64,000 nt of DNA from Chelativorans multitrophicus (lineage in GTDB: Bacteria; Pseudomonadota; Alphaproteobacteria; Rhizobiales; Rhizobiaceae): the NCBI RefSeq assembly GCF_011317445.1, contig NZ_JAAAPL010000002.1, positions 62,001-126,000 of the forward strand. Reading direction: 5' to 3'. Below, piece after piece: positions 1 through 64,000 of the stretch. Under the pieces are notes generated by a model that searched no databases, had not been told where the DNA came from, and was given only the letters and a program-made list of their open reading frames with translations. The position numbers were made by a program, and so were the translations under genes. The stretch's first letter is position 1; each line of letters opens with the position of its first letter.

Positions 1-339
1 GGCGGCGGCGCGGCGCTGGCGCGCGCGGCGGCGGCGATCACCGTTTCGCCCGAGGCTACGGTGGGCGCGATGGCAGGCGCGCGCATTGTGCAGGAGGCTC
101 TGCGGCAGCCCTGCTCGACCATCGCTCGCAATGCAGGCCATTCGTCGCCGGCTGCGGTTGCGGCTCTTTTGGCTGAAGCCGATCCCGACATCTGCTTCGA
201 CCTGCGCACATCTCGGTTTGGAAACATGCTGGACTTGGGCCTGTGCGACGCGGCGGCGCCCCTGGTGCATGGGTTGACGGTAGCCCAATCGATCACACGG
301 AGCTTCCTGGATGCTGAAATCCTGCTTATCCGGCGCTGA
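1..339 (+). CDS. GroEL-like chaperonin, C-terminal part only (runs off the left edge)
   Basis: The frame is open from base 1 to a TGA at 337-339. It starts in a Gly-Gly-Gly-Ala-Ala-Leu segment that corresponds to the PGGGVAL nucleotide-binding loop of GroEL. It continues through a G-ARIVQEAL helix, an IAxNAG turn, an FGNMLDLG segment and a conserved Asp in LGLCD, which matches the equatorial-domain ATP-site Asp of GroEL. The usual YNAAT-type motif reads FDLRT and there is no GGM tail, so it is a divergent paralogue rather than the housekeeping chaperonin. Accessory chaperonins next to catabolic genes are known to fold oxygenases, and that role is only an inference here. It converges on the IclR gene with a 34-base gap. 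Confidence 0.75.
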   Translation, partial: GGGAALARAAAAITVSPEATVGAMAGARIVQEALRQPCSTIARNAGHSSPAAVAALLAEADPDICFDLRTSRFGNMLDLGLCDAAAPLVHGLTVAQSITRSFLDAEILLIRR

Positions 340-373
340 TCCGAGCGGCGCGCCGCCTGCGATCCGATCTTTT

Positions 374-1135
374 TCAGCCCGGCGACCAGCCCAGATCGCG
401 CGAGACGGTGTCGGCGGCGGCCACCACGATGGGCGCGACGTTGTCGATCGTCAAATGCGGCGAAGATCGTTCGGCGAATGCCACGCTCATGGCAGCTTGC
501 ACTTCGCCGGAGGCATTGCGCACCGGCGCGCCGACCGAGATCACGCCCAGTATCGTCTCTTCAACCACGCTGGCGTAGCCGGCCTCACGTGCCTCTCGAA
601 CCTGCTTAATAATCACGTCCGGATCGGTAATCGTGGCGGGCGTCATCTTAGGAAGCGGCTTCTCACGGAGGATCGCTTCGGCCTCGGCGTCATCCAACGC
701 CGCAAGCAAGACCTTGCCCATGGCGGTGCTGTGCAAAAATGCCAGCTCGCCCGGCGAATTGCGGATGGCAATCGGCCCAACCGATTGCACGCAGAGCAGA
801 TAGACGGCTTGGTTGCCATGGCGCCGGCCGAGATAGCCGTTCAGTTCGTGGTTGCTTGCGACCATTTCCAACTGCCGCTGCGCCGACACGATCATGCGGT
901 CCTTTCTCAGGATCGAATTGCCCAGGCTGAATGCGCGGTAGCCGATGCTGTAGCGGCGGCTTATTCTGTCCTGCTCGACAAAGCCGTGCTCAAGGAAGGT
1001 ATTCACCAGGCGCTGTACGATCGCATTGCTGAGCCCGATGTGGCGGGCGATCTCGCGGATGCCCATCGGTTCATTGGCGCGGTCCAGCAGGTCAAGAATC
1101 TGAAGCGCTCGTTCGAGTGATTGGCTGTTTGTCAT
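374..1135 (-). CDS. IclR-family transcriptional regulator
   Basis: The 253-residue protein has the IclR layout. An N-terminal winged helix-turn-helix (about residues 5-60, with GIREIARHIGLSNAIVQRLV as the recognition region) is followed by the ligand-binding IclR effector domain, with the typical GKVLLA segment near residue 140 and an SVGAPVRNASGEV motif near residue 200. It is divergent from the seven-gene operon starting at 1271. The 135-bp gap carries a consensus-like promoter with a palindrome, which makes it the obvious local regulator. IclR proteins may repress or activate; overlap of the palindrome with the -10 region favours repression. The effector is unknown. Confidence 0.9.
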   Translation of the reverse strand: MTNSQSLERALQILDLLDRANEPMGIREIARHIGLSNAIVQRLVNTFLEHGFVEQDRISRRYSIGYRAFSLGNSILRKDRMIVSAQRQLEMVASNHELNGYLGRRHGNQAVYLLCVQSVGPIAIRNSPGELAFLHSTAMGKVLLAALDDAEAEAILREKPLPKMTPATITDPDVIIKQVREAREAGYASVVEETILGVISVGAPVRNASGEVQAAMSVAFAERSSPHLTIDNVAPIVVAAADTVSRDLGWSPG

Positions 1136-1205
1136 GGCTCTTCTGAAAGGCAGGGTGAAAACGTAATCCAGGAAACGTGAAGCAAAGGCAAGGGGGGCAC
1201 ACGCA

Positions 1206-1251
1206 TTGACAGGAATAGCGCACTACTCTACAAATAGGAACAACGTTCCTA
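1206..1251 (+). promoter_or_regulatory. Promoter of the seven-gene operon with a palindromic operator
   Basis: A perfect -35 hexamer TTGACA (1206-1211) is followed after 17 bases by TACAAA (1229-1234). A perfect palindrome TAGGAAC-AAC-GTTCCTA (1235-1251) lies over the expected transcription start, 20 bases before the lyase ATG. The spacing and position fit an operator for the divergent IclR protein. The sequence is seen directly; the assignment to IclR is inference. Confidence 0.65.
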
Positions 1252-1270
1252 ATTTAGGTACATCACCATC

Positions 1271-2803
1271 ATGCTAGACGCCAGTAGCGCGGGTGGCTCT
1301 GCTGCCCCATCCGAGCCGTTGTTGACCGATGCGCGACTGGGAAAGAAGCCGGCCGACCGTCTTCAGCGGCACTATCTCCAGGCGACCTTGAAGCGTGAGG
1401 AGAACAAGTTCGACCAGATCATCGCCGTCGATCAGGCCCATGCGGTGATGTTGACGGAACAGGGTATTATTCCCCGCGCAACGGGGACGGCCCTACTGGT
1501 CCAGCTGTCCAAGCTGCGGCGCGAGGATGTCGGCATAGACGTGATGCGCGGCAGCATGTTGCTGCAGATCGAAGGGCACCTGGCCAGCAAGACCGGAAAC
1601 GAAGCCGCTGGCGCGCTCTCGACTGGGCGAAGCCGCATTGATCAGGGCGCGACCTTTCGCAGACTCTACGAACGCCAGGCAATTATCGCGGTCCTTACCG
1701 AGCTGATCGACCTGGAAGCCGCCGTGATTGCGCAAGCTGCAAATCATATCGACACCATCATGCCGGGATACACCCACCTACAGCCATCTCAGCCCTGGGT
1801 CTTCGGCCACTATCTTCTCGGTGTGGCGGAGCGGCTGGATATAGATCTCGTCCGGCTGGAGAGGGCCTACGCGGCGGTCAATCTCTGCCCGTTGGGAACA
1901 GTGGGAGGCAGCGGCTCGACGTGGCCGCTGGATCGGCATCGCGTGGCCAGCCTTCTGGGCTTCGACGGTATCGTCGAAAACGCGCGTCTGGGACGGGACA
2001 TCCAGTACACGGGCGACATCGCCGCGGCGGCCTCGATGCTTATGGCGACGCTGAACGACCTGGCGACGGACCTGCAGCTATGGTCGATGCAGGAGTTCGG
2101 ATTTGTCGAGCTGGACGCCGGCTATTGCGGCACCAGCAGCATCTTCCCGCAGAAGAAGAATCCGGTGGCGCTCGAAGGCGTCCGCTCGGCGGCGGCCGGC
2201 GCGGTTCAATGGGTGGGCAACGTGCTGGCGGTCTCGCGCGGGGTCGGCTCCGGCGACCTGGCGCTGCGAGGGGCGGCATTCCTGGACACGGCGCTGCAGA
2301 GCACGGCCCAGATGTGCGATCTGATGACTGGAGTGATGGAGACGCTGATCGTGCATAAGGACCGAATGGCCGAAAGGGCGGGCGAGGGCGGCACCACGGC
2401 AAGCAATCTCGCCGATACGCTGGTGCGCGAGCTGGGCCTTTCCTATCGGGCGGCCCACCATGCGGTCGGAAGATTCGTGCGGGTCTGCCTGGAGCGCAAC
2501 CTCCCGTTGACGGGCGTCAGAGCGTCCGAATTCCATGAAATGGCCGGCCTGGCCGACCAGCCCCGCCTCAGTGACGAGCAGCTTGCGGTTGCTTTGGATC
2601 CCGCCGGTTTCGTGCGGAGATGCCGGACGCCCGGTGGGGTCGCTCCCGAAGAGGTCGCGCGGCTGCACGCGGCCGCCGTCGAGCGGCTGGGTGAAAGCCG
2701 CGCGCGTCTGGAAGCGCGGATCGCTGCCTTGAATAGCGCGGAGCGAAAGCGGGCGGCGGCCATAGCGGCCATTTTGAACGCGCCGGAGGCGGCAACCCGA
2801 TGA
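1271..2803 (+). CDS. Argininosuccinate lyase-like protein of the fumarase/aspartase superfamily, substrate unknown
   Basis: The 510-residue protein carries the three superfamily regions: STGRSRIDQ (residues 118-126), GYTHLQ with T168-H169, and the signature loop GTSSIFPQKKNP with Ser289/Ser290. Members eliminate fumarate from a succinyl amine or succinyl thioether. Two positions differ from true argininosuccinate lyases: the Asn of SRND is Ile123, and the Met of SSxMP is Phe. Both argue against arginine biosynthesis, as does the catabolic setting. Known relatives with other substrates are EDDS lyase and S-(2-succino)cysteine lyase; I cannot choose between them. It is the first gene of the operon, has only a weak AGG ribosome site, and overlaps the next gene by an ATGA. 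Confidence 0.85.
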   Translation: MLDASSAGGSAAPSEPLLTDARLGKKPADRLQRHYLQATLKREENKFDQIIAVDQAHAVMLTEQGIIPRATGTALLVQLSKLRREDVGIDVMRGSMLLQIEGHLASKTGNEAAGALSTGRSRIDQGATFRRLYERQAIIAVLTELIDLEAAVIAQAANHIDTIMPGYTHLQPSQPWVFGHYLLGVAERLDIDLVRLERAYAAVNLCPLGTVGGSGSTWPLDRHRVASLLGFDGIVENARLGRDIQYTGDIAAAASMLMATLNDLATDLQLWSMQEFGFVELDAGYCGTSSIFPQKKNPVALEGVRSAAAGAVQWVGNVLAVSRGVGSGDLALRGAAFLDTALQSTAQMCDLMTGVMETLIVHKDRMAERAGEGGTTASNLADTLVRELGLSYRAAHHAVGRFVRVCLERNLPLTGVRASEFHEMAGLADQPRLSDEQLAVALDPAGFVRRCRTPGGVAPEEVARLHAAAVERLGESRARLEARIAALNSAERKRAAAIAAILNAPEAATR

Positions 2804-4002
2804 GCCGGCGCGATCTGGATCAACTGTCCCTGGCCTCTCAGCTTCGATCGCGGGTTTTTGCGCGAGGGCCGAACTTCGACGCGCTTATCACGTCCGACCC
2901 CGACCATGTGGGTTATCTGACCGGCTATCGAAGCATGTCCAGCGACATGAATCGCTATTATCCCATTGCGGCCGTCGCAACGGCGGACGATGCCATCCTA
3001 ATCGTCAGCGCCGGCGACGCTCCGCCGGCCCGCGAGGTCGTGGGCCAGGCAGTGATGACCTACGGTCGCTTCTTCGTGATGCAGGACGGCGCGTTCCAGC
3101 CTTCCGATGCGGATGAAGAGCGCTCGTTCGGCGTCGCCATCGTCCAAGCCGTGAACAGGCTCTGCGGCCCACGCGCGACCGTAGGCCTGGACTGCACTGG
3201 CCTCTCGGCACACGACGTCCGATCGGTTATTCAGCGCGACCTGCCGAATCTGCGGACCGTTTCTGCATCCCAATGGCTGCGCGACTGCCGCCGCACCAAG
3301 CTGCCCGGTGAAATCGGGCAACTGCGCCGTGCCGCACGCCTGCTGGAGCGCGGCATCGAAGCCGCTCTCGCAGCGGCGGAGCCTGGCGTGACCGAGCGAT
3401 ACATCGCCGCCCGGATCGCAAGCGCGGTGGTGGAGGGCGGCGGCGTACCGCGCTCGCTGGCGGTCACCTCGGGCCCGCGATCGGCCTTGGTCGACGCCTA
3501 TGCGGCCGAGCGGGAACTTCAGCCGGGCGACCTGCTCAGGCTCGACCTCAGCTGTACGTTTCAGGGCTATTGGGCCGATATGGCCCGGACAGCCGTCATC
3601 GAAGGCCCATCTCCGCTGCAGCGGCAGTATTTCGATGCCATTTCTTCGGGTCTGGCTGCTCAGCGCGAGATATTGCGCGCGGGCATTGAGGCGCGCCGGC
3701 TTTTTGACGTGGCGGTCGAAGCCACGCGCGGCAACGGTATCCCGCACTACCGCCGCCATCATTGCGGCCATGGCATCGGGGTTACGATCAACGAGTTTCC
3801 GGTGTTGTCGCCCGAAAACACCGCAGAGCTGGAGTCGGGGATGGTGCTGTGCATCGAGACACCGCTCTACGCGGCGGGCTGGGGCGGCATGATGACTGAG
3901 GACATCGTCGAAGTGACCGACACTGGATGGAACCCCATAACCGAACTGTCGCGCCACCTGCACGTCTGCACCGGCGGACGCGCTGAAGTTCTTGCCTCCT
4001 GA
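2800..4002 (+). CDS. M24-family metallopeptidase (Xaa-Pro aminopeptidase/creatinase fold)
   Basis: The 400-residue protein has an N-terminal creatinase-type domain (about 1-160) and a C-terminal pita-bread catalytic domain. All five dinuclear metal ligands are present: Asp249 (RLDLSC), Asp260 (WADMAR), His324 (GHGIG), Glu353 (CIETP) and Glu367 (MTEDIV). True creatinases and ectoine hydrolase share the fold but often lose metal ligands, so this is more likely a metal-dependent aminopeptidase or amidohydrolase acting on a small N-substituted compound. It begins at an ATG overlapping the lyase stop (ATGA), which indicates translational coupling. Its specific substrate cannot be read from the sequence. 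Confidence 0.85.
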   Translation: MSRRDLDQLSLASQLRSRVFARGPNFDALITSDPDHVGYLTGYRSMSSDMNRYYPIAAVATADDAILIVSAGDAPPAREVVGQAVMTYGRFFVMQDGAFQPSDADEERSFGVAIVQAVNRLCGPRATVGLDCTGLSAHDVRSVIQRDLPNLRTVSASQWLRDCRRTKLPGEIGQLRRAARLLERGIEAALAAAEPGVTERYIAARIASAVVEGGGVPRSLAVTSGPRSALVDAYAAERELQPGDLLRLDLSCTFQGYWADMARTAVIEGPSPLQRQYFDAISSGLAAQREILRAGIEARRLFDVAVEATRGNGIPHYRRHHCGHGIGVTINEFPVLSPENTAELESGMVLCIETPLYAAGWGGMMTEDIVEVTDTGWNPITELSRHLHVCTGGRAEVLAS

Positions 4003-4012
4003 CGAGATGCCT

Positions 4013-5203
4013 ATGTCGCCGTTGCTTATCAACCCGCCGCAGGATGATGACACTTGCTGTGTCCACCATCCCGAGATCGACGAGACCGGCTTTGCGGCCG
4101 TCACTGTTCCGGTCTGGCGCGCCTCGACCATCGTCTTTCCCGATATGGCCGCCTATGCGGCGCGCAACAGCAAGGGCCATGACGCCTACAGCTACGGCCT
4201 GCACGGTACGCCCACGACCCGCACCCTTGAGGCGCAGATCGCGCGGCTGGAAGGAGGGGGCCGCTCGATCGTGACGAGCTCGGGCCTGTCGGCGATCACG
4301 ATGACGCTGCAGACGATGCTGTCGCCCGGCGATACGGTCCTGCTCGTCGATACTGTCTACCCACCCGTGCGGGAATTCGCCGACCGCTTTCTCCGACGGA
4401 TGGGGGTCGATATCGTCTACTACGACCCGGCGATAGGAGCGGGAATCGCCGAGCTGATCACCGCCACGACGAGGCTGGTGTGGATGGAGTCGCCGGGATC
4501 CACGACGATGGAGGTCCAGGACATCCCCGCGATCGTGGCGGCCGCGCGTGCGCGTGGCGTACCCACGGCCATCGACAACACCTGGGCCACTCCGCTTCTG
4601 CTCAAACCTCTGGAACTGGGTGTTGATATCGTCATACAGGCGGTCAGCAAATATATGGCGGGTCATTCGGACCTGCTCATGGGGGCGGTGACCGTACGCG
4701 ACCTCGCGCTCTTCGACAGGTTGAGAACAGCATTCAAGCTGCTGGGGCACGGCGTTTCTCCCGACGATTGCTCGCTCGTCCTGCGAGGGCTGGAGACGCT
4801 GGCCGTCCGGCTGCGACAATCCTCGGCTTCCGCATTGGATCTGGCGAGGATGCTGGAGGAAAGCGGGCGCTTTCAGGCCGTTCTCCACCCGGCATTGCCC
4901 AGCTTTTCCGGCCACGCAATTTGGAAGCGCGACTTCAAGGGTGCGAGCGGAGTGTTCAGCGTGGTGCTTAAGCCAGAAAGCCTCGATCGGCTGCCAAACG
5001 CGCTCTCCCGGCTAAGAGTTTTCGCCATAGGCGCGTCCTGGGGCGGAACGCACAGCTTGGTCGCACCCATGGATATTACGGCCGCGCGCACGGCGACGGC
5101 ATGCCCATGGAGATGTCCGATCATCCGCCTCAGCGTCGGTATGGAAGGCCTCGCCGACCTGCGCGCGGACCTCCAGGCATTCGCCGGGGGACTGACGTCG
5201 TGA
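4013..5203 (+). CDS. MetC-like PLP-dependent C-S lyase (cystathionine beta-lyase family)
   Basis: This is a Cys/Met-metabolism PLP enzyme of about 396 residues. It has the phosphate-binding SSGLSA loop near residue 82, a DNTWATP segment carrying the PLP-pyridine Asp, and the Schiff-base Lys213 in SKYMAGHSD, with SWGGTHSL near the C terminus. The family removes thiols from cysteine conjugates by beta-elimination, giving pyruvate and ammonia. In this operon a C-S lyase beside a succinyl lyase and an NtaA/CmoJ-type monooxygenase suggests a sulfur-containing substrate. The start is uncertain: TTG 3992, ATG 4007 or ATG 4013 are in frame. I chose 4013 because GAG at 4004-4006 is correctly spaced. 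Confidence 0.85.
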   Translation: MSPLLINPPQDDDTCCVHHPEIDETGFAAVTVPVWRASTIVFPDMAAYAARNSKGHDAYSYGLHGTPTTRTLEAQIARLEGGGRSIVTSSGLSAITMTLQTMLSPGDTVLLVDTVYPPVREFADRFLRRMGVDIVYYDPAIGAGIAELITATTRLVWMESPGSTTMEVQDIPAIVAAARARGVPTAIDNTWATPLLLKPLELGVDIVIQAVSKYMAGHSDLLMGAVTVRDLALFDRLRTAFKLLGHGVSPDDCSLVLRGLETLAVRLRQSSASALDLARMLEESGRFQAVLHPALPSFSGHAIWKRDFKGASGVFSVVLKPESLDRLPNALSRLRVFAIGASWGGTHSLVAPMDITAARTATACPWRCPIIRLSVGMEGLADLRADLQAFAGGLTS

Positions 5204-5365
5204 AGCACCGAGACTGCCGAATAGGAATGGACGGGAAAATCATGCCGTCGTGCCGGCCGGCCAGCATACGACATCCAGCACGGGGCAGTCGTCGATGGCA
5301 AACAATAGGGACCAGGGGGCCGTATCGACCGCTGGTGAACGCAGTCTGAGGGAAGCGTCCGGGGC

Positions 5366-6703
5366 ATGTTCGCCGTACTGAACCATCCGATCTATCGCCG
5401 GCTTTTCACGGCCCAGGTCGTGTCTGTCCTGGGAACGGGGCTGGCGACCGTGGCGCTCGGTTTCCTGGCGCTGAAGATCAGCCCTCTTCAGGCCGGCTTG
5501 GTTCTGGGCATGGCCTTCGCCATACGTATGGTGGCAAATGTGGCGGTCACGCTTGCCGCAAACGCACTGTTGATGAACGTGCCGCGAATGCGGCTGCTTT
5601 CCATGCTAGATTATAGCCGTGCGGCGATGGTGCTGGCCTTTCCGTTCGTCTATGAGATCTGGCACATCTACGTGCTGGTCTTCTTGATCCAATCGGCTTC
5701 GGCTGTCGCATCGCCGCTGATGCAGGCCACCATTGCCGACACCGTCAAGGGTGAGGCCGATTATGGCCGCGCCCTCTCGATGACTCGTTTCGCTTACGAC
5801 GTCGAGCTGGTGATCAGTCCGGTTTTGGCGGCGGCGCTGCTGATGGTGACCACTTTCGAGTATCTGTTCGCCGGGACTGCGGCGGGTTTCGTCGTCTCGG
5901 GCTTGATCCTGGCCCACACGCGCACCGAGAAGACTGCTGCGAAGATTGCGCGGCGCGATGCGATCAATCGGATCGCCGTCGGGCTGCGGGCATATATCGA
6001 CACTCCGGCATTGCGTGCTGTGCTTGTGCTGAACTTCGCCGCCGCGGGCGCTCTGTGCACGGTACTGGTCATCACGGTCGTGCTGGTGCAGGTCCATCTG
6101 GGCTTAGGGGAAAGCCACACGGCCTTGGCGGTCGCCTGTTATGGCGCGGGGTCAATGGCGCTCGCACTGGCGCTGCCTGCGCTTTCCGCCCGCATTCCCG
6201 ACCGCATAGTGATGGTTTGCGGCGGGGTGCTGATCGCCTGCGCGCTGCTGCTTGCTGCCGCGCTGCCCAGCAATACGATGCTATGCTGTCTATGGTTTGC
6301 GCTCGGGATCGGCCATTCTTCGATCCAGACGCCGGCAGGCCGGGTGATCCGCGCCAGCGGTGATGAGGATCTCCGCACGGCACTTTTCGTCGCCAATTTC
6401 AGCCTCACCCATGCAGTGCGCCTCTCCGGATACCTGGTGGCAGGCTGGCTGGGCAGCCGAGCGGGCTTGCCGGTGGCGTTGGCCGCTGCCGGCGGAATTG
6501 CTCTGGCCGCCGCCGCGCTGGGAAGTCTGTTTTGGCGAACGCGGCGCCGGGGGCAGGACATTCATGTGCACAACGATCTGCCGGCGGACCATCCGCACCT
6601 CTTGCAGGTGCCGCTTTTCCGGGGCCGGCACAGGCATGAGCCTATTCAGGATTCGCTGCATGGCCATACCGACTTTCACCATCACGGGGTTTTGGGAAGA
6701 TGA
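5366..6703 (+). CDS. MFS transporter with a histidine-rich C-terminal tail
   Basis: The 445-residue membrane protein has about 11-12 hydrophobic segments. It resembles the EntS/NreB-type branch of the major facilitator superfamily. After the last membrane helix and an Arg-rich stop-transfer stretch, the final 46 residues contain 11 histidines, including a DHPH motif and a triple His near the end. Similar His-rich tails occur in NreB-type nickel efflux proteins, so metal or metal-chelate transport is plausible. A 160-base gap separates it from the upstream gene, and it overlaps the monooxygenase by ATGA. Import versus export cannot be decided from the sequence. Confidence 0.85.
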   Translation: MFAVLNHPIYRRLFTAQVVSVLGTGLATVALGFLALKISPLQAGLVLGMAFAIRMVANVAVTLAANALLMNVPRMRLLSMLDYSRAAMVLAFPFVYEIWHIYVLVFLIQSASAVASPLMQATIADTVKGEADYGRALSMTRFAYDVELVISPVLAAALLMVTTFEYLFAGTAAGFVVSGLILAHTRTEKTAAKIARRDAINRIAVGLRAYIDTPALRAVLVLNFAAAGALCTVLVITVVLVQVHLGLGESHTALAVACYGAGSMALALALPALSARIPDRIVMVCGGVLIACALLLAAALPSNTMLCCLWFALGIGHSSIQTPAGRVIRASGDEDLRTALFVANFSLTHAVRLSGYLVAGWLGSRAGLPVALAAAGGIALAAAALGSLFWRTRRRGQDIHVHNDLPADHPHLLQVPLFRGRHRHEPIQDSLHGHTDFHHHGVLGR

Positions 6704-8025
6704 GCAAGCGCCAGATCAAACTCGGCTTGTCCATGCGGCAACTGGGCTATCATGCCGGAGCATGGCGGCACCCTGACGTCAATCCGGGCGGAGCGATGGA
6801 CATTCAGCACTTTGTCCGGATCGCGCAGACGGCGGAGCGTGGTCTGTTCGACATGGTATTCCTCGCCGATGGGCTGGGCCTTCGCCAGACCGACAAACCG
6901 AAGGGCTCGCTGTCGCGTTCCAACCAGAACGTCGAACTGGAGCCGCTGACGATGTTGGCCGCCGTCGCCATGACGACGCGCCATGTGGGCCTCGTTGCAA
7001 CCGCGTCCACCAGCTATAACGAGCCCTTCCACATCGCCCGCAAATTCGCCTCGATTGACCACATCAGTGGCGGCCGCGCAGGTTGGAACATTGTCACCTC
7101 GTGGTCCGAGGAGGAAGCCAAGAATTTCAACAGAACCAAGCATTTCGAATATGACGAGCGCTATGCTCGCGCTGCCGAATTCGTGGAAGTCGTGCGCGGC
7201 CTCTGGGACTCCTGGGACGATGATGCCTTTGCTCATGACAAGAAGGAGGGGCTCTTCTTCCATCCCGACAAAATGCATGTGCTGAATCACAGGGGCGAGC
7301 ATTTTTCCGTGATGGGTCCTCTAACCGTCTCGCGTTCGCCGCAGGGGCATCCGGTATTGGTTCAAGCGGGCACTTCGCCCCAAGGACAGGAGATCGCAGC
7401 CGCCAGCGCGGATGTCGTCTTCACCGCTCAGACCGATCTGAAGGACGCCACGGAGTATTACCGATCGGTGAAGGGGCGAATGGCCAGATACGGGCGGAAG
7501 CCGGAGGATCTAAAAATCTTGCCCGGCCTGCTGCCGGTGGTCGGCAAGACGCGCGCGGAAGCCTCCGATAAGATGCAGCAGCTTCAGGACCTGATCCATC
7601 CGCTGGTTGGATTGGCGCATGTCTACGGCCCGATGGGAGACCTGTCGGGTTATCCTCTGGACGGGCCCGTGCCGGAGCCGGTTGATCCGGAACTGCGCAG
7701 CCGGGCGAAGGTCATGCTCGACCTGGCGCGCCGTAACAACTGGACTGTCCGGCAGCTATATCTCGCCGCCTCGGCCGGGCGCGGCCACCGGACGGTCGTG
7801 GGAACGCCGGCCGAGATCGTCGACGCGATGCAGGAATGGATCGATGCCGAGGGCGCCGACGGATTCAACATAGTGCCGCCCTATCTGCCGGGAGGTGCGG
7901 AGGATTTCGTCGACCTGGTGGTGCCGGAGCTGCAGAACCGGGGGCTGTACCGCACGGCTTACGAGGGCAGCACATTACGTGAAAATCTTGGCGTTCCCAA
8001 ACCGCCAAGCCGCTATGCCAGTTAG
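6700..8025 (+). CDS. NtaA/SnaA/DszA/CmoJ-family FMN-dependent monooxygenase (bacterial luciferase-like)
   Basis: The 441-residue protein has the family hallmarks in order: an N-terminal GAWRHPDV segment, DMVFLADG, LEPLTMLAA, a SGGRAGWNIVTS flavin-binding segment, VLVQAGTSPQG, and a C-terminal GADGFNI. These enzymes use reduced FMN supplied by a separate reductase and attack N- or S-linked carboxymethyl, succinyl or alkyl groups. Known substrates include nitrilotriacetate, EDTA, S-(2-succino)cysteine and dibenzothiophene sulfone. No flavin reductase lies in the operon, so the reductant must come from elsewhere. The start overlaps the MFS stop (ATGA), preceded by GGGAAG. Confidence 0.9.
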   Translation: MSKRQIKLGLSMRQLGYHAGAWRHPDVNPGGAMDIQHFVRIAQTAERGLFDMVFLADGLGLRQTDKPKGSLSRSNQNVELEPLTMLAAVAMTTRHVGLVATASTSYNEPFHIARKFASIDHISGGRAGWNIVTSWSEEEAKNFNRTKHFEYDERYARAAEFVEVVRGLWDSWDDDAFAHDKKEGLFFHPDKMHVLNHRGEHFSVMGPLTVSRSPQGHPVLVQAGTSPQGQEIAAASADVVFTAQTDLKDATEYYRSVKGRMARYGRKPEDLKILPGLLPVVGKTRAEASDKMQQLQDLIHPLVGLAHVYGPMGDLSGYPLDGPVPEPVDPELRSRAKVMLDLARRNNWTVRQLYLAASAGRGHRTVVGTPAEIVDAMQEWIDAEGADGFNIVPPYLPGGAEDFVDLVVPELQNRGLYRTAYEGSTLRENLGVPKPPSRYAS

Positions 8026-8034
8026 GACGCAGAC

Positions 8035-8862
8035 ATGAAACATGCCATCGAGGAAATGACGTTCGTCGAATTCCGGGAAGCGGCCAAGCACGATCCCGTG
8101 ATCATCATTCCCCTGGGCAGCCAGGAAACTCAGGGGCCGTGCAATCCCATGGGGGACTTCATGCTAGTGCGGCGGCTGGCGAACGAGGTCGCGTCGCGAA
8201 CGGGCTGCCTGGTGGCGCCGACCGTTCCGTTCGGCTTTGCCGACTGCTTCAGCACCGTGCCTGGTGGCATTCAAGTTTCGCCCGAAACCTTCATGAGCCT
8301 TGTCCGCGACGTGCTGCTGTCGTTTCTGAACCATGGGCTCAGGCGGCTGGTCATCATGAACGGTCATACCGGGAACAGCGCTCTTATAGATTTGACGGTC
8401 CGGCGCCTTAGACAAGAGCGCGGAGCGCTGGTGCCCTGGATCAATATATGGCCGCTGGCTTCGACCGGACGCCGAAACGAGGCGCACGGAGCGAATGCGG
8501 GACAGGCGACCGGGCACGGGGCCGACCCGATCGGTTCCGTGTACGAATACTACTATCCCAACCTCACCCGGCGAGAGCTGGCGACGACCGAGGGAACGGG
8601 TAAAACCTTTTTCGGCCTGCCGACGAGCGGATTGCAGTCGGTCGACCTGGCGGGGACTCCCGTCCATCTGCCAGTACGGGTCGACGATCACTGCGATTAT
8701 GTCGTGGGCGGCGATCCGTCGCTCGCCAATGCTGCGGCGGGAAGGATCTTTGCCGATTTCATCGTGGCCGAGTTCAGCAAGCTTGTCGAGCACGTGGCCG
8801 GCCTGCCGGCGGAGCAGCTGGTCGAACCGAAGCCGTCGCGGGTGGGAGGCACGGGTGCCTGA
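8035..8862 (+). CDS. Creatininase-family amidohydrolase with an altered metal motif
   Basis: The 275-residue protein follows the creatinine amidohydrolase (MftE/creatininase) pattern. A PLGSQETQG motif is followed by Asp41, an NGHTGN motif with His111, and a TGHGAD segment. In the usual E-x-H-G motif the His is replaced: Glu31 is kept but position 33 is Gln. The remaining ligands appear intact, so the metal site may be shifted rather than lost. The family opens small cyclic amides or trims peptides. It lies 9 bases after the monooxygenase and overlaps the aminotransferase start by 8 bases. The substrate is unknown. Confidence 0.85.
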   Translation: MKHAIEEMTFVEFREAAKHDPVIIIPLGSQETQGPCNPMGDFMLVRRLANEVASRTGCLVAPTVPFGFADCFSTVPGGIQVSPETFMSLVRDVLLSFLNHGLRRLVIMNGHTGNSALIDLTVRRLRQERGALVPWINIWPLASTGRRNEAHGANAGQATGHGADPIGSVYEYYYPNLTRRELATTEGTGKTFFGLPTSGLQSVDLAGTPVHLPVRVDDHCDYVVGGDPSLANAAAGRIFADFIVAEFSKLVEHVAGLPAEQLVEPKPSRVGGTGA

Positions 8863-9712
8863 CGATTCACGCGTGGTTTATGTCAATGGCGATTACGTCG
8901 CCGCCGCAGAAGCGAAAGTCTCCGTATTCGACCGCGGATTCTTGTTCGGCGATGGGATCTACGAGGTTACGGCCGTCGTTGATGGCCAGCTTGTGGACAG
9001 CGACGCCCATCTGAGCCGGCTGGCCCGATCCGCACGGGAAATCGGCATCTCGCTTCCCTGGACGGCAGCCGAGATCGAATCCGTCGAAAAACAGTTGATC
9101 GTGAAGAACGGCCTGCGCGAGGGCCTCGTCTATCTTCAGGTAACGCGCGGCATCGCCGACCGGGACTTCAACTATGGCTCGCTCGTGCCGAGCATTGTGC
9201 TGTTCACTCAGAAGAAATTACTTATCGAATCGCAAGCGGCCGCGCAGGGTATTGCCGTCAAATCTGTTCGCGATCTTCGATGGGCGAGGCGCGATATAAA
9301 GAGCGTGTGCCTTCTCCCGCAGGTTCTGGCAAAGGCCCTTGCCCGGTCCGAGGGATGTGCCGAGGCCTGGATGATCGACGAGAATGGACTTGTAACGGAA
9401 GGTGGGTCGTCGACGGCGTATATCGTGAAGAATCGCAGGATCTTTACGCGAGAGAATTCGCAAGCAATCCTGCCCGGCTGTACCCGTGCGTCGCTCCTTC
9501 ATCTGAGGCGACATCACGCCGTTGAGGTCATTGAACGTTCTTTTTCGCTCGAAGAGGCTTATGCCGCGGATGAAGCGTTCATAACCAGTGCCTCGTCTTT
9601 CGTAACACCTGTCATATCAATCGACGACCGCCGGATCGGCGAAGGTAAGCCCGGCGCGGTCACAAAGGCACTGCGGGAAGCTTACATCCGGTTCGCGCGT
9701 CGGGCCACATAG
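8855..9712 (+). CDS. Class IV PLP aminotransferase, D-amino-acid transaminase type
   Basis: I start this gene at GTG 8855, because a GGGAGG ribosome site lies 5 bases upstream (8844-8849); longer in-frame extensions run through the creatininase gene. The 285-residue product has the fold IV signatures: VSVFDRGFLFGDGIYE at the N terminus, the catalytic Lys149 in RRDIKS, and the EGGSSTAYIV phosphate-binding segment. The DIKS motif points to D-alanine/D-amino-acid transaminases rather than branched-chain ones. In the operon it could remove the amino group of a D-configured or racemised product. It is the last gene of the run. Confidence 0.88.
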   Translation: MPDDSRVVYVNGDYVAAAEAKVSVFDRGFLFGDGIYEVTAVVDGQLVDSDAHLSRLARSAREIGISLPWTAAEIESVEKQLIVKNGLREGLVYLQVTRGIADRDFNYGSLVPSIVLFTQKKLLIESQAAAQGIAVKSVRDLRWARRDIKSVCLLPQVLAKALARSEGCAEAWMIDENGLVTEGGSSTAYIVKNRRIFTRENSQAILPGCTRASLLHLRRHHAVEVIERSFSLEEAYAADEAFITSASSFVTPVISIDDRRIGEGKPGAVTKALREAYIRFARRAT

Positions 9713-10145
9713 GCAGTAGGACAGAAGGTACACGGCCGCCATCGCCCCAGAGTCCCAGCATCAGCTGCCGACGCCGCTTCGCTGTGCCGAGAGTTGAGTC
9801 AGAGTTCGTGTTGTTAGCCTAGGTTCCTGACCTGCAGGTTTTGGCGCGATCAGCGGTACTTTTGATAAATGACATTCCGTGACCACTTCAATGGGGAGCG
9901 CCGATTCTGCTCGGCGACGTGCCGAGCCCCCTCGAGCCGCCGTCCGGCTGCCGCTTTCATACGCGCTGTTCGATCGCCCGGGATGTCTGCCGAAGAGCCG
10001 TGCCGGAATAGCTAGAGATCGACTCGGGACATCGCGTCGCCTGTCATGCGGCGACTTTTCGCTGGCTCTAGCACAATCTCGGCTCTCCCTACCGCTTCCG
10101 GATCGGAAGGGAGGTCAACGAAAAGGGCGTTGGATTTAAACAAGG
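9713..10145. other. 433-bp stretch with no supported gene
   Basis: This lies between the aminotransferase stop and the convergent GntR gene. The only ORF of note is an 86-codon frame on the + strand (9879-10139) with no recognisable domain, Arg-rich composition and no ribosome site. I found no convincing terminator hairpin with a T-tract. It may contain remnants of an earlier gene. Confidence 0.4.
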
Positions 10146-10883
10146 TCAGACTGCCACTTTGCCGAGAGATGCAAACGGCCCTGCCTTTTGCTCGATAGAT
10201 GCCTGATTTATAAGAAAGTCACGGGTCTTGCCGATGTCCAGGACCATGGCGGATTGCGCAGCCTCGGGGTCCTTTTTCTTAAATGCATCCTGCAGAAGAC
10301 GGTGGCCTGAATTGTCCCAAAGGTTGTTTGGAGAATTGAACGAATAATACATGGTCGGCCCGCAACGAAGCCAGAGTGATTCGATTATCGGCATCAGGAC
10401 CTCTGAATCGGCGGCCTCGTATATGGTGAAGTGAAATTTCTGATTCAGGCGTAGAACTTCGGTCATGTTCATCGCCTTGAGGCTCTTTAGGAGAGCGTCG
10501 TTGATCTCCCTCAGGTCGCGTACGATCGATGGTCCAACGGTTTCGCAGGCAATTCGCGTTGCAATCGCTTCGATTGATAGTCGTATTTCAAAGATTTCCT
10601 TTAGTCCCTTGGCGGACAGCTTCGGGACACGAACAGATCCATTTGGCAGTTCTTCCAGCGCATGGGCGGCGACGAGCCGGTTAAGGCTTTCCCGGACGGG
10701 CATAGCGCTTGTACCCAAGCTTGATGCTAGCTTTCGCAGACTGAAAACGTGGCCGGGAAGGAAAACTCCGGACATCAAGGCGTCTTTCAGATTTGCGAGA
10801 ACCTGATCTTGAACAACCGATCGCGACCGCTTTGGATGTTCGGACGACGGGGCCTCCCCAGCGAGATCTCCCAGTTTGTTCAT
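10146..10883 (-). CDS. GntR-family regulator, FCD type
   Basis: The product of about 245 residues has an N-terminal GntR winged helix (SLRKLASSLGTSAMPVRESL, with the characteristic VRE-LNRL turn) and a C-terminal all-helical FCD ligand domain. The domain has an RLSIEA segment and FH-IYEAADS, where His and Asp residues usually bind a metal and a carboxylate ligand. I start it at ATG 10883, since the family rarely extends further. An in-frame GTG at 10994 would add 37 residues without family similarity and would place the start inside a palindrome. It faces the seven-gene operon and may be a second regulator of it. Its base composition is visibly more AT-rich than its neighbours. Confidence 0.85.
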   Translation of the reverse strand: MNKLGDLAGEAPSSEHPKRSRSVVQDQVLANLKDALMSGVFLPGHVFSLRKLASSLGTSAMPVRESLNRLVAAHALEELPNGSVRVPKLSAKGLKEIFEIRLSIEAIATRIACETVGPSIVRDLREINDALLKSLKAMNMTEVLRLNQKFHFTIYEAADSEVLMPIIESLWLRCGPTMYYSFNSPNNLWDNSGHRLLQDAFKKKDPEAAQSAMVLDIGKTRDFLINQASIEQKAGPFASLGKVAV

Positions 10884-10971
10884 AAGGGCTTCCCTATCAC
10901 CTGTGGTGCAGCCAATTGTATTCCGCCTTATGACATGTTCCCGAAAACTTCGAAATAGCCGATTGACAATG

Positions 10972-10996
10972 TCGTGATTAGTTACTGTGATCACGA
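10972..10996. promoter_or_regulatory. Palindrome TCGTGAT-N11-ATCACGA upstream of the GntR gene
   Basis: A perfect 7-bp inverted repeat with an 11-base spacer lies 89 bases upstream of the chosen GntR start. Size and position suit an operator of the GntR protein itself. This is seen in the sequence; the function is inferred. Confidence 0.4.
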
Positions 10997-11179
10997 TTAG
11001 GGACTGATGAGCGAGATGATAACGGGCCAGTTGCCGAGATCTCGACTGTCGGGCATGCCGTGCTCTTCAAGGTATGCTAACCGGTGTTATTCCTCAGGCG
11101 CGCGCCGGCTGAGACCACGTCCCGGTGCGGGGAACTCGGCGAAATCATCCGCGCGTTATGACGGGCCTGACCGTTGCTG

Positions 11180-11471
11180 GCTTGTCCTGAGGATTTCAGA
11201 AGGGGTTCGAACCGCGTGATCATGATCGATCGGCATTTGCCGGATCGGGGGTCGCGGCCACCGCTCTCGTCATTCCCGGTTCGTGTCTTGCATCGAAGCG
11301 CGTCCGTCAACAACGGTATCGCCAGTATCGATGAACTGATTGCCGGAAAAGTCACGGCAGCAAACAATGTTGACGGTCGGTTCCACCTTTACCGTGTCGG
11401 CGATGCCGTCTCCAGCCGGAACATTCCATTCGGCCATATTGGATTCGCTGCGGATCTGCCGCTCCCTTTAG
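11180..11471 (+). pseudogene. Decayed C-terminal fragment of an NADH:flavin oxidoreductase (trimethylamine dehydrogenase/OYE-type)
   Basis: One frame reads GRFHLYRVGDAVSSRNI, which matches the final NAD(H)/FAD-domain motif of the trimethylamine dehydrogenase branch (YRIGDAVSSRNIHAAI in relatives). An extra C near 11426 breaks the frame. Removing it restores HSAILDSLRICRSL and a TAG stop at 11469-11471, exactly the family's expected C terminus. Upstream sequence is degraded in several frames and only the tail survives. It is evidence of gene loss beside the operon. The left boundary is approximate. Confidence 0.55.
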
Positions 11472-11913
11472 AGCCTCTGCGGAACGAACGTCGTCACCGG
11501 CGCTCGGGTTTATACCAACGCTCGGGAAGGTTTGAGCCGCACGGAACTCGAAGGAAAAGCCAGTCGCCTCGATCAAGGTAAGTATGCCCAATAAATCTAG
11601 CACCGTCCTTTATGACGGCTGAAACCGATCTTGTTGCCGCTGCTCAGAGCGTTCCCGATGCATCGGTTACAATTCAACGGCTAGGGACGTAATCTCCGCG
11701 TCCGAAGGCTTTGGTGCATTACCTGCTGACCTAAAGGCGGGATGGAATGCGGCACGTGCTAAACCGGCCGGATACAGATGACCGGCTGCCATACGGCTTG
11801 GCCTTAAAGGATTTGATTGTGCGGCCCGCGAAAAAACTTCAGCCCAAGGCTATCGTGCTGGAACTCGCCAAGGCAAGCTCACATCTAAATACCTAAAGTC
11901 GCAGGGAAAATTT
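11472..11913. other. Gene debris up to the tRNA 3' end, no intact gene
   Basis: About 440 bases contain several short open stretches of 26-38 codons in different frames with ordinary coding-like composition but no intact domain and no ribosome site. No integrase gene or clear attachment repeat is present. It looks like eroded coding DNA. Confidence 0.45.
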
Positions 11914-11990
11914 TGGTAGCGGAGGAGGGACTCGAACCCCCGACACAAGGATTATGATTCCTCTGCTCTAACCAACTGAGCTACTCCGCC
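11914..11990 (-). tRNA. tRNA-Met (CAU), elongator type
   Basis: The reverse complement folds into a full cloverleaf. The acceptor is GGCGGAG/CTCCGCT (one G-U), the D arm is GCUC/GAGC, the anticodon stem is GAGGA/UCCUU with loop AUCAUAA (anticodon CAU), and the T arm contains GUUCGAGUC. CCA is encoded at 11914-11916. The overall sequence fits alphaproteobacterial elongator tRNA-Met rather than the initiator (which lacks a 1-72 pair) or the lysidine tRNA-Ile2. Its 3' end points to the accessory block on the left. Confidence 0.95.
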
Positions 11991-12171
11991 CCAAGGTTCA
12001 GGGCGTTGCGCGCCCTGAACTCGAAGTCGGGCGGATATAAGGTTGCATGTTGAATGGTGTCAAGCGTCTGTGTCGGCGTCTTTTCCATTTCCTTCGTCAC
12101 ATCGCCGCGTGGGGTTGAGTTGCGTCGCCAGCACCGATATGTGTCCGGCGAGCAAATCGTGTGAAGATTAG

Positions 12172-13164
12172 ATGAAGCTGCGTGTCGCCGTTCTTGGGTG
12201 TGGGTATTGGGGGGCGAACCACATCCGCACACTGAAGTCGCTCGGCGCTCTCTACGCCGTTTCCGATGCCAATCGCGCAAGGGCGGAAGGGTTCGCCAGC
12301 GAACAGGAATGCCTCGCGATCGATCCTGACGATCTTTTCGAGAACCGTGAGGTGGACGCGGTCGTCATGGCCTTGCCGCCGCAGTTTCACGCCGAAAATG
12401 CCATCAAGGCCGTGCAGGCGGGAAAGCATGTGCTGGTGGAGAAGCCGATTGCGCTCACAGTTGCCGACGCGGAGCGGGCCGTCCGGACCGCGCGCGATGC
12501 AGGCCGCGTCTATATGGTCGGCCATGTGCTGCGGTTCCATCCTGCCTTCGAAAAACTGAAGGCCCTCATCGATGCCGGTGAATTGGGGGATGTCCGTTAT
12601 ATCCATTCGCACCGGCTCGGTCTCGGCAAGTTTCACACGGAGAACGACGCGCTTTGGGACCTGGCGCCGCACGACCTCTCCATGATCCTCGCCATTACCG
12701 GCGCGCCGCCTGTCGAGGTGCGAGGGGAGGGGGCGGCCCTTCTGGATCATCTGAGCGATTTCGCCCATCTCCATATGCGCTTTGAAAGCGGGCTTAGGAG
12801 CCATCTCTTCGCCTCACGCCTTAATCCCTATCGCGAGCGGCGGCTTACCGTCGTCGGCAACAAGGCCATGGCTGTGTTCGACGATGTCGAGCCGTGGAGC
12901 CGGAAGCTTGCGATCTACCGCCATGCCATATGGCAGGACAGCGGTCAGTGGGCTTTCACCACCAATGAGCCCACCTATGTGCCCGTGGAGGAAGGCATGC
13001 CGCTCACGCGCGAGCTCGAGCACTTTATGGATTGCGTCGAGAACAACAGGGAGCCTCGCACCACGGGCGAGGAGGCCATCGAAGTGCTCCGTATCCTCAC
13101 CGCCGGTACCATCGTGCACAGCCGCGACACGGGCGATTTCCTGGACACACAGGCCGGGCAGTAG
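12172..13164 (+). CDS. Gfo/Idh/MocA-family NAD(P)-dependent oxidoreductase
   Basis: The 330-residue protein has an N-terminal Rossmann fold (VLGCGYWGANH, residues 7-17), the family EKP motif (VLVEKPIAL near residue 92) with the catalytic Lys, and a C-terminal alpha/beta substrate domain. The GYWG and HRLGLGKF features resemble the branch that oxidises sugar nucleotides such as UDP-GlcNAc derivatives (WlbA/WbpB), which would suit cell-surface polysaccharide synthesis. No glycan genes lie nearby, so the substrate stays open. It is transcribed alone, away from the tRNA gene. The gap of 245 bases after it holds nothing I can identify. Confidence 0.85.
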   Translation: MKLRVAVLGCGYWGANHIRTLKSLGALYAVSDANRARAEGFASEQECLAIDPDDLFENREVDAVVMALPPQFHAENAIKAVQAGKHVLVEKPIALTVADAERAVRTARDAGRVYMVGHVLRFHPAFEKLKALIDAGELGDVRYIHSHRLGLGKFHTENDALWDLAPHDLSMILAITGAPPVEVRGEGAALLDHLSDFAHLHMRFESGLRSHLFASRLNPYRERRLTVVGNKAMAVFDDVEPWSRKLAIYRHAIWQDSGQWAFTTNEPTYVPVEEGMPLTRELEHFMDCVENNREPRTTGEEAIEVLRILTAGTIVHSRDTGDFLDTQAGQ

Positions 13165-13409
13165 GACATCCTTTTTCCTCCCGGTCTGAAGAGCCGATGG
13201 CCGCGCGCTTCATCCTTACCAAGCCCGGCTGTTTCCATCTGGCCATTACAGGAGAAGCTGGGAAGCGGAGCCTCTTGCCGGAAAGCTGTGGCGTAACAGG
13301 GAGGAGCATTGCCCAGAGCATAGGCGCCTTCTGGCACGCGGAAAGTCGATGCGAGACCCGTCTGCCAATCACAGTTCAACCAACTCGAAGCGGGCTGCCG
13401 GGCCCTTTT

Positions 13410-14585
13410 TCAGGCCGGGATCTTCTCCAGGCGGGAGAGCAGGGCTTCGGCGTCGGCGCACCGTTCGGAGCGCTCGATAAAGCCGCCGCCAAAGACGCGT
13501 GCGTCGTTCCGGTCATCCGAATAGAGCACACAGGCCTGACCAGGGGCGACGCCTGTTTCACCCTCATGCAATTCCACCCAGGTCGAGCCGTCCCGATTGT
13601 GCAGCGTCGCAGGCGTCGGCGGGCGCGTTGAGCGCACCTTTGCGAACAGGTCCATTCCGTTCGCCGGCAGTTCCTCGAGCGGAAAATCGCCCAGCCAGTT
13701 TACCTGGCGCAGGATCAGCCTGCGCGTCTCCAGCGCCTCACGCGGGCCAACCACGACTCGCGCGTGCTCTGCATCAAGATGCACCACATAAAGCGGCTCG
13801 CCGGCGGCGATCCCAATGCCGCGGCGCTGGCCGATCGTATAGTGCAGGATGCCCTCATGGCGGCCGAGCACGCGCCCGTCGATATGCACGATATCACCGG
13901 GGCTTGCCGCGCCCGGCTTGAGCTTGGTGATCACGTCGGAATATTTGCCGCGCGGCACAAAGCAGATATCCTGGCTGTCATGCTTGGCGGCAACGGACAG
14001 TCCCATTTCTTCCGCGATCGCCCGGACCTGCGGCTTCGACATGCCGCCGAGGGGAAAGCGAAGATAGTCGATCTGCTCCTGGGTGGTGGCGAACAGGAAA
14101 TAGCTCTGGTCCCGGTCGGCGTCCACTGGGCGGTAAAGCGCCCGATGCGCTCCATTGGCGCGGGAGCGGATGTAATGGCCGGTGGCGAGCGCATCCGCGC
14201 CGAGCTCGCGCGCCGTCTCCAAAAGATCTGAGAACTTGACGGTCTGATTGCAGGCGACGCAAGGGATAGGCGTCTCGCCCGTCACATAGCTTTCGGCGAA
14301 AGGATCGATGACGGCCTTGCGGAAGCGCTCTTCATAATCGAGCACATAATGGGCGATGCCCAGGGTCTCGGCGACGCGCCGGGCATCATCGATATCCTGG
14401 CCCGCGCAGCAGGAACCCGCGCGGTGCACGGCGGCACCATGATCGTATAGCTGCAGGGTGACGCCTACGACCTCATAACCCTCCCGAGCCAAAAGGCCCG
14501 CGACGACGGATGAATCCACGCCGCCCGACATGGCAACGACGACGCGCGTCGCTTCAGGGCGTCCCGGAAGGTCAAGGCTGTTCAT
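13410..14585 (-). CDS. mnmA: tRNA-specific 2-thiouridylase MnmA
   Basis: MnmA thiolates U34 of tRNA-Lys, -Glu and -Gln using ATP and persulfide sulfur. The 391-residue protein shows the PP-loop [15 protein letters not shown] (about residues 15-29), the first catalytic Cys in PCVACN, and the second Cys in [11 protein letters not shown] central [10 protein letters not shown] motif and a C-terminal beta-barrel follow. I start it at ATG 14583-14585 (MNSLDLPG), as the upstream in-frame extension lacks similarity. It is convergent with the oxidoreductase and divergent from sciP. Confidence 0.95.
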
Positions 14586-14736
14586 AGGCAACAATCCAAT
14601 CTGCTCGCGGGCTAAATGGCAACGAGGCGAGACAAGGTCAAGATGCGCGGCGAAGCACGGGATTTCCAACGCGGGCGGAAGTGCTTCGCATTTGAATCAA
14701 GATGCGGCTCAATTCCTAACGCGGGATTCATTTCCG

Positions 14737-14773
14737 TTACCTTAGCATTACCAGGCGTTTAGGCAAATATTAA
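14737..14773. promoter_or_regulatory. Two CtrA-like boxes upstream of sciP
   Basis: TTAC-N7-TTAC (14737-14751) and TTAG-N7-TTAA (14759-14773) each resemble the CtrA consensus TTAA-N7-TTAA with one or two changes. They sit 52-88 bases before the sciP start. CtrA control of sciP is established in Caulobacter; binding here is inferred. Confidence 0.55.
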
Positions 14774-14824
14774 AAGCTGCGGCCTTATTGTCGCGTTGAG
14801 GTCTTGGTTAGTGTAGAGAGTACG

Positions 14825-15100
14825 ATGACCGATCTGGTTCGACCGCGCGTGAAATATGTTATCGGGCCTGATGGCAGCCCGCTGACGATAGCCGATTTAC
14901 CGCCGTCCAACACGCGCCGTTGGGTCATCCGCCGTAAAGCCGAAGTGGTGGCGGCGGTCCGCGGGGGCTTGTTGAGCCTGGAGGAAGCATGCCAGCGCTA
15001 TCGCCTCACCGTGGAGGAATTCCTGTCCTGGCAAGCGTCTATTGAGGAATATGGCCTTCAGGGCCTCAGGACTACGCGCATCCAGCAATACAGGCATTAG
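14825..15100 (+). CDS. sciP: SciP (DUF1153), small CtrA inhibitor
   Basis: The 91-residue protein is a helix-turn-helix protein of the DUF1153 family, with the conserved N-terminal RPRVKYVIGPDGSPLT, the TRRWVIRRKAEVV helix and the LSLEEACQRYRLTVEEFLSWQ segment. In Caulobacter SciP binds CtrA and blocks transcription of CtrA-activated genes in G1. I start at ATG 14825 (MTDLVRP); an upstream start at 14804 would add seven non-conserved residues. Its stop codon overlaps the stop of the convergent beta-lactamase by 4 bases, so the two transcripts must run into each other. Confidence 0.93.
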   Translation: MTDLVRPRVKYVIGPDGSPLTIADLPPSNTRRWVIRRKAEVVAAVRGGLLSLEEACQRYRLTVEEFLSWQASIEEYGLQGLRTTRIQQYRH

Positions 15101-15969
15101 TTCAGATCGGCCATTTCCGAGGCGATCTCGCCGATCTCCCTGAAGATTCCGTCGCGTTTTGGGGCCGGCAATTGGGGTGCTTCGAGATAGGCGGAAACAA
15201 CCAGGGTGGCGCCGCTGCGAGCCCAGGCGACGGCGATATCGCTCGCCACGGTGCTGCCCGTGCCCGTTTTGTCCCCGACGGTCCAGCCTGCGGGAAAGCC
15301 AGCACGCAGCCGCTTGTCGCCGGTTTTGCAACCAATCAGCCAACCCGCCAGGCGCTGGCGGGAATTCGGCGACAGGGCGTCTCCAAGAACGACCGATCGA
15401 AGACTGCCCAGCATGGCCTCAGGTGTCGTGGTATCGCGTAGGTCTCCGGGCGGCACATCGTTCAGTTCCGGTTCCCAACGGTCCAGCCGCGAGACCTCAT
15501 CACCCAGGGAGCGGAAAAACGCCGTCAGTCCCTTAGGCCCCCCCAAGCTCTCCAGCAGAAGATTTCCGGCGGTGTTGTCGCTCATGGTGACCGCCGCCTC
15601 GCAAAGCTCCGCAAGCGTCATGCCCGGACCGTCCGCATGATTCTTGGTTACCGGCGACCAGAAGATCAGTTTTTCCCTTCCGTAGGAAATGCGGCGGTTC
15701 AGATCCTCCTTGCCGGCATCGGCGCGCGCCAGAACCGCTGCTGCGGCAAGCGCCTTGAACGTGCTGCACATGGCAAAACGCTCATCGGCGCGATGCGTCG
15801 CCTTCAGCCCCGTTCGTGTGTCGAGAATGGCGACGCCCAACCGACCGCCTGATCTCTTTTCCAATGCGGCAAGACGCTCGCTTGGCGATCGCGGCGCCGA
15901 AGCTCGGACGGAAGCCGTGCCCATGGTAAATAAGGCGGAGGTGGCGAGCAGGGCACGTCTGGAAATCAT
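15097..15969 (-). CDS. Class A beta-lactamase
   Basis: The 290-residue serine hydrolase has all class A motifs: the active-site Ser69 in CSTFK, SDN (Ambler 130), a WEPELND omega loop with the general-base Glu (Ambler 166), and DKTGTG (Ambler 234). An N-terminal SRRALLA twin-arginine-like signal peptide with an ASA cleavage region directs it to the periplasm. The Cys before the active Ser (Ambler 69) is present, but position 238 is Gly, so no carbapenemase-type disulfide forms. The setting inside the cell-cycle block and the ordinary composition suggest a resident chromosomal enzyme. No LysR-type ampR regulator is adjacent. Confidence 0.93.
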   Translation of the reverse strand: MISRRALLATSALFTMGTASVRASAPRSPSERLAALEKRSGGRLGVAILDTRTGLKATHRADERFAMCSTFKALAAAAVLARADAGKEDLNRRISYGREKLIFWSPVTKNHADGPGMTLAELCEAAVTMSDNTAGNLLLESLGGPKGLTAFFRSLGDEVSRLDRWEPELNDVPPGDLRDTTTPEAMLGSLRSVVLGDALSPNSRQRLAGWLIGCKTGDKRLRAGFPAGWTVGDKTGTGSTVASDIAVAWARSGATLVVSAYLEAPQLPAPKRDGIFREIGEIASEMADLN

Positions 15970-16190
15970 GAAAACAATCCTCTCCGGTGCAATCAGACAA
16001 AGTGCCGGGGAGAGAGAACAGCGTTCAGGGCAAATTTAGGGCGATGGAGCGCCGTCGCGAAACGCGACTGTGAGCCAATGGAGAGCCGGAAGAAAAAGCA
16101 TAATTGAGGGTTTCAACAGGAGCCGGAAGGGGGGCAACGGCTTCGCTGCCGAAGCCGATATCCGTCCGTTAGAATGCTGTTTCGTGCGGC

Positions 16191-16559
16191 TCAGCCCGCC
16201 GCCACCCGTGGTGCGCCATCGCCGCGCCGGCCGTCGCGCGTTTCCAGCGCCTCGGCCTTGCGAAGCTCGGCTTCGGCCTCGGCCAGATCAAACAAGGCCT
16301 GCTCCCTCTGCTGCACCAGCTCAGCCTGTGAGATCCGCAGGTTATCGCGGCGCAGCCGCGCCGCCTTGGCAAAGGTGGGATAGGCAAAATGGTTCTGGTC
16401 GGTGATGCCGGCCTTCGCCTCCTCGGCGGCGACCTGAGCGTCCAGCTCGACGGCCATCCGCTCGAATTCGGCAATCATCGTATTGAGCTGGTCGATGCGC
16501 CGGCTCCTCTCGTTCACCTGAAATTGTTTCAGTCGAACCAGGTTCTCACGTGACTTCAT
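16191..16559 (-). CDS. fliJ: Flagellar export protein FliJ
   Basis: The 122-residue protein is almost entirely coiled coil, rich in Arg, Gln, Glu and Leu, and its length fits alphaproteobacterial FliJ. It begins MKSRENLVRLKQFQV and carries the RRIDQLNTMIAEFE heptad region. FliJ is a chaperone-like part of the flagellar type III export apparatus that works with the FliI ATPase. fliI is not adjacent in the window. Its position divergent from ctrA is as in other Hyphomicrobiales, which supports the call despite low sequence complexity. I use the second start (16559); an in-frame ATG five codons upstream is possible. Confidence 0.75.
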   Translation of the reverse strand: MKSRENLVRLKQFQVNERSRRIDQLNTMIAEFERMAVELDAQVAAEEAKAGITDQNHFAYPTFAKAARLRRDNLRISQAELVQQREQALFDLAEAEAELRKAEALETRDGRRGDGAPRVAAG

Positions 16560-16647
16560 CGCGAACTCCCACAAAAACGCGTACGCATGCCCTTGCCCGG
16601 CTTTTTCCCTGCCGTTTTTCGGCGGAGATCCTCTTCACGAGCACATT

Positions 16648-16920
16648 TGGCAAATAAAACACTAAAATTTGCCACCGACGGTAACCATTCGTTTACGGGC
16701 ATTGTTAATCATAAGGCCGATGGCTTAAGGCGCGGTAAAGATCCGGGGCGCAACTGTGGCCGAGGCCTGGAAACGAAGTTCATTTGCCACGATGCCCCGC
16801 CGGGCTGGAGCTAAAGAGAGTCTAACTGTGATTCAGCGTTTCAATTCAAATAGGTGTCAGCGAATGCTGAAAAAAGCGCTTAGCGCTTTGAGGGGCGAAT
16901 CAGATATTGTTAACCATTAA
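16648..16920. promoter_or_regulatory. fliJ-ctrA intergenic control region: GANTC sites, CtrA half-sites and two palindromes
   Basis: The 441-bp gap holds three GANTC methylation sites for CcrM (GAGTC 16818-16822, GATTC 16830-16834, GAATC 16897-16901). It also holds a CtrA half-site TTAACCAT (16910-16917) and a near match GTAACCAT (16681-16688). Two perfect inverted repeats are present: TGGCAAAT-N11-ATTTGCCA (16648-16674) and AAAGCGCT-T-AGCGCTTT (16873-16889). GANTC control and CtrA autoregulation of ctrA are known in Caulobacter; the palindromes are unassigned. Confidence 0.6.
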
Positions 16921-17000
16921 ATGGCAGCTTGCGATCCGGGTGCTCAATGTTCCGTACCGGATGCCTGCCAGTCCCGGTCGGCGGCGGAAAGGGGAATAAG

Positions 17001-17696
<696 letters not shown>

Positions 17697-17722
17697 GCCG
17701 GCTTATACCCAAAGAAGCAAAG

Positions 17723-17750
17723 AACCCGGCCAATGCCGGGTTTTTGTTTT
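17723..17750 (+). terminator. Rho-independent terminator after ctrA
   Basis: The stem AACCCGGC/GCCGGGTT with loop CAAT is followed by a T-rich run (TTTTTGTTTT). It lies 26 bases after the ctrA stop and abuts the stop of the convergent receiver gene. Confidence 0.9.
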
Positions 17751-18118
17751 CAGGTCGTGGCCAGATACTCTCGGAAACTTTCCAGGAGCTGCGGCCGGGT
17801 GAAGGGTTTCTGGATATAGCCGACCGCGCCGGCACGCCTGGCACGCATGAGGAGCCCCACATCGAACTCGCACATGCAAAGCAGGATGACGGGCTTGCGC
17901 TCAGCCTTCAACGCCATCAGGCACGCGATCAAATCGCAGGAATCCATGTCCGGAAGAAGATAATCGACGACAACGATATCGGGCATCTCATGGGCGCAGA
18001 TATCGAGGGCGTCGTCAGCGCTGGCAGCCTCGGCGACCAGCATTTCAGGCCCGGAAAGAACCTTTTTTGCCACCAGCCGGATCACGCTGGAGTCATCAAC
18101 AATCAGACAGCGTTTCAT
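17750..18118 (-). CDS. Single-domain CheY-like response regulator with an altered switch residue
   Basis: The 122-residue protein is a receiver domain with no output domain. The acidic pair Asp8-Asp9, phospho-acceptor Asp52 (VVVDYLLPD) and Lys104 (IQKPF) are intact. The conserved Thr/Ser switch residue at the end of beta-4 is Cys81, in a run with a second Cys at 83, which is unusual and may change the output. It lies 88 bases downstream of chpT on the same strand and converges on ctrA, so it may act in the same phosphorelay. It is not obviously DivK or CpdR by sequence. Confidence 0.85.
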   Translation of the reverse strand: MKRCLIVDDSSVIRLVAKKVLSGPEMLVAEAASADDALDICAHEMPDIVVVDYLLPDMDSCDLIACLMALKAERKPVILLCMCEFDVGLLMRARRAGAVGYIQKPFTRPQLLESFREYLATT

Positions 18119-18206
18119 CGCCGTACCCGCCAAGCCACTATCTCCTTCATCGGCCCACATTGAAAGCGGCCGCGATGATCATGGCAGGCCATGCGATAAA
18201 ATTTCC

Positions 18207-18836
18207 CTAAGCGGCCTTGAGGACGATTTCTTCCGGGGACGCATGAATGGAGATTGTTGCGCCGGTCTCACGGGCAAGCAGGAGCGTATAGTAGAATTGG
18301 ACGCTGTGCGCGTCGATGGCTTCGTCAAGCTGGCGTCCCGCGTGAAGGTCCAGAAACTTCGCCGGCACGCGGACCATGGGGCCATGCGCCGTGATGGTGA
18401 AGAGTGGTGATGCGTCCAGGTTTTCCAGCCGGACTGTAAGTTTTCCGCCGCGGGGAATGGCGGCGTTGGCGATGAGCAGGAGGTTCAGGAGGAGCTTGAC
18501 CCTGTTCTTGGGCAGGAACGCCCGGCCGCCGATCCATTCCAGATCGGGCTTCTCGTTGCGGATGAAAGCCGTGGCGACAGCTTCTGCATCTCCCGTGTCG
18601 ATCTGCATGCCGGCCGAGCCTGCCGCGCCGAAGGCGATGCGGGCAAATTGCAGGCGTGCCGATGCGTTGACGGCGCTTGCCCGGATAAGCTGCATCGCAT
18701 CCTCATCCGTGCCGCCTTCGTCCAGCAGCTCCAGCCCGTTATTGATCGCTCCGACCGGTGAAATGATGTCGTGACACACGCGGCTGCACAGAAGGGCGGC
18801 GAGATCCGGCGCGCTCAGCGTGAAAATGTCCGTCAT
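18207..18836 (-). CDS. chpT: Histidine phosphotransferase ChpT
   Basis: The 209-residue protein has a dimerisation helix with the phospho-accepting His22 in SRVCHDIISPVGAINNGLE and a degenerate histidine-kinase-like ATPase domain without the N, G1 and G2 ATP-binding motifs. ChpT passes phosphate from the hybrid kinase CckA to CtrA and CpdR. The location beside ctrA is as in Brucella. It is divergent from eipA, and the 273-bp gap between them carries a GAATC site (18893-18897) and a CtrA-like half-site. Confidence 0.95.
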   Translation of the reverse strand: MTDIFTLSAPDLAALLCSRVCHDIISPVGAINNGLELLDEGGTDEDAMQLIRASAVNASARLQFARIAFGAAGSAGMQIDTGDAEAVATAFIRNEKPDLEWIGGRAFLPKNRVKLLLNLLLIANAAIPRGGKLTVRLENLDASPLFTITAHGPMVRVPAKFLDLHAGRQLDEAIDAHSVQFYYTLLLARETGATISIHASPEEIVLKAA

Positions 18837-19015
18837 TGTTCAACATCCCCTATGGCAAATCGCGGGAAAGAGAAGGCGGAGAGCCCATGCGCGAATCACA
18901 GTCCCACGGATAACACTCTTGGTTACACATGAGCGCATTTCTGGGCAATAAACCGTGCGCCGCAACTGGACGAATGCAGGAATTTCCATTCTTTAGTCCG
19001 GTAATTGCAACGCGC

Positions 19016-19026
19016 TTAATGGTTGA
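19016..19026. promoter_or_regulatory. CtrA-like half-site upstream of eipA
   Basis: TTAATGGTTGA contains ATGGTTGA, one base off the reverse complement of TTAACCAT. It is 84 bases before the eipA start. eipA is reported as a direct CtrA target in Brucella; binding here is inferred. Confidence 0.4.
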
Positions 19027-19109
19027 AAAAGGATTACGGCCTACTCTCGCATTGTCCGGATCCGGGGCGTCTGGGCGTTACGCTTAGGTGCTTACAAGGA
19101 GTTGAACCG

Positions 19110-19703
19110 ATGCTATCCAACTTGTTCAGCCGCGCTCAAACGCGCCTTGCCGTCCTGGCTATGTTGGCATTGGTTGCGGCGATCCTGTTGCCGCAGCCTT
19201 CAGCCCGCGCCCAGGACAACAACGGCTATTCGATGGAGGAGATCGTCGAGGCCGGCGGTAATTTCTTTGGCGCGACGACGGGCGGCCTTGCCACATTGGT
19301 GGAGAAGATCTTCTCCACCTACGGTCTTCCCAACGGTTATGTGCTCGGCCAGGAAGGCTCGGGCGCGCTGGTGGGCGGGCTTACCTATGGCGAGGGCACG
19401 CTCTACACGAAGAATGCCGGCGATCATGCGACATACTGGCAGGGACCATCGATCGGCTGGGATTTCGGCGGCCAGGGCTCGCGCGTGATGATCCTGGTCT
19501 ACAATCTCGACCAGGTTAACAGCCTTTATAGGAGATATGCCGGCGTAGCGGGCTCGGCCTATATCGTTGCAGGGCTCGGCTTCAACGTGCTCAAGAACGG
19601 GCCGGTGCTGATAGTGCCGATCCGTACCGGCGTCGGCGCCAGGCTTGGCGTCAATATCGGTTATCTCAAGCTGACGGCGCGGCCGACTTGGAATCCCTTC
19701 TGA
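19110..19703 (+). CDS. eipA: DUF1134 envelope protein EipA
   Basis: The 197-residue protein has a signal peptide (about residues 1-30, Leu/Ala-rich core ending ARAQ) and one DUF1134 domain with the conserved TGGLATLVEKIF, GGLTYGEG, GPSIGWDFGG and GARLGVNIGYL segments. EipA is a small periplasmic beta-barrel protein needed for cell-envelope integrity in Brucella, where its gene also neighbours chpT and ctrA. I start at ATG 19110 because AAGGAG lies 8 bases upstream (19096-19101); an earlier in-frame start at 19023 has no similarity or ribosome site. Confidence 0.93.
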   Translation: MLSNLFSRAQTRLAVLAMLALVAAILLPQPSARAQDNNGYSMEEIVEAGGNFFGATTGGLATLVEKIFSTYGLPNGYVLGQEGSGALVGGLTYGEGTLYTKNAGDHATYWQGPSIGWDFGGQGSRVMILVYNLDQVNSLYRRYAGVAGSAYIVAGLGFNVLKNGPVLIVPIRTGVGARLGVNIGYLKLTARPTWNPF

Positions 19704-19778
19704 TATGCAAATAAGCAACTGAATTTCTGGCGTCGTCATGGCACACTACTGAAACCAACGCCCCCGGATCCTTCGCCC

Positions 19779-20963
19779 GTGATTGAAAACACCCTTTTCT
19801 TCGCTCTCGGTTTCCTGGTCTCGGCGACTCTCGCGCTGTTCCTGTCGCCTGTCCTGTGGCGCCGCGCGGGCGAGCTCATGCGCCGTCGCATCGAGGCGAC
19901 CCTGCCGATGACGCGCGAGGAGCTGGAGGCCGAGATCGATGCCGTCAAGGCCGAGCATGTGATGGCCATGCGCCTTCTCGAGATGAAGAACGAATCCCTG
20001 AGAAGAAAAGCGGCGGACGATCTCGTTGAACTGAATGTCCTGCGGGAGAAGGTGGAGAAGCTGAAGGAATATGATGCGGCGATGGTCGCGCTGGAGGCGG
20101 AACGCAACGATCTTACGGCGCAGCTTGCCGAACGGGATGCGGAACTGCAGAAGAGGGCGAAAAAGATCGCGCAGTTGGAGCGCCAACTTCAGAAGCGCGA
20201 GAGGGAGATTGAAGAGCTTTCAAGCCTGTATGAGGAAGCAAGCCTGACGGCGAGCACACGGCAGATCGATCTGGTGGCGCGGGAAGCCAGCATTGAGCAG
20301 CTCAACGACTCCGTCAGTCTCCTGCGCACCCAGCGCAAGGAAGCTGACCGGCTGATCCGCGACGCGATGGCGAAAAAGGCGGCCGCCGACGAGGCGCTGC
20401 TTATCGAGCGAGCTCGTGCCGACGATCTGGAACGCAAGCTGGACAGCATGATTGCCGCTCTTTCCACCCGTGAGGAGAAGCTCGAACGCAGGGAGAAAGA
20501 GTTGGCGCGCTTGAAGCGGAAGCTCGAAGCTATGGATGACAACAACACCGAAACGGAAGACGTGGGTGAAGAGAGGGCGCGGCTCGAAGCGCAGGTCGCC
20601 GAGCTTTCGTTGAAGCTTTCATCCTTGCTGGCCCCCAAAGGGAGGGGTGGAAAGCCATCAGCCCTTCGAAAGCCAGAGATGGAACGGCTGCAGTCTCGGC
20701 TCGCCGTGCTGATGCGCGAGAACAAGAGACTTCGCGCGGAACTCGCCGGGGCCGCCCACAGCGATCAGGCGGACGACGGAGCGCTGCGCGAACGTGTTTC
20801 GGACCTCGCGGCCAATATGGTTGATGTGGTGGCCACATTGGAAGGCCCGGATTCGCCAATCGAAAAAGCACTCTCCCAGCAGGAACCGAACGGGAAGGAC
20901 GATCGGCCGCTTAGCCTTGCCGATCGCGTGAGGAGTTTGCGCGGCCGCTCGGCGGCGGGGTGA
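19779..20963 (+). CDS. Membrane-anchored coiled-coil protein of unknown function
   Basis: The 394-residue protein has one N-terminal transmembrane segment (about residues 5-25) followed by some 300 residues of Glu/Arg/Lys/Leu heptads. These are broken by an acidic NNTETED linker near 255 and a short basic region (PKGRGGKP) near 290. The C terminus ends RSLRGRSAAG. This shape suggests a cytoplasmic scaffold tethered to the inner membrane. Proximity to eipA and the CtrA cluster hints at an envelope or division role. The GTG start has a weak ribosome site. The stop abuts the convergent RNA methyltransferase stop without a gap. Extreme coiled-coil composition makes family assignment by eye unreliable. 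Confidence 0.8.
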   Translation: MIENTLFFALGFLVSATLALFLSPVLWRRAGELMRRRIEATLPMTREELEAEIDAVKAEHVMAMRLLEMKNESLRRKAADDLVELNVLREKVEKLKEYDAAMVALEAERNDLTAQLAERDAELQKRAKKIAQLERQLQKREREIEELSSLYEEASLTASTRQIDLVAREASIEQLNDSVSLLRTQRKEADRLIRDAMAKKAAADEALLIERARADDLERKLDSMIAALSTREEKLERREKELARLKRKLEAMDDNNTETEDVGEERARLEAQVAELSLKLSSLLAPKGRGGKPSALRKPEMERLQSRLAVLMRENKRLRAELAGAAHSDQADDGALRERVSDLAANMVDVVATLEGPDSPIEKALSQQEPNGKDDRPLSLADRVRSLRGRSAAG

Positions 20964-21764
20964 TCATCGCCACAGCCGATGAAGAGCAATGGCAGTGGCC
21001 GCTGCGACGTTGAGGCTATCGAAATCATTTCGCATCGGAATTCGTACGGAGGGCAAGCGCGCAAGCAGCGCTGCGGGTAAGCCGGGCCCTTCCGCTCCAA
21101 GAAGGACCGCTGTTCGCGGAGCACGTTTGACCGTCTCGATCTCCCTTTCTCCGCTCGGGCTGAGCGCGAGGATATCGAATCCGCGTGCCGTCAATGTTTC
21201 GATCAGCGTGGAGGCATCGCCACCTCGCGCGAACGGCACTTTTAGGACCGCACCCACCGAAACGCGGATTGCCTTGCGGTAAAGCGGGTCGCAGCAGTGG
21301 CTGTCCAGAAGGATGGCATCCGCACCGAAGGCGGCGGCGTTACGGAAGATTGCACCCATATTGTCGTGGTTGGCGATGCCGGAAAGCGCCACCACCAGCG
21401 CGCGGGCCGGCGGGGCGGTGATAAGTTCATCCGCGCTATCCTCCTCGCCGCGCAGGCCTATCGCAAGCACGCCGCGGTGCATGTGAAAGCCGGCGATCGC
21501 GTCCATGACGGCGCTGCCCGCCACATAGAGGGGGACGTGTTCCGGGATGCGGGCAAGCAGCTCCTCCATGCCCGCCACGCGGTTCTCGAGCAGGAGCACG
21601 GATTCCGCCGAGAAGCGCGAGGTGGAGAAGAGCACGTTCAACACGACCTTGCCCTCCGCCACGAAGCGGCCTTGCCGTCCGATGAGGTCACGTTCGCGGA
21701 TATCGCGATAGGAGGCGATGCGCGGGTCGTCAGGGGAATCGATGCGGATGAGCGGATGGGGCAT
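20964..21764 (-). CDS. SpoU/TrmH-family RNA 2'-O-methyltransferase
   Basis: The 266-residue SPOUT enzyme has an N-terminal RNA-binding substrate domain (about 1-110) and the trefoil-knot domain with motif 1 (NHDNMGAIFRNAAAFGADA), motif 2 (LLGAEGPGL) and motif 3 (IPMRNDFDSLNVAAATAIALH). These bind S-adenosylmethionine. The target rRNA or tRNA base cannot be read from the sequence. It is transcribed toward the coiled-coil gene. Confidence 0.92.
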   Translation of the reverse strand: MPHPLIRIDSPDDPRIASYRDIRERDLIGRQGRFVAEGKVVLNVLFSTSRFSAESVLLLENRVAGMEELLARIPEHVPLYVAGSAVMDAIAGFHMHRGVLAIGLRGEEDSADELITAPPARALVVALSGIANHDNMGAIFRNAAAFGADAILLDSHCCDPLYRKAIRVSVGAVLKVPFARGGDASTLIETLTARGFDILALSPSGEREIETVKRAPRTAVLLGAEGPGLPAALLARLPSVRIPMRNDFDSLNVAAATAIALHRLWR

Positions 21765-21887
21765 GGGTTGGAGTATAGGGTTGAAGTGATGGCGAGTGGT
21801 CGAATTATCTCAGGCTATATCCTAACGGCGGCGCGAAGTGGCATCGTCATCTCCATATGAGATCGTGTTGGAGTTATCGGCTCCTTC

Positions 21888-22643
21888 TCAAGCACCACGC
21901 GCCATCTTCGCCATTTCGACAAGCGCCGGCCGCATCTCGGAGGCGTCCCCAAGCGGGGCTTTAAAGAAGACGCGGCGTACCTCGTCGCCCTTTGCAAGGT
22001 CGATGCCCTCGGGATCTATGCCGGTCAAGAGCCACCTGCCGCGTTCGGCGCCTGTGAAGTGAACGGCATAGTTTTCCACCGCATCCGCATGATCCTCGTT
22101 CATATGGTCGACGGCGCGCTGCTCCATCTCCAGGAAAGCGTGCAGAGGGCCACCGGTCAAAAGCTCCTCACGCTTCAGCCTATAGGCGCGGGCAAAGCCG
22201 CCGTTGAGAAGGGCGCTTTCCGGTGAAAGCCGGAAGAAGGAAAAATCAGGAAAATCAACGTAAAGTTTGCCCTTCGGATGCCTGTTCAGGTAGCGGCGGG
22301 CAGCATGGCCGTGCTCGGGCGTTCCCCGTTCGAGCTTTTCGGCGCGCGCCTTGATTGTCAGGCGCGGGTGGGCGAGGGGATCGCCCTTGCCGGGTTCGCC
22401 AACCAGCAACGAGCAGCGAGGATCGGCGGTAAGCGCTTTCGTGTGGGCGGAAAGGGCGGAGACCAGGATGAGCGGCGTTCCATCCATATCGCTTGCCACT
22501 GCCACGCGCGTTGCAAGTGGTGCGCCATCCGCCGGATCGAGGGTCGCGAGCGCTCCGAAACGGGCGGAGCGCAGCAGGGTCTTTGCCAGCCGGATCGCCT
22601 CGGCATCCGTCTCCAGGATCGGGTCGGTCTGTTCCTTTTCCAT
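21888..22643 (-). CDS. HugZ-like pyridoxamine-5'-phosphate oxidase-fold protein
   Basis: The 251-residue protein combines an N-terminal split-barrel FMN-binding-type domain (ARFGALATLDPADGAPLATRVAVA, about 27-50) with a C-terminal DUF2470-type domain containing VDHMNEDHADAVENYA. This two-domain layout is that of HugZ/HutZ proteins, which bind and degrade heme. The His residues of the C-terminal domain that usually coordinate heme are present. No heme uptake genes are adjacent, so a general flavin or heme role is the safer statement. It is divergent from the oxidoreductase at 22832. Confidence 0.85.
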   Translation of the reverse strand: MEKEQTDPILETDAEAIRLAKTLLRSARFGALATLDPADGAPLATRVAVASDMDGTPLILVSALSAHTKALTADPRCSLLVGEPGKGDPLAHPRLTIKARAEKLERGTPEHGHAARRYLNRHPKGKLYVDFPDFSFFRLSPESALLNGGFARAYRLKREELLTGGPLHAFLEMEQRAVDHMNEDHADAVENYAVHFTGAERGRWLLTGIDPEGIDLAKGDEVRRVFFKAPLGDASEMRPALVEMAKMARGA

Positions 22644-22831
22644 TTTGCTCCCCTTTCTTTCCTCGAATTGCGCAGCCGTCGCAGCTCCGCAAGTCTTTTC
22701 GTCGCGAGCTTGCTTTTCCGCGAGGCGGAAGCATTTCCCAGTGGCCGGGCGGGGATATCACTCTAGCTAAGCTTGCCACGGATATCGATCGGGCTCCGCT
22801 CATCGTTACAGCCACAAGCAAAGGCATTCGA

Positions 22832-23722
22832 ATGGATTATGATGTGATCGTGGTCGGCGGCAGCTATGCCGGCCTTGCGGCGGCACTGCAGCTCGGGCGC
22901 GCACGCCGCCGTGTGCTGGTGATAGACGAGGGACAGCCCCGCAACCGCTTTGCCAAGAGCTCCCACGGGTTTCTGACGCAGGACGGCGCATCTCCCAACG
23001 AGATCGCCGCACGCGGCCGCGCGGAAGTGATGGCCTACCCCACCGTGGAGTGGAAACAGGGCAGGGCCGAAACCGCGGGGAGGGGAGAGGAGGGCTTCCT
23101 CGTGGGAACTTCAACCGGCGACAGCTATGAAGCACGGCGCCTGATCCTCGCAACCGGTGTCGTCGATGACCTGCCGCAGGTTCCCGGCCTCGCGGAGCGT
23201 TGGGGAAAGAGCGTCTTCCACTGCCCTTATTGCCATGGGTACGAACTCGAAGGCGGACGCATCGGCGTGCTTGCCTCCCAGCCGGCGTCGATGCATCACG
23301 CGCTGCTGCTGCCCGAGTGGGGCAAGACCATCTTCTTCCTCAACGGCATTTTTGCGCCGACCGAGAAAGAGCAGGCGGAGCTGAACCGGCGCGACGTGGT
23401 GATGGAGACCGGATTGATCGAGAGGATCGACGGCGAGGCCGATGTTGTAATGAGCGACGGGAGGGTGTTCTCGCCTGCCGCCCTCTTCACCGCCACGATC
23501 ACGCGCCTTTCGGGCACGCTCGCCGAGCAGCTCGGCTGCGAGCTGGACCAGGGAGCCGTCGGCACGTTCATCAAGACCAATTCCTTCAAGGAGACGTCTG
23601 TGCCGGGGGTGTTCGCCTGCGGTGATGCCGGCCGGCCGGCGGGCTCCGTCCCGCTTGCCGTGGGCGAAGGAACCTTGGCGGGGATCGGGGCGCACCAGTC
23701 GCTGGTGTTTCCGGAGGGGTAG
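22832..23722 (+). CDS. Thioredoxin-reductase-like FAD-dependent oxidoreductase
   Basis: The 296-residue protein has a dinucleotide-binding VVGGSYAGLAAALQLGRARRRVLVID N terminus, a redox-active Cys pair in FHCPYCHGYE (near residue 133), and a C-terminal FAD motif VFACGDAGRP. The CPYCHG motif is that of a thioredoxin-reductase-like branch common in bacteria without a known thioredoxin partner. The second nucleotide site is degenerate (no clear GxGxxA in the middle), so NADPH use is uncertain. I start at ATG 22832 (MDYDVIVVGG); a longer frame to 22493 is spurious. Confidence 0.88.
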   Translation: MDYDVIVVGGSYAGLAAALQLGRARRRVLVIDEGQPRNRFAKSSHGFLTQDGASPNEIAARGRAEVMAYPTVEWKQGRAETAGRGEEGFLVGTSTGDSYEARRLILATGVVDDLPQVPGLAERWGKSVFHCPYCHGYELEGGRIGVLASQPASMHHALLLPEWGKTIFFLNGIFAPTEKEQAELNRRDVVMETGLIERIDGEADVVMSDGRVFSPAALFTATITRLSGTLAEQLGCELDQGAVGTFIKTNSFKETSVPGVFACGDAGRPAGSVPLAVGEGTLAGIGAHQSLVFPEG

Positions 23723-23861
23723 AGCAAACATCGGAAAAGGTTATCGCCGGCGTCGGCAATGCCTCTGACGTGCGGCTTGCCGCGGGCCTGCATTGTGATG
23801 GAGCCCAAAACCGCCTATCTGAAATGGACTTGGCGCCGGCGAGGCGCTGTCGTGTCAGGGG

Positions 23862-24992
23862 GTGCCGGTGCTCGAATCCATCGTTGGTTTCTTTACGCGG
23901 GTGTTTGCGGCCATCGGCAAGGGGATCGGCTGGTTCATCTACTGGCTTGCATGGCCGTTCATGGCACTCGGGCGCTGGTTCATGCGAAGCGGATGGATCG
24001 CACGCGGCGTCGTAGCCGCTTTTCTCGTCATCTTTGTCGGGCTCTACATTTATTTCTTCTCGCAGACCCAGGTCTGGACCGGCTTCAACCCGGACTATGT
24101 ACAGGCCTATGACGCCGACAGACGTGGAGCAGCGCCCGGCGAACAGCTGGCGGCGACGTCCGCAGGGCAGGCACCGCAAAGCTGTGCTCCTTCAGCCATC
24201 GCAGAGGTGGCGGCCGATCTCACGGACTTCAACGTCAACCAGAATGCCTGGATCTCTTCGATGATCCTCTACAAGCTGGGCTTCTTCGGCCTGGACTGGG
24301 ACAGCACGCCCTATTTCGACAACAAGGCTTCGTTCCAGCGGGGCGTGAACCAGGCGGTCCGCCGCACCACGGTGGAACTGGTGGACGCGCTGGGCCGCGT
24401 CCGCGGCACGTCCCAGATCGATAGCGATCTGCAGAAGGCGCGCGAGAGCATGCAGTTCAGCGAAGACGCCTGGTATTTCGGTCTCAATCCCTTCGGCCCG
24501 AAAACGCCGACGCCAAGCTTCTACCGAACCGCCATTTCGTCTCTGCGCAGCTTCAATACGCGTCTCGCAAACTGCGAGGCCACGTTTGACGCGCGCGCCG
24601 ACAATCTCATCCAGTTCCTCGATCGCATCGCCAGCGATCTGGGCTCGACATCGGCCATTCTGCGCGAGCGGTCGGAGAACTATAACGCCGGCTGGCTGGA
24701 TACCCGCGCGGATGACCGGTTCTGGTTCGCCTATGGCCAGCTCTACGGCTATTACGGGATACTGCACGCGGCAAGGATCGATTTTGACGGCGTCATTACG
24801 CAGCGTTCGCTGGGGCCTCTCTGGGATCAGACCGAAAGCCAGTTTCGCGCCGCCCTCAACATCACTCCCTTCATCATATCCAACGGGCGGGAAGACGGCT
24901 GGATAATGCCGACGCATCTTGCCACGATGGGATTTTACATCCTGCGTGCGCGCTCGAACCTGGTCGAGCTGAGGGATGTTCTGGATAGATGA
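23862..24992 (+). CDS. DUF2333 family inner-membrane protein
   Basis: The 376-residue protein has a short amphipathic N terminus, one strong transmembrane segment (about residues 47-68, ending IYIYFF) and a large soluble domain rich in Asp, Trp and Phe with conserved NQNAWISSMILYKLGFFGLDWD and WFAYGQLYGYYGIL blocks. These match the DUF2333 family of proteobacterial membrane proteins, whose function is not known. The soluble part most likely lies in the periplasm. It begins at GTG 23862. A large stem-loop repeat begins 8 bases after the stop. Confidence 0.85.
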   Translation: MPVLESIVGFFTRVFAAIGKGIGWFIYWLAWPFMALGRWFMRSGWIARGVVAAFLVIFVGLYIYFFSQTQVWTGFNPDYVQAYDADRRGAAPGEQLAATSAGQAPQSCAPSAIAEVAADLTDFNVNQNAWISSMILYKLGFFGLDWDSTPYFDNKASFQRGVNQAVRRTTVELVDALGRVRGTSQIDSDLQKARESMQFSEDAWYFGLNPFGPKTPTPSFYRTAISSLRSFNTRLANCEATFDARADNLIQFLDRIASDLGSTSAILRERSENYNAGWLDTRADDRFWFAYGQLYGYYGILHAARIDFDGVITQRSLGPLWDQTESQFRAALNITPFIISNGREDGWIMPTHLATMGFYILRARSNLVELRDVLDR

Positions 24993-25000
24993 GTGACGAC

Positions 25001-25075
25001 TAGGAAGTAGCGAATAGCGGATTGGGCCGGTTGACAGGCCCGCGCCCATTCGGGCCATCTATTCGCTAATTCCTA
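25001..25075. repeat. Imperfect inverted repeat between the DUF2333 gene and fhs
   Basis: The left arm (25001-25017) and right arm (25059-25075) pair at 16 of 17 positions around the core TAGCGAATAG/CTATTCGCTA. A third copy of GCTATTCGC follows at 25079-25087. The loop contains a second pairing element (GGGCC/GGCCC). It can form a long stem-loop and ends about 24 bases before fhs. It resembles dispersed intergenic palindromes of this order. Confidence 0.7.
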
Positions 25076-25098
25076 CTTGCTATTCGCGGGGGGTGCTC

Positions 25099-26778
25099 AT
25101 GGCAGATGTGAAGTCAGATATCGAGATCGCCCGCGCGGCGAGGAAGAAGCCGATCCAGGAGATTGGGGCGGGGCTGGGCATCGCGTCTGAGCACCTTCTG
25201 CCTTACGGCCACGACAAGGCGAAGGTGTCGGCCGAGTTTATCGCTGAGGCTCGAAAAAGGCCGGACGGAAGGCTGATCCTCGTCACCGCGATTAATCCGA
25301 CCCCGGCAGGCGAGGGCAAGACGACCACAACGGTCGGCCTTGGCGACGGCCTCAACCGCATCGGCAAGAAGGCGATCGTCTGCATCCGCGAAGCCTCGCT
25401 CGGCCCCTGCTTCGGCATGAAGGGCGGGGCGGCGGGCGGCGGTTACGCGCAGGTGATCCCGATGGAAGACATCAACCTCCACTTCACCGGCGATTTTCAT
25501 GCGGTCACCTCCGCCCACAATCTGCTCTCTGCCCTGATCGACAACCACATCTATTGGGGAAATGAGCTTGGCATCGACACGCGCCGGGTGACCTGGCGGC
25601 GCGTGATGGATATGAACGACCGCGCGCTGCGTGAGATCGTCTGCTCCCTCGGCGGTGTCGCCAACGGCTATCCGCGCGAAGGGGGATTTGACATCACCGT
25701 CGCCTCGGAGGTGATGGCGATCCTTTGCCTGGCAAAGGATCTCGGCGATCTCGAAAAACGGCTGGGTGACATCATCGTCGCCTACCGGCGCGACAAAAGC
25801 CCTGTCTTCGCGCGCGACCTCAAGGCCGACGGAGCGATGGCCGTCCTCCTCAGGGATGCGTTGCAGCCGAACCTGGTTCAGACGCTGGAAAACAACCCGG
25901 CCTTCGTCCATGGCGGGCCTTTCGCCAATATTGCCCATGGCTGCAATTCAGTGATGGCCACGAGCACTGCGCTGAAACTGGCGGACTATGTGGTCACGGA
26001 AGCGGGGTTTGGGGCGGACCTCGGCGCCGAGAAGTTCTTCGATATCAAATGCCGGAAGACCGGTCTTAAGCCTGCCGCGGCGGTCATCGTTGCTACCGTG
26101 CGCGCGCTTAAAATGAATGGAGGCGTGAAGAAGGAAGATCTCGGCGCGGAAGATGTCGATGCCCTCATCAGGGGATGCGCCAATCTTGGCCGTCACATCG
26201 AAAACATAAAGCAGTTCGGCGTTCCAGCTATCGTTGCCATCAACCATTTTGAAACCGACACTCCGGCGGAAATAGAGGCCGTGAGGGCCTATGTGGGGGC
26301 GCAAGGCGAAGAGGCGGTGCTTTGCCGGCATTGGGCGGAAGGCTCGGCCGGCATCGAGGAACTGGCTCATAAGGTCGTGGCGTTGGCGGAGAGCCGCGCT
26401 TCCCAGTTCGCACCGCTCTATCCCGACAACATGCCGCTGTTCGAAAAGATCAATACGATCGTGCGGCGGATCTACCGAGGTTCACGCGCGGTGGCCGACG
26501 GCACCGTGCTCGCCCAGCTTAAGCAATGGGAAGACCAGGGCTATGGGCATCTTCCGGTCTGCATGGCCAAGACCCAATATTCCTTCTCCACCGATTCCAA
26601 TCTGCGCGGGGCGCCGGTGGATCACGTCGTCCCGGTGCGGGAAGTGCGGCTTTCCGCAGGGGCCGGCTTCGTGGTCGCGATCTGCGGTGAGATCATGACC
26701 ATGCCGGGCCTGCCGCGCGCGCCCTCGGCCGAGAAGATATTTCTCAATGAGGCCGGCTACATAGAAGGTCTTTTTTAA
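25099..26778 (+). CDS. fhs: Formate-tetrahydrofolate ligase
   Basis: This 559-residue enzyme makes 10-formyl-THF from formate, ATP and tetrahydrofolate. It has the P-loop [14 protein letters not shown] (about 68-81), the [23 protein letters not shown] folate-site motif and the PLYP-MPLFEKI segment near the C terminus. The full-length match is unambiguous. I start at ATG 25099, preceded by a GGGGGG run; an in-frame GTG lies two codons earlier. It is a single gene, convergent with a GreA-like gene. In one-carbon metabolism it can recycle formate released by oxidative demethylation. Confidence 0.98.
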
Positions 26779-26791
26779 TCAGAACAATAGG

Positions 26792-27334
26792 TCAGGCCGC
26801 GTTTGGGCCCGGATCATCTCCGTCCGGACGCTTTAGAGACTTCTGGTGAAGGCCGGTTTCCGCCTGATTTCCACCTTCGCTAACGCGGAACCTGGAGCCC
26901 TTAGCTGCATCCAAGTCCCTTATTCTTGCGGCGCGCTCCGGCTGATAGTGGATGGCGGTTACCTGAAGGATTTCGACGAGCGACCGGCCTCGGGAAACGG
27001 GTGTCATCTGTCCTTCAGTCAATCCCAATAGCGCCAGTCCGCGTATGGTCGTGATCGGCAGGAAATAGCCGAGCGGACCGCGCGACCGGTCACGGCATAT
27101 TATGCGTGTCTCCGGCATACCGTTACCCACGCGAAAGCTGATGCGGCTGTTGAGCGTCACGACGTCGTCCGGTGTGACTTCCGGCCGCGTCACGCGCGCC
27201 GTTTCAAGCTTGTGACGCAAAAGCATGGTCATCGCTTCGTTGCGGTCGCGATGTTCCTCGAACATCTGCTGGAGTGTCTCAAAGTCCCTTGTTGTAAGCG
27301 TACAGCCCCGTTTTCCCCACACGACAATCTCCAA
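26792..27334 (-). CDS. Rnk/GreA-like protein (nucleoside diphosphate kinase regulator type), variant
   Basis: The 180-residue frame contains an N-terminal short helical hairpin region (TTRDFETLQQMFEEHRDR...LLRHKLETARV) followed by a GreA/B C-terminal-type domain (VTLNSRISFRVGNGMPETRIICRD). Rnk proteins bind RNA polymerase near the secondary channel but lack the acidic tip of GreA. The last 40 residues are low-complexity and Gly/Asp-rich, beyond the usual domain. The start is uncertain (TTG 27334 or a downstream GTG). It lies downstream of a second Rnk gene on the same strand, separated by a hairpin. Confidence 0.75.
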   Translation of the reverse strand: MEIVVWGKRGCTLTTRDFETLQQMFEEHRDRNEAMTMLLRHKLETARVTRPEVTPDDVVTLNSRISFRVGNGMPETRIICRDRSRGPLGYFLPITTIRGLALLGLTEGQMTPVSRGRSLVEILQVTAIHYQPERAARIRDLDAAKGSRFRVSEGGNQAETGLHQKSLKRPDGDDPGPNAA

Positions 27335-27383
27335 GGCCCCGCGGTTTGGCGCGGACCGTAAGTTGACAAACTGGTGAGACCAC

Positions 27384-27413
27384 CCCTGCGCCAGCGTTTA
27401 TCGGCGCAGGGGC
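27384..27413. repeat. Strong hairpin between the two Rnk-like genes
   Basis: A perfect 10-bp stem CCCCTGCGCC/GGCGCAGGGG encloses a 10-base loop. There is no T-tract on the minus strand, so it is not a classic terminator. It may stabilise or separate the two mRNAs. Confidence 0.5.
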
Positions 27414-27459
27414 TTGTTGCCGTTTTGGAGAGTGCCTGCGAAGAAGAGGAGCCTCAGGC

Positions 27460-27867
27460 TCATGACTGTCCGTCGCTACCAGACTTGCTGATGTTAATGA
27501 CCTTCAGGCGGTGAACCCGACCGTCACGCGCCGTCCAGTCGATCGTCTGGTTCACGGAAAGGCCGATCAGCGCGGTTCCGACGGGCGTTGTCACTGAAAC
27601 CCTTCCCTGCGCGATGTCAGCTTCTCCGGGATAGACGAGGGAAACGGTCTGCGGCTCGCCGTCATCAGCGGTATAAGTCAAAGTTGAACCCATCCGCACG
27701 ACTGTGTCAGGCAAGGCCGCATCTTCCACGACGCGGGCCCGCTCCAACTCTGAGATCATCGTTTCGGCGAGCACCGGATCCCGGTTCTCCATTGCCGTCG
27801 CCAGCCCCAGAAGCCGGTCGTGGTCCGTTCTTGAAATTGTGATGCTTGGCTTGCGCTTACTGTGCAT
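27460..27867 (-). CDS. rnk: Nucleoside diphosphate kinase regulator Rnk
   Basis: The 135-residue protein has the Rnk layout. The N-terminal helical part has ISRTDHDRLLGLATAM and LERARVV, and a C-terminal GreA-like domain has VRMGSTLTYTADDGEPQTVSLVYPGEADIAQGRVSV and GTALIGLSVNQTIDW. Rnk is an RNA-polymerase-binding protein that competes with Gre factors and DksA. I use ATG 27865-27867; an upstream in-frame ATG at 27879 is equally possible. Two Rnk-like genes in tandem suggest a duplication that has diverged. Confidence 0.85.
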   Translation of the reverse strand: MHSKRKPSITISRTDHDRLLGLATAMENRDPVLAETMISELERARVVEDAALPDTVVRMGSTLTYTADDGEPQTVSLVYPGEADIAQGRVSVTTPVGTALIGLSVNQTIDWTARDGRVHRLKVINISKSGSDGQS

Positions 27868-27961
27868 AGGTTCACCCATTGAGCCGAGATCTGCCCGGCC
27901 AATTTCTTGTTCTTGCTGGATGCGCCTGCTGCGAGCCGCCGATTAGAACCGGCCCATCGCG

Positions 27962-27997
27962 CCCCGAGGTTCGGGGGCGCAGAGCCCGAACCCGGGG
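27962..27997. repeat. GC-rich hairpin between rnk and the site-2 protease gene
   Basis: A 13-bp stem (27962-27975 with 27985-27997, one bulged A) encloses a 9-base loop. No T-run follows on either strand. It lies about 95 bases downstream of the protease stop and may be an mRNA 3' stabiliser. Confidence 0.45.
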
Positions 27998-28091
27998 TTA
28001 GTGTCCGGCGATGGGACAGACCCTAAAAAGAAAGAATATGCGGGGTGCGGTTTCGCTCATAGGTTTAACTTGGGCCACCGGACTTTCAATG

Positions 28092-29219
28092 TCAAGGACG
28101 GCGAATGAAGGGGGTCTGCCGCAAACGGCCGAAGCGAAAGCCCTCTGGCATGGCCGCGCGCACCATCATCATTTCGCCAATGGTCTCGTGCGTGAGCAAG
28201 CCGACAAGCCGGCCGCCGCTGTCCACCACGGCGACGGCGGGCGCGCTTTTCTCCTGCATCAGCCGGAACCCGTCAGTAAGGCTCTGAAGACGGTGAACGC
28301 TCGGCACATCCGTGCGCATCACGCTCACCACCGGCGCGTCGGGCCCTGTCTCCTTCAAGGCGGCGATCATGTCGTTTCGGGTGAGCAGACCGGTCAGATG
28401 ACCATCGGCGTCGAGCACGGGGAATTCGCTCTGCGTGGTCGCCAGCAGGCGGTCGATGGCCTCGGCGATGGTCGATGAGCGCTCGAGAGAGGCGAATTCC
28501 GTCACCATCACATCGCCCGTCAGCACGCTGTTTGAGATGTCCCGGATCTGCGCGTTCTGCGCCTCGGCGGCGGCGGCGAGATAGACGAAGATTGCGATGA
28601 AGATGAGCAGCGGATTGTAGAATAGACCGAGAAAGCCGAACAGGAAGGCGAGCCCCTGGCCGATATTGGCAGCGATCTGCGTGGCGCGCGCCCAGGTCAT
28701 GCGCGTGGCGAGAATGGCGCGCAACACCCTGCCGCCATCCATGGGAAAGGCGGGGATCATGTTGAAGAGCACGAGAAACACGTTCACGCCGGCAAGCCGC
28801 ACGAGAAAGCTCGTGCGCGGATTTTCCACCTGCATCATCTGCTCTATTCCGGCGGAACCGCCCACCGCTAGGAAAATAATCGCCGCGATAATCACATTGA
28901 CCAGCGGGCCCGCCACCGCGATCACAAATTCCTGGCCGGGCTCTTCCGGCATGCGCTCGAGTCGGGCGAGCCCGCCGATCGGAAGAAGTGTGATATCTGG
29001 CGTCTTGATGCCGTATCGGCGGGCGGCGAACGCATGGCCGAATTCGTGCAGCACGACACAGGCGAAGACCGCGATGATAAAGGCCACGCCCTCCCATGCG
29101 GCGGCCGCGCCGCCGATCCGGTAATGCATGAACCAGATCCAGACGAGCAGCAGCAGGAACGTCACATGCACGCGCACAACGGTGCCGCTGAACTTACCGA
29201 TATTGAATGACCAGGCCAT
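28092..29219 (-). CDS. Site-2 protease family zinc metalloprotease with CBS domains
   Basis: The 375-residue membrane protein has four to six transmembrane helices with the zinc motif HEFGH (near residue 64) and the second ligand motif FPMDGGRVLRA (near residue 163). A C-terminal pair of CBS domains occupies about 250-365. Site-2 proteases of this CBS-fused type cut membrane-bound regulators, and CBS domains usually sense adenine nucleotides. I start at ATG 29219 (MAWSFNIG), as the longer frame lacks similarity. It is divergent from the PAP2 phosphatase; the 96-bp gap must carry both promoters. Confidence 0.92.
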   Translation of the reverse strand: MAWSFNIGKFSGTVVRVHVTFLLLLVWIWFMHYRIGGAAAAWEGVAFIIAVFACVVLHEFGHAFAARRYGIKTPDITLLPIGGLARLERMPEEPGQEFVIAVAGPLVNVIIAAIIFLAVGGSAGIEQMMQVENPRTSFLVRLAGVNVFLVLFNMIPAFPMDGGRVLRAILATRMTWARATQIAANIGQGLAFLFGFLGLFYNPLLIFIAIFVYLAAAAEAQNAQIRDISNSVLTGDVMVTEFASLERSSTIAEAIDRLLATTQSEFPVLDADGHLTGLLTRNDMIAALKETGPDAPVVSVMRTDVPSVHRLQSLTDGFRLMQEKSAPAVAVVDSGGRLVGLLTHETIGEMMMVRAAMPEGFRFGRLRQTPFIRRP

Positions 29220-29314
29220 GTTGCCGCGCCCCTGCCGGAATGGATGAGAAATACATATTAAAGACATTTGGAACGACGACGTTATTTTCAAGCCGCTGAA
29301 ATGATGGAGGCTCA

Positions 29315-30061
29315 ATGAACCTGGTTACCGGAGGGATGGTCGAATGGGCGACCCGCATAGTCCGAGGCATGCAGCACCGGCCCGGATCGGTGCTGCCGGT
29401 CGCTGTCATCGGCATCATGGGGCTGGGCCTTTATGCCTTCCTGTCGCTCGCCGACGAAATGGCCGAGGGCGAGATCCGCGCCTGGGACGAGAGGCTCTTC
29501 CTCGCTTTCCGCAATCCGGCCGATCCCGCCAATCCGCTCGGTCCGCCCTGGCTGGAGGAGGCGGCGCTGGAGGTGACCGCGCTCGGCGGCTACACCCTGA
29601 TCATCCTCACCGTCGCCGCCGTGGTGGGACTGCTCCTCGTCACGCGACGCCATGGCCCGGCTCTTTACACGATCCTGTCGGTCGGAACAGGCTCGCTTGC
29701 CTCGTTCCTCTCCAAACAGTTCTACGACCGGGCGAGGCCGGATCTCGTCCCGCAGCTCGACATAGTGCATACGGCGAGCTTCCCGAGCGGACATGCGATG
29801 GTGACCACCGTCGCTTATCTCACGCTCGCGGCCCTTGTTATCCGCTTCGTTCACGACCTGCGCGTGAGAATCTACGTGGCTGGGGTGGCGGTCTTCGTCT
29901 CCTTGATTGTGGGTGTAAGCCGCGTCTATCTCGGGGTCCATTGGCCAAGCGATGTTGCCGCCGGATGGGCGCTCGGGGTTGCGTGGGCAAGCCTCGTCTG
30001 GCTTCTCGTGGCCGTTCTGCAGTTCCTGCGCAGGAAGCGCACGGTTCGGTCGGAAGAGTGA
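29315..30061 (+). CDS. PAP2-family membrane phosphatase
   Basis: The 248-residue membrane protein carries the three phosphatase motifs: KQFYDRARP, PSGH, and SRVYLGVHWPSD with the nucleophilic His. Five to six transmembrane helices are visible. Family members dephosphorylate phosphatidic acid, undecaprenyl diphosphate or lipid A-linked phosphates at the outer face of the inner membrane. The specific lipid is unknown. It lies just upstream of the trpL leader with a 43-base gap. Confidence 0.92.
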   Translation: MNLVTGGMVEWATRIVRGMQHRPGSVLPVAVIGIMGLGLYAFLSLADEMAEGEIRAWDERLFLAFRNPADPANPLGPPWLEEAALEVTALGGYTLIILTVAAVVGLLLVTRRHGPALYTILSVGTGSLASFLSKQFYDRARPDLVPQLDIVHTASFPSGHAMVTTVAYLTLAALVIRFVHDLRVRIYVAGVAVFVSLIVGVSRVYLGVHWPSDVAAGWALGVAWASLVWLLVAVLQFLRRKRTVRSEE

Positions 30062-30104
30062 GGAAACAGTTGCGCGAATGCCGGTTCGCCGCTATGGAAA
30101 TGCT

Positions 30105-30149
30105 ATGAGCATGGTTCTAAACGCAAAGCTTTGGTGGTGGGCCCGCTAA
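30105..30149 (+). CDS. trpL: Tryptophan leader peptide TrpL
   Basis: A 14-codon ORF encodes MSMVLNAKLWWWAR, with three consecutive Trp codons followed by Ala-Arg and stop. This matches the rhizobial trpL peptide, which ends IWWWAR. It lies 114 bases before trpE(G) and precedes a terminator hairpin, the layout of transcription attenuation. When Trp-charged tRNA is scarce, ribosomes stall at the Trp codons and the downstream gene is transcribed. In Sinorhizobium the released leader RNA and the peptide have trans-acting roles; whether that holds here is unknown. Confidence 0.92.
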   Translation: MSMVLNAKLWWWAR

Positions 30150-30188
30150 CGAGCGGCCGGCGCTAGCATGAGCGTTTGAACTTCGACG

Positions 30189-30225
30189 ATGGCCGCAGGT
30201 GAAAACCGGGCGGCCATTTTAGTTT
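30189..30225 (+). terminator. trp attenuator terminator
   Basis: The stem ATGGCCGC/GCGGCCAT with an inner GGT-GAAA-ACC hairpin is followed by TTTTAGTTT. Upstream GAGCGGCC (30150-30157) can pair with the same GGCCGC to form the antiterminator. Confidence 0.88.
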
Positions 30226-30262
30226 GGGGCTTCCCGGCGGCATCTTGAAACGGGAGCAGGAG

Positions 30263-32452
30263 ATGAGCTTGGAAGTCTTGGAAGACGGCAGCGAGCGCTT
30301 CGTCACGGCGGGCGGTATCGCGATTACCCGTTCGCGCATGGAGGTGCCTTACGGCGGCGCAATCGACGCCTATATCGACGCGCTCGACAGCCGCCGAGGG
30401 GCGGTGTTTTCCTCCAATTACGAGTATCCAGGCCGCTATACGCGCTGGGATACGGCCATTGTCGATCCTCCACTTGTGATTTCCGCGCGTGGCCGCGCCA
30501 TGAAGATCGAGGCGCTGAACAGGCGCGGTGAAGCGATGCTGCCTGCCATCGCCGGCGTCGTCGAGGCGCTGCCGGAGGTAACCATGGCCCTCGCGCAGCC
30601 GCGGCTGATCACGGTCGATGTGTCCGAGCCGACGGAGGTCTTTGCGGAGGAGGAGCGCTCCCGCGTTCCTTCCGTCTTCACCGTGCTTCGCGCCATCACC
30701 AATCTCTTCCACACGGACAACGACAGCAATCTCGGACTCTACGGCGCGTTCGGCTACGATCTTGCCTTCCAGTTTGACCCGGTGAAGCTGCGGCTCGACC
30801 GGCCGGAGAGCCAGCGCGATCTGGTGCTGTTCCTGCCCGACGAGATCCTCGTGGTCGATCACTACACGGCCAAGGCATGGCATGACCGCTACGACTATGC
30901 GGGCGAGGGCTTTTCCACCGAGGGCCTGCCGCGGGAGGGCCGTGAGGAGCCGTTCCAGAAGCCGTTGAAAGTGCCGCCGCGCTGCGATCATGAGCCTGGC
31001 GAATATGCGAGCCTCGTCGAGAAGGCGAAAGAGAGTTTTCGGCGCGGCGACCTCTTCGAGGTGGTGCCGGGGCAGATGTTTTTCGAGCAATGCCAGAACC
31101 CGCCCTCGGCCATCTGCCGCAGGCTGAAGCAGATCAATCCATCGCCCTATTCCTTCTTCATCAATCTCGGTGAGGGGGAATATCTCGTCGGCGCCTCGCC
31201 GGAGATGTTCGTGCGTGTGTCGGGCCGGCGCGTTGAGACCTGCCCGATCTCCGGCACCATCAAGCGCGGCGACGACGCGATCTCCGATTCGGAGCAGATC
31301 CTGAAGCTCTTGAACTCCAAGAAGGACGAGTCGGAGCTGACAATGTGCTCGGATGTCGACCGCAACGATAAGAGCCGCGTGTGCGAGCCGGGCTCGGTGC
31401 GCGTGATCGGGCGGCGGCAGATCGAAATGTACTCGCGCCTGATCCACACGGTGGACCATATCGAAGGCCGGCTGCGCGAGGGCATGGACGCCTATGATGC
31501 GTTCCTCAGCCATGCCTGGGCAGTCACCGTTACTGGCGCGCCGAAGCTCTGGGCCATGCGTTTCATCGAGGAGAACGAGAAGAGCCCGCGCGCCTGGTAT
31601 GGCGGGGCGGTCGGCATGGTCCATTTCAACGGCGACATGAACACGGGCCTGACGCTGCGCACCATACGCATCAAGGACGGCATCGCCGAAGTGCGGGCAG
31701 GGGCGACGCTTCTCTTCGATTCCAATGGAGAGGAAGAGGAGGCCGAAACGGAACTCAAGGCTTCTGCAATGCTTTCGGCCATTCGCGACGCGGGGAAGAC
31801 GAATATGGCCAATGAAGAACGAGAGACAGCGCGCGTGGGCGAGGGCGTGAAAATCCTCCTGGTGGATCACGAGGACTCCTTCGTGCACACGCTCGCAAAC
31901 TATTTCCGGCAGACGGGCGCGGAGGTGACGACCGTGCGCACGCCGGTTGCCGAAAGCGTGTTCGAGCGCGTGAAACCGGATCTTGTGGTGCTTTCGCCGG
32001 GGCCGGGCACGCCGGAGGACTTCGACTGCACGGCTACGATCAAAAAGGCGCGCGGGCGGGAACTCCCGATTTTCGGCGTCTGTCTCGGCCTGCAGGCGCT
32101 GGTGGTTGCCTATGGCGGCGAGCTGCGCCACCTGCACGAGCCGATGCACGGCAAGCCCTCGCGCATCCGCGCCGGCCACAACAGCCTTATCTTCTCGGGT
32201 CTGCCGCAGGAGGTGACGGTGGGGCGCTATCACTCGATCTTCGCCGATCCGGTGCGCCTGCCGAAGCCCTTCGTCGTCACGGCAGAGACGGAGGACGGCG
32301 TGGTGATGGCGATCGAGCATGAGAGCGAGCCGGTGGCGGCTGTGCAGTTTCACCCCGAATCCATCATGACGCTCGGCCACAATGCCGGCATGCGCATGAT
32401 CGAGAACGTTGTGGCGCATCTGCCGCGGAAATCCAAGGTGAAGGCGGCGTGA
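30263..32452 (+). CDS. trpE: Fused anthranilate synthase TrpE(G)
   Basis: The 729-residue fusion first has an N-terminal TrpE part (about 1-520) with the chorismate-binding [18 protein letters not shown] and [16 protein letters not shown] motifs. A C-terminal TrpG glutamine amidotransferase (about 532-725) follows, with [11 protein letters not shown], the catalytic Cys in [10 protein letters not shown], and the HPES His-Glu. It converts chorismate and glutamine to anthranilate, the first step of Trp synthesis. The fusion is characteristic of Hyphomicrobiales. I start at ATG 30263 after GGAGCAGGAG. It is controlled by the trpL attenuator. Confidence 0.97.
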
Positions 32453-32499
32453 CCATGCCGCCTTTTCATAACTCCGCGGCAATGGCCGCCGCGTAGCCA

Positions 32500-33381
32500 A
32501 TGCCGAAGCGCTCCAACATCCGCCGTCTGTCCACGTGGACCATCGTGGTCGGCATGGTCATCCTGGTGCTGAAATTCCTTGCCTGGTGGCTGACCGGGTC
32601 CGTGGCGCTGCTATCGGATGCCATGGAATCCATCGTCAATGTCGTGGCGTCGCTGGCGGCATGGTACGCGATCCGCGTCTCCTACATCCCGGCGGACGAG
32701 AACCATCCCTTCGGGCACCACAAGGCCGAGTACTTCTCGGCGGTTCTCGAAGGCGTGCTCATCGTGCTCGCCGCGCTGCTCATCCTGCGGGAGGCGGCCG
32801 ATGCCTTTTTCACGCTCCACAGGATCGAGGCGCCGGGCCCGGGCGTGGCGATCAATGCCGTAGCGGCGGTCGGCAACGGCCTCTGGGCTATGGTGCTGAT
32901 GCGCGAGGGTCGCAAGGCGCGGTCGCCCGCGCTCGTCGCGGATGGGCGGCATCTTTGGGCTGACGTGGTCACCTCGGCGGGGGTAATCGCCGGGCTGTTG
33001 TTCGCCCTTGCCACCGGCTGGCTTTGGCTCGATCCGCTGATGGCGGTGATCGTGGCCGTCAACATCATCTGGCATGGTTGGAAGATGTTGAGTTCATCGG
33101 TGCAAGGGCTGATGGATGTGGCCGTGGACCCGGCCGACCGTGCCGAGATCGAGCGGCTGATCGCGGAGAACAGCCAAGGAGCGCTGGAATTCCACGACCT
33201 GAAAACACGAGAAGCGGGCCGGGCCCGCTTCATCGAATTCCATCTGGTGGTCCCTTCCGAGATGACGGTCGAGCGTTCGCACGACATTTGCGACCGCATC
33301 GAACACGCGCTGGGCAGGGAGATGCCGGGAACGCGCGTTGTCATCCATGTGGAGCCGGCGCATAAGGCCAAGCACGCTTGA
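32500..33381 (+). CDS. Cation diffusion facilitator (CDF) metal exporter
   Basis: The 293-residue protein has six transmembrane helices with the metal-site Asp in LLSDAMES, HPFGHHKAEYFSA on helix 2, and the HLWADVVTS motif on helix 5 (H-x3-D). The cytoplasmic ferredoxin-like C-terminal domain ends with VVIHVEP. These motifs resemble the FieF/Zn-Fe group, so export of zinc, iron or manganese by proton antiport is likely. No metal regulator is adjacent. It follows trpE(G) by 47 bases and lacks an obvious ribosome site. Confidence 0.92.
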   Translation: MPKRSNIRRLSTWTIVVGMVILVLKFLAWWLTGSVALLSDAMESIVNVVASLAAWYAIRVSYIPADENHPFGHHKAEYFSAVLEGVLIVLAALLILREAADAFFTLHRIEAPGPGVAINAVAAVGNGLWAMVLMREGRKARSPALVADGRHLWADVVTSAGVIAGLLFALATGWLWLDPLMAVIVAVNIIWHGWKMLSSSVQGLMDVAVDPADRAEIERLIAENSQGALEFHDLKTREAGRARFIEFHLVVPSEMTVERSHDICDRIEHALGREMPGTRVVIHVEPAHKAKHA

Positions 33382-33393
33382 GAGGGGCGAAGC

Positions 33394-33810
33394 TTATTTC
33401 GCCTTCTTGGTCTGCATCGTCTCGAAGCCATCTGCCACTGCACGTAAGTCCTCCGGAAAATCGTCCATCTCCATGATCTTCCGGATCTCGATGGTCTCAT
33501 TGGGGCTGCCGGGGCAGCGCTTGGCCCATTCGATCGCCTCTTCCAGCGAGCCTACATCAATGATCCAGAAGCCGCCCAACACTTCCTTAGCCTCGGCGAA
33601 CGGGCCGTCTGTCACCTCCGGAAGGCCATGTGCGAAGGAGACCCGCGCACCCATGGAGGGTGGGTGCAGACCTTCCGCGGAAACGAGGATGCCAGCCTTC
33701 TGAAGTTCCTCGTTGTAGTGCATCATCGGCCCGACGGCATCGGCCTCTGGAAGAGTGCCGGGCTCGGCCGCTTCGTAGCCTTTCGGGATCATCAGCATCA
33801 TGTAACGCAT
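33394..33810 (-). CDS. YciI-like (DGPF) domain protein
   Basis: The 138-residue protein begins MRYMMLMIP and contains the conserved DGPFAEAKEVLGGFWIIDVGSLEEAIEWA block, the hallmark of the DGPF family. Members often accompany ECF sigma factors and are thought to be small enzymes or ligand-binding proteins; no sigma factor is adjacent here. The function is not known. It is convergent with the CDF gene. Confidence 0.85.
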   Translation of the reverse strand: MRYMMLMIPKGYEAAEPGTLPEADAVGPMMHYNEELQKAGILVSAEGLHPPSMGARVSFAHGLPEVTDGPFAEAKEVLGGFWIIDVGSLEEAIEWAKRCPGSPNETIEIRKIMEMDDFPEDLRAVADGFETMQTKKAK

Positions 33811-34000
33811 CGTTTGCTCCTAACGATTGGCCTCGTGATTGCCGGCACAGCGTAACAGCAAAATAGCGAGGTGCGCTGCCGCCCGGCAACCAAAGGACGA
33901 GGAAAGGTAGCGATGTCCGACAGCACCCGTTGAAAAACGTGAAAAGGGGATGGCGGATGCCTCGCATACCCGCATCCGTGGAACGCCCTGAAAACTGAGC

Positions 34001-34552
34001 TTATCCGCCCACCTGGTAGGTGACAATTACAGCGCCGGTCTTGAGGGGGCGCGTGCCTTGAAGGTGCATCTTTAACTGCTGGTCCTGAGGCTTGAACAGC
34101 GGATTGCCCCCGCCTAGCACCACTGGCGCGACGCAGATCCGGTATTCATCCACGAGCCCCGCCTTGAGCAGGGAATCGAGCATGTCGGCGCTGCCGAACA
34201 CAAAAACGTCCTTGCCATCCTCAGCCTTTAGCGCCCTGACCGCCTCGGTAGCATCGCCCTTCAAGAGCCGGGTGTTGTTCCACGTTGCCTCGTCGAGCGT
34301 GCGCGTCGCCACCGCCTTCTCGATCGAATTCATCATGTCGGCAATCTCCCCGGTCGCCTTTGTCCAGTAGTCGGCCATGCCCTCATAGGTGCGCCGTCCG
34401 AAAAGAAGCGTGCCGATCTCCTTGCCCTGCTCGAGCGAGAACGCCTCCAGCTCGTCTCCCCATATTGTCTCGTGAAAGCTGAGATCCCACGGAGCTTGGC
34501 CCTCGAAATAGCCGTCGAGCGTCATTGCGTTCCAGACCACCAATCGTCTCAT
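34001..34552 (-). CDS. RibD C-terminal/dihydrofolate-reductase-fold family protein
   Basis: The 183-residue single-domain protein has the DHFR/RibD C-terminal fold: MRRLVVWNAMTLDGYFEG at the N terminus, LLFGRRTYEGMADYW, a DVFVFGSADMLDSLLKAGLVDEY segment and VVLGGGNPLF. Family members are NADPH-dependent reductases of unknown small-molecule substrate, unlikely to replace FolA. It lies 15 bases downstream of the alpha/beta hydrolase gene on the same strand and is probably cotranscribed. Confidence 0.88.
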   Translation of the reverse strand: MRRLVVWNAMTLDGYFEGQAPWDLSFHETIWGDELEAFSLEQGKEIGTLLFGRRTYEGMADYWTKATGEIADMMNSIEKAVATRTLDEATWNNTRLLKGDATEAVRALKAEDGKDVFVFGSADMLDSLLKAGLVDEYRICVAPVVLGGGNPLFKPQDQQLKMHLQGTRPLKTGAVIVTYQVGG

Positions 34553-34567
34553 CGCTTGTCTCCTTTG

Positions 34568-35434
34568 TCAGTTGGTTTGCTTCTCTCTTCCGGTATCGTT
34601 TGTGTGCTCGGCGATCGCGCCGACGATCCCATCCCAATGGCCCGGATGCAATTCGTGGCCGCCCCCGTCGAGCTTCAGCAGGCGGGCGCCGCGAACGGCA
34701 GCGGCAAGGGTCTCGCCATGCTCAACCGGGAATACCGGGTCAGCGGTGCCGTGGATGACGAGAAGCGGCACCTTCATCTCGTGCAGCCGGCCTCGCCACG
34801 GTTCACCGATCTCGAAGAGGATGCTGTGGTTGGTGGCGCTGAGATAGCCACCCGAGCGGTCGAAGTCGCGTTCGATGAAGGCTCGGGTCCGGGCTTCGTC
34901 GAACGGATGTGCCGTGCCCGCAGTCAGGCGCGCATCGTCGACCAGGTACCTGACCGCCTCTGCCCGGTCCGACCAATCCACGTCCAGTTTCATGTGTTCC
35001 AACCAAGCCTCGCCGGCTGCAGGAAGGTGGGAGGTGTCCGTCCCAAGCGGCGAAGTGCTGATCGCCGTCAAGGAAAGCACGCGCTCCGGTTTCTTCAGTG
35101 CAGCGCCCTGGCCGGCCATGCCGCCAAGCGAAAAGCCGACAATATGTGCGGCGGAAATCCCGTAGCCGTCGAGCACGCGGAAGACGTCATCGACCGCATC
35201 GCCATAGCCATAGCGCGGCTGGCCGGGCGGATATTTCGTCGAGAGACCTGTGTCGCGCTGGTCGTAGCGGATCACGAAGCGGCCGCGTCCCGCGAGCCGA
35301 CGGCAGAATTCCTCCGGCCACCATAACATGGAGGCCATCCCGCCCATGATCAGAACCACCGGAGGGTGCGATTGATCGCCGAATGCCTCCGTGGCGATTT
35401 CGATATCATTGGCCTTGACTATGCGCGTATTCAT
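34568..35434 (-). CDS. Alpha/beta hydrolase
   Basis: The 288-residue protein has the alpha/beta hydrolase core: an oxyanion region GGMASMLWWP, the nucleophile elbow GFSLGGMAG (Ser near residue 102), a late acid in GTADPVFPVEHG and the catalytic His in GGGHELHPGHWDGI. The family is close to aclacinomycin-methylesterase-like esterases. I start at ATG 35434 because GGAGG precedes it by 5 bases. It is divergent from an HxlR regulator with TTGCAA repeats in the 103-bp gap, which suggests that HxlR controls this hydrolase and the reductase-fold gene after it. Confidence 0.9.
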   Translation of the reverse strand: MNTRIVKANDIEIATEAFGDQSHPPVVLIMGGMASMLWWPEEFCRRLAGRGRFVIRYDQRDTGLSTKYPPGQPRYGYGDAVDDVFRVLDGYGISAAHIVGFSLGGMAGQGAALKKPERVLSLTAISTSPLGTDTSHLPAAGEAWLEHMKLDVDWSDRAEAVRYLVDDARLTAGTAHPFDEARTRAFIERDFDRSGGYLSATNHSILFEIGEPWRGRLHEMKVPLLVIHGTADPVFPVEHGETLAAAVRGARLLKLDGGGHELHPGHWDGIVGAIAEHTNDTGREKQTN

Positions 35435-35463
35435 GGTGGCCTCCCTAACTTGATATGAGTCTG

Positions 35464-35516
35464 ATTGCAAATTGCAACTGGTTGCAGGGTAAACGAAACT
35501 GATCTTATATTGCAAC
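35464..35516. promoter_or_regulatory. TTGCAA-type operator repeats in the hydrolase-HxlR gap
   Basis: The gap contains ATTGCAAATTGCAA, the near-palindrome TGCAAC-TG-GTTGCA (35473-35486), and another TATTGCAAC (35508-35516). The repeated motif in a divergent promoter region fits HxlR autoregulation. The motif is observed; the binding is inferred. Confidence 0.5.
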
Positions 35517-35537
35517 CGTTTTTTTGGAGAACGCGAA

Positions 35538-36068
35538 TTGACTGCTGAAAGGGAAGAATCCGACACCCATCGTTCGGGCTGCCCCATCAATCTCACGCTC
35601 GAAGTGCTGGGGGACAAATGGTCGCTCATCATCGTGCGCGACATGATGTTCGGGAACCGCCGCCACTTCCGCGAACTGCTTTCGCAGAACGAGGAAGGGA
35701 TCGCGTCGAACATCCTTGCCGACCGGCTGCGGCGGCTCGTGGCCGAGGGCGTCATCTCCAGGGAAGATGACCCGAGCCATAAACAGAAGGCGATCTACAG
35801 CCTGACGGAAAAGGGCATCGAGCTTCTGCCGATTTTTGCGATGATCGGCGCCTGGGGGCGCAGGTGGCTGCCTGTCACGGAGGCGCTTTCAATTCGCGCG
35901 CAGCTTCTGGAGGAGGGCGGGCCGGCGCTGTGGGAGGAATTCATGGATGAGCTGCGCCAAGAGCATCTGGGCATCCCGACGAAGCAAAGGCCAGGACCGG
36001 GCGTGCGCGAGAGGCTATATGCGGCCTATCAGGAGGTGGCGGCGCGGCAGCCCTCGGCGCAGCTCTAA
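35538..36068 (+). CDS. HxlR-family transcriptional regulator
   Basis: The 176-residue protein has a MarR/HxlR winged helix with CPINLTLEVLGDKWSLIIVRDMM, where the HxlR-specific Cys near residue 15 can sense electrophiles or oxidants. It continues RHFRELL, GIASNILADRLRRLVAEGVI and a wing with YSLTEKG. It starts at TTG 35538 with GGAG 10 bases upstream; no better start is available. It overlaps the convergent GFA gene by 4 bases. Confidence 0.9.
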   Translation: MTAEREESDTHRSGCPINLTLEVLGDKWSLIIVRDMMFGNRRHFRELLSQNEEGIASNILADRLRRLVAEGVISREDDPSHKQKAIYSLTEKGIELLPIFAMIGAWGRRWLPVTEALSIRAQLLEEGGPALWEEFMDELRQEHLGIPTKQRPGPGVRERLYAAYQEVAARQPSAQL

Positions 36069-36514
36069 AGATAGGAAGTCACCTTCGGAGACTTATCCCA
36101 AGCGTTGTGCCGGCCGTCCTCGTAGATGATAGGCGCGCTAGCCAATTCCGCTTCGGTGGCATCGTCCAGGCAAACTATGTTCACCGCGTAGAAAGCTCCG
36201 CCCATGATTTCGAAATCAGCGCTGGCAAAGGGGTGAACACCGCAATGTTTGCAGAACACATGGCCGATCATTTTCTCGCCGAAGCGGTATTCCGTCAAAG
36301 CGTCCGCGCCTGAGAGCAATTGGAAATCTTCCGGTGGGACAAAGGCTTTCCAGAATCGTGTTTTCAGGCAAGACGAGCAGTTGCAGCGAAAGGTGGACGT
36401 CCACCAAATGCCTGGCCGTGCGGGTTCGGAGCGTTCGCCAGCCGATGCAAGGTCGATATCGGCCGCAAAGCGCACCGCGCCGCAATGGCAGCTTCCGTGG
36501 TAGGTCTTCTTCAT
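36065..36514 (-). CDS. GFA-family zinc-binding protein
   Basis: The 149-residue protein has the GFA (glutathione-dependent formaldehyde-activating enzyme-like/CENP-V) zinc motifs: CHCGAV near the N terminus, CNCSSC, and CKHCGVHPF. Five or more Cys coordinate zinc in this fold. Most GFA proteins do not have the formaldehyde activity for which the family was named, so only a small zinc-binding enzyme-like role is claimed. I start at ATG 36514 (MKKTYHG); a longer frame is not conserved. Confidence 0.9.
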   Translation of the reverse strand: MKKTYHGSCHCGAVRFAADIDLASAGERSEPARPGIWWTSTFRCNCSSCLKTRFWKAFVPPEDFQLLSGADALTEYRFGEKMIGHVFCKHCGVHPFASADFEIMGGAFYAVNIVCLDDATEAELASAPIIYEDGRHNAWDKSPKVTSYL

Positions 36515-36642
36515 TCCGGTCCTCCTTATGTGTGAAGACGGGCTCAGTGTCTCACTCTCCCTTTCCTGAAGAGCGAAATGCGAGTCTTTCTCGAGGCTTG
36601 GTCGCGGAAGCTCGCATTTCAGCTCAGGTGCTCGGACGCATT

Positions 36643-37116
36643 TCAACCTGAAAGCGCCGCCAGGTAGTCGGCCAGATTGTCGAGTGTCTCGTTCCAGCCC
36701 TCTTCATGCCCATGGCGCGAGGCTTTGGTGACGAAGAAGGCCTGTTGCAGGGTGAGCCGCGTCTTCCCGCCTTCCTCTTTGAGCGTGACGGTCACCACCG
36801 TTTCATGACCCGGTGTGCCGTTCTCGTCGTGCCAGGCATGGGTAAAGACGAGGCGTTCGGGTGGCGTTATCTCGCGATATGTGCCGCTCAGCCAATGGTC
36901 CTGCCCCTCGGGCGAGCGCATACATGTCTTGAACGAGCCGCCGGTGCGGATATCGCCTTCTGAAAAGGGAAGGGTGAAGCCCTTGGGGCAGCACCAACGG
37001 TTCAGGTGTTCGGGCTTGGTCCAAGCTTCGAAGACGAGCGCGCGCGGCGCGTCGAAGAGGCGGGAGATGTAAAGCTCGGCATCGGATTGCCGCGCGGCCG
37101 TGGCATCAAGCGTCAT
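36643..37116 (-). CDS. SRPBCC (AHSA1-like) protein
   Basis: The 157-residue START-like protein has the AHSA1 pattern: ISRLFDAPRALVFEAWTKPEHLNRWCCP, SGTYREITPPERLVFTHAW, and GWNETLDNLADYLA at the C terminus. The hydrophobic cavity binds small ligands. It overlaps the ArsR gene by 11 bases on the same strand; such ArsR-AHSA1 pairs are a frequent unit in which the AHSA1 protein serves an unknown detoxification or ligand role. Confidence 0.9.
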   Translation of the reverse strand: MTLDATAARQSDAELYISRLFDAPRALVFEAWTKPEHLNRWCCPKGFTLPFSEGDIRTGGSFKTCMRSPEGQDHWLSGTYREITPPERLVFTHAWHDENGTPGHETVVTVTLKEEGGKTRLTLQQAFFVTKASRHGHEEGWNETLDNLADYLAALSG

Positions 37117-37453
37117 CGGATTTCTCCTTGTGCTGGATTTGCATCAGATAGCTGTCGAGCTGGTCAAAGCTTTCTTCCCAGAACCGACGGTAACGCTCCA
37201 CCCAATCGGCGATTTCCTTCAGCGGGCCAGCTTCCAGCCGGCAGGGGCGCCACTGGGCGTTGCGACCGCGCGAAATGAGGCCGGCGCGCTCCAGCACCTT
37301 CAGATGCTTCGATATGGCCGGAAGACTCATGTCGAACGGCTCGGCAAGCTCATTCACCGTCGCTTCGCCAGCCGCGAGCCTCGCGATAATGGCGCGGCGT
37401 GTTGGGTCGGCAAGGGCCGAGAAGGCGGCATTCAACGTGTCTGCCTTCGCCAT
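37106..37453 (-). CDS. ArsR-family transcriptional regulator
   Basis: The 115-residue winged-helix protein has ALADPTRRAIIARLAAGEATVNELAEPFDMSLPAISKHLKVLERAGLI. It lacks the Cys residues of metal-sensing ArsR proteins, so it belongs to the metal-independent group paired with AHSA1 proteins. An 18-bp perfect palindrome lies 11 bases upstream of its ATG (37464-37481), a good operator candidate for autorepression of this two-gene operon. Confidence 0.92.
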   Translation of the reverse strand: MAKADTLNAAFSALADPTRRAIIARLAAGEATVNELAEPFDMSLPAISKHLKVLERAGLISRGRNAQWRPCRLEAGPLKEIADWVERYRRFWEESFDQLDSYLMQIQHKEKSDDA

Positions 37454-37463
37454 TATTTATCTT

Positions 37464-37481
37464 TCTAGTTAATTAACTAGA
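37464..37481. promoter_or_regulatory. 18-bp perfect palindrome at the ArsR promoter
   Basis: TCTAGTTAATTAACTAGA is a perfect palindrome just upstream of the arsR ATG. Its AT-rich core and placement fit an ArsR dimer site. Seen directly; the ligand and the binding are inferred. Confidence 0.65.
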
Positions 37482-37566
37482 TGGTTTATTGCAAAGGACA
37501 CGCCGTCTGTCAAGCTGCAAGAAGGGGCATCTTGCATCATTGAGCGGCCTCGGCTATCAGGGAGCC

Positions 37567-37683
37567 ATGTCACACGCTGCGCATTTCGATCCTTTCAGCC
37601 CCGCTGCCAATTGCGGCGCGACGGCTCGTGCGCTTTCCAGCCTCCTTCTTCTCGGCCTTATCGGCGATCGCCGGGCCCGCTGA
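37567..37683 (+). CDS. Probable leucine leader peptide upstream of leuA
   Basis: A 38-codon ORF contains the run ALSSLLLLGLIGD near its end, with six Leu codons in nine, and stops inside a set of mutually exclusive hairpins 125 bases before leuA. This is the arrangement expected for ribosome-mediated attenuation by leucyl-tRNA supply. GGAG lies only 2 bases before the ATG, which is too close for an ideal ribosome site; an earlier in-frame start at 37489 is possible. Leucine attenuation of leuA is known from other proteobacteria. The leader itself is an inference from layout. Confidence 0.6.
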   Translation: MSHAAHFDPFSPAANCGATARALSSLLLLGLIGDRRAR

Positions 37684-37729
37684 AGGAGCGCCCGGCGATC
37701 GATCGCCGGTGATCGCTGGTCTGCTCCTT
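37666..37729 (+). promoter_or_regulatory. leuA attenuator: alternative RNA hairpins
   Basis: Hairpin A pairs 37666-37676 with 37690-37700 (GATCGCCGGGC/GCCCGGCGATC). Hairpin B is the palindrome at 37692-37709, and AAGGAGC/GCTCCTT (37683-37689/37723-37729) closes an outer stem around B. A and B share bases and exclude each other. No long T-run follows, so a terminator step is not certain. Confidence 0.6.
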
Positions 37730-37807
37730 CCCGTCAGAAACTGGATTTGAAGCCTTGACAGGCGGGCCGTCGCTTCCGAGCAACGTGCTACCGCCCGGAG
37801 TGAGCAA

Positions 37808-39520
37808 ATGGACGCCAAGAACGAGATTTTGCATCGCAGCACCCGCAAGGGAATGCCGACCGCCCCGCGCAAATATCAGCCCTATCCCTTTGTCGACCTT
37901 TCCGACCGCACCTGGCCCTCCAAGCGGATAGAAAAGGCGCCGGTCTGGTGCTCGGTGGATCTGCGCGACGGCAATCAGGCCCTAATTGACCCCATGGGGC
38001 ATGATCGCAAGGCGCGGATGTTCGCTCTCCTCCTCGATATGGGCTTTCGGGAGATAGAAATCGGCTTTCCCTCGGCCTCTCAGACCGATTTCGACTTCAC
38101 GCGCTGGGCAATCGAAGAGGGCAATGTGCCCGACGACGTCTCCCTCCAGGTGTTGGTGCAGTGCCGGCCAGAGCTGATCGCGCGCACTTTCGAGGCGCTC
38201 GAGGGGGCCACGCATCCGATCGTCCATTTCTACAACTCCACCAGCGAGTTGCAGCGTCGCGTTGTGTTTGAAAAGGATGTCGCCGGCATCAAGACGATCG
38301 CCACCGATGCCGCCAAGATGATCACGGATATGGCTGCGAAAGCGGGCGGGGGCTACCGCTTCCAGTATTCGCCCGAGAGCTTTACCGGCACCGAGCTGGA
38401 TGTGGCGCTGGAGATCTGCAACGCGGTGATCGGGATCGTCCAGCCCACGCCGGAAGACAAGCTCATCATCAACCTGCCATCCACGGTGGAGATGTCGACG
38501 CCCAACATCTATGCCGACCAGATCGAGTGGATGTGCCGGCAGCTCGACCGGCGCGACAGCCTGATCGTCTCGTTGCACCCGCACAACGACAGGGGCACGG
38601 CCATCGCGGCCACCGAACTCGGCTTGATGGCAGGCGCGGACCGTGTGGAAGGAACGCTGTTCGGCAACGGCGAGCGGACGGGCAATGTCGACATCGTCAC
38701 GCTGGCGCTCAACATGTACACGCAGGGCGTCGATCCCGTGCTCGACTGTTCGGAAATCAACCGCATCAAGGATGTCTACGAATATTCCAACCAGCTCCGC
38801 ATCCCGGAACGGCACCCCTATGTGGGCGAATTGGTCTACACGGCCTTCTCCGGCTCCCATCAGGACGCCATCAACAAGGGCATGAAGGCCTACCGCAAGG
38901 CCAATAAGGAGCTGTGGGAGGTGCCGTATCTTCCCATCGATCCCGCCGATGTGGGTCGCACCTATGAGGCGATCATCCGCATCAACTCGCAGTCAGGCAA
39001 GGGCGGCATCGCCTATGTGCTGCAAGCCGATTACGGGCTCAACCTGCCGCGCAACCTGCAGGTGGAGTTTCGCGAGGACATCCAGGCCATCACCGACGCG
39101 GAAGGGAAGGAACTGCCTTCCAAGCGTATCCATGACCGTTTTCTGGAGGTCTATGTCGATCAGCCCGGAGCACGGATCAAATTGATCGATCACCAGACCT
39201 TTCCCGATCCCGAGATGAAGGGCCGGCGCATTCTCGAAGCCACGATCCTCGACAACGGCAAGGAGACGGTGATCAAGGGAACCGGCACCGGGCCGATCGA
39301 CGGGATCGTCAACGCGCTGTCGCGGCATATCGGTATGGAGATATCGGTTCTCGATTATTCGGAGCACTCGCTCCAGCGCGGCACCGACGCCGCCGCCGTC
39401 TCTTATGTGGAGATGGAATTTCCGGGCGGAAAGCTCTTTGGTGTCGGCATCAATACCAATATTACGACTGCCTCGCTGGAAGCGGTCGTCTCCGCGGTCA
39501 ATCGCATTCTAAGGGTGTAG
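37808..39520 (+). CDS. leuA: 2-Isopropylmalate synthase LeuA (long type)
   Basis: The 570-residue enzyme condenses acetyl-CoA and 2-oxoisovalerate, the first step of leucine synthesis. The N-terminal TIM barrel has the HMGL signature (CSVDLRDGNQAL, about 48-59) and the metal-binding SLHPHNDRG (near 258). The C-terminal part (about 430-570) is the leucine-binding regulatory domain with GVGINTNITTASLEAVVSAVNR. The long N terminus (YQPYPFVDLSDRTWPSKRIEKAP) marks the actinobacterial-type branch also found in Hyphomicrobiales. The probable leader peptide and hairpins upstream point to attenuation control. Confidence 0.97.
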   Translation: MDAKNEILHRSTRKGMPTAPRKYQPYPFVDLSDRTWPSKRIEKAPVWCSVDLRDGNQALIDPMGHDRKARMFALLLDMGFREIEIGFPSASQTDFDFTRWAIEEGNVPDDVSLQVLVQCRPELIARTFEALEGATHPIVHFYNSTSELQRRVVFEKDVAGIKTIATDAAKMITDMAAKAGGGYRFQYSPESFTGTELDVALEICNAVIGIVQPTPEDKLIINLPSTVEMSTPNIYADQIEWMCRQLDRRDSLIVSLHPHNDRGTAIAATELGLMAGADRVEGTLFGNGERTGNVDIVTLALNMYTQGVDPVLDCSEINRIKDVYEYSNQLRIPERHPYVGELVYTAFSGSHQDAINKGMKAYRKANKELWEVPYLPIDPADVGRTYEAIIRINSQSGKGGIAYVLQADYGLNLPRNLQVEFREDIQAITDAEGKELPSKRIHDRFLEVYVDQPGARIKLIDHQTFPDPEMKGRRILEATILDNGKETVIKGTGTGPIDGIVNALSRHIGMEISVLDYSEHSLQRGTDAAAVSYVEMEFPGGKLFGVGINTNITTASLEAVVSAVNRILRV

Positions 39521-39522
39521 AA

Positions 39523-39576
39523 AAATAGGGCAGTAGGGGCCATGCAGCCGGTTCGTTTTCTCCTATTGCCTTATTT
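39523..39576 (+). terminator. Stem-loop after leuA
   Basis: Fifteen bases at 39523-39537 pair with 39562-39576, with two G-U pairs in RNA, around a 24-base loop. It starts 3 bases after the leuA stop, so it probably protects or ends the transcript. Its TAGGGCAGTAGG/CCTATTGCC arms resemble in style, but not identity, the 25-kb element. Confidence 0.55.
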
Positions 39577-39627
39577 CCCCACTCTCTTGCTACCTTAATC
39601 GTGTGATGATTTTCCTATTGGTTCATG

Positions 39628-39642
39628 TTAACGGTAAATTTA
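39628..39642. promoter_or_regulatory. CtrA-like box TTAA-N7-TTTA
   Basis: One base differs from the consensus TTAA-N7-TTAA. It is 23 bases upstream of the ATG at 39665. A CtrA role is inferred only. Confidence 0.3.
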
Positions 39643-39664
39643 GCTTGAGCCGCTTGGGAGAACC

Positions 39665-40267
39665 ATGATGAGCGAGGCTGGTCAGAACACGGCACCAAAG
39701 GTGCACCGCCTTGCCGAGGCGGTTCGCGAGATAAAGACCGCAGCCGCCGACCGCGAGGATGTCGTGGTCGATATGCGTGAATCGACCCGAGCGCGGCTAG
39801 AGATTCTGGCGCAGGAGCTTGCTCCTGTGTTCGCCGAGGTTCCGGAGGATGATCCGGCGTTCGATTTCGCCATCTCTTCCGGCCAGCAGCCACGTCTCTG
39901 GATCGATTCGGTTGCCCATGTGGTGATGGGGCCTGACCGGCGCACATACCGCTTTTTGCGCGATACCCGGCTTGGCCGCGTGGTGCTTGGCGAATCGACC
40001 GAAATTGCGCCAATCGCCGACCTCGTGACCCGCTACATTGCCGAACGCATGGTGGAGCGTCAGCGCTATCTGGAAGGAGAAATCTTTTCCCTGCCGCGCG
40101 CAACGGAGGAGGAACCGGTCGAGGACGTCGTGGCCCGCAAAGGCCGCGCGCGGGGCCCGTTCCTCGCTTCATTCTTTCTTGTAATTCTCGGGGGAATTGT
40201 CGGCACCGCCTCGATTATTCTGCTTCTATGGGACCGCTTCCCCGAACTGCATCGGTATTTTCAATAG
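39665..40267 (+). CDS. Conserved-looking tail-anchored membrane protein, function unknown
   Basis: The 200-residue protein is charged and helical in its first 160 residues (a RESTRARLEILAQEL helix, then SSGQQPRLWIDSVAHVVMGPDRRTYRFLRDTRLGRVVL). It ends with one transmembrane segment at about 171-193 and a short tail, WDRFPELHRYFQ. The architecture is a C-terminal membrane anchor with a cytoplasmic domain. I do not recognise a named family. A possible CtrA box lies upstream. Two in-frame ATGs (39665, 39668) are equivalent. Confidence 0.8.
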   Translation: MMSEAGQNTAPKVHRLAEAVREIKTAAADREDVVVDMRESTRARLEILAQELAPVFAEVPEDDPAFDFAISSGQQPRLWIDSVAHVVMGPDRRTYRFLRDTRLGRVVLGESTEIAPIADLVTRYIAERMVERQRYLEGEIFSLPRATEEEPVEDVVARKGRARGPFLASFFLVILGGIVGTASIILLLWDRFPELHRYFQ

Positions 40268-40375
40268 CTTACAGGGCCATAATGGCTCTAAATCGCGGTG
40301 CGGCATAATTTAGCCGCTCTCATCCGCAAGGCTCTACATATTTTTAGTGGTTGCTTCTTCTTCGGAGCTATTTTG

Positions 40376-40570
40376 ATGAATAAATTTTTCTGGGCCTCGG
40401 CCTTCTTTGCGTTGTTGGCAATTATCTCCCTAGTCGGTTTTATGCTCATCGGTAGCTATGTGGACGAGCAGGGATATATGCACGAACCGCTCTTCCTGGC
40501 GCCCATCGGCATGATCTCGCTTGCCGCGAGCGGCGTCTGCTTCTTCGTGGGCCTTGCTTCGAAGGGGTGA
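40376..40570 (+). CDS. Small two-helix membrane protein (DUF3955-like)
   Basis: The 64-residue protein has two transmembrane segments (about 3-25 and 42-62) around a short polar loop containing IGSYVDEQGYMHEPLFLAPIG, a pattern resembling DUF3955. I start at ATG 40376, since GGAG lies 8 bases upstream; the frame stays open to a GTG at 40298. The function is unknown. Confidence 0.65.
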   Translation: MNKFFWASAFFALLAIISLVGFMLIGSYVDEQGYMHEPLFLAPIGMISLAASGVCFFVGLASKG

Positions 40571-40623
40571 CACTCTCATAAGCGCAGGAAACGCGGAATT
40601 GCCCTAAGTTTCGATTCTTCACT

Positions 40624-41547
40624 TTAAGCAGGTGCGCGGTCTGTCGAGATCAGCCATTGGGTGGAGAGTTGCACGACCTTCCCGCCCGGCTCGGCCACCC
40701 CGCGCCGTATCAACTGCACCTGCCATGTACCTGGTGCGCCCATGATCTCGAACAGGTTGTAATGCGCGGCGGGCAGCGCCGCGCCATGGGCCTGTCCTGC
40801 AGCGGCGACACCCACCACCGGCACGCTTGCTCCATTGCTGCCATCGATCCGGTGCACCGTCGGTAGGTGTGTGTGCCCGTGCAGTACAAGCTCGGCGCCG
40901 TATTTGCGCACCATGCTCTGAAAGCGGGAAATGCCAAACAGCCGCTTGTGCTGGCCTGTTGCGCCGCGCACGGGCGGATGATGGATGAGAAGGACGCGGA
41001 AGAGCTTCCGGTCGGCCGCTTCTTCCAGCAACTCGCAGGCGCGGCTCTCCTGTTCCTCGGTAAAGTAACCGCTGGCGAGAAAGGGTGCCGTCGCCCGCGC
41101 GGAAGACAGGCCGATAATCGCCACAGGCCCGCGCACCCGCATATAGGGAAATTGATGGCGATCGGTGATCGGTTCCGCCCCGTCTGCGGTCATATAAGCG
41201 CCCCAGGCGCGGCAGGCCTTGTTCAGCGCGTGCGGCACATAGGCGTCGTGGTTGCCAGGAACGACGGAAATATCAGCGGGCGTACCAAGACTCTCAAGCC
41301 ACAGCTGCGCCATTTCGATCTCGCGGTCGAGCGCCAGATTCACCAAATCGCCAGTCAGCGCGATATGATCGGGAGCCGACGCCAGAATATCGTTGCTGAT
41401 GAGGTCGATAATGCCGTTGTCGAGATTGACCCGCCGCCTGCGATGCCAATTGATATAGCCAGTGATGCGTTTCGAGATCAGTTCGCGATAGGAAAGCTCG
41501 GGAAGGGGGCCCAAATGGATATCGGAAAAATGTGCCAATCGAAACAT
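40624..41547 (-). CDS. Calcineurin-like metallophosphoesterase
   Basis: The 307-residue protein has the full dinuclear metal motif set in order: FSDIHLG, LTGDLV, VVPGNHDAY, LLIHHPPV and LHGHTHLPT. It most resembles the cyclic-nucleotide-phosphodiesterase-like (CpdA/MPPED) branch, but the substrate is unknown. There is no signal peptide, so it acts in the cytoplasm. I start at ATG 41547 (MFRLAHFSD). It is divergent from the Nudix gene across a 51-base gap that must hold both promoters. Confidence 0.92.
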   Translation of the reverse strand: MFRLAHFSDIHLGPLPELSYRELISKRITGYINWHRRRRVNLDNGIIDLISNDILASAPDHIALTGDLVNLALDREIEMAQLWLESLGTPADISVVPGNHDAYVPHALNKACRAWGAYMTADGAEPITDRHQFPYMRVRGPVAIIGLSSARATAPFLASGYFTEEQESRACELLEEAADRKLFRVLLIHHPPVRGATGQHKRLFGISRFQSMVRKYGAELVLHGHTHLPTVHRIDGSNGASVPVVGVAAAGQAHGAALPAAHYNLFEIMGAPGTWQVQLIRRGVAEPGGKVVQLSTQWLISTDRAPA

Positions 41548-41598
41548 GATGTTTCTGTAAAACACCCCGTCGCGGCTTACCAGCCCTAAGAGAATTCG

Positions 41599-42096
41599 AT
41601 GCCTTCACCCGCCCATGCCGAAACGCGAACTGCCGAGCAGATGCGGTTTCGCGTAAAACTCTTTCACCTCTGGCACTTGTTCCGGCGTCCGCTGACGCTC
41701 GGTGTTCGCGGCGTGGTCTTCGATCAGCAGCGGCGTGAGGTGTTCCTGGTGAAGCACACCTATGTGGGCGGCTGGCATCTGCCCGGAGGCGGGGTCGAAC
41801 CGGGCGAGACCATGCTTTCCTGCCTTGCCCGAGAACTTCAGGAGGAAGGCAATATCGTGCTCACCGGAGCGCCGCAGCTCAAGTCTATCCATTTTAACGG
41901 CAAGGCGAGCCGTCGTGATCACGTGGCGATCTATCTGATTACGCAATTCGCGCAGACCGCTCCGCGCAAGCCCGATCTGGAAATCGCGGATGCCCGGTTC
42001 TTTCCGCTCGATGCGTTGCCTGAGGGAACGACGGAGGGCACCCGCCGCCGCCTCGGCGAGATTTTCAGCGATTTGGAAGTTTCGGCAGATTGGTAG
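41599..42096 (+). CDS. Nudix hydrolase
   Basis: The 165-residue protein carries the Nudix box as GGGVEPGETMLSCLARELQEEGNI, with all catalytic Glu residues. The preceding YVGGWHLPGGGVEPGE is typical of NTP-hydrolysing house-cleaning members. An N-terminal hydrophobic-basic stretch (LFHLWHLFRRPLTLGVRGVV) precedes the domain. The substrate cannot be determined. Confidence 0.9.
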   Translation: MPSPAHAETRTAEQMRFRVKLFHLWHLFRRPLTLGVRGVVFDQQRREVFLVKHTYVGGWHLPGGGVEPGETMLSCLARELQEEGNIVLTGAPQLKSIHFNGKASRRDHVAIYLITQFAQTAPRKPDLEIADARFFPLDALPEGTTEGTRRRLGEIFSDLEVSADW

Positions 42097-42129
42097 CGGT
42101 TCCCTAGTCTCAGAGGGGGAGGGGTATGT

Positions 42130-43119
42130 TCAAGCAGCTTTGGCAAACCTTTCCCGGTCATGCGGCACGGCAAAGTCAAGCTCGGGGCCCAGCGGCACGA
42201 CGCCGGTCGGATTGATGGTCCTGTGGCTGCCGTAATAATGCGCCTTGATGTGAAGCATGTTCACGGTCTCGGCCACGCCAGGCATTTGGTAGAGCTCGCG
42301 CAGGTAGTTCGACAGGTTGGGATAGTCCGCGATGCGTCGCAGATTGCACTTGAAGTGCCCGTGATAAACGGGGTCGAACCTTACGAGGGTGGTGAAAAGC
42401 CGCCAGTCGGCCTCGGTGAGCCGATCCCTCAGGAGATAGCGGTGCCGCGACAGCCGTCCTTCCATCACATCCAGTGTCTCGAAGAGCTGCCGAAAAGCCT
42501 CCTCATAGGCTTCCTGCGTGGTCGCAAAGCCCGCGCGGTAGACGCCGTTGTTGATGTTTGCATAGACAAGCTCGTTCACCGTATCGATTTCGCTGCGCAG
42601 TGACTCCGGGTAGAAATCGAGCGAAGCATCGCCCCATTCGTCGAAGGCGGAATTGAGCATGCGGATGATCTCCGCGGATTCGTTGCTGACGATCGTTTCC
42701 GTCTTCCGGTCCCACAATACGGGCACGGTTACACGCCCGGAGTAATGCGGGTCCGCTTTGGTATAGATCTGGTGCAGGTAATCCAGTCCATAGAGGTCGT
42801 CGCCGGTGGCGCCATCCTCGTTCTTGAAAGTCCAGCCGTTCTCTCCCATGAAGTGGTGCACAACGGAAAAGGAGATAGCATCCTCCAGCTTCTTCAGCTT
42901 TCTGAAGATCAGGGTTCGGTGGGCCCAGGGGCAGGCATAGGAGACATAGAGGTGATATCGTCCGGGCTCTGCCTTAAAGCTGCGCGTGCGCCCTTCCGCC
43001 GGTCTTCCGTCTCTGGTCACCCAGTCACGGAACTGCGATTTCGATCGCTCAAACCGGCCGCCGGTCTTGGAGGTATCGTACCATTTGTCCTGCCACGCGC
43101 CTTCGACAAGCAAACCCAT
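42130..43119 (-). CDS. Glutathionyl-hydroquinone reductase (Xi-class GST)
   Basis: The 329-residue protein matches Xi-class glutathione transferases (YqjG, PcpF). It has the catalytic Cys in YACPWAHRTLIFRKLK (near residue 60), a TVPVLWDR-TIVSNESAEIIRML GSH-binding part and a C-terminal helical domain with YLLRDRLTEADWRLF. These enzymes reduce glutathionyl-hydroquinones, protecting against quinone electrophiles. I start at ATG 43119 (MGLLVEG) rather than 43140. Confidence 0.93.
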   Translation of the reverse strand: MGLLVEGAWQDKWYDTSKTGGRFERSKSQFRDWVTRDGRPAEGRTRSFKAEPGRYHLYVSYACPWAHRTLIFRKLKKLEDAISFSVVHHFMGENGWTFKNEDGATGDDLYGLDYLHQIYTKADPHYSGRVTVPVLWDRKTETIVSNESAEIIRMLNSAFDEWGDASLDFYPESLRSEIDTVNELVYANINNGVYRAGFATTQEAYEEAFRQLFETLDVMEGRLSRHRYLLRDRLTEADWRLFTTLVRFDPVYHGHFKCNLRRIADYPNLSNYLRELYQMPGVAETVNMLHIKAHYYGSHRTINPTGVVPLGPELDFAVPHDRERFAKAA

Positions 43120-43405
43120 GCGCTTCTCTCCTTTTCTCAAAGACCGGATTTAGGACTCTGCTTTCGCCTTCCCAAGCTTTTCGAGGTAGACGCATCGTCA
43201 ATAAAATCGGTTCCGAGGGCCTGCAGGTAATCAATCCTGTGGACGGTGGCGATATTTGGTGCTAGCGGAACGGCGCTTTGGGAGAAGAGAGGCATGATCT
43301 ATTTCCGGGTGGAGCGACGACGAAAGGGCTAAGCGCCGAATGGGCGCGCGGTAAACATCGCGCCTGCGCCGCACATGTCCCTTTTGAACCTACCGGAACC
43401 TTGCC

Positions 43406-43978
43406 ATGGCCTCTGCCGACGTCGTTTTCCTGCCGGAAGCTCCGGCGCACTATCCTGAAATCGAAGACATCAACGCCGAAGCCTTCGGGCCGGGCCGCTT
43501 TGCCAAGGCGGCCTACAAGATCCGCGAGGGCGGACCGCACGAGCGCGCGCTTTCCTTCGTGGCGCTGCATAAGGGCAGGGTCATCGCCTCGGTGCGGCTA
43601 TCGCGCATCATCGCGGGCGAGGGCAGCGGTCTTCTGCTCGGTCCGCTTGCCGTTCGGCCCGCCTACAAGAACCAGGGCATCGGCAGGAAGCTCCTGAGGA
43701 TCGCCCTCCAGGCGGCACGGGAGGTCGGGGCCGGGGTCGTCGTCCTGGTAGGCGACGAGCCCTATTATGGCCCGTTCGGTTTTAAGCCGGTTCCTTCCGG
43801 CCAGCTCGCCATGCCACGGCCCGTGGACCCCGGCCGCCTGCTCGCCGCGGAGCTGAAGAAGGGTGCGCTTGCCGAGCTTCAGGGGATGGTGATGCATGAG
43901 GCGATGTCAAGGCGGGGGCCTGCCATACCGCTTGCCTCACCTCCACCGATGGAAAAGCTATTAAAGCAAGTGGGCTAA
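43406..43978 (+). CDS. GNAT-family N-acetyltransferase
   Basis: The 190-residue protein has one GNAT domain. The acetyl-CoA-binding motif is in LGPLAVRPAYKNQGIGRKLLRIALQ (R/Q-x-x-G-x-G/A), followed by VVVLVGDEPYYGPFGFKPV, which is characteristic of the YhbS/PA-like branch. The C-terminal extension (about 150-190) is Pro/Ala-rich and variable. The acceptor is unknown. It is convergent with a secreted propeller-like protein. Confidence 0.9.
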   Translation: MASADVVFLPEAPAHYPEIEDINAEAFGPGRFAKAAYKIREGGPHERALSFVALHKGRVIASVRLSRIIAGEGSGLLLGPLAVRPAYKNQGIGRKLLRIALQAAREVGAGVVVLVGDEPYYGPFGFKPVPSGQLAMPRPVDPGRLLAAELKKGALAELQGMVMHEAMSRRGPAIPLASPPPMEKLLKQVG

Positions 43979-43991
43979 CCCACTTCGCCGC

Positions 43992-44849
43992 CTATTGCCC
44001 GAGGTTCTCGATCTCGACCCGGTTGACGCTGACGCGGTTCTCTTCATCGCCCTTGCCGCGGACGATGCCGTAAAGGACGCCAGGCTGCGAGCGATCCCAA
44101 GCGATGCCCTGACCGCGGATTTCGAGGGGGACGGTGGCAAGCCATTTGAGGGTCGAGCCGATTTCGGGCACCTGCATGACGTAAGCTTCGGCCGGATCGT
44201 GACCGCTCAGGTATAGATTGCCGTCCGGTCCCCAGGAGCCGCCGGAATTCGACATATCATCAAACTTTTCGACTATCGCGTCGGGAATGACATATTGCTC
44301 CGCTATCTCCCAATCCGGTGTGAAGCGCACCACCTGGGTGTTGAACTTGTTGCCGTAAGCGACAGGGCTCTTGTCGAAGACGCGATTGTAATTGGCGAAG
44401 CCGCCCCACCAGGAACCATCAGGAGCCCGGTCGATCCAGGTGAAGGATCCGAGCTGGATGCCGAAACTGTAGCTGTCCACGTGATCCAACGTCGCGGCGT
44501 CGAATATTTCGAGGGAGCTAGTCATTGGCCAGGTCGAATAGTTCGAGTGCGCGACGTAAATCCTGCCGTCGACAATGGCGGCGCTATCGAAATGGATCGC
44601 GCCCCTGTCCTCGTAGTTGACCGACTTGACGAGCGTCTTGTTGCCCTTGGAATACTTGGCGATCACCGTGTTGTCGATGGCGTAAAAATGCTCGGCATCG
44701 ACCCCAATGCCCTGGTTGGCTTCAGGAATTGCGAAGACCTCGATGACCTCCGACTTCATCGCCGGAGGCTCACTCTCCTGCGCCGTCACAGGTATAGCAA
44801 TCATCGTTACGGCCAGCGGAACGGCCGCCCAAAAGGCTTTGGCAGGCAT
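43992..44849 (-). CDS. Secreted beta-propeller-like protein of unknown function
   Basis: The 285-residue protein has a signal peptide (about 1-23, ending VTAQ). The rest consists of repeated strands with Trp/Tyr/Gly blocks such as YAIDNTVIAKYSKGNKT, IYVAHSNYSTWPMTSS and GGSWGPDGNLYLSGHD, which looks like a beta-propeller. No enzymatic motif is recognised. It is probably periplasmic. Confidence 0.8.
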   Translation of the reverse strand: MPAKAFWAAVPLAVTMIAIPVTAQESEPPAMKSEVIEVFAIPEANQGIGVDAEHFYAIDNTVIAKYSKGNKTLVKSVNYEDRGAIHFDSAAIVDGRIYVAHSNYSTWPMTSSLEIFDAATLDHVDSYSFGIQLGSFTWIDRAPDGSWWGGFANYNRVFDKSPVAYGNKFNTQVVRFTPDWEIAEQYVIPDAIVEKFDDMSNSGGSWGPDGNLYLSGHDPAEAYVMQVPEIGSTLKWLATVPLEIRGQGIAWDRSQPGVLYGIVRGKGDEENRVSVNRVEIENLGQ

Positions 44850-44949
44850 GTTGTTCTCCAGATTTTCCGCACCCGGTGGGGCACCCTCAACCCGGCTAGG
44901 TTAGAAATGGTCGATGAAGCCGGTGTGACGCTGGAGCAGATATCTGAAG

Positions 44950-47022
44950 TTACCGCCCCTCCCGGTACCACATCGAGCCGAGCGCGATCAGGAGAAGCGC
45001 GAGGCCCAGGAAGCCGGCGAAGAGCGGCACGCGGCTGACGGATTTCAGCACGCTGTCATTGGTCGTTCTGAGGCCTACCCAGTCGCGCCCTGCGGCAACA
45101 GTCGCATTGGCTCGCACCGGTACGATGTTGGGCAGGTTCACACCGGTCACGCCCGCCGTGAGCCGGCGCACACTGCCGCCGCTCTCCTCGGCCACCGGGC
45201 GCAGCACCTCTTCGGTGGAAACGGTATCGGCGAATTCAGGCGCATTGATCGGTCCGACATGGGCAAGAGCTGTCAGATCGCCGTTGCGCACCTGGAAAAG
45301 GCCGATCTCGTTCGTCTCCAAGGTGGCGCGGAAGAGCCCAGGCTCGGAGGCAACCAGCGGCACCTCGCGGGTGGCCCCGGAGGGAGTGGTCACGGTTGCC
45401 GTCCCCGCCTCGTCGGCCATAGTTTGCCGGGTAATGTCCAGGGTCATGCCCTGGCCGTCCGCCGTCAACCGCTCTTCCTCCAGTTCCGGCTCCTGCATCA
45501 GCCAATGGGCGATCCGGCGATAGAGCGAGACGTAGGGGCCTCCGCCCTGATAGCCCCGCGCCCAGAGCCACCCCTGATCGGAAAGGAACATGCTGACGCG
45601 GCCTTCGCCCTGGCGGGCAAGGAGGAGCAGCGGGCGCCCGTCCGGCCCCTGCATAACCGCCTGACCGTCGGGCCGGTCGACGCCGATGATGCGGAACCAG
45701 CGGCTCCAATCGGGCGGCTCGGCATTCGAGCCGTCGAGCGCCCGGGTAACGGGATGGCGCTTGCCGAGTTCGCTCACCCGCGGATGGAAGCCCTGCTCCA
45801 ACACCTCGCCATTGGGCAGGGCAGGCAGGGCCGAGATCAGCGGGGTTCGCGCGATCGACTGCTCACCCGCGAATTCAGGCCCCGCCGCGATCAGCAGGGC
45901 GCCGCCGTTCTGCACATATTCGGCGATGTAATCGTAGTAGAGGATCGGCAGCACGTCCCGATGCTGGTAACGGTCGAAGATAATGAGGTCGAAGTCATTT
46001 ATCTTTTCGACGAACAGCTCGCGCGTCGGGAAGGCGATAAGCGACAATTCGTTGATGGGCGTACCGTCCTGCTTCTCCGGCGGGCGCAGGATCGTGAAGT
46101 GGACGAGATCGACGGAAGCATCGGACTTCAAGAGGTTGCGCCATGTGCGCTCGCCCGAGTGCGGCTCACCGGAGACGAGCAGCACACGCAGGTTCTCACG
46201 AATCCCGTCCACCTGCGCCACGGCGCGGTTGTTGCTGTCGGTAATCTCGCCTTCCTCGACCGGAACACGAAGTTCCACGATGTTCCTGCCGGCCGTGGGC
46301 AGCGTGATCTCGAAAGGCATTTCCTGCCCGATCACCGCCTGATCAACCGAAGAAAGCTGGCCGTTCACGTAGATCTCCACTTCCGTGGAGCCGCTTTCGC
46401 CGGCTGTGTCCAGCACCCGGTAGGTCATTTCCATGGGCTGGCCCACGATACCGAAGCGGGGCGCGCGCTCGAAGCGGATGCGCCGGTCGCGTTCGTCTTC
46501 CTGGCCGGTAATCAGCGCATGGAGCGGCCCTGAGAGGCCGGCGGTGTTGGAGGGCGTGTCGTGCACCTGTCCGTCGGTGATCATGATGGAGCCGGCGACC
46601 CGAGAGGGCGGTACGTCGCGCAGGGCGCTCGACAGGGCGTCGAATAGGCGTGTCTGCGTGCGCTCGTCGGCTGCCTCGCCACGGCCTGCCTCCACCATGC
46701 GCACTTCGAACTGATCAAAAGCCTGGAGTCGTTGCTGCAGCGCCTCGGCGGCCTGCCGCGTCCTTTCCGCGCGGTCGCCTATGTCCTGGCTCTGGCTTTT
46801 ATCCAGCACGACGGCGACAACGCTCTTGAGCGGCTCCCTCTCTTCATCGAGAAGCACCGGATTGGCAAGCGCGAGGGCCAATGCCGCAAGCGCCGCAAGG
46901 CGGAGCAGGGCGCCGCGCCGGCCCAGCAACAGGCTGAGCGCGATGAGAAGCGCCAGAGGGATGAGCCCTGCTGCAAGCACGGTCCAGGAGAAGAGGGGCT
47001 CGAAACTCACCGACCAGTTCAC
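44950..47022 (-). CDS. Large membrane protein of a MoxR/BatA-type system with VWA-like and glutamine-amidotransferase-like domains
   Basis: The 690-residue protein has two N-terminal transmembrane helices (about 11-55) and a VWA-like domain (VVAVVLDKSQSQD, SIMITDGQVHD). A central class I glutamine-amidotransferase-like region follows (DLIIFDRYQHRDVLPILYYDYIAEYVQNGGALLIAAGP) and a C-terminal transmembrane helix sits near 665-685. The VWA metal site is incomplete, with DKSQS in place of DxSxS. It is the fourth gene of the MoxR-DUF58-BatA operon, but a 247-base gap with an inverted repeat separates it from the others. The role is presumably envelope homeostasis, with the MoxR complex acting as a chaperone. 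Confidence 0.85.
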   Translation of the reverse strand: MNWSVSFEPLFSWTVLAAGLIPLALLIALSLLLGRRGALLRLAALAALALALANPVLLDEEREPLKSVVAVVLDKSQSQDIGDRAERTRQAAEALQQRLQAFDQFEVRMVEAGRGEAADERTQTRLFDALSSALRDVPPSRVAGSIMITDGQVHDTPSNTAGLSGPLHALITGQEDERDRRIRFERAPRFGIVGQPMEMTYRVLDTAGESGSTEVEIYVNGQLSSVDQAVIGQEMPFEITLPTAGRNIVELRVPVEEGEITDSNNRAVAQVDGIRENLRVLLVSGEPHSGERTWRNLLKSDASVDLVHFTILRPPEKQDGTPINELSLIAFPTRELFVEKINDFDLIIFDRYQHRDVLPILYYDYIAEYVQNGGALLIAAGPEFAGEQSIARTPLISALPALPNGEVLEQGFHPRVSELGKRHPVTRALDGSNAEPPDWSRWFRIIGVDRPDGQAVMQGPDGRPLLLLARQGEGRVSMFLSDQGWLWARGYQGGGPYVSLYRRIAHWLMQEPELEEERLTADGQGMTLDITRQTMADEAGTATVTTPSGATREVPLVASEPGLFRATLETNEIGLFQVRNGDLTALAHVGPINAPEFADTVSTEEVLRPVAEESGGSVRRLTAGVTGVNLPNIVPVRANATVAAGRDWVGLRTTNDSVLKSVSRVPLFAGFLGLALLLIALGSMWYREGR

Positions 47023-47087
47023 GGCGCGCTCCTGTCGAAATGGTCAGTGCGCTTCGCGGTATGGTGAGCGGCCGAGTGCTGCCGTAT

Positions 47088-47242
47088 CCCCCTCTGGCCT
47101 GCCGGCCATCCCCCCCTTAAAGGGGGAGATTGCTCCGGCCGCTTTGCCGGCTCCTGCTGTGCAGCGCTGGCGATTGGCGAAATTGCCCATGAAAGCTGAT
47201 CTCCCCCCTTGAGGGGGAGATGGCCGGCAGGCCAGAGGCGGG
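47088..47242. repeat. Large inverted repeat with two inner hairpins
   Basis: A 20-bp arm (47091-47110, CCTCTGGCCTGCCGGCCATC) is repeated in perfect inverse at 47219-47238. Next to each arm lies a CCCCC-TTAA/TTGA-GGGGG hairpin. The element looks like two head-to-head copies of a dispersed Hyphomicrobiales palindromic repeat. It fills most of the gap between the BatA/DUF4159 gene and the next gene of its operon. Confidence 0.85.
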
Positions 47243-47269
47243 TGGGGATGCGCAGGTCGCCGCTCATCT

Positions 47270-50098
47270 TTACTGTCCCAGCCTCTCGAGCAGGACGGGC
47301 ACGTGCACCTGATCGGACTTGTAGTTGCCGGTCAGCATATACATGATGATGTTGACGCCCGACCTCAGCGCCAGCATGCGCTGCATGGGATCAGCCGGGA
47401 CGGTGGGAAGCAGCGGGTCGCCGTTGCCGTCGATCGCCCAAGCGCCAGCGAGGTCGTTTCCGGTGATCATGATGGGCGTCACGCCGTCGCCTGTCCGTAC
47501 CGGTCGGTCCGCGCGGCTTTCGGATGTCGAAGCCTCCACCCAAAGGGCGCTCCCGCGGTAGCGGCCGGGAAAATCAGGCAGGATGTAAAATGCCTTCGTC
47601 AGCACATGGTCGTCCGGCACGGGCTCCAGCGGCGGCACATTGAGGCCGGAAAGGATATCGCGCAGCCGCTGCGTTTCAGGGGTAACGGACCCGGACGCCC
47701 CAAATCCTCCCGCATATTGGTCGCGCGTATCGAAGAGCACCGTGCCGCCCTGCTGCATATAGGCGTCGATGCGGGCGATCGCTTCTTCCGAGGGCATGGG
47801 AGCGCCCGCATCGATCGGCCAATAGATGAGCGGATAGAAGGAAAGCTCGTCTTTCGAAATGTCCACCGGCGCCGGTTCGCCGGGCTCCAGCGCCGTCTTT
47901 TCCGCAAGAAACCGTGACAATCCCATGATGCCGGCGCGGCTCACGGTGTCGACTGAGGAAACGCCGGTGACCACATAGGCGATCCTTGTCGCCGAAATGG
48001 CCTCGATTGCCTCCTGGTCGGTCGGCTGCGGCTCGTCTATCTGGGCCATTGCGCCATCGGGCGACATAAAGCCGAACAGGACAACAGCAGCAAGGACCGC
48101 GGTGGCCTTCGCTGCCGTTCGGGCCCTGCCTGACCGGCGCGACAAAAGCCCGCCCAGCCAAAGCACCGCGAGCGTGTCGAGAGCAAGCAGTGCGAGCGCT
48201 GCCGCCATAAGAGGTCCTTTCAGCGGCCGCGAACTGTCGAACGCATAGCTCGCCTCGGTTATCGGTACCGGGGCGGCAGGCCGTGCGATGGCGGCGAGCG
48301 TTGCTCCGGGCTTCAGAAGATTGTGCGCCACCACGCCTTCCTCCGAACCATAGAAACCGGGCGGATGGGCAAGAGTCACGGGCGTATCCCGGCCTGGGCT
48401 AAGCGGTTCTGCCTCCGGGCTTGGCGGCACCAGCGTGCCGGTGGCCGAGATCATGCGGTAGGGCGCAAGCTGTCCACCACGTGGATCCGCATTGGCCGTG
48501 ACGGTTCCCTGGTTGCGGGAAAGCTGCACGATGCGCCGGAGCATCTCGACAAAGGTGCCTGAAATGGGCAGGTTCGACCAGGTGGCCTCCGGCGTTGTAT
48601 GGAACAGGATTACCCGGCCTTCATCGCGCTGCGCACTGGTGACGAGCGGTGTGCCGTCGGCGAGATTGGCCCAGGTGCGCTCCACGATGTCGGCGGAGGG
48701 CTCCGCCAGCACCTGCCGGCTGACGGTCACGTCCTGCGGGGGGGAAAGGTCCGAGAAAGGCCCGCCCGCGGGAAATTCGGCGACCGGCTGCGGCTCCGAC
48801 CATGAGAGCGTTCCGCCCAGTGAACGCTCTCCAGTGCGCAACCGCACCGGCAGCAGTTCCTCGTCATTTTCGGCTGCTGCAAGCCGCGGGCCTGCAAAAC
48901 GGATCAGCGTTCCGCCACCCCTCATCCACTCGATAAGACGGCCGCGCACGGATTCCGGAAGCGTTCCGACATCGGCCATGATGATCGCCGCAGGGTGCTG
49001 CTCAAGAAGCTGCGGGATCGCTTCTGTCAGATCCGGACTGGAGGGCTCCACCAAATCCGCATAAGGGCCGAGCGCCCGCCGGATGTAGTAGAGGGGCGAC
49101 AGCAAGGGCTGTGCCTGGTCAGCCTCGTTCTGGGAAAGAAGGCCAACCCGGCGGCGCCGCGAATTCTCATCGAGCAACCTCAGTGCGCCCGCATGGTTCT
49201 CGCCATCGATAGCAACGCTCGCAAAATCATTGCGCAGCTCGAAAGGCACGGTCATCTGCCCGGTCGCCTGCGCTTCCCCCGGACCGAAGCTGATCGCCGT
49301 TTCCGCGATCCGCCGGCCCTGCTCATCCGAGGCATAGGCGGTCACTTGCCGCGGGCCGGTCTCGCCCTCGGGACGCACGGCAGTCACGGTGAAGCGCTCC
49401 GGCTCGTTCGCGCTGTCGGAGAGCGCAATGGCCGAGAGCGCGCCGGGGCCTACCCAGAGCACGTTGGATAATTCGCTTTGGAACAGGCTCTGGAAGGCTT
49501 CCTCGTCGCCTTCGGCTGCCAGCCCATCCGTCAAAAGCGCGAGGCTGGCGCCGGGCATTTCCGCAAGCGCTTGCGCTACCCGCCCGTAGATTGCCGGGCG
49601 GTCGGTGGGTACAGGCCGCGGCTCGGCGGCGTTCAGCCGCTCGAGCGCCGTTTCCGCATCGAAGGGGCCGACATCCTGCGCCGGGCTTTCCGCCGTCAGG
49701 GCGAGAACCACCGGAACAGCTTGCGCCCGCGCATCATTGATCAGCCGCGCGGCGGTTGCCACGCGCCGCTCCCAATCGGGTGCGGCCGCCCAGCTATTGT
49801 CGAGCACGAGGGCCAAGCCGCGCCCGCCCACCGCGATACGCTCGCGTGGATTGAAGACGGGGTCTGCCAGCGCAAGAATCACCAATGCGGCGAGCAGCAG
49901 CCGCAGCAGCGTGAGCCACCAGGGGCTCTTATGCGGCGTTTCCTCGCGCCGGGCGATGCGGGCCAAGATCCGTAGCGGAGGGAACGTCTCCTGCTGCGGC
50001 CTCGGCGGCGTCAGGCGCAAGAGCCACCAGATGACCGGAAGGGCGATCAGCCCCCACAGGACCATTGGCGCGCCGAAGGAGAGCGGCAGGAAATTCAT
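47270..50098 (-). CDS. BatA-domain/DUF4159 membrane protein
   Basis: The 942-residue protein starts with the BatA N-terminal domain (LPLSFGAPMVLWGLIALPVIWWLLRLTPPRP) and a second transmembrane helix. A VWA-like part follows, then a long extracytoplasmic region and a transmembrane helix near 635-660. The C-terminal DUF4159 domain spans about 705-940 and has TRIAYVVTGVSSVD, LIYWPIDAG and the conserved GWA-type block around AWAID. The combination is characteristic of alphaproteobacterial MoxR operons. It overlaps the DUF58 gene by 4 bases. Confidence 0.9.
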   Translation of the reverse strand: MNFLPLSFGAPMVLWGLIALPVIWWLLRLTPPRPQQETFPPLRILARIARREETPHKSPWWLTLLRLLLAALVILALADPVFNPRERIAVGGRGLALVLDNSWAAAPDWERRVATAARLINDARAQAVPVVLALTAESPAQDVGPFDAETALERLNAAEPRPVPTDRPAIYGRVAQALAEMPGASLALLTDGLAAEGDEEAFQSLFQSELSNVLWVGPGALSAIALSDSANEPERFTVTAVRPEGETGPRQVTAYASDEQGRRIAETAISFGPGEAQATGQMTVPFELRNDFASVAIDGENHAGALRLLDENSRRRRVGLLSQNEADQAQPLLSPLYYIRRALGPYADLVEPSSPDLTEAIPQLLEQHPAAIIMADVGTLPESVRGRLIEWMRGGGTLIRFAGPRLAAAENDEELLPVRLRTGERSLGGTLSWSEPQPVAEFPAGGPFSDLSPPQDVTVSRQVLAEPSADIVERTWANLADGTPLVTSAQRDEGRVILFHTTPEATWSNLPISGTFVEMLRRIVQLSRNQGTVTANADPRGGQLAPYRMISATGTLVPPSPEAEPLSPGRDTPVTLAHPPGFYGSEEGVVAHNLLKPGATLAAIARPAAPVPITEASYAFDSSRPLKGPLMAAALALLALDTLAVLWLGGLLSRRSGRARTAAKATAVLAAVVLFGFMSPDGAMAQIDEPQPTDQEAIEAISATRIAYVVTGVSSVDTVSRAGIMGLSRFLAEKTALEPGEPAPVDISKDELSFYPLIYWPIDAGAPMPSEEAIARIDAYMQQGGTVLFDTRDQYAGGFGASGSVTPETQRLRDILSGLNVPPLEPVPDDHVLTKAFYILPDFPGRYRGSALWVEASTSESRADRPVRTGDGVTPIMITGNDLAGAWAIDGNGDPLLPTVPADPMQRMLALRSGVNIIMYMLTGNYKSDQVHVPVLLERLGQ

Positions 50099-51000
50099 CG
50101 GCCGCCATCCATCTCGACCGTCATGGCCGTATGCACCCGGATCAGCGCGTCGGAAGCGAGCTTGTCAGTGTGATTGACGGTGTAGCTCCAGCCGCGTTTC
50201 TTGCACCAGCCGGTCAAGGTTTCGCGCCGGGCGAGATAGAGCTGGCGGTAGTCCTCCCCCAGCGTTTCGGCGCGGCCGAAGGTAAGCTTCTCGCCCGTTT
50301 CAGGATCACGGAATTCCGTACGCCCAGCATATGGAAAGCTCTCTTCCGCCGGGTCTGCCACCTCGACCAGGTGCGCCCGCGCGCCGACGCGCGCCAGCGG
50401 ATCGAGCCATCGCATCGTCTCTTCCGGCGGGTCGAGGAAATCGCTGGCCACCACCACATCCGAGAAGCGGCGCACCTGGGCCAGGTCGGGATGGGTGGCG
50501 CTCGGCTCCGCGTGCGCCACATGCTGCGCCAGCCGCTCGGCTCCGTTGCGCGCGGCAAAAGGATCGGTGAGCCCGGGCCAGGCGATGCGCTCACCGCTGC
50601 GCGACAAGAGCTCGGCGAGCGCCAGAATCAGCACCAGCGCACGGGACTCCTTGGAAACGTCAGAGAGGGTGGAGCGATAGAGCATGGAAGGCGAGCGGTC
50701 GGCCCAAAGCCACACCGTGTGCGCGGCCTCCCACTCCCGGTCACGGATATAGATGTGTTCGTCTCGGGCGGAGCGGCGCCAGTCGATGCGGGCCACTGCC
50801 TCGCCCTCCACATAGGGCCGGAACTGCCAGAAATTTTCCCCGATACCGCGCCGGCGCCGCCCGTGCCATCCGGCAATCACATTGCCGACGATACGGCGTG
50901 CCTGGACGAGAAGGTCCGGCACGAGCGAAGCTCGCGTCCGCGCACGTACGAGCGCATCCTGCGTCGTGACGGGGGCGGTGACTTCGCCGATTCGCGCCAT
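50095..51000 (-). CDS. DUF58 domain protein
   Basis: The 301-residue soluble protein has the DUF58 core with GRRRRGIGENFWQFRPYVEGEAVARIDWRRSARDEHIYIRDREWE, followed by a VWA-like domain with the partial motif WADRSPSM. DUF58 proteins are regularly coupled with MoxR ATPases. It lies 8 bases downstream of the MoxR gene and overlaps the next by 4 bases, clearly one operon. Confidence 0.93.
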   Translation of the reverse strand: MARIGEVTAPVTTQDALVRARTRASLVPDLLVQARRIVGNVIAGWHGRRRRGIGENFWQFRPYVEGEAVARIDWRRSARDEHIYIRDREWEAAHTVWLWADRSPSMLYRSTLSDVSKESRALVLILALAELLSRSGERIAWPGLTDPFAARNGAERLAQHVAHAEPSATHPDLAQVRRFSDVVVASDFLDPPEETMRWLDPLARVGARAHLVEVADPAEESFPYAGRTEFRDPETGEKLTFGRAETLGEDYRQLYLARRETLTGWCKKRGWSYTVNHTDKLASDALIRVHTAMTVEMDGGR

Positions 51001-51008
51001 TCAGCCTC

Positions 51009-52031
51009 TCAATCGAGTGTCTTCACCAACCGTGCGATGACGTCGCGCACGCTCATGCCCTCTGCACGCGCGGCGAAAGTGAGCGCCATGCGATGCTGCA
51101 GCACCGGCTCGGCAAGAGCGCGCACATCGTCAATCGACGGCGCCAGCCGGCCTTCGTAGAGCGCGCGTGCGCGGGCACAAAGCGTCAGCGCCTGACTAGC
51201 ACGAGGTCCCGGACCCCAGCTCACATGCCGGTCTGTCTCGGGGTGGCCGACCCCCGGCCGGGCGGAACGCACCAAGGCCAGGATCGCTTCCACAACGGTC
51301 TCCGGCACAGGCATCCGGCGGATCAGCATCTGGATTTCCTTGAGCCGAACCGGCGTCAGCACGTTCGCGGGGCGGGCCTCTTCGACACCCGTCGTTTCCA
51401 GGAGAATGCGCCGTTCGGCCTCGAGTTCCGGATAGAGAATATCGATCTGCATCAAAAAGCGGTCGAGCTGGGCTTCCGGAAGCGGATAAGTGCCTTCCTG
51501 CTCCAGCGGGTTCTGCGTCGCGAGGACGTGGAAGGGCGAGGGCAGGTCGTAGCGCTGGCCTGCCACCGTCACATGATATTCCTGCATGGATTGGAGCAGC
51601 GCCGACTGGGTTCGCGGACTGGCGCGGTTGATCTCGTCGGCCATCAGGAGCTGTGCGAAGATCGGGCCGGGCAAGAAACGGAAGGAACGCCGACCGTTCT
51701 CGCCCTGCTCCATCACTTCCGAGCCGAGGATATCCGACGGCATCAGGTCCGGCGTAAACTGGATGCGCCGGGCATCGAGCCCCAGCACCACGCCAAGCGT
51801 TTCAACCAGTTTTGTCTTGGCCAGTCCGGGCACACCCACCAGAAGCGCGTGACCTCCGGCCAGAAGCGCCACCAGCACACGCTCGACCACTTCCTCCTGG
51901 CCGAAAATAACCTTTCCGACCCCCTCTCGCACACGGGCGATGTCTGCCAGCGCAGCCTCCGCCTGGGCCACCATTTGTTCGTCGCTGATTGCCTTCGGGC
52001 CGGTCGCATGGTCTCTGGCGATGATGCTCAT
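51009..52031 (-). CDS. MoxR-family AAA+ ATPase
   Basis: The 340-residue protein has the Walker A VGVPGLAKTK (about 71-80), Walker B LLMADEINRASPRTQSALLQSMQE, sensor 1 VLATQNPLEQEGTYPLPEAQLDRF and the C-terminal lid domain. MoxR ATPases act as chaperones that load metals or assemble VWA-domain proteins, here those encoded downstream. I start at ATG 52031 (MSIIARDH). It is divergent from the DUF1285 gene. Confidence 0.95.
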   Translation of the reverse strand: MSIIARDHATGPKAISDEQMVAQAEAALADIARVREGVGKVIFGQEEVVERVLVALLAGGHALLVGVPGLAKTKLVETLGVVLGLDARRIQFTPDLMPSDILGSEVMEQGENGRRSFRFLPGPIFAQLLMADEINRASPRTQSALLQSMQEYHVTVAGQRYDLPSPFHVLATQNPLEQEGTYPLPEAQLDRFLMQIDILYPELEAERRILLETTGVEEARPANVLTPVRLKEIQMLIRRMPVPETVVEAILALVRSARPGVGHPETDRHVSWGPGPRASQALTLCARARALYEGRLAPSIDDVRALAEPVLQHRMALTFAARAEGMSVRDVIARLVKTLD

Positions 52032-52183
52032 TCGGCTTGGTCCTCGCGCTCTGCCAGCGTGGCGAGGCTGCAATACTCAGGGCAAGGAATCGCAGCGGGC
52101 CACCTCGGAACGAACTTAGATGAGTTCGTATAGCTGACAAGCCGGATAACAGTGACTATTTCGTGACGAGAGCCGAAACCGGG

Positions 52184-52804
52184 ATGGAGCATATGGCGAA
52201 AGGCACGATGGCAAAGCCGCAGGGGGCGGAGGCGCTTTCCGCCCTGATTGCCCGTGCGGCCCGCGCCGGGAAGGGGCCTCCTCCCGTCGAGCGCTGGGAT
52301 CCTCCCTTCTGCGGCGATCTCGATATGGAGATCAGGGCGGACGGCACATGGTACTATCTGGGCACGCCGATCGGCCGTATGCCGCTTGTGCAGCTTTTTT
52401 CCTCCGTGCTGCGAAAGGACGAGGACGGCAAAACCTATCTCGTGACGCCCGTGGAGAAGGTGGGGATCCGCGTGGAAGACGCGCCTTTCCTCGCGGTGGA
52501 ACTCGCGGTAACCGGAAAAGGCGATGCCCAGGCGCTCACCTTTCGCACCAATGTGGGCGATGTGGTCGAGGCGGGGCCGGAGCACCCAATGCGCTTTGCG
52601 CAAGAGCCGGGAACGGGAGGCATGAAGCCCTATGTGCATGTGCGAGGGCGGCTGGAGGCGCTTGTCGCACGATCAGTAATGTACGAGCTCGTGGCGCTCG
52701 GTGAAGAAATGCATATCGGCGGCAGACGCATGTTTGCTGTCCGCTCCAGGGGCAAGGCCTTTCCCGTAATGTCCATGGAAGAACTGGAGGGCTCACTCGC
52801 ATGA
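52184..52804 (+). CDS. DUF1285 protein
   Basis: The 206-residue protein matches DUF1285 throughout, with the conserved VERWDPPFCGDLDMEIRADGTWYYLGTPIGRMPLVQLFSSVLRKDEDG block and YVHVRGRLEALV near the C terminus. The function is unknown. In alphaproteobacteria it regularly precedes a CoA-pyrophosphatase-type Nudix gene and cca, as here, with an ATGA overlap to the Nudix gene. The start is uncertain (GTG 52163, ATG 52184 or ATG 52193). Confidence 0.9.
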   Translation: MEHMAKGTMAKPQGAEALSALIARAARAGKGPPPVERWDPPFCGDLDMEIRADGTWYYLGTPIGRMPLVQLFSSVLRKDEDGKTYLVTPVEKVGIRVEDAPFLAVELAVTGKGDAQALTFRTNVGDVVEAGPEHPMRFAQEPGTGGMKPYVHVRGRLEALVARSVMYELVALGEEMHIGGRRMFAVRSRGKAFPVMSMEELEGSLA

Positions 52805-53436
52805 GCACTCAGGACGTCTCCCTCTTTTCGGCCGAGGACTTCCGGCGGCGGGCCGCGGCCCAGGATCCCGCGCTGGCGGGCGAGGCCTATGGCGACCACC
52901 GGCTGAATCCGGATTTGAAGCAGTTTTTCCTGCGCGACGGGCTGCATGACGCTGCCGTGCTTGTTCCAGTGGTGAACCATGCGGGCGGGGCGACGGTCAT
53001 CCTTACGGAACGGTCGAGCCGCTTGCGGCAGCATTCGGGACAGATCGCCTTTCCTGGCGGGCGCATAGATCCGACCGATTCCTCGCCTGAGGATGCGGCA
53101 CTTCGCGAGGCGGAGGAGGAGATCGGGCTTGACCGGGCCCTTATCCAGGTCGTCGGGCGCATGCCCGATTATGTCACCGGCAGTGGCTATCGCATCCGCC
53201 CGGTGCTTTCGGTGGTGCAATCCGATTTTGCCCTGGTTCTGAACACCGACGAGGTGGAGGATGCCTTCGAGGTGCCGCTTTCCTTCCTGATGGACCCTGC
53301 CAATCATCGGCGCGAAAGCCGCATTTGGCAGGAGAGGGAACGCTTTTTCTACACAATGCCTTACGGCGAGCGCTTCATATGGGGAATCACCGCCGGCATT
53401 CTGCATATGCTTTATGAAAGGCTCTATGCCCGATGA
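52801..53436 (+). CDS. CoA pyrophosphatase-type Nudix hydrolase
   Basis: The 211-residue protein has the UPF0035 segment LTERSSRLRQHSGQIAFPGGRIDPTDSS joined to the Nudix box (GGRIDPTDSSPEDAALREAEEEIGL, all catalytic Glu present), which marks members that split CoA and acyl-CoA into 4'-phosphopantetheine and 3',5'-ADP. It overlaps both neighbours by 4 bases (ATGA), so the three genes are translationally coupled. Confidence 0.92.
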   Translation: MSTQDVSLFSAEDFRRRAAAQDPALAGEAYGDHRLNPDLKQFFLRDGLHDAAVLVPVVNHAGGATVILTERSSRLRQHSGQIAFPGGRIDPTDSSPEDAALREAEEEIGLDRALIQVVGRMPDYVTGSGYRIRPVLSVVQSDFALVLNTDEVEDAFEVPLSFLMDPANHRRESRIWQERERFFYTMPYGERFIWGITAGILHMLYERLYAR

Positions 53437-54662
53437 CCACGATCGCCGGTGCTCCCTGGCTCGATCAGCAGGGCCTTCAGCCACTGCTGGAAATCCTCAA
53501 CGAAGGCGGGGAAGAAGCCCGCATCGCAGGCGGCGCTGTCCGCAATGCGCTTCTTGGCGAGGCGGTGACCGATATCGATATCGCCACCACCAATCTTCCC
53601 GACGAGACGATCCGCCGGGCGAAAGCAGCGGGCTTCAAGGTCGTGCCGACCGGCTATGAACACGGCACGATCACCGTAATCGCCAAGGGCACCCCTTACG
53701 AGGTTACAACCCTGCGCGCGGATGTGGAAACGTTCGGGCGGCACGCGCGCGTGGTCTTCGGGCGTGATTGGAAAGCGGATGCGGAGCGGCGGGACTTCAC
53801 GATCAATGCGCTTTACGCGGAGCCCGGTGGCCGGGTGGTCGACCTTGTCGGCGGCCTGGCGGATCTGCAATCGCGCACTCTCCGCTTCATCGGCGAGCCG
53901 GAAAAACGCATCCGTGAAGATTATCTGCGTATCCTCCGGTTCTTCCGCTTCTTTGCCTGGTACGGCTCGGGCCGGCCGGATGCGGAGGGCCTAAAGGCCT
54001 GCGCGCGGCTGAAGGACCGGCTTTCGGGCCTCTCCGTCGAGCGCATCTGGATGGAGTTGAAGAAACTTCTGGCCGCTCCAGATCCCTCGCGCGCGTTGCT
54101 TTGGATGCGGCAGACGGGCGTGCTTACGCAGGTTCTGCCCGAAACGGAAAAATGGGGCATCGACGCGATTCACTCGCTGGTCGAGACGGAGCGGGCGCTC
54201 GGCTGGCCGGTGGAGCCTCTCCTGCGGCTGGCCTCGATCGTGCCCCCGGACCCGGAGCGTATCGAAAAGCTCGCAGCGCGACTGCGCCTTTCCAAGGCGG
54301 AGGGTGCCGCCCTGGTATCCTGGGCAGAGTCTTCCCAGCCGGACCCGTCGCTGAAGGAGGGAGAGTTCCTGAAGCTCCTTTACCGAAGCGAGGCTGGCGG
54401 CATGGCATGGCGGCTGCGGCTCGGCCTTGCTTCCGCCCGGGCGCGCGCTGTCGAGAGCGACAAGGCGCTGATCGAGGCCGCCGGCTACCAACGCCTGCTC
54501 GATATTACCGCGCGCTGGGAAAAGCCGGTGTTCCCTGTTCGGGGCAGGGATCTGCTGGAAAGAGGCTTCAAGCCGGGGAAGGAACTTGGCGCAAAGCTGG
54601 CCGAACTCGAAGAGAAATGGATTGCCTCGGGCTTTTCGCTTTCGCGCGAAGATCTGCTTTAA
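53433..54662 (+). CDS. cca: CCA tRNA nucleotidyltransferase
   Basis: The 409-residue class II nucleotidyltransferase has RIAGGAVRNALLG and the catalytic DIDIATTNLP (Asp pair near 47 and 49). These are followed by RRDFTINALYAEPGGRVVDLVGGLADLQ and the ERIRE/RIRFFRFFAWYG neck region. It repairs or adds the 3' CCA of tRNAs. The window's tRNA-Met already encodes CCA. A bidirectional terminator follows the stop. Confidence 0.95.
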   Translation: MTTIAGAPWLDQQGLQPLLEILNEGGEEARIAGGAVRNALLGEAVTDIDIATTNLPDETIRRAKAAGFKVVPTGYEHGTITVIAKGTPYEVTTLRADVETFGRHARVVFGRDWKADAERRDFTINALYAEPGGRVVDLVGGLADLQSRTLRFIGEPEKRIREDYLRILRFFRFFAWYGSGRPDAEGLKACARLKDRLSGLSVERIWMELKKLLAAPDPSRALLWMRQTGVLTQVLPETEKWGIDAIHSLVETERALGWPVEPLLRLASIVPPDPERIEKLAARLRLSKAEGAALVSWAESSQPDPSLKEGEFLKLLYRSEAGGMAWRLRLGLASARARAVESDKALIEAAGYQRLLDITARWEKPVFPVRGRDLLERGFKPGKELGAKLAELEEKWIASGFSLSREDLL

Positions 54663-54663
54663 A

Positions 54664-54692
54664 AAACAGAAGGGCGCCTTAGGCGCCCCTTC
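54664..54692. terminator. Bidirectional terminator between cca and the DUF1059 gene
   Basis: The GC stem GGGCGCC/GGCGCCC with loop TTA is flanked by AAAAAA on the left, giving a T-tract for the minus strand, and by a weaker CCTTT on the right. It serves both convergent genes. Confidence 0.88.
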
Positions 54693-54714
54693 CTTTGATC
54701 TGTTGAACGGCTGT

Positions 54715-54900
54715 CTACGCAGCGTCCTGCTGCTGGACGATCCGGGAGCGGATCGCCTCGATCATGCTCTCGCGGATGATCGTCTCGCCATGCACCTCGC
54801 GCATGTGTTCCACCGCGCGGCGCATTACCTCCGCCTCCTCTTCATGACGGGTATGCCACTCGCAACCGGGGACCAGCGATCCGCAATGAAATTCCTTCAT
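54715..54900 (-). CDS. Small DUF1059-like protein
   Basis: The 61-residue protein has the pattern of DUF1059: MKEFHCGSLVPGCEWHTRHEEEAEVMRRAVEHMREVHG, with Cys and His spacing that could bind zinc. The function is unknown. It is a single gene with its own terminator. Confidence 0.85.
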   Translation of the reverse strand: MKEFHCGSLVPGCEWHTRHEEEAEVMRRAVEHMREVHGETIIRESMIEAIRSRIVQQQDAA

Positions 54901-55060
54901 CGTTCAAACTCCTCCGTTCTATGGCATCTCTAACCATACACGATATCTGGGGGCAGTTCCGCCCGGGACAAGATCACGTTTTGTATTTTTCCGGCGGATC
55001 TGATGGAGATCTTAAGCGCAAGTGATTGAAATCGCGGTCTCTTAGCGGGCAGTGGCTAAT

Positions 55061-56940
55061 TCATTCCGCCGCCAGCCGGCCCTCCAGAAAGGCGCCGGAT
55101 TGCCGCTTCCAAAGCTGGGCGTAAAGGCCCTCGTCGCGGATGAGGTCTTCGTGCCTGCCTTCTTCGACAATGCGGCCGTGGTCGAGAACGATCACCCGGT
55201 CGAGGGCAGCGATAGTGGAGAGGCGGTGGGCGATGGCGATCACCGTTTTTCCTTCCATCAACTGTTCGAGATTGTCCTGTATCGCCGCCTCGACCTCCGA
55301 ATCGAGGGAGGAGGTGGCCTCGTCCAGGATCAGGATCGGTGCGTTCTTCAGCATCATGCGTGCGATGGCGATGCGTTGGCGCTGTCCGCCGGAAAGTTTT
55401 ACCCCACGCTCGCCCACATGGGCATCATAGCCGCTGCGGCCGGCAGGGTCCCGCACGCCCATGATGAAATCATGCGCGCGGGCGCGCTTCGCCGCCGCGA
55501 CGACATCCGCATCGCTCGCCCCCGGCCGGCCATAGGCGATGTTGTCGCGGATCGAGCGGTGCATCAGGATCGGTTCCTGGCTGACGACCCCGAACTGGCT
55601 GCGGAGAGACGCCTGCGTCACCTCGCGGATATCCTGCTCGTCGAGCAGGATGCGCCCGCCCTCCACATCGAAGAGGCGCAGCATCAGATTCACGATGGTC
55701 GTCTTGCCGGCGCCTGAGGGACCAACCAGCGCCACGCGCTCGCCGGGCTTGATGTGGAGGTTCAGGCCCTCGATGATGCCGCCCTCGCGACCGTAGTGGA
55801 ACGAAACATCATCGAAGCGGATGTCTCCCTTGGCCGGCGGCATGGTGCGGGCATCGGAAGCATCGCGGATCGCGGGCGGGCGCGAAATGGTGCCGGTCGC
55901 GTCCTGCACCGTGGCGTAGGACCGGATGAGCCCGTTGATGTTGAACATCACATAGCCCGACATCTGGTTGAGCCGGAACATGAGGCCCATTACGGTCGCG
56001 ATCTCACCGGTGCTGGCGGTGCCGTTCATCCAGCTCGTCACTGAAAGCGCGCCCACGGCCGTGATCATGATACCGTTGATGATAGTGATCGCGGCGCGCA
56101 CCCGCGTGACCGCGCGCCCCAGCGCCCAGATGGCGTTGAGCAGGTTCATCATGCTCTCGCGCACATAGCCGTGCTCGCGCCTGCCGCTGTCGAAGAGCTT
56201 GACGGCCATGATGTTGGTGAAAGCGTCGACCATGCGGCCGTTCATCGCGGAGCGTTCGTCGGCCGTGCGCCGTCCAGCACGCCGCAGAGGCGGCAGCAGA
56301 AGCCGCGCCACGGTGAGATAGGAGACAAGCCAGACAAGGAGCACGACCCCCATCAGCGGATCGAGCGTGGCAAGAATGGTGCCGGCCAGCACGAAGAAGG
56401 TGAGGAAGCTCCACATGGTCTGTAGAGTGGAGGTGATGAAGTCGCCGGTTGCTTCCGCGCCTTGCAGGATCTTCGTGGCGATGCGGCCGGCGAAGTCGTT
56501 CTGGTAGAACTCGTATGGCTGCTCCATCACCCGCCGGAAGGCTTGCCAGCGCACGCGCTGATAGAAGGCGGGGGAGATTACCTGCTGTTCCACGATCGTG
56601 TTGGCGACCATCACCAGCGAGCGCACCACGAGGACAAAGAAGGCAAGCGCCGCCAGCTGCGGCCAGTGATCGGAAAGAAAAGTGGCGGGGGAGGAGCGGT
56701 CGAGCAGATCCACAAGCCATCCGAGAGCCCAATAGAGCCCGGCGTCCACGATGGCCGCGAGGGCTCCCGCCACCAGAAGCAGGGCAAAGGGCAGTTTTGC
56801 CTGTTTCGCGAAGAAGAGGATGAAGTCGCGGGCGTTCTCCGGCAGCACTTCACGGTCGGTGTCGCCGAAGGGGTCGATCACCCCTTCGGCACGCCGCCAG
56901 AGCCGGTTGCCGAGATCGCGCCTGAGATCCTCTTCCGCGT

Positions 56941-56944
<4 letters not shown>
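55061..56944 (-). CDS. ABC exporter half-transporter (membrane domain plus ATPase), second of a pair
   Basis: The 627-residue protein has an N-terminal six-helix ABC exporter domain and a C-terminal nucleotide-binding domain: Walker A VGPSGAGKTT, signature [10 protein letters not shown], Walker [14 protein letters not shown] and H-loop IAHRLST. It overlaps the upstream gene's stop by 4 bases. The two half-transporters are about equal in size, each with complete ATPase motifs, and probably form a heterodimer. Substrates of such pairs include lipids and drugs; none is indicated here. Confidence 0.95.
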
Positions 56945-58791
<1,847 letters not shown>

Positions 58792-58805
58792 TCAATCCTC
58801 GAAGT

Positions 58806-59084
58806 CTAACGGTGCCCTTTGCGCGGGGTGAGTGGTGCGCCGGGCTTGCTGTTCCTGATCCGGGGTGCGGCCTGTTCCTGGACGGGCGGCTTCCTGCCGC
58901 CTGTTTCGGGGGGAGCCTTCGACCCGGGATGACCCAATTGCGGCCTTGTGCCAAGCGCCGCGGCGAAAGCTCCTGACAGGGTCATGGCGGGAGCGCTGCC
59001 GACCGTAACCGGAGGAGCGGCGGCTTCGGCCAAAGAGACCAGGTTTTCAGGAGCCTTGGGCTCCTTGGGGAATTTGGCAGACAT
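58806..59084 (-). CDS. Small Pro/Ala-rich hypothetical protein
   Basis: A 92-residue frame (MSAKFPKEPKAPENLVSL...) is rich in Pro, Ala, Lys and Gly and ends APLTPRKGHR. It is 14 bases upstream of the ABC gene on the same strand. A Pro-Arg-Lys-Gly-His-Arg tail seems recurrent in small Hyphomicrobiales proteins, but I cannot confirm conservation. The frame is open upstream to 59192. No function is proposed. The 282 bases after it to trmL hold no gene. Confidence 0.45.
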   Translation of the reverse strand: MSAKFPKEPKAPENLVSLAEAAAPPVTVGSAPAMTLSGAFAAALGTRPQLGHPGSKAPPETGGRKPPVQEQAAPRIRNSKPGAPLTPRKGHR

Positions 59085-59366
59085 TTGCGAATCCTTGAGA
59101 ATTTCCGGAACGGGTTCCGGCGGATTCGCTCTTACGTCTGTGAAGTCTGGAGAAGCTTCGGAACGAAAACCGCCGTCAGGCCGCGTGCCCAAGCCAGGGC
59201 CGCGGGCAGGTAAAGGAAATCATTCGGATATCCATGTCTGCCTCCGACGGTTTACGTTTCGGTAGCCGGCGTTATATCCATTCAGGCGCGACATGGCCAG
59301 ACGCTTTGGCAAGGCAGTGGTGCCTCAACCGCCGGCTGTGGCTTTCGCGTGACAGTAAGGGACAAC

Positions 59367-59828
59367 ATGCCGCAACTGGGCTTCCGTATCGCACTTTTCC
59401 AGCCCGACATTCCGGGCAATACCGGCGCGATACTGCGCCTTTCGGCCTGTCTTGGCCTGGCCGTCGACCTGATCGAGCCGGCCGGCTTCGACCTTTCCGA
59501 CCGCGCACTGAAGCGGGCGGGCATGGACTATCTGGAGCTTGCCGCGCTTCGGCGCCATGCCTCGTGGGAGGATTTCAATAGCTGGCGGCACCAGGAAGCG
59601 CGCCGGATCATCCTGTTCACGACGGCAGGAACGGTTCCTTACCAATGTTTTTCTTTCCGGGACGGGGACATCCTCATGTTCGGCCGGGAATCATCCGGCG
59701 TGCCGGATCATGTCCACAACGCAGTCAATTATCGCCTGGTCATTCCAATGAAGGAAGGAACGCGCAGCCTGAATGTGGCGATGGCCGCCGCGATGGCCTG
59801 CGGTGAAGCGGTGCGGCAGGTGCGCTGA
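59367..59828 (+). CDS. trmL: tRNA (cytidine(34)-2'-O)-methyltransferase TrmL
   Basis: The 153-residue SPOUT methyltransferase has all TrmL motifs: FQPDIPGNTGAILRLSACLG, DILMFGRESSGVP and IPMKEGTRSLNVAMAAAMACGEA. TrmL methylates the wobble base of tRNA-Leu species. It lacks a separate RNA-binding domain, as usual for this small family. I start at ATG 59367, 6 bases after TAAGG. Confidence 0.95.
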   Translation: MPQLGFRIALFQPDIPGNTGAILRLSACLGLAVDLIEPAGFDLSDRALKRAGMDYLELAALRRHASWEDFNSWRHQEARRIILFTTAGTVPYQCFSFRDGDILMFGRESSGVPDHVHNAVNYRLVIPMKEGTRSLNVAMAAAMACGEAVRQVR

Positions 59829-59847
59829 GGCTTCCCGCAGGAAGGTA

Positions 59848-60111
59848 TCAATCCGCGCTCGGCAGGCGCCGCATGGTGAATTCGATCACATCGCCCGGAC
59901 GCTCGGCCCAGCTTTCGATTTCCGTCCAATAGGCCTGCTTGGGCCAGCGCTCCAGCCATTCGCGGGCCTTGGCGCGCGCTTCCTGGCGCGGCAGAGCGAA
60001 GGTTTCGCGTACAAATCCGTCGCGCGGCAGGCGCTTGGCTTCGCCCTTTGCGCGCTTTTTGTCGAGGCTGCGCTTAAGCCCTTCAAGCGGTGGTTTGGCG
60101 GGTACTCGCAC
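59848..60111 (-). CDS. Small basic hypothetical protein
   Basis: The 87-residue product is basic in the first half ([23 protein letters not shown]) and mixed in the second ([36 protein letters not shown]). I start it at GTG 60109-60111 because a perfect AAGGAG site lies 7 bases upstream (60119-60124). Long frames beyond it are spurious. The function is unknown. It is divergent from hemF and may share the promoter region. Confidence 0.7.
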
Positions 60112-60220
60112 AAAAGAACTCCTTGACCCGGCACATAAGGAGATTAGGGATCGCACCGTGAAATTGCGAGTCATTTGTCGCCGCCAGTGGTCGGGGAGGG
60201 CGGCGCATAAGAGGAACGCC

Positions 60221-61135
60221 ATGGAACAACCCCATATCCCGGCGGGACTGCCCGAAGACGTCGAAAACAAGAAGGAAGCGGCGCGGGCGTGGTTCGAAAC
60301 GCTGCGCGACAAAATCTGCGCCGCGCTGGAAGGATTGGAGGACGAGCTTTCCGGCCCTCATTCGTCCTATGCTCCCGGACGCTTCGAGCAAACGCCCTGG
60401 CTGCGCCAGGAGGGCGCGGGCGGGGGCGGCGTAATGTCCATCATGCATGGCCGCGTGTTTGAGAAAGTGGGCGTGCACACCTCAACCGTGCATGGGGAGT
60501 TTTCGCCCGAATTCCGCCGGCAGATTCCGGGAGCGGAGGAGGATCCGCGCTTCTGGGCCTCCGGTATTTCCGTTATCGCCCACCCGCAAAATCCTCATGT
60601 CCCCACAGTGCATATGAACACGCGCATGGTGGTGACAACCCGGCAATGGTTTGGAGGCGGGGCCGACCTCACGCCGATGCTCAACCGCCGGCGCAGCCAG
60701 GAGGACCCGGACGCAATTGCCTTTCACAAGGCAATGCGTTTCGTCTGCGAACGGCACGCAGCGGTGGCCGACTACGAGAAATTCAAAAACTGGTGCGAGG
60801 AATATTTCTTCCTGCCGCACAGGAACGAGCCACGCGGGATCGGCGGCATTTTTTACGATTGGCTCAAGAGCCCGGAAGAGAATGGAGGGTGGGATGCGGA
60901 TTTCGCCTTCACCCAGGATGTCGGGCGCGCCTTTGTGATGGTCTATCAGCACATCGTGCGGAAGAACTTCAACACCAACTGGACCGAGGCCGACCGGGAA
61001 GAACAGCTCATTCGCCGCGGGCGCTATGTCGAATTCAACCTGCTCTACGACCGCGGCACGATTTTCGGGCTCAAGACCGGCGGGAATGTCAACTCTATCC
61101 TGTCCAGCCTGCCGCCCGTGGTGAAGTGGCCGTAG
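60221..61135 (+). CDS. hemF: Oxygen-dependent coproporphyrinogen III oxidase HemF
   Basis: The 304-residue enzyme converts coproporphyrinogen III to protoporphyrinogen IX using O2. It shows [45 protein letters not shown], the [11 protein letters not shown] motif and the [30 protein letters not shown] signature at the C terminus. I start at ATG 60221 (GAGGAA 4 bases upstream). Aerobic heme synthesis fits the petAB genes nearby. Confidence 0.97.
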
Positions 61136-61138
61136 GCA

Positions 61139-61765
61139 TCAAGCCTTCAGCATTGCGAGCTTGAGCCCAAAGCCGACGAAAATCGCTCCGGTGATTGCTT
61201 TCAGCCAGCGCTGCACCCAAGCTCTTCTGCCAACCCCCTTGAATACGGAGAAGAGCAGAACGAGGCTGGAAAACCAGACCACATTTGTGAGTGCGTGGAT
61301 CGTCACCAATACGAATCCCCATTGGGCTTCCGCTCCGATCGGGATAAACTGGGGGAAGGCCGCCAGGTAGAACATCGAGACCTTCGGGTTCAGTGCGTTG
61401 GTGAGGAAGCCTTCCGCCACTGCGCGGGCGAGGGTGCGGCGGCTTTTGGCCGGTGCGATATTCGCTGGGCCAATTCCCTTCCATGCCTGCCAGAGCGCCT
61501 TTAAGCCGACATAGCTGAGATAGGCGGCGCCCAGCATCTTGACGATAAAGAAGAGCTCCGCGGACTGTACGAGAATGATTGAAATGCCGAGCACTGAAAG
61601 GGTTCCGTGCAGGTAGAAGGAGGCGAAGAACCCGGCGATGTTGGCGAAGCCCGCCGCCCTGCCCGAGGTCGGAACGGTTTTGGCGATCAGAACGCCGTTC
61701 GGCCCCGGCGAGAGGACGAGAAGGGCCGCGACGATGGCAAAGGTGACGATCTCTAGCAGACTCAT
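61139..61765 (-). CDS. LysE/RhtB-family amino-acid exporter
   Basis: The 208-residue protein has five to six transmembrane helices with the LysE-family motifs LVLSPGPNGVLIAKT near the N terminus and AVAEGFLTNALNPKVSMFYLAAFPQF in the middle. Family members export amino acids such as threonine, homoserine or lysine. It converges on hemF, with the two stops 3 bases apart. Confidence 0.93.
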   Translation of the reverse strand: MSLLEIVTFAIVAALLVLSPGPNGVLIAKTVPTSGRAAGFANIAGFFASFYLHGTLSVLGISIILVQSAELFFIVKMLGAAYLSYVGLKALWQAWKGIGPANIAPAKSRRTLARAVAEGFLTNALNPKVSMFYLAAFPQFIPIGAEAQWGFVLVTIHALTNVVWFSSLVLLFSVFKGVGRRAWVQRWLKAITGAIFVGFGLKLAMLKA

Positions 61766-61902
61766 CGGAGATTACCCTTCAAGTGCCGGATATCGACCCG
61801 GTTGTTCGGAAGTCGAATTCACGGGAATGATGACATTCGCTCCATCGCGCACCATATTGCGGGTTCGCAATTCCGTCGAGATTTGGTGCGAAAAGAGATT
61901 TC

Positions 61903-62211
61903 ATGCTGCGTCCTCCAGGCTCCGGAAACGTCCGTCTTCCGCAAACCGGGATCGGCGCGCTCGACTACGAGCTCGCCGGGGAGATGGCGGTCTCTCTCGG
62001 AAATGCCGGAAAACGCGCCGAGGAAAGTCTTGCAAGGCTTGCGGCGCACGCGGGAGGGGAGGCGGAGCGCCGCGATCTTCTGCGTGAAGCTGCAGACGCG
62101 GTCTACGCCTATTTTATCCAACGTGAGCTATGTGGCCTGAAGCGGCATGACGACATTGTGCGTCAGATGGCGATCCCGCGCGCCGTTCTGGCGCGGCTTG
62201 GCGCTCGTTAA
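61903..62211 (+). CDS. DUF6665 family protein
   Basis: The 102-residue helical protein has the DUF6665 features: GALDYELAGEMAVSLGNAGKRAEESLARL and DAVYAYFIQRELCGLKRHDDIVRQMAIPRAVLARLG. The function is unknown. It is alone between the exporter and petA. Confidence 0.85.
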   Translation: MLRPPGSGNVRLPQTGIGALDYELAGEMAVSLGNAGKRAEESLARLAAHAGGEAERRDLLREAADAVYAYFIQRELCGLKRHDDIVRQMAIPRAVLARLGAR

Positions 62212-62434
62212 AGCCTTATGCGCGTTTGAATCCGCCCGGTTTGGGTGCCGCGCGGCATTTTCCCCGCGACAATCTGCCCTGTCGTCCAAGGGCGTCTGGA
62301 CAAGTCCAGGCGTCGAGCATAGAAACCAACGCCAATTGCCGGGGGAACACGTCCGCTCGTCGCGGAGACACTTGATGGGCGCGTGATTTTCCTCGCTTCT
62401 TCCGGCAGGCATGAGGTGAAAGGACCACAGTCCC

Positions 62435-63007
62435 GTGAGCGATACCGATTCGACCCACATCCCGGAACACAGCCGTCGCGATTTCCTTTACGTAGCCACC
62501 GGCATGGCCGGGGCCGTCGGTGCGGCTGCAGTCGCATGGCCGTTCATCGACCAGATGCGTCCCGATGCCTCCACGCTCGCTCTGGCGTCCATCCAGGTGG
62601 ATGTGTCGGCCGTGCAGCCTGGCATGTCGCTGACGGTCAAGTGGCGCGGCCATCCCGTTTTCATCCGCAATCGGACCGAGCAGGAAATTGCGGCGGCACA
62701 GGAAACGCCGCTCGATCAGCTCAAGGATCCGGTCGCGCGCAACGACAACCTTCCGGCCGATACGCCGGCGACGGATCTTGCGCGTTCGGCAGGCGAGGGC
62801 AAGGAGAACTGGCTCGTCATGATCGGCGTGTGCACCCATCTTGGCTGCATTCCGCTTGGCCAGTCGGGTGAGTATGGCGGCTGGTTCTGCCCATGCCACG
62901 GTTCGGTCTACGATACGGCAGGGCGCGTCCGCGGTGGACCTGCGCCGGAAAACATGGCCATTCCGGCCTTTCAGTTCATCTCCGACACGGTCGTTCAGAT
63001 CGGTTAG
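62435..63007 (+). CDS. petA: Rieske iron-sulfur subunit of cytochrome bc1
   Basis: The 190-residue protein has a twin-arginine signal-anchor ([24 protein letters not shown]) and the Rieske cluster ligands in CTHLGC and CPCHGS, with the disulfide Cys residues present. It hands electrons from ubiquinol to cytochrome c1 in the periplasm. It starts at GTG 62435, 10 bases after AAAGGA. It is 18 bases from petB. Confidence 0.97.
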
Positions 63008-63025
63008 GCGAAGGGGGCGCATTTC

Positions 63026-64000
63026 ATGAGCGGTGGACATTCTACCTATACACCCAAGACGGGCTTCGGCCGCTGGATAGACGCCCGCCTTCCGCTGCCG
63101 CGTCTCATCTATGATTCTTTCGTGGCCTATCCTGTGCCGCGCAACCTGAACTATGCCTATACGTTCGGCGGCATTCTCAGCCTTATGCTGGCGGCGCAGA
63201 TCCTGACCGGCGTGGTTCTTGCAATGCACTACGCGGCAAACACCGAGCTCGCATTCGGGTCGGTCGAAAAAATCATGCGCGATGTCAATTCCGGCTGGCT
63301 GCTGCGCTATCTGCACGCCAACGGCGCCTCGTTCTTCTTCGTGGCGGTCTATGTGCACATCTTCCGCGGCCTCTATTACGGTTCCTATAAGGCGCCGCGC
63401 GAGCTGCTGTGGATCCTCGGATGCATCATTTATCTTCTCATGATGGCGACCGCCTTCATGGGCTATGTGCTGCCTTGGGGCCAGATGAGCTTCTGGGGCG
63501 CGACGGTGATCACCGGTTTCTTCTCGGCCATCCCGCTGGTCGGCGACTGGATCCAGCAGCTGCTCCTCGGCGGGTTCGCGGTGGAAAACCCCACGCTCAA
63601 CCGCTTCTTCTCGCTGCATTATCTGCTGCCGTTCATGATCGCGGGCGTCGTCATACTCCATATCTGGGCGCTGCATGTCACGGGGCAGACCAATCCGACC
63701 GGCATCGAGGTGAAGCAGAAGACCGATACGGTGGCCTTCACGCCCTATGCGACCATCAAAGACGGCTTTGCCATGGTCGTGTTCCTGTTCGTGTTCGCCT
63801 ATTTCGTCTTCTACATGCCGAACTATCTCGGCCATCCCGACAACTATATCGAAGCCGATCCGCTGAAGACGCCGGCCCACATCGTGCCTGAGTGGTACTT
63901 CCTGCCCTTCTACGCGATGCTGCGCGCCATCACCTTCAATATAGGCCCGATCGACTCCAAGCTCGGCGGCGTGCTCGTGATGTTCGGCTCGATCGCACTG
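63026..64000 (+). CDS. petB: Cytochrome b of the bc1 complex, 5' part (runs off the right edge)
   Basis: The reading frame starts at ATG 63026 ([13 protein letters not shown]) and is still open at base 64000 (325 codons). It has the first four-helix bundle with the heme-ligating His residues in [12 protein letters not shown]...HIFRG and LHYLLPF...LHIWALH, the [14 protein letters not shown] Qo-site motif, and the [14 protein letters not shown] segment. The remainder and petC should follow beyond the window. Confidence 0.97.

What the first reader, a model, noticed from the sequence alone, without database searches (positions are those of the whole stretch)
1271..9712. Seven-gene catabolic operon with no described counterpart that I recognise
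Seven genes run in one direction, six joined by overlaps or gaps under 12 bases and one (MFS) after a 162-base gap: ASL-like lyase, M24 peptidase, MetC-like C-S lyase, MFS with His-rich tail, NtaA/CmoJ-type FMN monooxygenase, creatininase-type amidohydrolase and D-amino-acid transaminase. Regulators flank the block on both sides (IclR, GntR). The parts are each known from breakdown of N- or S-linked succinyl compounds, chelators or cyclic amides, but I know no system with this set. Proposed order: import, then oxidative or eliminating cleavage by monooxygenase, lyase and PLP enzyme, then hydrolysis, then deamination. A thioether or chelator is favoured; the substrate is unknown.
Basis: partly seen in the sequence, partly recalled or inferred. 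Interest (0 to 1): 0.85.

Follow-up and report, generated by a model that had tools for sequence, protein, structure and literature searches.

The report
Opine-like compound breakdown operon, EDTA-eating bacterium
A bacterium from the EDTA-degrading genus Chelativorans carries a seven-gene operon, probably switched together with its own import pump, that looks built to take apart a still unknown chelator-like or opine-like compound, using a lyase that matches neither of the two characterised lyases it was compared with.

Summary
The seven genes are real and tightly packed at 1271-9712. The genome carries the crystallised EDDS lyase and EDTA monooxygenase of Chelativorans sp. BNC1, but both lie elsewhere, so the operon is neither known pathway. 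A perfect palindrome (1235-1251) sits between iclR and the lyase gene. Its only one-mismatch copy in the 4.8-Mb genome lies at the same promoter position before an opine/polyamine-type ABC-transporter operon that ends beside iclR. I read these as one IclR regulon with ABC import; the MFS protein looks exporter-like. The lyase belongs to a 13-row clade (100/99) that keeps most catalytic residues but changes two substrate-contact positions invariant in the ArgH/EDDS-lyase group. No other locus held has five of the seven families (0 of 111, a biased sample); Paracoccus onubensis shares IclR, lyase, M24 and MetC-like genes. Best reading: breakdown of an imported opine-like aminopolycarboxylate by C-N (possibly C-S) cleavage, PLP elimination and hydrolysis. 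The substrate is unknown; thioethers remain the main rival.

The parts
1..339 (+). C-terminal end of a divergent GroEL-like protein, last gene of the ABC-transporter operon that begins outside the window at G000:C8:56655
374..1135 (-). IclR-family regulator, divergent from the operon
   Evidence: PF01614 116.6 bits, PF09339 62.9 bits
1206..1234 (+). Promoter-like TTGACA-17-TACAAA; the ABC operon has TTGACA-17-GATAAA before its palindrome
   Evidence: read by eye from the sequence; the consensus scan did not list it
1235..1251 (.). Perfect 7-3-7 palindrome TAGGAACAACGTTCCTA, probable IclR operator
   Evidence: second copy with one mismatch at G000:C8:56599-56615
1271..2803 (+). ASL-superfamily lyase of the RSR[IL]DQ clade
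   Evidence: PF00206, PF14698
2800..4002 (+). M24-family metallohydrolase
   Evidence: PF00557 141.4 bits; motifs with two Asp, GHGIG, IETP and TEDI present; that these are the five metal ligands is recalled
4007..5203 (+). Cystathionine-beta-lyase-like PLP enzyme without the Arg that binds the distal carboxylate of cystathionine (searches used 3992-5203 or 4010-5203)
   Evidence: TIGR01324 400.7 bits, cut-off 365.9
5366..6703 (+). MFS transporter, exporter-like by family, with a His-rich C-terminal tail
   Evidence: PF07690 85.5 and PF05977 38.3 bits; TIGR00900 175.5 bits, cut-off 319.6
6700..8025 (+). NtaA/DmoA-family FMN-dependent monooxygenase
   Evidence: TIGR03860 587 bits, cut-off 279.7
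8035..8862 (+). Creatininase-family hydrolase, GSQExQGP subfamily
   Evidence: PF02633 151 bits
8855..9712 (+). D-amino-acid-transaminase-family PLP enzyme
   Evidence: PRK06680 389 bits, cut-off 320; TIGR01121 241.8 bits, below its cut-off of 277.45
10035..10055 (+). Terminator-like hairpin after the operon
   Evidence: not above chance for the region as a whole
10146..10994 (-). GntR/FCD regulator, converging on the operon
   Evidence: PF07729, PF00392; link to the operon untested

Best explanation
The operon is the enzyme half of an IclR-controlled regulon; the other half is the adjacent opine/polyamine-type ABC transporter operon. Together they import and dismantle an opine-like aminopolycarboxylate, that is an amino acid carrying an N-linked carboxyalkyl (succinyl-like) arm. 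Proposed order: ABC import; beta-elimination by the ASL-type lyase, which removes the unsaturated acid arm and frees an amino-acid-like amine; PLP beta-elimination by the MetC-like enzyme on the released beta-substituted alanine; oxidative removal of other carboxyalkyl arms by the FMN monooxygenase; opening of amide or lactam forms by the M24 and creatininase-family hydrolases; transamination of a released D- or L-amino acid; export of an overflow product or metal by the MFS protein. Shown here: gene order, families, catalytic motifs, the shared palindrome and promoter layout, the lyase clade and its changed contacts, sequence kinship of the binding proteins to opine-binding ones. Inferred: cotranscription, IclR binding, substrate, every reaction and their order.
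For: Palindrome: exact at the operon, one mismatch before the ABC operon; the other four genome sites with at most two mismatches all have two (the reversed-pattern control gives 17, so two-mismatch sites mean nothing). Both sites follow TTGACAGG and a -10-like hexamer. The ABC binding protein matches two unnamed ABC proteins (3rpw, 4i1d), then mannopine (5l9s), polyamine (4eq7) and agropine (6hly) proteins; the neighbouring Opp-type binding protein matches AgaA at 224 bits, next 157. An opine dehydrogenase (PF02317, 119.8 bits) lies in the region. The lyase scores 227 bits to wild-type EDDS lyase and at most 173 to solved ArgH. Of 12 foreign clade loci, 9 have peptide- or opine-type ABC genes near the lyase, 2 a TctC-type binding protein, 1 neither; EDDS lyase itself has Opp-type genes beside it (L151). 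Asp and Arg at EDDS positions 320 and 325 in 13 of 13 clade rows could bind an amino-acid leaving group (human ASL Tyr323/Gln328 recalled). The MetC-like enzyme lacks Arg58, which contacts cystathionine's distal carboxylate (PMC5025676, passages). A CGS-fold PLP enzyme also sits two genes after the lyase in Roseibium, and IclR and M24 are also neighbours in Tistrella.
Against: The clade lacks Asn113, one of six EDDS-lyase residues close to the substrate (PMC12363623, passage), so the released acid may not be fumarate. The tree puts EDDS lyase with ArgH, not with this clade. Loss of Arg58 is not special to this operon: own MetC-like proteins L159 and L162 lack it too, so it is weak evidence. 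The monooxygenase is closer to YtnJ/CmoJ (365 bits), a sulfur enzyme, than to EDTA monooxygenase (215 bits). The palindrome is not found at the P. onubensis locus; a perfect palindrome with 7-base arms arises in 458 of 20,000 mononucleotide shuffles of the 135-base gap, so the weight lies on the second site. No RNA, binding or enzyme data exist.
Confidence: 0.45

Rival explanations
1. Thioether catabolism: the substrate is an S-succinyl or S-alkyl cysteine (or its peptide); the lyase works like S-(2-succino) lyase, the monooxygenase like YxeK/CmoJ, the MetC-like enzyme as a C-S lyase.
For: An ASL-family enzyme that cleaves S-succinyl bonds exists (2SL, PMC9706529, abstract and two sections). 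The monooxygenase is close to YtnJ/CmoJ (that YtnJ is CmoJ is recalled), which cleaves S-alkylcysteine sulfoxides (PMC10863075, abstract and passages). The MetC-like protein passes TIGR01324.
Against: The described 2SC route uses N-acetylation and deacetylation; none of the seven proteins, nor the 10 region proteins scanned (of roughly 30), is an acetyltransferase or M20 deacetylase. Neighbouring binding proteins are opine-type by sequence. No 2SL sequence was available, so the clade was not compared with 2SL.
Confidence: 0.23
2. The operon degrades a known synthetic chelator (EDTA, NTA, EDDS, DTPA, iminodisuccinate).
For: The genome carries EDDS lyase and EDTA monooxygenase; iminodisuccinate cleavage would yield D-aspartate for a D-transaminase (recalled).
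Against: EDTA and EDDS genes lie elsewhere (C8:474189 and C1:1020652); the monooxygenase is 33% identical to EmoA; no MmgE/PrpD epimerase among the 10 region proteins scanned.
Confidence: 0.1
3. A loose scavenging cluster: separate enzymes for peptides, lactams and D-amino acids gathered in one operon without a single pathway.
For: Outside this genome the seven families were not found together (0 of 111 loci with five or more); in the creatininase loci read (3 plasmid, 10 genome) the gene sits with peptide-type ABC or TRAP-like transporters and no lyase.
Against: Tight overlaps, one probable operator shared with a transporter operon, and the IclR-lyase-M24-MetC core kept in P. onubensis.
Confidence: 0.22

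Closest known systems
EDDS lyase of Chelativorans sp. BNC1 with its Opp-type ABC genes (PDB 6g3d; own locus L151)
   Same: ASL superfamily, catalytic motif, transporter next to the lyase, C-N elimination from aminopolycarboxylates
   Different: 34% identity; Asn113 and Tyr320 replaced by Ile and Asp, Asp290 by Val, Gln159 by His; the other operon families were not seen at L151 in the 20 kb held
EDTA operon of Chelativorans (EDTA ABC transporter, EmoA, EmoB; PMC7312458, passages)
   Same: ABC import plus FMN monooxygenase of family TIGR03860 in the same organism
   Different: the window monooxygenase is 33% identical to EmoA and 76% to a paralogue in the region; no lyase is mentioned in the passages seen
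2SC breakdown with S-(2-succino) lyase (PMC9706529)
   Same: lyase-class-I enzyme or FMN monooxygenase attacking a succinyl adduct
   Different: no acetyltransferase or deacetylase in the operon; sequence kinship of the lyases untested
Opine catabolic region of pTiEU6 (PMC6733357, passages)
   Same: ABC genes most related to potABCD, an opine dehydrogenase, and hydantoinase/oxoprolinase genes suggested to open lactam rings
   Different: pTiEU6 uses FAD-binding opine dehydrogenase complexes; the word lyase does not occur in that text
Paracoccus onubensis locus L052
   Same: IclR 59%, lyase 55%, M24 49%, MetC-like 62%, plus a class V PLP protein like that of the region (39%)
   Different: Opp-type ABC genes inside the cluster; no monooxygenase, creatininase, transaminase or MFS match in the 14.5 kb held, which a contig end cuts about 3 kb before the lyase

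Membership tests
ASL/fumarase superfamily | Lyase_1 and ASL_C2 domains; catalytic Ser loop, Lys, Asn, Thr-His | tested here: met
   PF00206 109.9 and PF14698 53.3 bits, both over cut-off; S280, S281, K287, N288, T158 equivalents and His at 159 in the window protein
Argininosuccinate lyase (ArgH) | Curated model TIGR00838 | tested here: met
   283 bits, cut-off 279.5: a narrow pass
Argininosuccinate lyase (ArgH) | Substrate contacts conserved in the ArgH/EDDS group (Asn113, Tyr320 in EDDS numbering) | tested here: not met
   Ile and Asp in the window protein; Asn and Tyr in 13 of 13 rows of that group. A further ASL-family gene at C12:93937 is presumably the real argH; it was not examined
EDDS lyase | Active-site residues of 6g3d (N113, Q159, D290, Y320) and clade | tested here: not met
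   I, H, V and D in the window protein; separate group in the tree
Coenzyme M synthesis XcbC | NCBIfam NF052535 cut-off 575 | tested here: not met
   278.2 bits
yxe / 2SC locus | At least three of five components (monooxygenase, acetyltransferase, ABC, deacetylase, YxeQ) | tested here: not met
   no acetyltransferase or M20 deacetylase among the 7 operon proteins; region scanned only in part, 10 proteins
S-(2-succino) lyase | Sequence kinship of the lyase to 2SL | not tested
   no 2SL sequence was available here
EDTA/NTA monooxygenase operon | EmoA orthologue | tested here: not met
   the EmoA match (896 bits to 5dqp) is at C8:474189
NtaA/DmoA FMN monooxygenases | TIGR03860 cut-off | tested here: met
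   587 vs 279.7 bits
Cystathionine beta-lyase | TIGR01324 cut-off | tested here: met
   400.7 vs 365.9 bits
Cystathionine beta-lyase | Arg58 for the distal carboxylate of cystathionine | tested here: not met
   Leu in the window, MetC2 and P. onubensis enzymes; Arg in own L160 and E. coli; also absent from own L159 and L162
Creatininase | TIGR04448 cut-off | tested here: not met
   79.2 vs 235 bits; PF02633 membership is met
Opine catabolic region | Opine-type binding protein and opine dehydrogenase nearby | tested here: inconclusive
   PF02317 119.8 bits over a cut-off of 30; binding proteins related to opine-binding ones by sequence; ligands unknown
Opine catabolic region | Growth on an opine | not testable with these tools
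   needs culture

The most novel reading that the evidence does not exclude
The lyase clade RSR[IL]DQ defines a new activity in the ASL superfamily: C-N cleavage that frees a 2,3-diaminopropionate-like amino acid, passed to a MetC-like enzyme that eliminates at a C-N rather than a C-S bond. The operon would then be a dedicated pathway for marasmine-type fungal metallophores (toxin A, aspergillomarasmines, lycomarasmine), whose N-succinyl, diaminopropionate, N-carboxymethyl and piperazinone parts match the lyase, MetC-like enzyme, monooxygenase and cyclic-amide hydrolase one to one. The EDTA habit of Chelativorans would have grown out of such natural-chelator degradation.
Probability: 0.12. Interest if true: 0.85.

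Novelty: new variant of a known kind. Interest (0 to 1): 0.52.

Why it matters
EDDS lyase is already used as a biocatalyst; a clade with other contacts could widen that use.

Tried and rejected
MmgE/PrpD epimerase (iminodisuccinate route): guessed for two region genes; Pfam showed an amidase and a GroEL-like protein, so the idea was dropped. EDTA, NTA and EDDS: set aside because the crystallised enzymes map elsewhere. Coenzyme M synthesis: XcbC model far below cut-off; the Xanthobacter plasmid record tried was not held. Mimosine-type C-N lyases as a precedent for the MetC-like enzyme: the one paper looked into (PMC6514861, passages) does not state a cystathionine-lyase origin, so it is not used. 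Recurrence of the whole operon: not found in the loci examined. Neighbourhoods were read for 4 of 6 strong lyase plasmid hits, 5 of 8 M24, 2 of 35 MetC-like, 2 of 138 monooxygenase and 3 of 21 creatininase plasmid hits, and for 10 of 12 other-genome creatininase hits; recurrence around those genes is under-sampled. Structure prediction could not be run. Literature searches reached only the held open library.
Full report
What was checked. The seven genes exist as described, in one direction, with overlaps of 4, 4 and 8 bases, gaps of 4 and 9 bases, and one gap of 162 bases before the MFS gene (the MetC-like start is taken as ATG 4007). IclR diverges upstream and a GntR/FCD regulator converges downstream. 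Cotranscription is likely from the spacing but untested.

Where it is. The window is G000:C8:62001-126000. Two proteins tie the genome to Chelativorans sp. BNC1 or a close strain: a lyase at C1:1020652 is 100% identical over 454 residues to the EDDS lyase of PDB 6g3d, and a monooxygenase at C8:474189 matches the EDTA monooxygenase of PDB 5dqp with 896 bits over 400 residues. The papers that name these as BNC1 enzymes were seen in passages only (PMC12363623, PMC9486952, PMC7312458). Contig C8 seems to carry elongation factor Tu (recognised by eye from the start of an open frame, L164), so the locus is probably chromosomal. The operon is therefore not the EDTA or EDDS pathway.

The region. Upstream (C8:24,000-62,000) lie two further lyases (41% and 38%), a second MetC-like enzyme (49%), IclR (52%), monooxygenase (76%), two M24 proteins (38% and 26%), an amidase, an opine dehydrogenase, an enolase-superfamily protein, a Rid protein, a flavin reductase, a class V PLP enzyme and several transporters. 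A further cluster at C8:435-455 kb has a creatininase-family gene (48%), a monooxygenase (54%) and ABC transporters.

Regulation. Between iclR and the lyase gene is a perfect palindrome, TAGGAAC-AAC-GTTCCTA. The whole genome has six places with at most two mismatches: one exact, one with a single mismatch, four with two; the reversed control pattern gives 17, so only the first two carry weight. In the 20-kb stretch L010 two matches with at most three mismatches were found, where 4 of 200 shuffles gave as many; in the window itself two, where 18 of 100 shuffles gave as many. The one-mismatch site ends 39 bases before the first gene of an ABC operon (binding protein, two permeases, ATPase, GroEL-like protein) whose last gene ends inside the window. 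At both sites TTGACAGG, a 17-base spacer and a -10-like hexamer precede the palindrome (read by eye; the scan listed no promoter in the window stretch). This is fair evidence for one regulon, with repression by IclR as the simplest mechanism. It was not found at the P. onubensis locus; a perfect palindrome with 7-base arms arises in 458 of 20,000 mononucleotide shuffles of the gap.

Import. The ABC binding protein matches two unnamed ABC proteins (157 and 153 bits) and then mannopine, polyamine and agropine proteins (136, 133, 117 bits). The Opp-type binding protein of the neighbouring cluster matches AgaA (recalled as the agropinic-acid binding protein) with 224 bits, next 157. The MFS protein matches the neutral MFS_1, the secretion-type MFS_3 and, below cut-off, an H+-antiporter model.

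The lyase. It passes the ArgH model narrowly (283 against 279.5 bits), but its best solved relative is EDDS lyase (227 bits to wild type against at most 173 for ArgH). All 13 rows keep the serine loop, threonine, lysine and asparagine; the histidine next to the threonine is cysteine in 3 of 13. At EDDS-lyase position 113 they have Ile or Leu (13 of 13; also both paralogues of the region), at 320 Asp (13 of 13) and at 325 Arg (13 of 13). The 13 rows of the EDDS/ArgH group (12 different) have Asn at 113 and Tyr at 320 (13 of 13 each). Position 290 is Asp in 12 of those 13 and in 1 of 13 clade rows. Asp320 alone also occurs in a sister group of six and in two other rows, so the signature is the pair. 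Positions 113, 290 and 320 are 4-6 A from substrate in EDDS lyase (PMC12363623, passage).

Distribution. At E <= 1e-75 the lyase is found in 4 of 397 order genomes, 7 of 385 class genomes and 1 of 398 phylum genomes, each count including this genome and the sets overlapping. Of the nine foreign genomes only three (G360, G674, G948) have the clade motif; the others carry the RSRNDQ sister type. In the family search of 199 genomes the best foreign match was 9e-62. Of 111 foreign loci of at least 5 kb held, 100 have one of the seven families, 10 have two, one has three (P. onubensis) and none more; most were fetched by similarity to the lyase, so the sample is biased.

Mechanism. The class of chemistry follows from the families: beta-elimination by the lyase, PLP-dependent elimination, flavin-dependent oxidative cleavage, amide hydrolysis, transamination. 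The order is inferred. Two residue patterns hint at an amino-acid leaving group that is not cystathionine: the Asp/Arg pair in the lyase, and the absence of Arg58, Arg59 and Asp116 in the MetC-like enzyme, whose catalytic residues are otherwise kept (role of Arg58 from PMC5025676, passages). The second is weak, since other MetC-like proteins of the genome lack Arg58 too. Opine-type import and the chelator habit of the host favour an N-linked substrate; the CmoJ-like monooxygenase keeps the thioether reading alive. Marasmines fit the genes on paper: toxin A is N-(2-amino-2-carboxyethyl)aspartate, aspergillomarasmine A turns non-enzymatically into a piperazinone (PMC9503419, passages), and EDDS lyase makes toxin A from diaminopropionate and fumarate (PMC10792612, passages); that aspergillomarasmine B carries an N-carboxymethyl group is recalled. 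This remains a guess.

Verdict. A real, well-formed and, as far as the searches reach, undescribed catabolic regulon in a chelator specialist, with a lyase subclade of unknown activity. It is a new variant of a known kind (ABC import plus ASL-type lyase catabolism), not a new kind of system.

Noticed in passing
window 1-339 and L010:16759-18339; L056:8185-9987 (minus): A divergent GroEL-like protein ends the ABC operon (its motif reads DGGST where the other has DGTTT); a GroEL-like gene (30% identical) sits beside the lyase in a Paracoccaceae MAG with the same type of ABC transporter. A chaperonin in a catabolic operon is unexplained.
   Followed up: partly
L044, L132, L138: Three lyases of the clade have Cys in place of the His beside the catalytic Thr (YTC for YTH). 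In two of the three loci (L044; L143 for L132) an open frame matching the enolase-superfamily protein of the region lies just before the lyase; in the third (L147) a partial match lies some 8 kb away.
   Followed up: no
L168:8225-16914, L169:8180-16888: Recurrent module on Aminobacter and Shinella plasmids: UTRA regulator, M24 hydrolase, class V PLP enzyme and Opp-type ABC transporter; M24, class V PLP and Opp-type genes also occur together in the region and in P. onubensis.
   Followed up: partly
L152:9083-10621 (minus), G000:C1:1850588: A highly diverged ASL-family protein (tree branch over 4) without the RSRND motif, with peptide-type ABC genes on both sides.
   Followed up: no
L144:9061-10569, L145:5113-6543 (minus): Sister-type lyases (RSRNDQ) near Opp-type ABC genes, an M24 protein and other hydrolase-like genes (one looks like an arginase/agmatinase by eye); possibly a guanidino-compound pathway.
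   Followed up: no
window 6557-6703: The MFS protein ends in a His-rich tail, suggesting metal binding or metal-linked export.
   Followed up: no
creatininase-family proteins: In most of the relatives listed the motif resembles GSQExQGPxxPMGDFML, with Gln where creatininase is recalled to have a metal-binding His; the chemistry may differ from creatininase.
   Followed up: partly
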